A stretch of 26,213 nucleotides of DNA, from positions 1 to 26,213 of IMG/VR virus record IMGVR_UViG_3300025789_000136. One strand, 5' to 3'. Of this stretch, positions 1 through 26,213 are shown in pieces. The notes under the pieces are model-generated. The model saw nothing but the letters and a program-made list of their open reading frames with translations. It searched no databases and was not told the origin of the DNA. A program made the position numbers and the translations under genes. The DNA is from a virus. Numbering within the stretch: the first letter of the stretch is position 1; every line of letters starts with the position of its first letter.

Positions 1-499
1 TAAGGCGTAAGCCAAACTGGAGTTGATTCCATGTATCTTCATATTGCCAAGCGGCTAGTTCGTCTGTCCATGCGTAGTTGAACTGCGGGCCACGAAGAGA
101 ATCAGGTGTATCAGCCGAGAAGGTCTGAATGATACTGCCGTTCTTGAGTGTGATGATTCCGTTGGATTTGTTCCAATCCTTTACGGCATCGTACTCACGA
201 AGTACGCCCAATATGCCGGATACGCCTTCGACACATACTGAGCGTACATCGGAGAAAGTTCTAGCGATAATGGCGCAACGGATGCCATCGTTTCTGACTG
301 CTTTAGCGGCAAGCCATTCAGCGCCTAAGCGAGTCTTGCCAAACCCACGACCTGCCATAACAAGCCATGAGTGCCAATCACCGTCAGGTGGTAGTTGGTT
401 CGCTCTCGCTAGACCCTTGTTCGGGTGATGCCACTTGAGGTATCTCAATGCGGCTAGGTCGGGATTCAAGTTCGCTTGCGAGTCGGCTAATTGCTTCAT
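1..499 (-). CDS. terL: Terminase large subunit, N-terminal part (runs off the window)
   Basis: ATPase/nuclease motor that packages phage DNA into proheads; only the first 166 codons are inside the window. The start is ATG at 499 with GGGGAG seven bases upstream. The N-terminus contains LPPDGDWHSWLVMAGRGFGK, in which AGRGFGKT (residues about 49-56) is a Walker A loop typical of terminase ATPases, followed by RLGAEW. Further on, residues SLRGPQFNYAWTDELAAW contain the Walker B-like stretch with acidic D-E. The gene overlaps the end of the small subunit gene by 116 bases in another frame, an unusually long overlap. No later ATG keeps the region before Walker A. A TTG in the ANLNPD region is an alternative start that would still leave most of the overlap. 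Confidence 0.93.
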   Translation of the reverse strand, partial: MKQLADSQANLNPDLAALRYLKWHHPNKGLARANQLPPDGDWHSWLVMAGRGFGKTRLGAEWLAAKAVRNDGIRCAIIARTFSDVRSVCVEGVSGILGVLREYDAVKDWNKSNGIITLKNGSIIQTFSADTPDSLRGPQFNYAWTDELAAWQYEDTWNQLQFGLRL

Positions 500-869
500 C
501 TACTGTCTCCCCATTACCAACTACGGCAGTACGACTCGTAGCGTTGCCTTCTAGGAGTTCGGTTTTGTCAATCAGGATGCCAAGAGTGATGGCGGCTTCG
601 CGGGCTTTCAAATCCTCAACGATGCCGTCTAAATGGCGTAGAACCTTATTGCGTAAAGTCTTAAGTTCAGCGATAAATGTCTCGCGGGTTTCAGGCAGTA
701 TCTCAGCCGTAGCAACTGCCATATCGCTTTTATGTGTAACATTTTCGTTACACCAACGGTAGAGGGTTTGGCGAGGTATGCCTAATTGCTCGGCGGTTGC
801 TTCCATGTTGCCGCCATTAGCCTCAAGCGTAACTAATGCTTCGGCGCGTTGTTCGGGTGTGTAAGCCAT
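384..869 (-). CDS. terS: Probable terminase small subunit (HTH)
   Basis: 161 residues. Position directly before terL and a helix-turn-helix near the N-terminus (residues about 19-40, ATAEQLGIPRQTLYRWC) suggest the DNA-recognition subunit of terminase. The HTH resembles the transposase/terminase small-subunit type. A helical middle section (about 65-115) could provide oligomerisation. The C-terminus is Ser/Glu/Thr-rich and low in complexity, and its last 38 codons share DNA with the start of terL. The ribosome binding site is poor: AAAGG lies directly against the ATG, four bases after the previous stop, so translational coupling is likely. The role is inferred from context and the HTH. Confidence 0.75.
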   Translation of the reverse strand: MAYTPEQRAEALVTLEANGGNMEATAEQLGIPRQTLYRWCNENVTHKSDMAVATAEILPETRETFIAELKTLRNKVLRHLDGIVEDLKAREAAITLGILIDKTELLEGNATSRTAVVGNGETVDEAISRLASELESRPSRIEIPQVASPEQGSSESEPTTT

Positions 870-873
870 CCTT

Positions 874-1053
874 TTATCTTACAGGATTTGCAAGTGCATT
901 GCGCGCATCTAGTAAATCGTCAACGCTGGATAGGTAAAACTCTCGCTGCTGATGAGTGAGGCGATTACCGTATCTGTCTTGTAACTTATCGCGGAGATGT
1001 GCAAGCGCTTCATCTATTTCGGCGATTGTGACTTCTTCTAGGGCTATTTGCAT
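874..1053 (-). CDS. Small helical protein of unknown function before terS
   Basis: 59 residues if translation starts at ATG 1053, which has GAGAG five bases upstream. A GTG at 1074 in the same frame would add seven residues but has no clear ribosome binding site and lies just behind a predicted promoter. The sequence is almost entirely charged helix (IDEALAHLRDKLQDRYGN, then a second helix with LSSVDDLLDARNALA). I do not recognise a family. It is the first gene after a predicted promoter and precedes terS by four bases, so it is probably co-transcribed with the packaging genes. Confidence 0.7.
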   Translation of the reverse strand: MQIALEEVTIAEIDEALAHLRDKLQDRYGNRLTHQQREFYLSSVDDLLDARNALANPVR

Positions 1054-1086
1054 GGCTCTCTCGTTACACGCCACCCAATTATAGTT

Positions 1087-1115
1087 AATATAACTGAAAA
1101 CAAAAGCAAATGCAA
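1087..1115 (-). promoter_or_regulatory. Predicted promoter for the packaging genes
   Basis: On the minus strand TTGCAT (1115-1110) and TATATT (1092-1087) are separated by 17 bases. A second -10-like TATAAT lies a few bases further down. This sits in the only real gap of the region (1075-1116), which is very AT-rich, and points at the small gene, terS and terL. Called from consensus similarity only. Confidence 0.5.
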
Positions 1116-1116
1116 A

Positions 1117-1299
1117 TTACTTACGAAGTATATGCACACGCGGTTTAGACTTTCGGCGTTTGTCGTAAGCCGCTTGTAACTTATCAATGTCGTAAGTGCC
1201 ATCTACGCACTCTATAACATCTTCCATAATCCAGTTGTAAATAGTTCGGTTGGTGACTTTGTAAAGAAGGCTGGCTTCAATCACGCTAATTCTGGGCAT
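1117..1299 (-). CDS. Small helix-turn-helix protein
   Basis: 60 residues from ATG 1299 (GGGAAAG upstream). The N-terminal half, SVIEASLLYKVTNRTIYNWI, reads as a helix-turn-helix of the excisionase/MerR-like winged type. The C-terminus is basic (YDKRRKSKPRVHILRK), consistent with DNA binding. It overlaps the end of the zinc-ribbon gene before it. Together with the gene at 1903-2070 this makes two tiny excisionase-like DNA-binding proteins in this stretch. A regulatory or excision role is possible, but no integrase is in the window. Confidence 0.72.
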   Translation of the reverse strand: MPRISVIEASLLYKVTNRTIYNWIMEDVIECVDGTYDIDKLQAAYDKRRKSKPRVHILRK

Positions 1300-1906
1300 C
1301 AAGCATCTTTCCCAATAAGCGCCATTGATGGGATTCCCATATTGTGCCGCATCGCCGGCATTTAATCTCTGAGGTGCGCTCTAGTTGTGTCGGGTCAATT
1401 TTTAACTTAGCCCCACACACTTCATCTTCTTTGTTGATGGTCGGGCATTTGCCGATGATGATTTCATCTGACTTCTTGCCGAGAATAAACATAATTTTGT
1501 TGTATGTAGAAATGATTACGGTGGCGAGGTCAACGGCAGATTCGTACTCGTTGTATGCCCATTCCTCACGGTTGGAGATGTATTCGCAAGTCATGGTGAT
1601 TTTGTTAATCTCCTGCCCGCGGAAGGTAATGCGGGTTTCGTTGCGTATCTCGCGCATCATTTCTTCATGGCGCATCAAAGGAATACTGATGCCGCCTGAA
1701 CGCATATTTAATGTCTCAATGCGAACGGGAAGTGGAGCGGTCTTACTGCCAGATACTCGCTCGCCTTTCCTGCCGGTGCTTGGTACTAACTCTTTTTCAA
1801 GGTCGTAGTAGAAATCAGGAAACTTAACTAATTGCAACATGGCAAAGCGCCAGCATGAAGAACAGATGTCACGCTGGCTATCTTTGCGGCAGTTGCTACA
1901 TTTCAT
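1286..1906 (-). CDS. Zinc-binding protein of unknown function
   Basis: 206 residues, starting in an ATGA overlap with the gene before it. Two cysteine clusters frame the protein: an N-terminal one (CSNC, then CSSC, residues 3-19) and a C-terminal one (GKCP, CGAK, then IKCRRCGTIW), each looking like a structural zinc site. The middle contains a variable basic segment and a helical region. This architecture is common among uncharacterised actinophage proteins near replication or packaging genes. I cannot name a family. Nucleic-acid binding is a reasonable guess from the zinc ribbons. Confidence 0.75.
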   Translation of the reverse strand: MKCSNCRKDSQRDICSSCWRFAMLQLVKFPDFYYDLEKELVPSTGRKGERVSGSKTAPLPVRIETLNMRSGGISIPLMRHEEMMREIRNETRITFRGQEINKITMTCEYISNREEWAYNEYESAVDLATVIISTYNKIMFILGKKSDEIIIGKCPTINKEDEVCGAKLKIDPTQLERTSEIKCRRCGTIWESHQWRLLGKMLDAQN

Positions 1907-2070
1907 TTCTTGCGACTTGCCCGCTTCTCTGCGTAAGCGCGAACATCGTCAGCGTTGTAATAGACGAACTTGCCTTTTTTCTCAACCCACTTCAACTGCC
2001 CACGATTCTGAATCTGATGCAGGTTGTTGTGAGTGATGCCAAGCAGTTCGCATACTTGAATAGATGTCAT
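1903..2070 (-). CDS. Excisionase/MerR-like helix-turn-helix protein
   Basis: 55 residues. The start is ATG 2070, giving a TAATG junction with the SSB stop; an earlier in-frame ATG lies inside the SSB gene and is less likely. The sequence TSIQVCELLGITHNNLHQIQ followed by a wing (LKWVEKKGKFVYYNADDVRAYA) is typical of MerR-like/excisionase winged-helix folds. The C-terminus is basic (EKRASRKK). It is probably a small DNA-bending or regulatory protein. The lack of an integrase here leaves an excision role unsupported. Confidence 0.78.
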   Translation of the reverse strand: MTSIQVCELLGITHNNLHQIQNRGQLKWVEKKGKFVYYNADDVRAYAEKRASRKK

Positions 2071-2465
2071 TAGTTCCATCCCGCACCCCATTCAGGTTCA
2101 TCAGACTTTGGCTTTGAAAACTGTGACTTATTAACAGACTTTAAGACAATCGTAATGTCGTCAGCCTTAATCTCAAGACCTTGCTTCTGTGAGCCATCCT
2201 TGGCTTGATATGAACTTACCTTGAGCGTTCCCACAACCTTTACGCGCTCGCCTTTGCGAACCGCATCGGTAACGAGTTCTGCTTGCTTGCCAAGAATAGA
2301 GATGCGAAACCAGACAGTCTCGCCGTCAACCCAATCCTGACCTTTCTTCTCGCGTGGTGTGTAAGCAAGCGAGAATGATGCAACCCCAAATGAACCGTTC
2401 TTGCCATCAAAGAATTTAATCTCTGGGTCAGTACCAACATTTCCTACAACTTCAATGCGCGCCAT
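2070..2465 (-). CDS. ssb: Single-stranded DNA-binding protein
   Basis: 131 residues with an OB-fold of bacterial SSB type: it opens ARIEVVGNVGTDPEIKFF, continues with FGVASFSLAYTPREKK and VWFRISILGKQAE, and has the strand pattern GERVKVVGTLKVSSY. The C-terminus ends DEPEWGAGWN, acidic and aromatic but not the canonical DDDIPF tip. That may limit contact with host SSB-binding partners. It protects ssDNA during phage replication and recombination. It lies between an HNH gene and a small HTH gene, with a TAATG junction to the latter. Confidence 0.93.
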   Translation of the reverse strand: MARIEVVGNVGTDPEIKFFDGKNGSFGVASFSLAYTPREKKGQDWVDGETVWFRISILGKQAELVTDAVRKGERVKVVGTLKVSSYQAKDGSQKQGLEIKADDITIVLKSVNKSQFSKPKSDEPEWGAGWN

Positions 2466-2469
2466 CCTG

Positions 2470-2790
2470 CTATTCCAATCGTTCGTAGTTACCTTCGTTA
2501 TCTATTCTAACAACCTTTACGCCGTGTAGGTGCAAAGGATATTCGGCGGGATTAGCCCATGACGGACACATCCAACCCTTCACCGTAGCCATTTGAGGAT
2601 TGAGGTGAATACTATTCGTGCCGAGATTGTGGCACTTATGATGAACGGCAATCAGGTTGCTCACTTCATCTTTACCGCCGCGGGATTTTAGTTTGCGATG
2701 ATGTAGGGCAAAGTCGTCACCGGGCAATCCACACGCTTCGCAATATCCTTTAGCGCGAGCCAATACCGTCTCAGCAATTTTCTTATCCAC
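2470..2790 (-). CDS. HNH endonuclease
   Basis: 106 residues from GTG 2790, overlapping the end of the peptidase gene by eight bases. Two TTG codons (2805, 2802) are alternative starts. It has a compact HNH motif: YCEACGLPGDDF (first zinc pair and knuckle), HHRKLKSRGG, then SNLIAVHHKCHNL (second half with catalytic and zinc-binding His/Cys/Asn). Small free-standing HNH proteins near terminase genes often take part in phage DNA packaging, but homing-type activity is equally possible. The frame stays open upstream to 3027, but that extension lies opposite the peptidase gene's reading frame and shows no family features. Confidence 0.85.
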   Translation of the reverse strand: MDKKIAETVLARAKGYCEACGLPGDDFALHHRKLKSRGGKDEVSNLIAVHHKCHNLGTNSIHLNPQMATVKGWMCPSWANPAEYPLHLHGVKVVRIDNEGNYERLE

Positions 2791-3316
2791 GCTTTTGCTC
2801 AACAATGAGGAATGGGGGAGCGGTGTATGGGTCTTTGTCGGCAGCAATCGTGAGAGCCTTCTTAATACTTGCACCCTGCTTAAGCGCCCCAATAGCAAGG
2901 CTACTGCCACTACCAATCCCATAGATACCGTCAGAATCAAGACAAATAGCGAAATCATCAGCAATATCAAAGACTTCACCGTTAATTGCAACCAAGAAAG
3001 CAAATCGCGTTTCTTCATCTTTATCATCTTCTAACTTGAGGTCATTATCTTTGAAACATTGCTTGAGTGCCGGAATAAATTTAGAAATCATAAAATGGTA
3101 CAAATCTTTTTTGTCGGCTTCGGTTGGCTTTGGTGGATTAAATATGTGTTGAGCCACATCGCAAAAACTAGACAAGCCAGCACCGGCAATTAGGTATTGA
3201 CCGCGTTCGGTTATTTTGACCATTTTAGGATGCGTGTATTTGCGGGTTGCCGTAACCAATGAATCTGCCCCGATAACCACTTTGTCGGCATATTGTCGGG
3301 CAACGATTGTGGTCAT
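2783..3316 (-). CDS. HslV/proteasome beta-like Ntn-hydrolase peptidase
   Basis: 177 residues, the size of bacterial HslV. After removal of Met1 the N-terminus is TTIVARQYADKVVIGADS. Numbered from that Thr, the sequence has Thr1, Asp17 and Lys33, the active-site set of HslV and proteasome beta subunits. A later GIGSGSSLAIGAL matches the conserved glycine-rich segment of the fold. It should form a self-compartmentalised threonine peptidase or a relative of one. No HslU-type ATPase or proteasome alpha subunit is visible, so it would need a host partner, act alone, or assemble into something else such as a prohead protease. It is the first gene after a terminator and two repeat arrays, and runs into the HNH gene. 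Confidence 0.85.
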   Translation of the reverse strand: MTTIVARQYADKVVIGADSLVTATRKYTHPKMVKITERGQYLIAGAGLSSFCDVAQHIFNPPKPTEADKKDLYHFMISKFIPALKQCFKDNDLKLEDDKDEETRFAFLVAINGEVFDIADDFAICLDSDGIYGIGSGSSLAIGALKQGASIKKALTIAADKDPYTAPPFLIVEQKRG

Positions 3317-3340
3317 GGGAATACCTTACACCATTGTAAT

Positions 3341-3373
3341 TTGTGGCTACATTGTGGCTACATTGTGGCTACA
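3341..3373. repeat. Three tandem 11-bp repeats upstream of the peptidase gene
   Basis: TTGTGGCTACA occurs three times in perfect register at 3341, 3352 and 3363 (minus strand TGTAGCCACAA). An 11-bp period keeps all copies on nearly the same face of the helix, as expected for an operator or iteron array. It lies 25 bases before the peptidase start codon. Confidence 0.9.
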
Positions 3374-3377
3374 AATC

Positions 3378-3408
3378 TATACAGAAATCTATACAGATTG
3401 TTATACAG
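3378..3408. repeat. Three TATACAG boxes with a 12-bp period
   Basis: TATACAG occurs at 3378, 3390 and 3402, directly next to the 11-bp repeat array, in an AT-rich context. On the minus strand the boxes read CTGTATA and could also contribute -10-like elements. No -35 with good spacing is clear. Confidence 0.85.
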
Positions 3409-3417
3409 AAAGCACAA

Positions 3418-3446
3418 AGCCCCACACCCTTGAGAAATGTGGGGCT
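3418..3446 (-). terminator. Probable rho-independent terminator
   Basis: A perfect 9-bp inverted repeat, AGCCCCACA and TGTGGGGCT, with an 11-base loop. Read on the minus strand it is followed by TTTGTGCTTT, a broken T-tract. It lies between the SLT gene and the peptidase gene, so it would end the upstream operon. Confidence 0.6.
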
Positions 3447-3485
3447 AAGGCAGGCGACCGCGAGCGCAATCAACTGGAGGTAATC

Positions 3486-3542
3486 ATGCGCTCAAGCAGT
3501 CGTATCTTCACGGGTAGGGAACGGCCTTCCCGTGAAATCTAG
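3486..3542 (+). other. Possible 18-codon plus-strand leader ORF with a strong hairpin inside
   Basis: GGAGGT at 3476-3481 lies four bases before an ATG that opens an 18-residue ORF (MRSSSRIFTGRERPSREI). The second half folds into a stem of 12 pairs with one bulged T (3507-3519 with 3525-3536) and an AACGG loop. A G-T pair in the stem would be G-U in plus-strand RNA but C-A in minus-strand RNA, which favours a plus transcript. No plus-strand promoter was found. The rest of the gap 3447-3579 holds nothing else I recognise. Confidence 0.3.
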
Positions 3543-3579
3543 TGACTCGCGCCCGTAAGCGCGGTCTGGATTGTCATTC

Positions 3580-4011
3580 TCAATACCAGTAATGGCGATT
3601 CCAGAAGCGGAGTGCGTTGCAGGGGTTTCCATATCGGTCGGAAATATACCGCAATCCAACATTAACCTGAGTGCTAACGCTTGCTTTTGGAGACAGTCCA
3701 ATTCGCTGAGGTATGCCCCCGGCATGATAGGAAACCGTCAACCCATCCACCACTAATTTAACGGGAGTTATGTTGTAGGCGTTTGGTCGCCAATTACTCT
3801 CGTTAGTCCAGACGGTGACTAGGCATCTCCATTGGTAAGTGGAGTTCCATCCGTATTTATGAAGTTGTGATTGTGCATAGGCTTTCGCCGCTGCCGGTGT
3901 GCGCTCAATAGCATCCGTAAATGCTTTAGGGCTTTGCGCTACCGATGGGCTTGCAAACCCGATTCCTACCGCAAGAGCGGCGACTACAAGGAAACGAGTC
4001 TTGAACTTCAG
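3580..4011 (-). CDS. SLT/lysozyme-like secreted muralytic protein without a normal start codon
   Basis: 143 residues if counted from CTG 4011. The product begins LKFKTRFLVVAALAVGIGFA, then ASPSVAQS, a textbook signal peptide. The mature part resembles actinobacterial SLT transglycosylase/lysozyme-like domains: LHKYGWNSTYQWRCLVTVW, NESNWRPNAYN with the presumed catalytic Glu, HAGGIPQ, and a closing GLRYISDRYGNPCNAL then FWNRHYWY. The frame is open back to a stop at 4074 but holds no ATG, GTG or TTG. Options are a CTG start inside a CTGA overlap, a +1 frameshift from the short ORF at 4075, or a one-base sequence error. The likely role is peptidoglycan cleavage outside the membrane. Confidence 0.75.
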   Translation of the reverse strand: MKFKTRFLVVAALAVGIGFASPSVAQSPKAFTDAIERTPAAAKAYAQSQLHKYGWNSTYQWRCLVTVWTNESNWRPNAYNITPVKLVVDGLTVSYHAGGIPQRIGLSPKASVSTQVNVGLRYISDRYGNPCNALRFWNRHYWY

Positions 4012-4046
4012 CGCGAACCAATCGCCGCCTGTTCCATAGCGCTCAT
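4008..4046 (-). other. 12-codon ORF overlapping the SLT gene start
   Basis: ATG 4046 has GGAGG six bases upstream and encodes MSAMEQAAIGSR. It shares ATGA with the preceding 10-codon ORF and CTGA with the first codon (CTG) of the SLT signal peptide. It could be a coupling leader or chance, if the SLT gene is read from the upstream ORF by frameshifting. Confidence 0.35.
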
Positions 4047-4075
4047 CGTGTGCCTCCGTTGTTAAGTGCGTTCAT
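4043..4075 (-). other. 10-codon ORF, possible true N-terminus of the SLT gene
   Basis: ATG 4075 follows AAGGAGGT with six bases of spacing, the best ribosome binding site here, and encodes MNALNNGGTR then TGA. One base of +1 shift at the CGA TGA end joins it to a frame reading ERYGTGGDWFALKFKTRF and on into the SLT protein. A GGAGG four bases before CGA TGA resembles the arrangement of the prfB +1 frameshift site. Confidence 0.4.
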
Positions 4076-4188
4076 TTCTGAACCTCCTTAGTCGGTTGTG
4101 GTGTAATTGTAGAGCAGGTTGAGCATGGGCGGTCAAATACAACCCATGCCCCGCATCCCTTGCAACGACCGATGTTCCAGTCTGACAT
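4072..4188 (-). CDS. 38-residue zinc-ribbon microprotein
   Basis: Starts at ATG 4188 just after the stop of the gene before it and ends in an ATGA overlap with the next short ORF. It encodes CKGC and CSTC separated by GAWVVFDRP, a minimal four-cysteine zinc site. The polar tail (TPQPTKEVQK) also carries the AAGGAGGT ribosome binding site of the next ORF. Function unknown; overlapping junctions and the intact cysteine pairs argue that it is real. Confidence 0.7.
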   Translation of the reverse strand: MSDWNIGRCKGCGAWVVFDRPCSTCSTITPQPTKEVQK

Positions 4189-4189
4189 C

Positions 4190-4600
4190 TTACAAAGCCT
4201 TAACAAAAACAGGTGTCAAGCGATTACATTCCTTGCAATCAGCGAAGCAAAGAATTTGTGCTGCCAATTTCTTTGAAGTCTTAACGCGCTGCAATCCCTG
4301 AACTGCTGGCATCCACCAAAAGGTTGTATTACCGCAAGCGCAAGTTGGTGCTGCATAAATTACTTCGCCGTCACGATTACGAATACCGCAAGCAACTTCT
4401 TCAACGATTGACCAAAACTCTTTGCGTTGTGCATCATCAAGATTCAAAGCGCGAACTACTGATGAAACTGTGTTCTCGTATGTGTTAGAGCGTTGCATGA
4501 AAACTTCGTAAGATGGTGCGCCGTTAACCCAATTTCCTGTTACACCAAGTTCAACTGCAACTGATGTTTCTACTGCGCTAAGTGTTGTTACTGCGTTCAT
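4190..4600 (-). CDS. Unknown protein with a C-terminal cysteine cluster
   Basis: 136 residues with CTGGAG before the ATG. The N-terminal two thirds are probably helical (ENTVSSVVRALNLDD, then FWSIVEEVACGI). The C-terminal part has CACGN, then CFADCKECNRL, a likely zinc site. I do not recognise the family. It is the first gene behind a predicted promoter whose transcript would open with an AACGG-loop hairpin, so it is probably the head of the operon that continues into the zinc-ribbon microprotein and the SLT gene. Confidence 0.78.
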   Translation of the reverse strand: MNAVTTLSAVETSVAVELGVTGNWVNGAPSYEVFMQRSNTYENTVSSVVRALNLDDAQRKEFWSIVEEVACGIRNRDGEVIYAAPTCACGNTTFWWMPAVQGLQRVKTSKKLAAQILCFADCKECNRLTPVFVKAL

Positions 4601-4616
4601 TTTATTCTCCAGTTCT

Positions 4617-4637
4617 TTGAAGTGCCGTTCACTTCAA
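4617..4637 (-). promoter_or_regulatory. AACGG-loop hairpin, copy A
   Basis: Minus-strand TTGAAGTG, loop AACGG, CACTTCAA: a perfect 8-bp stem. It begins about seven bases after the predicted -10 box, so the RNA would start with this hairpin. It ends about 16 bases before the start codon of the gene at 4600, whose CTGGAG lies in the gap. Confidence 0.75.
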
Positions 4638-4644
4638 TAAGACA

Positions 4645-4673
4645 AATGTAGCCGCAATAGGTTACGGCTTCAA
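4645..4673 (-). promoter_or_regulatory. Predicted promoter before the gene at 4600
   Basis: TTGAAG (4673-4668), 17 bases, TACATT (4650-4645). The bases right after the -35 box are CCGTAA, as in the promoter at 7340-7368. An inverted repeat AGCCG/CGGCT spans the spacer (4669-4665 and 4654-4650) and could be an operator. The 130-base gap 4601-4730 holds this promoter and hairpin; a 60-codon ORF through it looks spurious. Confidence 0.6.
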
Positions 4674-4730
4674 GCCAAAACGCCATTTTTCTTTGTGAGT
4701 TGCGCCACATAGAATCTGGACATTTAAGGG

Positions 4731-4973
4731 TTATTTGTCTAATGCCCCGTGTGCGGCGTAGCCCTGTATGTCCAGCCAAGAATCCTCGTAATCGGGATTG
4801 ACCGAGATGCGTTGAAGTTTTAGGGCAATCATCATCTGAGCAACTTGATAGGGCGCTAAGGAATAGGGCAGGTCAAGAATGACACCCCACATAATCCCTA
4901 TCTTGCGAAAGTTTTCAGTCGGGTCGCCGTATTGTTCTTGGCGTTCATTAAGAATATCGCTTAGCCGCGCCAT
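4731..4973 (-). CDS. DUF6378-like small phage protein
   Basis: 80 residues from ATG 4973 (GGGAG six bases upstream); an earlier start would run deep into the preceding gene. The order RLSDILNERQEQYGDPTENF, then YQVAQMMIALKLQRIS and NPDYEDSWLDIQGYA, matches a common phage family whose hallmark is an N-terminal ERxxxYG and a central MxxxKxxR and DsxxDxxGY helix. This resembles MazG/dUTPase-like all-alpha nucleotide pyrophosphohydrolase relatives, but activity is unproven. It overlaps the 48-residue gene before it by 13 bases. Confidence 0.78.
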   Translation of the reverse strand: MARLSDILNERQEQYGDPTENFRKIGIMWGVILDLPYSLAPYQVAQMMIALKLQRISVNPDYEDSWLDIQGYAAHGALDK

Positions 4974-5107
4974 GGTCGCTCCCATCCGATGTAAATGCAA
5001 ATTAGATTTAAGTCAAAACCCAATCGGTCAATTTGCAGACCAAGATTAAATCCCCGGATTGTTCCCCAATGAATCCAGCCTTTGCCAATTTGTTTTTCTT
5101 TATACAT
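4961..5107 (-). CDS. 48-residue protein of unknown function
   Basis: Starts in a TAATG junction with the microprotein before it. Reads MYKEKQIGKGWIHWG, then FNLGLQIDRLGFDLNLICIY and IGWERPWRG. The alternating hydrophobic pattern suggests a small beta-rich fold, of a kind seen as short hypothetical proteins in phages. Function unknown. Junctions with both neighbours support it being real. Confidence 0.65.
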   Translation of the reverse strand: MYKEKQIGKGWIHWGTIRGFNLGLQIDRLGFDLNLICIYIGWERPWRG

Positions 5108-5211
5108 TATTTGACCCATTTCTTTTTGGCGGCAAAATATCCGTAGATTCCAAACGCAATGCCTACGGTGTCAATAAACGCAACCCACAACAGGGCAAGT
5201 TTCACAATCAT
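5107..5211 (-). CDS. 34-residue membrane microprotein
   Basis: Starts in an ATGA overlap and ends in a TAATG junction. The sequence is MIVKLALLWVAFIDTVGIAF followed by GIYGYFAAKKKWVK: a hydrophobic span with a basic tail, so a single-span inner-membrane peptide with the C-terminus probably in the cytoplasm. It could be a small holin-like or superinfection-related protein, but nothing in the sequence decides this. Confidence 0.65.
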   Translation of the reverse strand: MIVKLALLWVAFIDTVGIAFGIYGYFAAKKKWVK

Positions 5212-5390
5212 CGCTGAGGTGTCCAATTCACTCGGTAACTCTTTGCAAAGACGGTTAACTCAAAGATGCGATTGTTCGCGTAATAACTTGGCATGAGGCG
5301 CAACTTTAAGTATGGCTTGCGGCGCTTGTACCGAGGAAAGATTGAAAGGTGAACTTCTCGCCCAAAGATTCTTTTACGAAATGTTTTCAT
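5208..5390 (-). CDS. Basic 60-residue protein of unknown function
   Basis: Overlaps the gene before it by 17 bases and hands over to the membrane microprotein with ATGA. Very rich in Arg/Lys and aromatic residues (RKRIFGREVHLSIF, RYKRRKPYLKLRLM). A nucleic-acid-binding role is plausible from charge alone. No family recognised. Confidence 0.6.
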   Translation of the reverse strand: MKTFRKRIFGREVHLSIFPRYKRRKPYLKLRLMPSYYANNRIFELTVFAKSYRVNWTPQR

Positions 5391-5625
5391 TTGGCAATCC
5401 GTTCTTTACTATGGCAATCGCGGCGTTCTTGGTACGAACAGAAGCGCCGTACCAATCAGATGAAATGCTTGTTGGTGTTTCTAGTTCTTCAAGGTCTTTG
5501 GCGATTTCTTTGCGCAAATTTTCAGCAAATTGGTCAAGAAGCATAACCCGCTTGTTGATTTCTTCGGTAGGGTATCCGACTTCTAATAGAAAATTAGCCA
5601 ATCTAGTTACAGATTTTTCAGTCAC
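5374..5625 (-). CDS. Helical protein of unknown function (GTG start)
   Basis: 83 residues from GTG 5625, which forms a GTGA overlap with the FmdB-like gene; GGGGAGG lies about ten bases upstream. Longer versions of this frame run through the FmdB-like gene and are rejected. The middle reads INKRVMLLDQFAENLRKEI then AKDLEELE, a probable coiled coil, followed by WYGASVRTKNAAIAIV. Function unknown. Confidence 0.68.
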   Translation of the reverse strand: MTEKSVTRLANFLLEVGYPTEEINKRVMLLDQFAENLRKEIAKDLEELETPTSISSDWYGASVRTKNAAIAIVKNGLPNENIS

Positions 5626-5792
5626 TTGCTGCCTCCCCATCCCCCACCGCGGAATATCGCCGGTGTTGCCTGAATAACCTTTGACATAGGTTTTTCGCAC
5701 TTTACGCAATCAGGAATCGAATCATCGTAGAAACTCTGATGCAGTTCCATAAACGCTTTACATTCCTTGCATCGGTACTGATATGTAGGCAT
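5622..5792 (-). CDS. FmdB-like zinc-ribbon protein
   Basis: 56 residues. It opens MPTYQYRCKECKAF and continues with CVKCEKPMSKVIQATP and AIFRGGGWGG, the classic layout of the FmdB/CxxC-CxxC family of small zinc ribbons (MPxYxYxC, two CxxC pairs, then a Gly-rich end). It has TAATG and GTGA junctions with its neighbours. Family members are thought to regulate or chaperone other proteins; the role in phages is unknown. Confidence 0.85.
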   Translation of the reverse strand: MPTYQYRCKECKAFMELHQSFYDDSIPDCVKCEKPMSKVIQATPAIFRGGGWGGSK

Positions 5793-6160
5793 TAAAGTTC
5801 ACCCCCACAATGCTTGCAAGTTTTGGTCTTGCGCTGAGAAATTTCACGCGATGATATGAAATTGGGATGAACATAAATGGCACACTTGTTACGCGTTGCC
5901 TTGAGTCGGACAATGTAATTCTCACGATTCAAAACAGAGAGAAGTCCCGATACCGTTCCATGATGCCAGCCAGTCAGGTCGCCTAGTTCTTTCCATGTCA
6001 AACCTGCTTCACCGGCTTCGGCAAGAAGAAACATTGCCTTGCGTTGACGGCTGCGAGTCGTGCCATTCTTGTCAGCCGTAATAGCGCGTTGTTTGCTTGT
6101 CTCAGTTCCCGACCAGCCCGAAGTGCCGGCATAAGGAAGTAATGGCAACTCTTCGTTCAT
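5792..6160 (-). CDS. Winged-helix DNA-binding protein
   Basis: 122 residues from ATG 6160, an ATGA overlap with GGGGGAAAAG upstream. A winged-helix core is visible: QRKAMFLLAEAGEAGLTWKE then LGDLTGWHHGTVSGLLSVLN and a wing NYIVRLKATRNKCAIYV. A disordered N-terminus precedes it, and the C-terminus ends TCKHCGGEL, half of a zinc site or a short tail. Likely a transcription regulator or replication accessory factor. The MarR-like helix suggests DNA binding, with the target unknown. Confidence 0.75.
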   Translation of the reverse strand: MNEELPLLPYAGTSGWSGTETSKQRAITADKNGTTRSRQRKAMFLLAEAGEAGLTWKELGDLTGWHHGTVSGLLSVLNRENYIVRLKATRNKCAIYVHPNFISSREISQRKTKTCKHCGGEL

Positions 6161-6405
6161 TTCTTTTCCCCCAATGCAATCTGAGCGCATAAATCTTGTA
6201 CCGTCAAAGCGGTCTTATCAATACCGTTCTTGACAATTTGCGCACGATTGGTTGTTAAATCTAAGGCGCAAATCTGCTCGTAAATGTGTAAGCGGATTGT
6301 TGCCTCAATCGCCTTAATCATGTCCACCTGATTGCCTTCTGGAGTCTCAAGGCGAACCTGATTGTCTTTGATGTACCAATGGTTTTCTTTGCAAACGATT
6401 TTCAT
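6157..6405 (-). CDS. Unknown 82-residue protein
   Basis: Has ATGA junctions with both neighbours. Begins MKIVCKENHWYIKDNQVRLE, a small beta hairpin, followed by helices (MIKAIEATIRLHIYEQICAL, ALTVQDLCAQIALGEKK). No family recognised. Confidence 0.7.
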   Translation of the reverse strand: MKIVCKENHWYIKDNQVRLETPEGNQVDMIKAIEATIRLHIYEQICALDLTTNRAQIVKNGIDKTALTVQDLCAQIALGEKK

Positions 6406-6494
6406 TTGGTCAGCCTTTCCTCAATGTCAAACACGATGGATAGAAATACAATGGTAATAACCGGCAAGCCTACTAGCAATAGAACCTCAATCAT
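6402..6494 (-). CDS. 30-residue membrane microprotein
   Basis: Starts inside the end of the gene before it, nine bases after GGAGG, and ends in an ATGA overlap with the next. Sequence MIEVLLLVGLPVITIVFLSI then VFDIEERLTK: one membrane span with a charged cytoplasmic tail. Short single-span proteins in the same coupled position occur at 5107, 8768 and 10651. Confidence 0.65.
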   Translation of the reverse strand: MIEVLLLVGLPVITIVFLSIVFDIEERLTK

Positions 6495-6777
6495 TTTCCC
6501 ATGCCTCCGACTCGTAGTTGGTAAGGATTACATATTCAAGGGTTGCGCTATCAAATACGGTCTGCGACTCATATCCGCGAGCCGACAGGAATTGCTGACA
6601 GACAAGGATGTTGAGCCAATTAGGTTCGCACCAGTACGCCATCTTCCATGTAAAAAGTGGCTCGCCATCAAAACGATTAACTTGTTTTGCCCAATCCTTA
6701 CCCCATCGCATTGAACTGTTATGAAGGCGGTCAAAGTCTGAATCGGTAATCGTGACGGTAAAAGTTGCTGATGCCAT
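6487..6777 (-). CDS. Unknown 96-residue protein
   Basis: Starts in a TAATG junction. Opens with strands (ATFTVTITDSDFDRLHNSS) and contains many aromatic residues (FTWKMAYWCEPNWLNILVC), ending acidic (ESEAWEND). No family recognised; part of the block of small genes between RusA and the SLT gene. Confidence 0.7.
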   Translation of the reverse strand: MASATFTVTITDSDFDRLHNSSMRWGKDWAKQVNRFDGEPLFTWKMAYWCEPNWLNILVCQQFLSARGYESQTVFDSATLEYVILTNYESEAWEND

Positions 6778-7016
6778 TATGCGCCTACCTTTTTAGAATT
6801 AGGATTCCACAAACGATAATTTTGAATTGTGCAATAAGTTAAACGCTCGTCAATAATTGCTTTTGCTTCTTCTAAGTTTTTCGCATACGCAATTGCCAAA
6901 CGGCTAACTGAGCCTTCGCTATCCATTTTAATAACAATTCTGTTTTTAATACCGCGGCCAAAACGCACACCGCGGTATTCGTAACGACCGTTTTCTAGTC
7001 TTGTTACTTTTTCCAT
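6777..7016 (-). CDS. Unknown 79-residue protein
   Basis: ATG 7016 is chosen because GGTAGG lies eight bases upstream; an in-frame GTG at 7025 would overlap the preceding stop. Contains a beta-like start (RLENGRYEYRGVRFGR) and IAYAKNLEEAKAIIDERL, an AP2-like or similar small strand-strand-helix pattern. It ends NSKKVGA, and the gene before it also ends KVGA. The function is unknown. Confidence 0.72.
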   Translation of the reverse strand: MEKVTRLENGRYEYRGVRFGRGIKNRIVIKMDSEGSVSRLAIAYAKNLEEAKAIIDERLTYCTIQNYRLWNPNSKKVGA

Positions 7017-7017
7017 G

Positions 7018-7296
7018 TTATGCACCTACCTTTGCATATTTAGCAAGAGTTGCGTCAACACGCTTGATAACCATTTCTGTATATTGCATTGGATTGTGAC
7101 GGCGCATTAAATATTCTTTTGCCTCGCGCAATGAATTGTGTTTAATGCCACGGAACTCGCCGTCTGATTCTGTTACATACCAACCGCTTGAACCACGACC
7201 CCAAAGTTGACTGCCGTCATATTTTCCAATGCGTTCACCAGTTGATGCAATGTAATCGCCGTAAACATCTTTGGTGAAAGTTACTGTTGTTTCCAT
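7018..7296 (-). CDS. Unknown 92-residue protein with an HNPxQY C-terminus
   Basis: CTGGAG lies nine bases before the ATG. The N-terminus is beta-like (TVTFTKDVYGDYIASTG); then SLREAKEYLMRRHNPMQYTE. The HNPxQYxExV block near the end also closes the otherwise different protein at 11702-12019, and both genes are first behind an AACGG-hairpin promoter. The function is unknown. Confidence 0.75.
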   Translation of the reverse strand: METTVTFTKDVYGDYIASTGERIGKYDGSQLWGRGSSGWYVTESDGEFRGIKHNSLREAKEYLMRRHNPMQYTEMVIKRVDATLAKYAKVGA

Positions 7297-7313
7297 TTTC
7301 TTCTCCAGTTCTA

Positions 7314-7328
7314 CCCCGCCGTTCGGGG
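7314..7328 (-). promoter_or_regulatory. AACGG-loop hairpin, copy B
   Basis: Minus-strand CCCCG, loop AACGG, CGGGG, extendable by one G-U pair. It lies 11 bases after the predicted -10 box and 17 bases before the start codon, with CTGGAG between. Confidence 0.75.
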
Positions 7329-7339
7329 CTTATGGGTAA

Positions 7340-7368
7340 ACAGTAAACCCGACACCTTACGGTTGCAA
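7340..7368 (-). promoter_or_regulatory. Predicted promoter before the gene at 7296
   Basis: TTGCAA (7368-7363), 17 bases, TACTGT (7345-7340). CCGTAA follows the -35 box directly, as in the promoter at 4645-4673. It sits in the short gap after rusA and would start the small-gene operon. Confidence 0.6.
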
Positions 7369-7385
7369 GTATTTCCGGCAAGAAT

Positions 7386-7784
7386 TTATGTGATGTCGGT
7401 CACACAATCCCACGCATCGGAAATCTCAATATCCACGCCCGGAATGTCCGAATAGACTTTTTTAGCCTTTATGTCTATCACCTGAGAATCGTCAAGGTAA
7501 GCACACGCCGTAAGCGAATCCAGCACCCCGCGAACGAGTTTGTCCAAATCCGGTGCGACCGTAGGAAAATCGCGTTTGACCGTTTTAGGCTTTTTGAGGC
7601 GAAAGGTCATGGCAATCGAAATCGGGTCAGGGATTGGCTCGCATCCTGCTTGTTTAGCCGCCAGAGCAATCAGCGCCCGCCATGTGGCAAGTTCTGTTGC
7701 CCGCGAATGAATCATGCGCCCATTGCCAATGTGCTTCATTGACCCTTGCGGAATCGGAGTGCCTTCCACCCCGAATCGAATCAT
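7386..7784 (-). CDS. rusA: RusA-family Holliday junction resolvase
   Basis: 132 residues from ATG 7784, an ATGA overlap with the gene before it. The order FGVEGTPIPQGSMKHIGNGR, MTFRLKKPKT, then PTVAPDLDKLVRGVLDSL, and AYLDDSQVIDIKAKKVYSD matches RusA: Asp residues in PDLDKL and LDDSQV and the Lys of KAKK are the family's catalytic positions. It resolves branched recombination or replication intermediates before packaging. It lies at the downstream end of the recombination module that includes the ERF protein and the Cas4-like nuclease. Confidence 0.92.
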   Translation of the reverse strand: MIRFGVEGTPIPQGSMKHIGNGRMIHSRATELATWRALIALAAKQAGCEPIPDPISIAMTFRLKKPKTVKRDFPTVAPDLDKLVRGVLDSLTACAYLDDSQVIDIKAKKVYSDIPGVDIEISDAWDCVTDIT

Positions 7785-7972
7785 AATTCGATGGTGACTT
7801 TTTCTCCTGTTGCTACAAAGTGGCACTTCGGATTGCCCGATGAATCACGGAGGCGAAAATCGCGCCCGGTGCTTTCATCCTCAATCGAAGTCACTCCATA
7901 GCGGGTCGCGCCGAGAACCAGCACATCCCCTACTTCTACCTGCTCAACTGCTACCAAATGAATCAGTTTCAT
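7781..7972 (-). CDS. Small beta-rich protein of unknown function
   Basis: 63 residues with GGGGGAAC before the ATG and an ATGA handover to rusA. Sequence pattern (LVAVEQVEVGDVLVLGATRY, then VTSIEDESTG and HFVATGEKVTIEL) looks like a small beta barrel. Short proteins of this look are common next to replication genes in actinophages. Function not known. Confidence 0.72.
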   Translation of the reverse strand: MKLIHLVAVEQVEVGDVLVLGATRYGVTSIEDESTGRDFRLRDSSGNPKCHFVATGEKVTIEL

Positions 7973-8015
7973 TTGTTCCCCCTTTCGGTGTTCCAGTATG
8001 GCATAGATTACTTAC

Positions 8016-8771
8016 TTACGGCAAATCGGGTAAACGGTTCAAAACAGACTTGACGAAATCGGGCATTGGAACGCCCTCAGAGACATCTTCAGCGGTAAAC
8101 CTAGGTGGCGTATAGGTAGGAGTGGTAATCAGGCTTCTAGCGCCATTCTCGGGCGTTCTAGGCGGTAGTGGTTCATCGCTCCACCTGCCTTGATTGAGCC
8201 ATGTAGCAGGATGCGCCGTGAATTGCGGCTGGCGATTAGGGTCTGCTGCGTAACGGCGAGCGCCTTCAAGAATCTCTGCAAGTGTGGCATTAGACAAAGC
8301 GCGCTGGAATACCTTACGGGCTTCCTGCTTTCCAGCCTTTCTTGGATAGATTTCCCAAAACTCGTCAAAGCCTTCTTTTATATTGTCTTTATCTTCCTCT
8401 TTATCTTTATCTTTATGGTTGAACGAATGTTCAACGCCCGTTGAACGAACGCTGAACGACCGTTGACCAGCCTTTGAAGCCTTCTCGGATTTTTCCCGAA
8501 CCTTCTCAAGGTCGTTGTCAATGCGAGTATGCGACCAAGTATCGCCGTCAATCCAAAAGAACTCGGCAAGAATGTCTTTGTTCGCTTCCCATTCTTCGCC
8601 GGTCATGCGAGCGACATATTGCAATCGCTCGTTGGTGTTGTCCAGCGGCTTACCCTTTTGCCAGTAATTCATCAAAAGCAAAAGATATGCGCCGTGTTGT
8701 TGCGCCGTAAGGTGTGCGGTGTCGGCAAGATAGTCGCTGACATACAGTTGCATATATGGCAGCGAACTCAT
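8016..8771 (-). CDS. DUF1376-type phage replication protein
   Basis: 251 residues from ATG 8771 (ATGA overlap with the microprotein before it). Residues about 4-100 match DUF1376: LPYMQLYVSDYLADTAHL, then TAQQHGAYLLLLMNYW and DTWSHTRIDNDLEKVREK. A charged linker (residues about 100-135) leads to a C-terminal helical domain, FDEFWEIYPRKAGKQEA then FTAHPATWLNQGRW, typical of phage replication/helicase-loader proteins. The linker DNA carries five 11-bp repeats and a pyrimidine-rich tract, suggesting that the gene contains the replication origin, as lambda gene O does. It probably recruits the host helicase. Confidence 0.87.
   Translation of the reverse strand: MSSLPYMQLYVSDYLADTAHLTAQQHGAYLLLLMNYWQKGKPLDNTNERLQYVARMTGEEWEANKDILAEFFWIDGDTWSHTRIDNDLEKVREKSEKASKAGQRSFSVRSTGVEHSFNHKDKDKEEDKDNIKEGFDEFWEIYPRKAGKQEARKVFQRALSNATLAEILEGARRYAADPNRQPQFTAHPATWLNQGRWSDEPLPPRTPENGARSLITTPTYTPPRFTAEDVSEGVPMPDFVKSVLNRLPDLP
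8371..8472. repeat. Five 11-bp iteron-like repeats plus pyrimidine-rich tract; candidate replication origin
   Basis: Five 11-bp units follow each other without gaps at 8418, 8429, 8440, 8451 and 8462: GTTGAACGAAT, GTTCAACGCCC, GTTGAACGAAC, GCTGAACGACC, GTTGACCAGCC. The first two also form a 7-bp inverted repeat. Beside them, 8371-8416 is AT-rich with almost only pyrimidines on the plus strand (repeats of TTTATC). In the gene's direction the repeats come first and the tract second, the same order as iterons and AT-rich region in lambda gene O. The repeats are seen directly; origin function is inferred. Confidence 0.6.
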
Positions 8772-8845
8772 AACGCCCACACAATCAAACAAAATACGGC
8801 AATCGCGCCGCAAATGAGATACGGCAAAATCTTTTCGTCAATCAT
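8768..8845 (-). CDS. 25-residue membrane microprotein
   Basis: ATG 8845 has GGGGGC a few bases upstream, and the stop shares ATGA with the DUF1376 gene. Sequence MIDEKILPYLICGAIAVFCL then IVWAL: one membrane span after a short charged head. Its position makes it a translational coupler for the replication gene even if the peptide has its own role. Confidence 0.6.
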   Translation of the reverse strand: MIDEKILPYLICGAIAVFCLIVWAL

Positions 8846-8858
8846 TTACTGCCCCCGG

Positions 8859-9107
8859 TTATTTAATCTTGGCTACAAAATCTATGGCATTTGCCCATAA
8901 GGAATCAATCCACGCAACGAAGTCAGACTTCTCTGATGAGTTGACCCAAACATTCTTTTCCTCGTTCATCAACCAAATAAGTTCGGTTTTGATTTCGTTC
9001 TCAATGTTTGCCTCGTATTCACGGGCGCGCTGAACTAAATCATGGCACTCACATTTGGTGATGTCTGCTTCTAGGCATCGGTCATTGTGGCGATGGATGA
9101 AAGCCAT
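8859..9107 (-). CDS. Unknown protein with His/Cys-rich N-terminus
   Basis: 82 residues from ATG 9107, chosen for GGAGG six bases upstream; a GTG at 9134 would add nine residues. The start FIHRHNDRCLEADITKCECH is rich in His and Cys and could bind a metal. The rest is helical, with acidic and aromatic residues. It follows the WhiB-like gene. Family not recognised. Confidence 0.7.
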   Translation of the reverse strand: MAFIHRHNDRCLEADITKCECHDLVQRAREYEANIENEIKTELIWLMNEEKNVWVNSSEKSDFVAWIDSLWANAIDFVAKIK

Positions 9108-9130
9108 TATCGCCTCCTGCATAATCGTTT

Positions 9131-9499
9131 TCACATTAAATCCCTCTCCACATTTGATGCCTCAACTATTTCCTCAAAAGGTACTCCGAACTCTTCCAAA
9201 TCTTTGAAAAGTGGCGACAAAATGCGCGAGTCGTAATTACCCTTCACAATGTCGTGGCGCTCCAAACTTGCAACGCCGCCCCACATTCCATAACGCTCAA
9301 AAGCAAAACCGACTTCTAAGCATTGCTGGCGAATCGGGCAACGAAAACAAATCTTACGAATCTGCTTGTGCGCCATCGCTTTGTTCTTGAGCAAATCTTC
9401 TTCCATAAAAAAGAAATCGGTATTCAATCCCCGGCAATTAGCCTTCGACCAATCAACCGCGCTTCTGTCAACAACTTTCTTTTCTACTTTCCCTGACAT
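9131..9499 (-). CDS. whiB: WhiB-family Fe-S transcription regulator
   Basis: 122 residues overlapping the nuclease gene by 16 bases. It has the four Fe-S cysteines of WhiB/Wbl proteins: Cys22 (NCRGLNTDFFF), Cys51 and Cys54 (KICFRCPIRQQC), Cys60, then the turn motif FERYGMWGGVASLER. The region after the turn is acidic rather than the usual basic AT-hook-like tail, so DNA contact may depend on sigma factor binding. Wbl proteins are confined to Actinobacteria and their phages and bind the primary sigma factor. Phage versions can repress host wbl genes or control phage transcription. This gene is the strongest host clue in the window. Confidence 0.92.
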   Translation of the reverse strand: MSGKVEKKVVDRSAVDWSKANCRGLNTDFFFMEEDLLKNKAMAHKQIRKICFRCPIRQQCLEVGFAFERYGMWGGVASLERHDIVKGNYDSRILSPLFKDLEEFGVPFEEIVEASNVERDLM

Positions 9500-10140
9500 C
9501 CTGCAACCCCCGTTTGGTCATAATATGAACAGTATTCACGGCAGAAGAACGCCGCACTTCTTTCCGGCGCGGGTGGGGTTTCCATCGCCTTCACATCGGC
9601 AACCCATTGACGGGCTTCCTCAACAAGTTTTGGGTCGTACTCGCCTTCCCAAACACGAATGTCTGACATCTTTCCATCACGCGGAATGAATACCAGTCCA
9701 ACCTTCTTAACTGGATATTTCTGCGCAATCATGCTCGCGTAAATGTTCACTTGCATTTTCTGTTGTTTGTTAGGCAAACCGCCCTTTTGCATCTTTGCAA
9801 GTGTGACAGTTTTCCAGTCATAAACCGCTTCGGCTTTGCGCGAGTAGAAATCGGCGTGACCTTTGAAGAACTCATCGCTAAGCGATTCCTCAAGAATAAA
9901 ATCATCGCCAAAAACATCGTGCGCGGCTAGGGCTTCGGCAATAACCGTGTGCATTGCCGTTCCCATAATTGCTGCCAGCGATTCAGTATCGTGATTGGTT
10001 TTGGAAGTTTGGTTGAGGATATGCCACGCCTGAGTGCGACAACCCCCAACCGAACTCGCTCCCAACTCAGTCTGCACCGAGCGTTCGCGTTGACTGTCGG
10101 CTTCCCTCAAAGCCGTAGTCAATGTTTTAATGATGTCCAT
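9484..10140 (-). CDS. Cas4/RecB-like PD-(D/E)XK nuclease
   Basis: 218 residues, TAATG junction with the gene before it. Motifs in order: SSVGGCRTQAWHIL (first Fe-S Cys, about residue 33), MGTAMHTVIAEAL (His motif), FKGHADFYSRKA (motif II Asp), AVYDWKTVTLAK (motif III Asp/Lys), KQQKMQVNIYASMI (QxxxY). The C-terminus FFCREYCSYYD then GVAGCQGK adds three Cys, completing a four-Cys Fe-S set as in Cas4 and AddB. It is probably an exonuclease that makes single-stranded DNA for the ERF-type annealing protein encoded nearby. No CRISPR genes are present, so a CRISPR role is not implied. Confidence 0.88.
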   Translation of the reverse strand: MDIIKTLTTALREADSQRERSVQTELGASSVGGCRTQAWHILNQTSKTNHDTESLAAIMGTAMHTVIAEALAAHDVFGDDFILEESLSDEFFKGHADFYSRKAEAVYDWKTVTLAKMQKGGLPNKQQKMQVNIYASMIAQKYPVKKVGLVFIPRDGKMSDIRVWEGEYDPKLVEEARQWVADVKAMETPPAPERSAAFFCREYCSYYDQTGVAGCQGK

Positions 10141-10307
10141 TACTCACCAAAGTTTTCTACTGCGTGTTGAATAAAGTAACGAATCATTTGTGCTGGCTTC
10201 ATGTCCAGAGATGCGCATATCTCATTAAACTTCACCTTTTCGGCTTCCGAGATGCGAGTCTCAATCTTTGCTTGCTTGTCGGTTGCGTATGGCGATTTCC
10301 AACTCAT
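10140..10307 (-). CDS. Small ribbon-helix-helix-like DNA-binding protein
   Basis: 55 residues with a TGATG junction before and a TAATG junction after it. After a short basic head, KIETRISEAEKVKFNEICAS then LDMKPAQMIRYFIQHAVEN has the strand-helix-helix pattern of CopG/Arc-type repressors. It may autoregulate the recombination genes or bind replication DNA. It is too short to be found by length filters but has clear family character. Confidence 0.78.
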   Translation of the reverse strand: MSWKSPYATDKQAKIETRISEAEKVKFNEICASLDMKPAQMIRYFIQHAVENFGE

Positions 10308-10654
10308 CACAAGTCCAATGTTGCTTTGATTGAAGATGAGATAGAACGAGTGATGTCCACCTGTGTTTTGATGCGGGCAACATTTCCCCGGTGCGCCTTG
10401 ACCGTAGCCTCAGCAAAAGCAACTGCCTCATGCTTCTCGGCGTTGTCAATGAGCGCTTGGTCGTCACGCATTACCACGGTCATTTTCATATCAGGATGAG
10501 AGTTGCGCATACGCGATTTAGCCATGGCTATTTCGTAAACGGCTTTCAATGTTGAGTATTGAGTCTCGGCTTCCACCAAGGCGTTATGTGCCTCATCCAT
10601 TTCAAGGCTGAGGTCATACAAGCGCTTTTCAACTTGTTGTGGTGTTAGGCTCAT
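10307..10654 (-). CDS. Coiled-coil protein between ERF and nuclease genes
   Basis: 115 residues from ATG 10654 (ATGA overlap with the microprotein before it); the frame is open further upstream but that part belongs to the microprotein. Mostly heptad-like helix: QVEKRLYDLSLEMDEAHNAL, VEAETQYSTLKAVYEIAMAK, and a second helix near the end. Position between annealing protein and nuclease suggests an accessory factor of recombination; the family is not recognised. Confidence 0.72.
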   Translation of the reverse strand: MSLTPQQVEKRLYDLSLEMDEAHNALVEAETQYSTLKAVYEIAMAKSRMRNSHPDMKMTVVMRDDQALIDNAEKHEAVAFAEATVKAHRGNVARIKTQVDITRSISSSIKATLDL

Positions 10655-10767
10655 AGGTAATACTTCCCATACAAGTAAGCCGCTGCGCAAACAACGACAA
10701 GCCAGAAAGCCCATGAACCGAATGAACGGAAGATGGAACGGTCGTTAGTACCGGTGGGGTGCATCAT
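10651..10767 (-). CDS. 38-residue membrane microprotein
   Basis: Begins with ATG ATG two bases after the ERF gene's stop (GGAGG lies 13 bases upstream of the first ATG) and ends in an ATGA overlap. Sequence MMHPTGTNDRSIFRSFGSWA then FWLVVVCAAAYLYGKYYL: a soluble head and one membrane span. Function unknown. Confidence 0.65.
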   Translation of the reverse strand: MMHPTGTNDRSIFRSFGSWAFWLVVVCAAAYLYGKYYL

Positions 10768-10769
10768 GC

Positions 10770-11333
10770 TCACTTGGTCGCCTCCAATTCCTTCTTGCGA
10801 GCAGAGATAACCTTGTTCAATGTTGTTCCCTCAACAGGAATCTGAAGCAATCCTGCATCTTGTGCGCCGGTGTAGAACAACTTAAGTTCACCAACAGAAG
10901 TAATCTCTGGCACTTGACTGATTGCTTCGATTGCTAGATTGATTTGTTCTTCGGTAAATGTAGGTGCAGATGCAGTTACGCGAGCATCCTTTTCCATGTC
11001 CTGACGAGTAGGGCGCTCTGGCTTCTTGGTAACTGGATTAGTTCCCATAAATCCAATCAGGCTGAGTGCGCGACCCGTTGCGCTCGTACACGCATTTTCC
11101 AAGGCGCTCGCACGATTGACATTTGATGAACCAACCATCTCTTCTGCAAAGTCTTGACCCTTTAACACATCGCCAAAAAAGACTTGTGCGCGAACAATGT
11201 ATTGAATTGGCTTGCCATCTTCATTGCGTTCTACATGAACCAAATCATTAACGATTCGCAAATCTGGATGTGTGTCCAATGCGCGTTGCAAGCGTTCTGC
11301 AACTGTTTCGTAATTATCTAAATTAAAACCCAT
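10770..11333 (-). CDS. ERF-like single-strand annealing protein
   Basis: 187 residues from ATG 11333, which has AAAGGA seven bases upstream; an ATG at 11351 has no good site. Motifs typical of ERF/Sak-like annealing proteins: NYETVAERLQRALDTHPDL, the strand QYIVRAQVFFGD, then NVNRASALENACTSATGRAL followed by SLIGFMG. The A-[LE]-E-x-A-x-[TS]-x-A-x-GRAL core is the family signature. It anneals complementary single strands during phage recombination and replication, working with the Cas4-like nuclease, SSB and RusA. It heads an operon behind its own promoter. Confidence 0.85.
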   Translation of the reverse strand: MGFNLDNYETVAERLQRALDTHPDLRIVNDLVHVERNEDGKPIQYIVRAQVFFGDVLKGQDFAEEMVGSSNVNRASALENACTSATGRALSLIGFMGTNPVTKKPERPTRQDMEKDARVTASAPTFTEEQINLAIEAISQVPEITSVGELKLFYTGAQDAGLLQIPVEGTTLNKVISARKKELEATK

Positions 11334-11352
11334 CACCGTTCCTTTGTTCATC

Positions 11353-11366
11353 TGCCCCGTTTGGCA
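11353..11366 (-). promoter_or_regulatory. AACGG-containing hairpin, copy D (weak)
   Basis: Minus-strand TGCC, loop AAACGG, GGCA: only four pairs and a six-base loop, but it lies eight bases after the -10 box as in the other copies. Listed because position and loop agree; alone it would not be convincing. Confidence 0.4.
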
Positions 11367-11374
11367 TTGGGTTT

Positions 11375-11404
11375 AGAGTAAAGGTTACGGTTATCGAAAG
11401 TCAA
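11375..11404 (-). promoter_or_regulatory. Predicted promoter for the recombination operon
   Basis: TTGACT (11404-11399), 18 bases, TACTCT (11380-11375), pointing at the ERF-like gene. It lies back to back with the plus-strand promoter at 11409-11436 in a 109-base divergent region. Confidence 0.6.
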
Positions 11405-11408
11405 GGAT

Positions 11409-11436
11409 TTGTAAGATATATTTTTCGTGTCATAAT
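11409..11436 (+). promoter_or_regulatory. Predicted promoter of a leaderless gene
   Basis: TTGTAA (11409-11414), 16 bases, CATAAT (11431-11436), then six bases and ATG. The expected transcription start, about seven bases after the -10 box, coincides with the A of the start codon. Confidence 0.6.
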
Positions 11437-11442
11437 GGCGAC

Positions 11443-11634
11443 ATGATTAGCGTGAGAATCCGAGCCTATGAACTGGAAGTTGAAGTTCAATCGTCTGAGT
11501 CGCATCCAGACGCATTAACTGATGCCGCCAATCGCGCAACCACGGCTTTTGTTATGGCAATCAATACGATGAAAGCAAGCGAGATTGAGTTATACGATGC
11601 TGACCGTTTGCCGAATAACGAGGAATTAGAGTAA
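11443..11634 (+). CDS. Only plus-strand gene; small protein of unknown function, probably leaderless
   Basis: 63 residues: MISVRIRAYELEVEVQSSES, then ALTDAANRATTAFVMAINTM, and an acidic tail ADRLPNNEELE. A strand-strand-helix fold is likely. No ribosome binding site precedes the ATG; instead a -10 box ends six bases before it, so the mRNA probably begins at the start codon, a common arrangement in Actinobacteria. A strong terminator follows. Independent promoter, terminator and opposite orientation suggest a regulator or a gene expressed at a different time (early, or lysogeny-like state), but no DNA-binding motif is seen. Confidence 0.75.
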   Translation: MISVRIRAYELEVEVQSSESHPDALTDAANRATTAFVMAINTMKASEIELYDADRLPNNEELE

Positions 11635-11662
11635 CATTCGCATCCCCCGCAATGACAAATAA

Positions 11663-11700
11663 CCCCTAGGCAATCCTGCACCTAGGGGTTTTTGTTTTTA
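11663..11700 (+). terminator. Rho-independent terminator
   Basis: CCCCTAGG (11663-11670), ten-base loop, CCTAGGGG (11681-11688), then TTTTTGTTTTT on the plus strand. It ends the plus-strand gene. On the minus strand only a short T-run follows the stem, so it may also weakly end the convergent gene at 11702. Confidence 0.9.
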
Positions 11701-11701
11701 A

Positions 11702-12019
11702 TTATGCTTGTGCTGCAATGCGGCTCATAACATTTTCAATGTATTGAGTTGGGTTGTGGGCTATGCGCTTTGCATATTCAATTTTGCCCTTAAGTTCAGC
11801 AACCATCTCTGCACCCATTTCGTTAACTTCAGCCAAGTTAACTGACTCGTAAGCAGACAATGTTTTTTCCAATTCAGGAAGTGAAGCAATCATTTTTTCT
11901 GCATTGCGCTTGTATTCTTCGCGGCACTCAGCGGGTGTGTGAGAACGAAGATATTTCTTGCCTGACTTTTTGGATGTTGCCCATTTGCGCCATCCGCCGC
12001 AGTAATCGCAAGTTTCCAT
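11702..12019 (-). CDS. Unknown protein with N-terminal zinc site and HNPxQY C-terminus
   Basis: 105 residues with CTGGAGG before the ATG. Residues 4-32 hold Cys4, Cys7, His27 and Cys32 (CDYCGGWRKW, SHTPAEC), a possible zinc finger. A long acidic helix follows (IASLPELEKTLSAYESVNLA), and the end AHNPTQYIENVMSRI matches the end of the protein at 7018-7296. It forms a single-gene transcript between promoter C and the terminator at 11663-11700. The function is unknown. Confidence 0.75.
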   Translation of the reverse strand: METCDYCGGWRKWATSKKSGKKYLRSHTPAECREEYKRNAEKMIASLPELEKTLSAYESVNLAEVNEMGAEMVAELKGKIEYAKRIAHNPTQYIENVMSRIAAQA

Positions 12020-12039
12020 TTGAATCCTCCAGATTCATA

Positions 12040-12054
12040 ACCCGCCGTTCGGGT
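12040..12054 (-). promoter_or_regulatory. AACGG-loop hairpin, copy C
   Basis: Minus-strand ACCCG, loop AACGG, CGGGT, eight bases after the -10 box. Compared with copy B the outermost pair changes from C-G to A-T, which keeps pairing. Confidence 0.72.
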
Positions 12055-12062
12055 ATGGCATA

Positions 12063-12092
12063 AGGATAGACCCGCCCGCGCCTTTGGCGCAA
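12063..12092 (-). promoter_or_regulatory. Predicted promoter before the gene at 12019
   Basis: TTGCGC (12092-12087), 18 bases, TATCCT (12068-12063). It lies just after the terminator-like hairpin that follows the metallophosphoesterase gene. Confidence 0.5.
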
Positions 12093-12130
12093 GATTATTG
12101 AGCCAAATCTTAAAAATTTTTTGTGATTCA

Positions 12131-12160
12131 GCCCACACCCCTCGCGGGGCGTGAACGGGC
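12131..12160 (-). terminator. Terminator-like GC-rich hairpin after the phosphoesterase gene
   Basis: On the minus strand CACGCCCC, GCGA, GGGGTGTG form a stem of eight pairs including a G-U that would be A-C on the other strand. A short A-run and TTTTT follow about ten bases later. The 161-base gap 12020-12180 holds this hairpin, promoter C and hairpin C. Confidence 0.55.
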
Positions 12161-12180
12161 GGGGTTTTCGAACAGATGTT

Positions 12181-13209
12181 CTAATCCAGCCACACCTGAT
12201 ACTGAGCGGTCACGCGCCCCTTGATGGGGTCAACAAAGTGGAGTCGCTGGCTAGGCATCCCTGAAGCAGCCATGGAGTCACGGGCATAGCGGTTGTCGGA
12301 TTCGGTTGAACCTGTCCAGTAAAGGTTAAAGTTCTTTTGAATCGGCTCTTGAGCGTGACGGTGGTAATGCCCGAGATATATGTCGTGGAAATCGTAATCG
12401 TGCGCTCCTGCTTTCCAGCGATTAGCACCGGCAATCCAAGCGGCAGGTGAGGCGAATCCTGAACGACCAAGTTCGTCTCCGTGCATGAGTAAAGCGCGAT
12501 AGTTTCCAACTGCCACCTCTTGAATATCTTCCGGACAATCTTCCCATGTGAGTCTCTTTTCTCCTGCAAGGATTTGGCGAGACATCTCGTACACCATGCG
12601 GTCAACATTGTCGCTCTTGGGAACTTCGGCGCGCTTGCCACCGATACGACCATGATTGCCCCATTCGGCAACGACAGTAACCTTTTCAAAGTTAGCAAGC
12701 ATGACCCGAACAAAGTCCACACATAAACGAGAGACTTGCGTGAACTGTCCAAAAAGTGATGAATCAATCTGCCAGAGTTGTGCGGGATAGTTAAATAGAC
12801 CCTCAACCATGTCGCCACCAAACATCACCACGCACTCACGAACAGGATGATGCTCGCGTTGGAGTTCTGTCAGATGAACGATTTTGTCGGCGAATTGCAA
12901 GACACGCTTGCGCATAATCTCCGAGTTGTATGAAGTCGTCACCTTTGCGCCTTGCCAATCCGTAGAGTGAACAAGTGCCACTTCAGGATTTGCCTTACGA
13001 ATATCTTTCTTTGGTGCGGCTACCGGCGGTACTTTGCCCAATGCCAGCATCGCTTCATACGCTCCACGCAAGGTGGCAACAACTAATTCATCATTACGAA
13101 TCTTGGCTTTGGCTAATTGCTTTTGTGTGTTATTTAGCGCCTTGCGAAGTTCGACAATCTCCGGGTCAACTTCTTTTTGCGCTGCTGCTAAATCATCGGC
13201 AAGACTCAT
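12181..13209 (-). CDS. Metallophosphoesterase (Mre11/SbcD-like fold)
   Basis: 342 residues from ATG 13209, an ATGA overlap with the gene before it. After a coiled-coil N-terminus (about 1-60), the calcineurin-like motifs appear in order: VHSTDWQGAK (motif 1, with W in place of the usual histidine), VVMFGGDMVEG, EWGNHGRIGG, LLMHGDELG, and YLGHYHRHA. These place metal ligands of a dinuclear centre. It may act on DNA ends or RNA in phage replication, or as another phosphodiesterase; substrate unknown. It forms an operon with the small regulator upstream. Confidence 0.85.
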   Translation of the reverse strand: MSLADDLAAAQKEVDPEIVELRKALNNTQKQLAKAKIRNDELVVATLRGAYEAMLALGKVPPVAAPKKDIRKANPEVALVHSTDWQGAKVTTSYNSEIMRKRVLQFADKIVHLTELQREHHPVRECVVMFGGDMVEGLFNYPAQLWQIDSSLFGQFTQVSRLCVDFVRVMLANFEKVTVVAEWGNHGRIGGKRAEVPKSDNVDRMVYEMSRQILAGEKRLTWEDCPEDIQEVAVGNYRALLMHGDELGRSGFASPAAWIAGANRWKAGAHDYDFHDIYLGHYHRHAQEPIQKNFNLYWTGSTESDNRYARDSMAASGMPSQRLHFVDPIKGRVTAQYQVWLD

Positions 13210-13457
13210 TGAAAGCACCTGCATTGTTTGCGGCGGTGTTTGTATAACGCGGCTTTAGCAACCGTGTAATCGTTCTTTTGTAACATATCGTAAATGCGAA
13301 TTGTGCCGACCTTTTGATTGTCCAAAATAGCGTTGAACGCATCGCGCTCTTTGTCGCTAATCTGTTTGAGAAATTCGCCTACGCTACAAGGAAAGCCTGT
13401 GACAACGGGTGTTGCCGCAAGTTCCTCAATAGCAGAAATAAGCCCCTGCTCGCTCAT
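13206..13457 (-). CDS. Small HTH-like regulator with structured leader
   Basis: 83 residues, GGGAGG before the ATG. The second half, VGTIRIYDMLQKNDYTVA then KAALYKHRRKQC, looks like a helix-turn-helix: short helix, turn, recognition helix ending in basic residues. The same layout is seen in small actinophage proteins encoded before phosphoesterase genes. It ends in an ATGA overlap with the phosphoesterase gene. Its leader can fold so that start codon and ribosome binding site are enclosed, suggesting translational control. Confidence 0.7.
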   Translation of the reverse strand: MSEQGLISAIEELAATPVVTGFPCSVGEFLKQISDKERDAFNAILDNQKVGTIRIYDMLQKNDYTVAKAALYKHRRKQCRCFQ

Positions 13458-13511
13458 ATAGCCTCGCCTCCCTAGAGTTAGGGTAGAGACTACACGATAG
13501 AACAGGGGCTT
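13440..13511 (-). promoter_or_regulatory. Structured leader enclosing RBS and start codon
   Basis: On the minus strand AAGCCCCTG (13511-13503) pairs perfectly with CAGGGGCTT (13448-13440), the latter inside the first codons of the regulator gene. Within it lie CCCTA/TAGGG (loop ACTC, 13483-13470) and an overlapping alternative GTAG/CTAC (13493-13483). The ribosome binding site GGGAGG partly sits in the CCCTA/TAGGG stem. Two hairpins compete by one base, so this could be a switch. Seen from base pairing only. Confidence 0.5.
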
Positions 13512-13532
13512 GATGTATTAACTTCGGCGTGT

Positions 13533-13856
13533 CTAGTGAATGATTCCGCTATTGATTTGTATAACCCTTTTTACATCTGTGCCTTCTGGCTTGTATGTAT
13601 CTGGCAAAACGGCGTGTTCGGGAACGCCAAAGTTGTTATCTTCAAGGTTCGACAGGTACGGCGTTTGTATATGCGACTCAGGGGCAATGTTCGGATTTGC
13701 CATGGTGTCGTGAGATACTAGCCCACCGGTAATGAAGCCTATGAGAATATAGGTCAGATGCGCCGCATCATGTTGAAAGCCTGTTGCCGCCCATGTGCTA
13801 AAGGCGCTAGTGAAAGCAATCAATAACTGCTTGGCATCTAGTATATGAAACTTCAT
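13533..13856 (-). CDS. Membrane protein next to the endolysin, holin candidate
   Basis: 107 residues, starting in an ATGA overlap with the endolysin gene. Two hydrophobic segments are visible: LLIAFTSAFSTWAATGF (about 11-27) and YILIGFITGGLVS (about 36-48), followed by a polar tail. Size, position and topology suit a holin or holin-associated protein, though the long soluble C-terminus is unusual. The family is not recognised. Confidence 0.65.
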   Translation of the reverse strand: MKFHILDAKQLLIAFTSAFSTWAATGFQHDAAHLTYILIGFITGGLVSHDTMANPNIAPESHIQTPYLSNLEDNNFGVPEHAVLPDTYKPEGTDVKRVIQINSGIIH

Positions 13857-14710
13857 AGCGAGCCTTTAAGTTGGTCATAGATTATCTGTGGCAGATTACC
13901 CGTAACTTTGATGCCTTCCTTGCCTTCATATTTCACTAAAGCCTGTTGCGTTTGCGTGTTCATTGTTCCCGTAACATATTGAGTGGGAAGCAATCCAGCC
14001 TTAAACAAAGCCTTTTCAACGGTCATAACGGCATCATTCTTTTGTCCGATATTAAAAGCCGTTGCGTTAGTGGGAAATGGAGGCGCGATAAATACTGTGG
14101 GGGAAGGTGTGGGTACGGGTGTTGATGTAGCGGGTGCAGAACCGCCGTGTAAAGCCGCCGTAGCGCCTACAACCGCCGTTCCCGTACCCGCTACCGCTGC
14201 CGTTGCCTTCTTGCTTGCCATGCCCTTAGAAACGGGTTTAAGCGGTATTGGATAGCGTGGGCGCACGATGGCGGCAAGATAGAAGTAAGGTCGGTGAACT
14301 CGGAAGCATCCGCTTTCGTGAATCGAATCATTGGGATTGCCGGTGTTAAATCCGATGGTCGTCAATCCGTCAGGCGATGCGTTTTCGATAATCTCTACAT
14401 GGTCAACAACGCCGTCAGAGTTCCAATCCCAAAAGGCTAAATCGCCGGGTTGACCTTGGTATTTGTTGACGACTAATCCTTGGCGCTGAAACCATGGAAG
14501 CGCAGCAGGGTTGTAAGAAAATCCTTTAGGAGTTTGCGCGGCAATTAAACTTGATAGCCCGACTTGAGCAAAGCACCATGAGACACCCATTGCGCAATAC
14601 GGAGCGTTCTTGATTCCGTACCAAATGCCGTAAGGGTTTTCATCTTGCGCGCCGGCATGAAAGCCAATCTGACTTCTAGCGACATTGAGAACATCTTGTG
14701 CGGTTGCCAT
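13853..14710 (-). CDS. Endolysin: CHAP amidase/peptidase with peptidoglycan-binding domain
   Basis: 285 residues. Residues about 1-155 form a CHAP domain: Cys39 in NAPYCAMGVSWCF, His104 in GVVDHVEIIEN with Asn110, and PGDLAFWDWNSDG between. A Ser/Thr/Pro/Ala-rich linker (about 160-210) contains a weakly hydrophobic stretch AAVAGTGTAVVGATAAL. The C-terminal part is a PG_binding_1-type domain: NDAVMTVEKALFKAGLL, then GTMNTQTQQALVKYEGKEG. It cuts host peptidoglycan at lysis. No signal peptide, so release needs a holin; a candidate gene overlaps its end. Confidence 0.92.
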   Translation of the reverse strand: MATAQDVLNVARSQIGFHAGAQDENPYGIWYGIKNAPYCAMGVSWCFAQVGLSSLIAAQTPKGFSYNPAALPWFQRQGLVVNKYQGQPGDLAFWDWNSDGVVDHVEIIENASPDGLTTIGFNTGNPNDSIHESGCFRVHRPYFYLAAIVRPRYPIPLKPVSKGMASKKATAAVAGTGTAVVGATAALHGGSAPATSTPVPTPSPTVFIAPPFPTNATAFNIGQKNDAVMTVEKALFKAGLLPTQYVTGTMNTQTQQALVKYEGKEGIKVTGNLPQIIYDQLKGSL

Positions 14711-14726
14711 ATTTGCCTCTCAATAG

Positions 14727-14754
14727 AAAAAACCCCTAACCCGAAGGCTAGGGG
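14727..14754 (-). terminator. Rho-independent terminator upstream of the endolysin
   Basis: Minus-strand CCCCTA and TAGGGG with an inner CC/GG pair and tetraloop TTCG, then TTTTTT. It lies between the gene at 14769 and the endolysin start at 14710, where no promoter is visible, so it probably acts as a partial terminator that lowers endolysin expression. Confidence 0.88.
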
Positions 14755-14768
14755 CTAATTCGGGTGAA

Positions 14769-15071
14769 TTACTTTGTTACTTCTGCCTGAACCAACTTGT
14801 TTGCATCTGCAATAGCAGCGGTAACGATTGGAGCAGTAAGAGTTGCGGGTGCGCCTGTCGCTGCATCAATTTGATTGACAAGTGACTTAGGGTTTACGCG
14901 AGCAAGGATTGGTGCAACAAGACCTGCTACAAGTGCCTTAATTGCAAGAACCTTGAGTGCATCGTGTGGTGCGAGTTGATGAGCAGCAAAACCAGCAGCC
15001 AAGATGCCATAGACATAATGCTCGGCAAGTGCCTTTTCCTTAGCGGTGACATGATAACTAAACTTCGCCAT
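14769..15071 (-). CDS. Hydrophobic protein, possible holin-type
   Basis: 100 residues from ATG 15071 (CAGGAG upstream). Ala/Val/Leu-rich with two amphipathic or membrane segments: YVYGILAAGFAAHQLAP and LKVLAIKALVAGLVAPIL, then ARVNPKSLV. The end of the second segment resembles PIILRWVNPKD in the small membrane protein at 15844-16038. It is followed by a strong terminator. It could be a holin or a structural protein. Confidence 0.7.
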   Translation of the reverse strand: MAKFSYHVTAKEKALAEHYVYGILAAGFAAHQLAPHDALKVLAIKALVAGLVAPILARVNPKSLVNQIDAATGAPATLTAPIVTAAIADANKLVQAEVTK

Positions 15072-15507
15072 TATTATCTCCTGAGATGTGTTCGGCGGCT
15101 GGCAAAGAACCAACCTTCCTAAATCTTAGCGCATCCCAAAGAGGGGCAGGAATGTCGTGAATACCAAAGCGGGTGCGGTGGTGGGCAACGCAAAGAACCT
15201 CCAGATTGCCCGGCGATTCAATCCACTCCTGAAAATCCTCGTCATTGGCAAAGTGCAAGCCAAACGCCTGTTCAATCTTAGAAGGGTCTGTGCTTTCTAT
15301 CTGAGAAAACTCAATGTTTGAGTGATGAAGTTCAGGCTCGCCCGAGCAAAGGTCGTCAGCCACAATGCACTTCCATAGCCCTTGGCGCTTGATGCGCTCC
15401 TTGGCTTGGTTGAAAAGATGGTAGTGCGGGTCTGATTCCCGTGGTGAATGTTCGGGAACATTGGTGATGAGATGAAGGCTGAGTTTTTGGGAATGTGCTT
15501 CAGTCAT
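15058..15507 (-). CDS. HNH-like zinc endonuclease, divergent
   Basis: 149 residues from ATG 15507; a TTG at 15519 is less likely. The motif layout is HNH-like: LWKCIVADDLCSGEPELHHS, then SPGNLEVLCVAHHRTRFG. The Cys pair, the central HH and the closing NLxxLCxxHH are what an HNH core needs. It sits inside the lysis/membrane gene group, a typical place for a mobile HNH gene, but no interrupted gene is visible. Confidence 0.72.
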   Translation of the reverse strand: MTEAHSQKLSLHLITNVPEHSPRESDPHYHLFNQAKERIKRQGLWKCIVADDLCSGEPELHHSNIEFSQIESTDPSKIEQAFGLHFANDEDFQEWIESPGNLEVLCVAHHRTRFGIHDIPAPLWDALRFRKVGSLPAAEHISGDNNGEV

Positions 15508-15844
15508 TTTTATCTTCAAGCAAATCTTGTAAATGTTCGATTTCTTGCTTTTCCAACTTGAGGATGTGGCGAATAATCATGGCATCGCGCTTAGTCTGCC
15601 CAATCATGGCAATACCGATAATCAATTCAACAGTTACGGCAAGCCATGAAGCAAGGTTCATCCACTTGACATAAGACGAATCATCGCCAAACCAATGCGG
15701 GCGAATCCACCAAACAACGGTGATAACAGTCCAGCCAATGACAAAGAACCAGTTACGGATAATTCCTTGAATTTTCCAACTAATTAACTCTGAGAAGGTA
15801 AGAACATCGCCAGTAGATTCGTGGATGTATTTTTTCTTAAACAT
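15500..15844 (-). CDS. Membrane protein with two spans
   Basis: 114 residues, TAATG junction with the gene before it. Spans: WFFVIGWTVITVVWWI and LASWLAVTVELIIGIAMIG, followed by a helical charged tail (RHILKLEKQEIEHLQDLLED). It resembles small phage membrane proteins near lysis genes and could be a holin partner. The family is not recognised. Confidence 0.72.
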   Translation of the reverse strand: MFKKKYIHESTGDVLTFSELISWKIQGIIRNWFFVIGWTVITVVWWIRPHWFGDDSSYVKWMNLASWLAVTVELIIGIAMIGQTKRDAMIIRHILKLEKQEIEHLQDLLEDKND

Positions 15845-16038
15845 TATTCTCCATCTGGAAATTTGTCTTTGGGGTTAACCCACCGAAGGATGATAGGAAA
15901 GATGGCGGCTACGGAAGCCTGAATGAGAACATCGCGCTGAATAAGGTCTTTAAAATGTAAGACAACTTCAAAACCAACAAAGGATTCAAACCACGCCCGC
16001 GCTATGACTTGTATTTTTCTGCGGGTCTTAGGCTGCAT
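15844..16038 (-). CDS. Small membrane protein, holin-like
   Basis: 64 residues with TAATG junctions on both sides. A basic N-terminus (QPKTRRKIQVIARAW) precedes a moderately hydrophobic region and VLIQASVAAIFPIILRWVNP, ending KDKFPDGE. A short protein with this ending is a recurring type beside actinophage lysis genes. Role inferred from position. Confidence 0.7.
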   Translation of the reverse strand: MQPKTRRKIQVIARAWFESFVGFEVVLHFKDLIQRDVLIQASVAAIFPIILRWVNPKDKFPDGE

Positions 16039-16328
16039 TAGAAACCTTCTTCGATGTGGTTTTCGAAACGCCCCTCTAGTTTTGCTAATTCACGGGAAAT
16101 CTTTTGCGTAATCTTGGTGTTTTCGGCTACTGCAATTTCTAATCTATGCAATGAATCAGCCATAGATGAACCACCGTTGCGTTTGTAAGTGTGTGCTTCA
16201 ATGTTATCTAACTTGTGTTTAATAGAAAAAAACACTTTTCCTACGGCTGCGATAGTGGCGAGTGCTGCTCCACTTGCCCAAAGGATTTGCGCCCAATTTG
16301 CGGCATTGGCGAGTTGCGTGGCGTTCAT
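16038..16328 (-). CDS. Membrane-anchored coiled-coil protein (DUF2746-like)
   Basis: 96 residues from ATG 16328 (GAAAGGTG upstream). One N-terminal span, WAQILWASGAALATIAAVG, then a coiled coil (LHRLEIAVAENTKITQKISR, ELAKLEGRFENHI). The layout resembles mycobacteriophage DUF2746 proteins found near lysis genes, which may act in lysis control. That likeness is by architecture, not sequence comparison. Confidence 0.65.
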   Translation of the reverse strand: MNATQLANAANWAQILWASGAALATIAAVGKVFFSIKHKLDNIEAHTYKRNGGSSMADSLHRLEIAVAENTKITQKISRELAKLEGRFENHIEEGF

Positions 16329-16348
16329 TTGCACCTTTCGGTTATGGG

Positions 16349-16981
16349 TTATGCGGTGAGGTAGTTTCCAGAGACATAAAAATAATCTGATGTTGTCAAT
16401 GTAATGGGATTGCCTTGAGAAAATGGGTCGTCATAAGCGTATGAATTAGAACCATTAGTTGTTGCTAAGTGATAAAGATTGACTGTTGTTGTTCCAGAAT
16501 AGGCATCTGCCGCAATAGCGTGGTGAGCGGTGGAATGATGAATAGCGCCATCTCTGAACATATAATCGCTAAATGGGGCAAAAGGAAGGGTTAACGAATA
16601 CTGACCAGTTCCAAAGTTTGTAACATTTGTGCATAAAACTTTAATTTGAAAATGAATCTGCTTGCCAATTTTTTGATATTCACCCGTTGCTGGAGTGCCG
16701 GTAAAGGTTAAACCAGTTCCCGACCAAGTAGGCGTAAAGGAAACAACAGGCGTTGCCACATTGTTGTCGGCAATGACATACCAAGTGCTGCCGTTGTAAT
16801 ACCGAAACATATTGGTATTGGTGTCAAAGAAGATATCGCCTTGTTGTGGGTATTGAGGATTGCCCGTAGAGAAATCCCAAATAGGCGCGGTGAATCGCTT
16901 GGCGTATTCCACTTTTTTCAAGCGCTTGTCTAAGCCGTCAAATAGTTCAGACAGGACAGGAGGAAGGTTAATGAATGGCAT
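16349..16981 (-). CDS. Minor tail/fibre protein
   Basis: 210 residues with AGGAGAG before the ATG. The N-terminal helix (LFDGLDKRLKKVEYAKRF) may trimerise. The segment GDIFFDTNTNMFRYYNGSTW is a short repeat type common in tail fibres and also occurs in the protein at 20465 (GDSYFNTTDNSLRVYNGSTW). The remainder is beta-rich. Probably part of the host-recognition apparatus. Confidence 0.75.
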   Translation of the reverse strand: MPFINLPPVLSELFDGLDKRLKKVEYAKRFTAPIWDFSTGNPQYPQQGDIFFDTNTNMFRYYNGSTWYVIADNNVATPVVSFTPTWSGTGLTFTGTPATGEYQKIGKQIHFQIKVLCTNVTNFGTGQYSLTLPFAPFSDYMFRDGAIHHSTAHHAIAADAYSGTTTVNLYHLATTNGSNSYAYDDPFSQGNPITLTTSDYFYVSGNYLTA

Positions 16982-16990
16982 TTAACTCTC

Positions 16991-18130
16991 CTATGCTGGA
17001 ACGAATGGCAAATCTGCCGTGGTTAATGTTACTAACTCTGGAGAGTTTTCGCCCGCTTGAACATTGATAGCGGTGATGCGCTTGACAACTGTATAACCAA
17101 ATCCGCTTCCCGTTTTCGGGAATCTATCATCGGTAAAACGCAAAAGTATTTGGTCACCGGTACGGTATGAGCCAAGAACAGGGTCAACATAAGCAGGAAG
17201 TGCAATCTGTCCGTTGACAACTGGATTAAGTTGCGCCTGTACCTGACCTTGCGCCAATGTGTTGAGAAGGTTGGTGTCGTACACATCCGAGTAGTTAGCG
17301 GTGACTTCATAGAGCGGCCAGCCAGATGATGTGTGAGTGGTGTCGGCGTAGTAACCAAGATAATTAGATGGCGCGCTTCCTGCACCTACGGCGTACACGG
17401 TGTTAGCAATCAACGCGCCGTTTTCCATCCATGTATATTTCTCAGGGCTTCCGGGGAAGTCAATAACCAAAGCAGATGGGTCGCTTGCTGAATAGACCTT
17501 GCCGCGATACGGATAATCTAGGCGAAGCAGTTTTGTTGGTGTTCCCGTACTGTCGTATTGAACATCAATGTTAAAGTCAAAACCAAAGGTGCTTCCCGCC
17601 TTTGACATATCCGAAATAGCAGAGAAATAATCTTTGTATTGGTATGGATAGAAGGTGCGGTTAATCAGTTTGCCTGATGTTTCCGTTCCCACAACAACGC
17701 CGATGTTTCCACCTGTAACGCTTTGCGCCACATTGATAAGGTCTTGCGCAATGGTCAGTTGGTCAACGGCAACATAGTTCAGGTAATACGGGGCTTTCTC
17801 GGTAACAATTAAGCGCTTCTCAAAGTACGATTCAAACTCACGACCCGTAAAAGTTAGGGATTGCGTGGCTGAATCGTATTGGCGAGTCCAAAGGATTCCA
17901 CCCCATACAAGTACGCCATTGCGGTCAACATAGATAGCGGTGCGACCGGGAATCGTGGTGTTGGTAAGGTCGTAGCCCGCTTCGGACAAATCCGAAAGCA
18001 TGATGTGACCTTGAAATGTACCCGCGGCGTTGAGAACCTGAGTAAAGGAAACTCCCGTTAGGGGAAGTTCGGCAAGGATTTGATTAGTTAAAAGGTCAGC
18101 AAAGAGGTAGCGATAGATTGTTGTTGCCAT
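16991..18130 (-). CDS. Siphovirus baseplate hub/minor tail protein
   Basis: 379 residues from ATG 18130 (GGAGGTAGTG upstream). Reads like the hub/Gp37-type tail proteins of actinophages: an N-terminal domain with IYRYLFADLLTNQILAELPL and the line GRTAIYVDRNGVLVWGGILW, followed by TFTGREFESYFEKRLI. The middle gives DMSKAGSTFGFDFNIDV, and the C-terminus GSYRTGDQILLRFTDDRF and VVKRITAINVQAG, a fold often seen for tail-tip hub proteins. It probably sits at the tail tip below the distal tail protein. Confidence 0.82.
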   Translation of the reverse strand: MATTIYRYLFADLLTNQILAELPLTGVSFTQVLNAAGTFQGHIMLSDLSEAGYDLTNTTIPGRTAIYVDRNGVLVWGGILWTRQYDSATQSLTFTGREFESYFEKRLIVTEKAPYYLNYVAVDQLTIAQDLINVAQSVTGGNIGVVVGTETSGKLINRTFYPYQYKDYFSAISDMSKAGSTFGFDFNIDVQYDSTGTPTKLLRLDYPYRGKVYSASDPSALVIDFPGSPEKYTWMENGALIANTVYAVGAGSAPSNYLGYYADTTHTSSGWPLYEVTANYSDVYDTNLLNTLAQGQVQAQLNPVVNGQIALPAYVDPVLGSYRTGDQILLRFTDDRFPKTGSGFGYTVVKRITAINVQAGENSPELVTLTTADLPFVPA

Positions 18131-18155
18131 CACTACCTCCTAATACATATACGCC

Positions 18156-18380
18156 TTACTTAGAAAGCGCGGCGATTTCTTCAGCGGTCAAGCCAAGAGC
18201 GGCAAGTTTAGCCTCAGCGCTTGCTTTAGCGGCGGCAGCGGCGGCTTCTGCATCGGCTTGAGCCTTAGCATCAGCGGCGGCTTGTGCGGCTGCTGCCTCG
18301 GCTGCTGCAATTTCTTCAGCGGTTTGTGGGCGAGTAACTACCTCACCTGTCTCGCAATTTACTTCGATTACATCTGCCAT
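18156..18380 (-). CDS. Ala-rich coiled-coil protein in the tail fibre group
   Basis: 74 residues, AAGGAGC before the ATG. Nearly half of it is Ala, Glu or Lys in a helix (AAEAAAAQAAADAKAQADAE), with a beta-like start (VIEVNCETGEVV). The end KLAALGLTAEEIAALSK is a helical pair found in other phage tail accessory proteins. It may be a spacer or chaperone for the fibres. Confidence 0.7.
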   Translation of the reverse strand: MADVIEVNCETGEVVTRPQTAEEIAAAEAAAAQAAADAKAQADAEAAAAAAKASAEAKLAALGLTAEEIAALSK

Positions 18381-18393
18381 GTTTGCTCCTTAG

Positions 18394-18900
18394 TTATGAG
18401 TTTTTAATGCCGTAGAGATAAAATGATGAGTATTGGACAAAGTTGCCCTGCCCACAATATATTGTTATGGATGTAATTGCGGCGGTATTTGACCAAAGGT
18501 TTGCATCTAACGTTAGAAATGCTTGTGTCGCATTATTTTCTGCCGAACCTTCACCTGAAAATGATTTGTAGTTGCTGGATGTGTAATTAGGAATATAAAG
18601 AGAACCGCTGGAAAATGTATTTACCGTTACGGTTGCACCAACGGATAGGTCAAAATATGCCGTAGTGTTACTGCTGGAACTAGCAGATGAGCCGTTTCCA
18701 AATAATTCTTTATTTGTATATCCAGAACCTGAACCGTTAAAGGTTACATAGTTGCTTGCTCCGTTACCAGTAGAATCTCTTGTTGATTCTAGAATTAACA
18801 AATCCGTATAAGTCTGCGGAATTGACGAGAAGGTAATTGTTGACGCTCCGCCAGAACCGACTACTTGGCTTGCGATGAGGTTATATGTTGGGGTTGCCAT
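18394..18900 (-). CDS. Tail decoration/receptor-binding protein, paralogue 3
   Basis: 168 residues. Opens YNLIASQVVGSGGASTITF and continues SSIPQTYTDLLILESTRDST, the hallmark shared with the next two genes. The remainder is Ser/Thr/Asn/Gly-rich beta structure, ending YSSFYLYGIKNS. It belongs to a tandem family of three diverged copies (18394, 18901, 19414), probably exposed at the tail tip and contacting the host. Confidence 0.78.
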   Translation of the reverse strand: MATPTYNLIASQVVGSGGASTITFSSIPQTYTDLLILESTRDSTGNGASNYVTFNGSGSGYTNKELFGNGSSASSSSNTTAYFDLSVGATVTVNTFSSGSLYIPNYTSSNYKSFSGEGSAENNATQAFLTLDANLWSNTAAITSITIYCGQGNFVQYSSFYLYGIKNS

Positions 18901-19398
18901 TTATGCCGCCAATATGCCGTAGAGAGTTACCGTTGAACCTGATGCAAAAAAACCGCCTGACATTGTTGCGTCAATACGAGTAATGGCGGCAGTATTACGC
19001 CAAAGAGAAACAACGCTATCCACCGCGCTACCTAAATTGCCATAATGAGACAAAACCGTTTTGTAAGTTGTGCTATTAGAGTAATTATTTATATGCGTAA
19101 TTGTTTGTCCAATAGTTGTTGTATAACCAGCCCAGTCCGTCCATGCAAAAACTTGCCCGACAGAACGACTAGAACTAGTAACGCTTCCATTTCCTCTTAT
19201 GTAAGTAAAAGAATAACTTCCGCTAGTGTCAGAGTTAAATTGCAATCCTATGTCATAGTTGCCAGACACGGTACTAGCATTGCAAATTAAAATTAAATCT
19301 GTATATGTTTGAGGAATAAAGGTAAAAGAAACTGTTGTGGTTGTTGAACCGCTAACGGTCTGCGTTGCAATCGGTGTATATGTTGGTGCGCTAGCCAT
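18901..19398 (-). CDS. Tail decoration/receptor-binding protein, paralogue 2
   Basis: 165 residues. Shares the layout YTPIATQTVSGSTTTTVSF, FIPQTYTDLILICNAS and the ending TVTLYGILAA with its neighbours; the middle differs more. Starts behind a plausible GGGCGG site. Confidence 0.78.
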   Translation of the reverse strand: MASAPTYTPIATQTVSGSTTTTVSFTFIPQTYTDLILICNASTVSGNYDIGLQFNSDTSGSYSFTYIRGNGSVTSSSRSVGQVFAWTDWAGYTTTIGQTITHINNYSNSTTYKTVLSHYGNLGSAVDSVVSLWRNTAAITRIDATMSGGFFASGSTVTLYGILAA

Positions 19399-19413
19399 AA
19401 TTATTTACCGCCC

Positions 19414-19974
19414 TTACTTAATTCCATAGAGAGCAAATTGAGAACCTACATCTATATTTCCGCCACCATTGGTATAAATATAAATAGAGTTAATTGCTGC
19501 AGATGTACCTATATTTGCGCTACTAGACAATCTAATAGCGCCAGAACCATTTTCATCAAAACCAGAAAAATTTCGAAGTGTTTTATATTTGTTTGTATTT
19601 GTGTAATCTAAAATATCAGTAACTCCAGCGCTAAACATTCCAGATGTTGCTGATGATGCTGTTGCAAGACCCAAGTTATTTGGATTTGTATTATCTGCAT
19701 AAGCGCTTGCAGAAGAACCATTACCCGAAAGACCGTGGCTATAATAATAAGATGTATCTCCATTAAGTTGAACATATAAACTATCGCTAGTTGTACTGCG
19801 AGTTGTACGACCAACCCAACGAAGTTGCAAGTGGGTATAGGTAGAAGGAATAGATGAAAAGGTTACGGCTAAAACAGAAGAACCTGTTACTGTTTGCGTA
19901 GCAATAGAGAAATAATTATTATTTACTAAATGCCCCGATATTCCAGAGGCTATAACTCCGGGAATTAAACTCAC
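19414..19974 (-). CDS. Tail decoration/receptor-binding protein, paralogue 1
   Basis: 186 residues; overlaps the gene before it with ATGA. Same core as the next two genes (FSIATQTVTGSSVLAVTFSS, IPSTYTHLQLRWVG) and ending VGSQFALYGIK, with an N-terminal extension SLIPGVIASGISGHLVNNNY that may anchor it to the tail. Use of A/T-rich codons is stronger here than in the structural genes upstream. Confidence 0.78.
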   Translation of the reverse strand: MSLIPGVIASGISGHLVNNNYFSIATQTVTGSSVLAVTFSSIPSTYTHLQLRWVGRTTRSTTSDSLYVQLNGDTSYYYSHGLSGNGSSASAYADNTNPNNLGLATASSATSGMFSAGVTDILDYTNTNKYKTLRNFSGFDENGSGAIRLSSSANIGTSAAINSIYIYTNGGGNIDVGSQFALYGIK

Positions 19975-20468
19975 GCTACATCACCCACTACATACCAAGT
20001 ATCGGTTGCGGTCTTAATAAGGGTTGCTGATGAGAACTGTGCGCGAAGTTTAGGAGTTGTTGCGGTTGAACCTGTTGAGTTCACGGTCGTTGTTCCCGAA
20101 GTAACCGCCTGAATAGTAATTTGACCCGAACCAGTTTGGATAACAGTAATCTGAGTGCCAATGGGGAAACCTACGGAAGCGTTAGTAGGAATCGAAAGAG
20201 TCGCGGCGGTAGATGAGTTGGAAGCAAGTAAAAGGTTGCCGGCATCGCTGGCTACAAGTGTGTAAGCGTTAGCGCTAAATGTTGGTGTGGATTGATTAAT
20301 GGATGGGTTTGCATAGACAAGTGAGTTCCATGCAGACGAACCGTTGCCAATCTTGAACTTAAGGGTATCTGTTTCAAAGCCGACTTCACCCGCGGCGAGT
20401 GTTGAGTTAGCCGATACCCACGAAGCGGCAGTACCACGGCGTAATTGAACTTGTGTAATAACGCTCAT
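19971..20468 (-). CDS. Tail fibre protein with RRGTxxxW domain
   Basis: 165 residues. The N-terminal part (QVQLRRGTAASWVSANSTLA then AGEVGFETDTLKFKIGNGSS) is a phage tail fibre attachment/oligomerisation domain seen in many fibres. The C-terminal 110 residues, ending NSTGSTATTPKLRAQFSSAT then WYVVGDVA, match the C-terminus of the protein at 20725-21735. ATGA overlaps on both sides. Confidence 0.8.
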   Translation of the reverse strand: MSVITQVQLRRGTAASWVSANSTLAAGEVGFETDTLKFKIGNGSSAWNSLVYANPSINQSTPTFSANAYTLVASDAGNLLLASNSSTAATLSIPTNASVGFPIGTQITVIQTGSGQITIQAVTSGTTTVNSTGSTATTPKLRAQFSSATLIKTATDTWYVVGDVA

Positions 20469-20725
20469 GCAGAGCCTCCATCAACCGTTTGGGTGCTAGT
20501 AGTAGTAGCAGTACCACCATCGTAGGGGGCAATGCTATCAAAGTTTCCAGCATCCAGCGCCGAGAGCGTTGTTGCTGAAGTAAGAGAAATCCAAGTTGAA
20601 CCGTTATACACCCGAAGCGAATTGTCGGTTGTATTGAAGTATGAATCTCCAGCGCGAAGGGTAGGAGTGGTTGGATTAGTAGTGCTTGTTGGATGATTGA
20701 CCGGAGTTAAGGCAAGGCGTGACAT
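20465..20725 (-). CDS. Short tail fibre module
   Basis: 86 residues with ATGA and TAATG-like junctions. Contains GDSYFNTTDNSLRVYNGSTW, the fibre segment also found at 16349, and a Gly/Ser/Thr-rich tail. It is likely a small structural piece of the fibre complex. Confidence 0.72.
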   Translation of the reverse strand: MSRLALTPVNHPTSTTNPTTPTLRAGDSYFNTTDNSLRVYNGSTWISLTSATTLSALDAGNFDSIAPYDGGTATTTSTQTVDGGSA

Positions 20726-21735
20726 TACGCAACATCACCCGTGATAATCCAATTGTCGGTAGAAATCTGAAGCGCGGTGCAAACGCTATATTGTGAGCGA
20801 AGTTTAGGGTTGCTTGCCGTTGAGCCTGTCGAAACAATAGTTACAGGGTTTGGCGTAGATGCACCGACAAAGTTAACCTGTCCTGCGCCGTACTGAGCAA
20901 ATGTAACTTGTGTACCAACAGGAAGCGCCTGAGTAGCGTTGGAAGCAATAGTTACGGTAATTGGTGATGAGTTGGTCAGGGTGACAAACTTCTGAGCATC
21001 AGTCACATTCACGGTGTAAGTCGTGTTGGTCTGAGCGTTAATTGTAATGTTTGGGTTGTAAGTTGATGCGGTTGTCTGCGTTGAACCGTCTTGGAAGGTA
21101 ACAGTTCCCGATGGAGATACGCCAAAGACCTGTGCGCCAGATGAGTTGTTAATCTGAAGCGCCTTGCCTGTCTGAGAAGCAATCGTGTTAACTGTCAGGC
21201 TAGTAGATGCCGTTGTTGTGGCAGTAACATTCAAGTCTGCCTGTTGTGCAAAGGTGCGCTTGTCGGTGATGTTACCTGAAGAAATTGAGGTTACGCCAGC
21301 GCCTACAAGAACCTGAGCCAAGATGAATGAGTTAGCAGGAGCAGATGGCGCTACTGGAGATGCGCCGGGAGTGCCGGTAATCGCTTGAAAAAGAACCTGA
21401 TTGTTTGCAGTTCCACCGTAGAAAGCATCTTGTACGGTAACCACAATAAGGTCAATGCGTGGGTTTGTTGGGTTAGATGGCGCAATGGAGATAGTGGTCG
21501 AAGCATCGTTGTAAGCAATGTAGAAACCCTGTGTTGAGGTCTGAGTACCTGCAATAAGAGCCGTTCCCGCTGCAATCTGAACCGCCATAGAAGGCGTACC
21601 AGTTGGGGTAACGAACATATTGCCGTAATCAGTAACACCCGCCGTATTCCAAATAGAAGAAGTGGCAGTTAGACGGTCATTCTCAGCGGTGTGAGAGCCG
21701 TTCTGTAACCAACTTGGCGGTGTGCGTAGTGCCAT
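20725..21735 (-). CDS. Minor tail protein, fibre base
   Basis: 336 residues. Opens RTPPSWLQNGSHTAENDRL, and the next 150 residues (PSMAVQIAAGTALIAGTQTS, NPTNPRIDLIVVTVQDAFYG) are typical of minor tail proteins that bind the tail tip in actinophages. The C-terminal 110 residues, beginning TINAQTNTTYTVNVTDAQKF and ending NPKLRSQYSVCTAL then WIITGDVA, recur in the protein at 19971. Probably bridges the distal tail protein and the fibres. Confidence 0.82.
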   Translation of the reverse strand: MALRTPPSWLQNGSHTAENDRLTATSSIWNTAGVTDYGNMFVTPTGTPSMAVQIAAGTALIAGTQTSTQGFYIAYNDASTTISIAPSNPTNPRIDLIVVTVQDAFYGGTANNQVLFQAITGTPGASPVAPSAPANSFILAQVLVGAGVTSISSGNITDKRTFAQQADLNVTATTTASTSLTVNTIASQTGKALQINNSSGAQVFGVSPSGTVTFQDGSTQTTASTYNPNITINAQTNTTYTVNVTDAQKFVTLTNSSPITVTIASNATQALPVGTQVTFAQYGAGQVNFVGASTPNPVTIVSTGSTASNPKLRSQYSVCTALQISTDNWIITGDVA

Positions 21736-21747
21736 TGATATCTCCTA

Positions 21748-22602
21748 TTAGATGTAAGCGTTGCTCCAAGAAACAACACAAGATGTACCTGTGCCTGTTC
21801 CCGAAGCAACGAAAGTATAGTACGAAGTGCCGGGCGATAAAGCGAACCATGACGAACTGTTGTCCAAAAGAGCGCGGCGGTTAACACCGTTTAAGGTTAC
21901 GGTTCGATAATTGGTATCTAGCACCAAGGTATCGGAAATAGCCAAGGTGTAGTTAATCTTAAGGAATTGACCAGAAGTAATGTTGCTGACCTGTGGGTTA
22001 ACGCATGGGCCAGTAATGGTAATTAGCGGGAAGGTTGTTGTGTTACCCGCGTTGCTAATAATACCGTTTGCGTAACCTGTGCCATAAGTTAAGTTATAGG
22101 TACGGTTGTAGGTACGACCGCTAACAGGTGATGATGAATAGATGTTCTGCGATTGCAAAGCATCATCATAAATACGACCGTCAGGGCAGAAGAACATATA
22201 AGTTACGATTGCCTTACCGTAGGCATAATCAGGGTTGATTTGTACCTGACGATTACGCACACGGGCATTGACTCGCTGCAAGTTGCTTCCCGGCAGTTGG
22301 AACTGCAATGGGGTTGTGCCTTGTTGTTGTGGTTGCAAGGCTGACAACAGAGCGTTCAGATTAGTCTGCATAGAGGTATTGGATGTGCCGAATACCTGAA
22401 CCTGAATGGTGACGGTGCGACCGCGAAGGAAGTCACGACCCGTAAACATACCGTCTGCATAGCCGCGGTTATCATCCTGATTGTCAATGGCGGGAAGTCC
22501 TTGTAAGCCATCAACGCTGGCGATTTGATAAGGAGAGCCAGTACCGCCAAAGACAAACCCATTAAATGCAAATGAGTAGTTATTGAGCGAAGTGACAGTC
22601 AT
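21748..22602 (-). CDS. Distal tail protein (Dit-like)
   Basis: 284 residues. N-terminal region (FAFNGFVFGGTGSPYQIASV, GRDFLRGRTVTIQVQVFG, then NLNALLSALQPQQQGTTPLQ) matches the Siphovirus Dit family, with the R-x-V-x-A-R-V-R-N-R strand NARVRNRQVQ. The second half (FPLITITGPCVNPQ, LVLDTNYRTVTLNGVNRRAL) resembles the galectin-like domain of Dit. It forms the ring joining tail tube to the hub. Directly follows the tape measure gene. Confidence 0.9.
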   Translation of the reverse strand: MTVTSLNNYSFAFNGFVFGGTGSPYQIASVDGLQGLPAIDNQDDNRGYADGMFTGRDFLRGRTVTIQVQVFGTSNTSMQTNLNALLSALQPQQQGTTPLQFQLPGSNLQRVNARVRNRQVQINPDYAYGKAIVTYMFFCPDGRIYDDALQSQNIYSSSPVSGRTYNRTYNLTYGTGYANGIISNAGNTTTFPLITITGPCVNPQVSNITSGQFLKINYTLAISDTLVLDTNYRTVTLNGVNRRALLDNSSSWFALSPGTSYYTFVASGTGTGTSCVVSWSNAYI

Positions 22603-25043
22603 TAGTAACCACTTCCTACTGAATTTTGCATGGCGACAAGTTTAGCAGCGATGCCTTGTTGCGTTGCTTTGGATGGGCCAGTAATTGCGTAAGTTGTATC
22701 GCTAGATGCAGTCACGGCAACTGCGCCGTAGTTGATTGCGGCTGCTTGGTCGGCGGCAGTAATGTTTGAACCAACAGAAATAACATTGATGTTCTGAGTG
22801 ACACCGCCGGAAGTTGTAGTGCCAAGGTTCTGTGGAACTGCTGCTTGTGCTGCGGCTGAAGATTGAGCAAGTCCTTGTGTTGCAAGAATCTGTTGACCAG
22901 CGGTTTGACCGCCAAGACCGGAGACGGTCAACGGAGCGCCTAGCAAAGAATTAACGGTCTTAAGAGCCGTAATGTAATCCTTCATTTGTGGGCTGCCGTC
23001 AATGATGGACTTCATAAAGTTATTAACATCATCGGTTGCTTGCTTGGCAGTAAATCCTGATGCTTGGAACGACTGAGCCAAAGCATCGTAAGAGTTCTTG
23101 AGCGAAGTGTCTAACTTGCTCTTGGCATCTGCCATCGAAGCGGTAAAGGTGCGCTGAGCCGCATCCAACTGAATCTGAGTCTGATTGTTAAGGTCAGTTA
23201 GAGCATTGTTGTAATCGGTTGTAACCTGTGCGTATTGCTGCGCGAGTTGCTGAGTAGCAAAGTCAACGCCGTTGCTCATGGTGGTAGCGAGCGCCGTAAC
23301 ACCGGTATTGGATACGGTGTTGAGAGAGTTGAAACTATCTTGCAATGCCTTGATTTGGTCAGGAGTTGCGCTTGTAATGGCGTTAACGAGCAAGTTGCCC
23401 TGTTGCGCGCCCATGCCTACAACTTGGTCAATAAAGGTCTGCGAGAATCCGAGAGCGGCAAGTTGATTAGCACCCTGAGCCAGTTGTTGTGCTTGTACCA
23501 AACGGCGGTTGAACTGAGCAACAAGTGTTCCGATATTGGCGTTATTAGCGATGCCGCCAAGCATCTGATTAAACAAGTCACCGACATTAAGAGCAGTAGA
23601 GGAAGCAAAAGCGCCTGTCATTTGCTGGATGTTTTGCAAAATGATGGATGCGTATTGCTTGGTGTATTGCTGAGTTAATGCCAGTTGTTGTTGCTGGAAG
23701 TTTTCCTTGATGGATTCTTCTGTGTCAGTTAAAGTCTTGGTTGCGCTTAATTCGGCATCTGCATAAGCCTGATATGCCGCAATTTGAGAATCGTAGTAAG
23801 TCTTGTTAATGGCATCCATAATCTTGTTACCAGTAGATTTGATGGTAACTGCTTTTTGAACGGATGCTTGAAGTGCTGCGTTCTGAGCATTTAGATTAGC
23901 GGTGTATGTTTTTAAGGAATCTTCGTAAGCCTTTAATGCAGCAGCGGTAGGGTCAACAGGTGTTGAACTAACTGGAGAACCACCGGGGCGATATTGTTTA
24001 GAATAATCAGTTGTAGATGGCAGAGATGAGTATTGTTGACCACGCGCACCGCCAGCGCGACCGCTTTGAACAGTAGTACCAGAACCCTTGAGCAATTCAA
24101 TAAAGGTTGTAACACCAACCAAGAGAGCAGCGTAAGGTGCAATCTCTAAAATCAATGCGCCAAAAGCACTATCTGCCAAAGCAGTAGCGGCAGCAAAAGC
24201 CTTCATCGCTAATCCAGCGGTTAACAAACCGCCAGCAACAAGTTCAAACGCGCCGGGCGCTTTAGAAACCGCATCTGCTATTCCTTGTAAAGCGGGAACA
24301 AGAACGGTTTGAGCAACCTGAGCAAGTTGCCCCATTGCCGGAGCAAGCGCCTTACCAAGAGAAATCTGAGTAAGGTTTAATTTTGCATTAGTAACATCTA
24401 TTGAACCGGGAACGGTTTTTGCAAAGGTTTGTGCCAAGCCATTAAGTTTGCCGTTTGCTTGGTCAATCAAAAGATTAAACGCTGCTTGTGGTGTCAGGTT
24501 ACGGTCAACCTTAATACCTAAGTCAGCAAATGCTCGGGCGCTACCTGCGGTTGCCTTAGCAACCATATCAGCGGTTGTTGCAAGGTCAGTATTGTTCTTA
24601 CGAGCCAAGTCAGCAACGGTGTTCATCAACGACATTGCTTTGGCAGGGTCGCCAAGAGCGGTGGTCAATGTTCCCAATGCGCCAATGGTGTCTGCGTACT
24701 TAAAGCCAAGATTGGTCATTGACTTTGCTTGCGCATCAAATGCTGGCTGAACCTTTGTATAACTCAAACCAAGGTTAGTAACGGCAGTTTGAGCCGTGGC
24801 AGATGCCTTTTCTACTTGGTCAAATGCGTGAATTGCACTTGCGCCAACACCAACCATGACTGCACCAAAACCCAAAAGCGCTTTTGAGGAAACATTGGCG
24901 ACAGACTGCATCTTTTCCATGCCAGTCATTTTGGAGAAATTGGCATCCATCTTGTTTGTTTGGGTTTCAATCTCCTTCATGGTTGCAAGGAGTTGAGTTG
25001 CCTGAGCAGTAAATATAACTTCTACGGGGTCAAGCATTGGCAT
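22602..25043 (-). CDS. Tail tape measure protein
   Basis: 813 residues, AAGGGG before the ATG. The N-terminus is helical with a short coiled coil (LLATMKEIETQTNKMDANFS), then LGFGAVMVGVGASAIHAF and the typical TMP stretch LNLTQISLGKALAPAMG. Hydrophobic segments (ELVAGGLLTAGLAMKAFAAA, IAPYAALLVGVTTFIELL) occupy about 265-320, likely used during DNA delivery. A Ser/Gly/Pro linker follows, then long Gln/Ala-rich helices. Length suggests a tail of moderate size. No lysozyme or peptidase domain is evident. Confidence 0.93.
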   Translation of the reverse strand: MPMLDPVEVIFTAQATQLLATMKEIETQTNKMDANFSKMTGMEKMQSVANVSSKALLGFGAVMVGVGASAIHAFDQVEKASATAQTAVTNLGLSYTKVQPAFDAQAKSMTNLGFKYADTIGALGTLTTALGDPAKAMSLMNTVADLARKNNTDLATTADMVAKATAGSARAFADLGIKVDRNLTPQAAFNLLIDQANGKLNGLAQTFAKTVPGSIDVTNAKLNLTQISLGKALAPAMGQLAQVAQTVLVPALQGIADAVSKAPGAFELVAGGLLTAGLAMKAFAAATALADSAFGALILEIAPYAALLVGVTTFIELLKGSGTTVQSGRAGGARGQQYSSLPSTTDYSKQYRPGGSPVSSTPVDPTAAALKAYEDSLKTYTANLNAQNAALQASVQKAVTIKSTGNKIMDAINKTYYDSQIAAYQAYADAELSATKTLTDTEESIKENFQQQQLALTQQYTKQYASIILQNIQQMTGAFASSTALNVGDLFNQMLGGIANNANIGTLVAQFNRRLVQAQQLAQGANQLAALGFSQTFIDQVVGMGAQQGNLLVNAITSATPDQIKALQDSFNSLNTVSNTGVTALATTMSNGVDFATQQLAQQYAQVTTDYNNALTDLNNQTQIQLDAAQRTFTASMADAKSKLDTSLKNSYDALAQSFQASGFTAKQATDDVNNFMKSIIDGSPQMKDYITALKTVNSLLGAPLTVSGLGGQTAGQQILATQGLAQSSAAAQAAVPQNLGTTTSGGVTQNINVISVGSNITAADQAAAINYGAVAVTASSDTTYAITGPSKATQQGIAAKLVAMQNSVGSGY

Positions 25044-25045
25044 TT

Positions 25046-25585
25046 TTAACCCCTTCCTAGAATATATTTGTTAACAACTGCTTGATGAATAGCCTGAAGT
25101 TCTCCTGAAGCCATTAATTCTTCATACGCGGGGCGCAAGTATGGATACTTAACGCCAGACTTCCAGCGAGGATTACCCAATTCAACTGCGCGACCATAGA
25201 TTGCAGTCGGGCCGACAACTGCCATGTAACCAACCAAACCAACAGGATTGCTTGTGTAAATAATCGAACGGTTCAATGTTCCCGTCACCATGTTAGGGCC
25301 GGGGCCAGTACCGGGGATGTGACCCGAACCGCGACTACCAAAACCTTTTTTGCTTGTCTTGGCGCGACCAACTTGCGCCGAATTAGGGCCAAATGGAATC
25401 AACGGTGTAGCGGTCATGGAGTAACTGCCTTTAGGGTGTGAACCCGTATTGGCATTGATACGCGCTTGGCGTTCTACTGCGGCAGCCATCTTTTCGACAG
25501 ATTCCTTGGCAGCCATCTGCCCATTTTTACCAATGTTATTAACTTTATTAATAAGAGAATCCAAGCCCTTAACAGTTACAGACAT
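25046..25585 (-). CDS. HK97 gp10-like tail completion/minor tail protein
   Basis: 179 residues from ATG 25585, chosen for AGGAGAA upstream; the frame is open to 25657 but that part lies under the frameshifted chaperone gene. The order SVTVKGLDSLINKVNNI, ESVEKMAAAVERQARINA, MVTGTLNRSIIY, then YGRAVELGNPRW and YPYLRPAYEELM matches HK97 gp10-type proteins. In most siphoviruses this gene lies before the major tail protein; here it sits between chaperone and tape measure, so it may be a minor tail protein built on the same fold. Confidence 0.78.
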   Translation of the reverse strand: MSVTVKGLDSLINKVNNIGKNGQMAAKESVEKMAAAVERQARINANTGSHPKGSYSMTATPLIPFGPNSAQVGRAKTSKKGFGSRGSGHIPGTGPGPNMVTGTLNRSIIYTSNPVGLVGYMAVVGPTAIYGRAVELGNPRWKSGVKYPYLRPAYEELMASGELQAIHQAVVNKYILGRG

Positions 25586-25593
25586 GGATTCTC

Positions 25594-26135
25594 CTAATTT
25601 GGATTTATGGCTTTCGCTTCCACTTTGTCCACCGAAGAACCAATCATCAGCATCCATGTAGTTAACATGAAAGGCTGGCGGTCAGTTTCTTCGGGAGTCC
25701 ATCCAAAGCGATTAGCGCATTGGTAGTAGTAATACTGCATATCTGGATAGGTTAAATCTGGGCTTCGTTCATGCCCTTCAAGTAGCCACTCCAGTCGTTC
25801 TAACTGTCTTTTGGGCTATCAGTTCCAGTATCTTCTGTGAAATTCAGAAATATAACGCTCTGTGCTTCTTCTGTAGCCTTGTTAAGTGCCGCAACATCTT
25901 TTGGCTTGAGTTGGTCAAGAGATTCGCGCTTGATGCTTGGTGGGATAAGGTCAAATGACCATTCCTTGACGAGAAACGCTAAGAGTGCTTCTTGAAACTT
26001 AAAGGTGCGCTCGTATTGGTTTTCATCGCCGCCAAGAACCTTAAGAATGTTCTTGTAATCGCCGTAAGTGATTTCTTCAGGGTCGCGGAACAATGCCCAA
26101 CCGCCTGATGGCAAATCAATTTTCTTTTCAGCCAT
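25594..26135 (-). CDS. Tail assembly chaperone, -1 frameshift product (GT)
   Basis: 180 residues: 109 codons of the first chaperone gene, then, after a -1 shift at CCCAAAA (25815-25809), 71 codons in the new frame to TAG at 25594. The extension reads RQLERLEWLLEGHERSPDLT, YPDMQYYYYQCANRFGWTPE, ETDRQPFMLTTWMLMIGSSV then DKVEAKAINPN, a typical chaperone T-domain in actinophages. GT proteins bind the tape measure and recruit tail tube subunits. Its frame is not opened by any ATG of its own near the shift, so the fusion is the only sensible product. Confidence 0.87.
25800..26135 (-). CDS. Tail assembly chaperone, unshifted product (G)
   Basis: 111 residues; the ATG has AAGGAAG upstream. The opening KKIDLPSGGWALFRDPEEIT and the helical remainder (ERTFKFQEALLAFLVKEW, LDQLKPKDVAALNKATEEAQ) fit tail assembly chaperones. 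It shares all but its last two codons with the frameshifted product, and sits right before the tape measure region, the expected place. Confidence 0.87.
   Translation of the reverse strand: MAEKKIDLPSGGWALFRDPEEITYGDYKNILKVLGGDENQYERTFKFQEALLAFLVKEWSFDLIPPSIKRESLDQLKPKDVAALNKATEEAQSVIFLNFTEDTGTDSPKDS
25809..25815 (-). promoter_or_regulatory. Slippery heptamer for -1 ribosomal frameshifting
   Basis: Minus-strand C CCA AAA in the zero frame is a perfect X XXY YYZ site in correct phase. Three codons separate it from the zero-frame stop. After slippage CCC AAA AGA is read. Confidence 0.85.
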
Positions 26136-26213
26136 ATTGCTTCCTTCCTTCGGGGTTGCCTTCTCTTAGTGTAATAGGCAAAGCGGGTCAGAGCGAACCG
26201 GGAAGGCGGCGGT
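26136..26213 (-). other. End of an upstream gene or spacer before the chaperone
   Basis: In one minus-strand frame the window edge encodes TAAFPVRSDPLCLLH and a stop at about 26166-26164, which could be the tail of a gene such as the major tail protein. Another frame stays open, and nothing identifies the true one. Confidence 0.25.

Follow-up and report, generated by a model that had tools for sequence, protein, structure and literature searches.

A conserved two-hairpin phage element with loops complementary to repeated promoter-hairpin leaders is a candidate antisense RNA

Results

Three promoter-hairpin leaders

The window analyzed here is a single virus record of 26,213 bases, taken at its full length. 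Its genes lie on the minus strand, as do all features described below, and include those for WhiB, RusA, a Cas4-like exonuclease, tail proteins, and an endolysin; from this gene content, an actinobacterial host is likely. Our search of an annotated phage collection found no related phage with the window's DNA, and relatives of the leader region were gathered by searches with two proteins encoded there, which gave some 60 loci (64 in all).

The preliminary description of this DNA had proposed a repeated unit of promoter, 5'-terminal hairpin with AACGG loop, and ribosome site. This unit holds for copies A, B, and C, with covarying stems and a conserved loop, but not for copy D. Close behind promoter A (TTGAAG-17-TACATT, 4645..4673), promoter B (TTGCAA-17-TACTGT, 7340..7368), and the weak promoter C (TTGCGC-18-TATCCT, 12063..12092), all with sigma-70-like boxes, sequence, folding, and our leader covariance model place predicted 5'-terminal hairpins with perfect stems and a G-C pair closing the AACGG loop: TTGAAGTG[AACGG]CACTTCAA in A (4617..4637), GCCCCG[AACGG]CGGGGT in B (7313..7329), and ACCCG[AACGG]CGGGT in C (12040..12054). 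In all three, a CTGGAG ribosome site precedes the ATG; it is AACTGGAG in A (4607..4614) and B (7303..7310), and in C it is CTGGAGG, held in a second hairpin, TGAATC[TGGAG]GATTCA (12021..12037). An intrinsic terminator lies directly 3' of gene C (11661..11690). The compensatory pair change reported between copies B and C is confirmed, and the shared CCGTAA behind the -35 box is present in promoters A and B but is not general among the relatives.

The combination of a G[AACGG]C stem of at least 5 pairs, CTGGAG, and a start codon has 3 occurrences in the window, whereas 300 dinucleotide shuffles gave none. Bare AACGG occurs 83 times in the window, a count of little meaning. Folded singly, the three leaders exceed shuffles by a modest margin only (z of -1.6 to -1.9); the support for the leader hairpins is comparative, not energetic.

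Leaders in related phages

In the 64 related loci, hairpins upstream of ribosome sites most often have the loop AACGG (15 occurrences, the next loop having 7). It is always closed by G-C, and the stems that carry it, 5-10 pairs long, are almost completely different from one another. Across 10 distinct leaders, 93% of the cells are paired and the covariation is 0.896, against 0.256 +/- 0.070 in shuffled controls. The preliminary description had made its reading depend on conservation of the AACGG loop and the stem pairing in related phages, and for A, B, and C both are conserved. Since the half-sites differ completely while their pairing is kept, we rejected a DNA operator, that is, an inverted repeat for a repressor.

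A sigma-70-like promoter matching at least 7 of 12 letters, in some cases weak, is found in 22 of the 23 leaders scored, and its -10 box ends 6-12 nt ahead of the hairpin. The same leader can precede different genes, as leader B does in the window and in L009, L165, L166, and L167. In several leaders, the ribosome site itself lies in a small loop, as in GAATC[TGGAG]GATTC and GTTAC[TGGAG]GTAAC.

Site D

Behind promoter D (TTGACT/TACTCT, 11375..11404), the predicted hairpin TGCC[AAACGG]GGCA (11353..11366) had been taken for a fourth AACGG hairpin. This was a misreading: the leader covariance model does not find D, the fold is no better than shuffles (z of +0.38), and relatives keep the TGCC/GGCA stem unchanged but show varied loops (AAACGG, AACTTC, AATTTC, AACAAG, AATCCC). 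What is conserved at D is instead its ribosome site, AAGGAACGG (11336..11344), which is invariant in the 9 distinct phages aligned, window included, and is kept in every closely examined relative with this gene, while the flanking sequence drifts. Since L130 has lost the upstream ATG, we place the true start of gene D at 11333.

A conserved two-hairpin element, R

Between a transglycosylase-like gene (3580..4047, phrog_12661) and an HslV-family peptidase gene that serves as synteny anchor (2783..3316, phrog_1040) lies an element that we call R (3455..3536). Its first hairpin, H1, is TTCACGGGAAGG[CCGTTC]CCTACCCGTGAA, with loop 1 CCGUUC at 3519..3524 (GCCGUUC with the closing G); its second, H2, is CGACTGC-TT-GAGCGCA...CCTCCAG...TGCGCTC-GCGGTCG, with loop 2 CCUCCAG(UU) at 3474..3480. 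An intrinsic terminator follows (3446 to 3418). R and its terminator fold at -61.6 kcal/mol (z = -5.4), and a CCGTTC-loop hairpin followed by CTCCAG appears in 0 of 300 shuffles.

About 20 distinct copies of R were found in relatives, in the same place, by a search with the adjoining HslV-like gene; the element sits beside that gene and mostly immediately behind the transglycosylase-like gene. In relatives, covariation is 0.976 for H1 (0.219 +/- 0.049 in controls; 95% of cells paired) and 0.629 for H2 (0.177 +/- 0.040; 97.5%). All distinct copies examined have CCGTT(C) in the H1 loop except L222, where loop 1 is CCTATC; we sought a partner for it and found no GATAGG leader or ribosome site. 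In L270, H2 is itself a terminator. Of 13 related contigs searched with a loose R pattern, 12 have R, each of them once. In broader scans for leaders and R, which used loose patterns and were non-exhaustive, so that R may occur elsewhere, the R structure was seen, among the listed matches, in L353 alone, which is a relative. No Rfam family matches R in the window or in 7 relatives.

The distance from leader A down to R is 1.1 kb, and L130, L169, L173, L190, L207, L270, L530, and L531 likewise have a leader upstream of R, at 1-5 kb. Our search for a promoter of its own gave none that was convincing. Since R stands behind the operon of leader A with no terminator between them and a terminator after it, R probably forms the 3' end of the promoter-A mRNA. 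Descent of R from an inverted leader copy was considered and rejected, from the order of the elements and from the geometry of a hexaloop against a pentaloop: the leaders run from hairpin to ribosome site and R from CCGTTC to CCTCCAG, and this shared hairpin-first order is not what an inverted copy would give.

Complementarity and matched changes between R and the leaders

Loop 1 of R with its closing G is the exact complement of GAACGGC in the leaders, and loop 2 is the complement of (AA)CUGGAGG at their ribosome sites. For loop 2, the complementarity reaches 8 nt at A, 8 nt at B, and 7 nt at C, against a maximum of 6 nt, and mostly 3 nt, at the 49 other genes of the window. As free duplexes, contacts of 7-8 bp between R and its proposed targets would be worth about -10 to -11 kcal/mol each. 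GGAACGG in the D ribosome site is likewise the complement of CCGUUCC at loop 1, and D keeps it also in phages whose R carries only loop 1.

Changes in the leaders are matched by changes in R. L190 combines an AATGGAG ribosome site with the loop-2 sequence CTCCATT; L270, L530, and L531, which are distant phages, carry GGAGGCAA at the leader sites and TTGCCTCC in loop 2; in the L181 group, CTGGAG is absent from the leader and CCTCCAG from R. The longest perfect R-leader matches are 7-10 nt within one phage; between the three groups, they are mostly 4-6 nt, with a few cross-matches of 7-8 nt. At loop 1, the L130 leader loop GGACGG would still pair through G-U, and the leaders of L191, L192, L209, L187, and L195 have GAACGA, of which just 5 nt match. 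The matched switches come from a few lineages. Many genes without leaders in the L270 group likewise use GGAGGCAA as their ribosome site, so that loop 2 there tracks the general ribosome site of the phage and not the leaders alone. The AAAGAGG sites of L246, in whose 9 kb we found no leaders, match its own loop CCTCTTT, which is only suggestive.

Discussion

Based on their complementarity, conservation, and matched changes, R and the leaders very probably form one conserved complementary system. We further propose, with a probability of roughly 70%, that R acts as an antisense RNA that represses the leader-bearing targets by pairing with them. Three points of this proposal are inferred: the production of R as a stable RNA, pairing of the loops inside the cell, and a repressive outcome. 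R would be a trans-acting antisense RNA encoded by the same phage, with the leaders as its targets. The first contact would be made between the loops, GCCGUUC of R loop 1 docking on the AACGG loop in the 5'-terminal hairpin of the target mRNA; loop 2, CCUCCAG, would then cover the CUGGAG ribosome site by pairing and so block translation of each message's first gene. A fully paired 5-nt loop in a kissing complex is tight, and the closing G-C pair may need to open. Gene D would be reached by loop 1 alone, pairing directly with the ribosome site GGAACGG. Such a single-contact target would explain why CCGTTC is kept in the R copies that have no loop-2 sequence (L135 and L181 groups). If R is indeed made as the 3' end of the promoter-A message, it would exert feedback on A and repress B, C, and D coordinately.

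Several other explanations were weighed against antisense control by R. A phage or host protein might recognize the stem with its AACGG loop, R being a structured 3' end with no relation to the leaders. Phages commonly have RNA hairpins that are bound by proteins, and a constant loop on variable stems fits recognition by a protein also; we nevertheless consider this unlikely, since it leaves unexplained why a conserved RNA should hold exact complements of the loop and of the ribosome site in the same order, why the changes in L190 and the L270 group are matched, and why GGAACGG stands at site D. The protein partner that the preliminary description had offered is not the best supported partner, because an RNA encoded by the phage complements the AACGG loop and the CTGGAG site exactly; translation control, which it had also offered, gains support from the covarying stems and from a loop conserved across relatives. 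It is also improbable that R is a general anti-Shine-Dalgarno decoy, or a terminator tuned to the preferred ribosome site, with no specific docking on the AACGG leaders. Such a role would fit with the ribosome-site matches of loop 2 to several genes, seen in the L270 group and possibly in L246, and with the H2 of L270 that doubles as a terminator. However, of the two loops it is loop 1 that is better conserved, and its matches are to the leader loops and to site D and not to ribosome sites in general; in the window the complementarity of loop 2 is confined to the leader genes.

The leaders could, finally, be mobile promoter cassettes whose hairpins serve mRNA stability or recombination, with no regulator involved. 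The occurrence of one leader before different genes, as with leader B in the window against L009 and L165, agrees with this, but the stems differ almost completely between copies and would therefore be a poor substrate for homologous recombination, the loop is the part that is retained, and R is left without an explanation. We regard this as very improbable.

Antisense repression by R would have wider consequences. Judging from the comparative evidence, several promoter-leader cassettes share one two-part address, a docking loop and a ribosome site, for a single phage RNA; if this is true, it would be a purely RNA-based coordination of phage genes. Actinobacteria, the likely hosts judging from the WhiB gene, probably lack Hfq. 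It is about as likely as not that a family of phages is regulated in this way, with one RNA serving as repressor for several operons and the leaders as its operators. The RNA would then be the 3' end of one of the messages that it targets, loops and ribosome sites would co-evolve, and any gene would enter the regulon on gaining a leader cassette. Because of the matched loop changes, the R-leader system can be tested directly with reporters.

Most phage antisense RNAs that are known have a single neighbouring gene as their target. In the plasmid pairs RNAI/RNAII and CopA/CopT, complementary hairpin loops make the first contact, as we propose for R; those RNAs are cis-encoded and fully complementary to one target, whereas R would be trans-encoded and use two short contacts. 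In its working, the c4 RNA of phages P1 and P7 appears most similar to the proposed R: c4 is a structured RNA encoded by the phage, and it blocks translation by pairing around a ribosome site through complementary sequences that likely lie in loops (PMC12197685). R resembles c4 (RF01695) in having loops complementary to the surroundings of ribosome sites, over 7-8 nt at A, B, and C. c4 controls the ant mRNA, whereas R would have several targets that share a docking hairpin and lie mostly distant from R. The RF01695 model gave no match in the window at E up to 1 and none at gathering score in 7 relatives.

The preliminary description had stated that no element of this form was known, which was too strong, since two kinds of repeated motif are formally similar. 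PeSLs (Arbiol 2010 and Comeau 2014, as cited in PMC4503421) are reported to be early promoters with a stem-loop repeated before changing genes of T4-type phages, and are titled promoter-terminator motifs mediating gene shuffling. The leaders resemble them in form, with a predicted promoter ahead of a stem-loop, and share the placement of the same cassette before different genes. They differ in that their phages are not T4-type, the contig holding Dit-type and minor tail genes and WhiB, and in that their hairpins are not terminator-like, having no T run and standing ahead of ribosome sites. To our knowledge, no partner RNA of PeSLs has been described.

The SAS/ESAS of cluster K mycobacteriophages are copies of a motif that recurs over ribosome sites, and roughly half of them have an inverted repeat upstream; their discoverers allowed for an RNA partner, and the function is unexplained (PMC3203893). 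The leaders likewise are a repeated ribosome-site motif of actinobacterial phages. The SAS/ESAS consensus at start codons is GGGATAGGAGCCC, where leaders A-C have CTGGAG, and the SAS/ESAS repeats give no support for RNA pairing, whereas the leader stems here covary. In K1-type phages, we found one antisense SAS in a hairpin loop within a conserved stretch; as a general rule for cluster K, this is not supported, since Amgine and Pixie keep SAS without that loop. Our search of the open-access literature found no described phage RNA of the R-leader kind, and by the tests made, none of c4, PeSL, and SAS/ESAS is identical to the R-leader system. The approach taken here suggests a way to seek a hidden partner RNA for other motifs that are repeated at ribosome sites, the SAS of mycobacteriophages among them.

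Variation in R and the leaders

Copies of R, the proposed two-hairpin antisense RNA at 3455-3536 (minus strand) in the window, occur with either loop altered. At L222:3417 and in L224, loop 1, which in R is CCGTTC and complements the leader loop, has become CCTATC; the contigs carrying these copies contain no AACGG leaders, and they retain both the ribosome-site hairpins CTGAC[TGGAG]GTCAG and the loop 2 sequence CCTCCAG. The copy at L246:4128 has CCTCTTT in loop 2, and in that contig its complement, AAAGAGG, precedes at least three start codons. The second hairpin of R (window 3490-3495 and 3462-3465) keeps a two-base bulge, mostly TT, as do the R copies of relatives; throughout, the bulge adjoins GAGC/GCTC and the outer stem varies freely. 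This conserved bulge may be a site for a protein or a ribonuclease.

A two-hairpin element on the minus strand of three other phages, L236 (about 19370), L266 (about 13250) and L537 (about 19785), looks like an analogue of R: its first hairpin has a stem of 13-14 bp and the loop CCGTTC, and its second covaries. Targets of this element were looked for and none was found.

Several leader promoters (window, L270, L530 and L531) share a CCTTACGG / CCGTAAGG-like motif between -35 and -10, possibly an operator. Upstream of a 63-aa gene, a leader ATG(C/T)CATACTGGAACACCGAAAGGGGGA is conserved between the window (7976-8004, minus strand) and L009:4834-4861; it shares the start TATGCCATAC with leader C but lacks the AACGG hairpin.

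Comparison with mycobacteriophages

The start-associated sequence (SAS) is a repeated ribosome-site motif of cluster K mycobacteriophages. Phage Anaya carries one antisense SAS copy, GGCCTCCTATCCC, inside a hairpin loop (L552:10371-10383; JF704106.1 59870-59882), and the surrounding stretch is conserved across 147 mycobacteriophage records. Most Anayavirus types read have the antisense loop; Amgine, Pixie and Hurricane lack it, Amgine and Pixie while retaining SAS. The Anaya hairpin is a possible, unproven candidate for a partner RNA of SAS.
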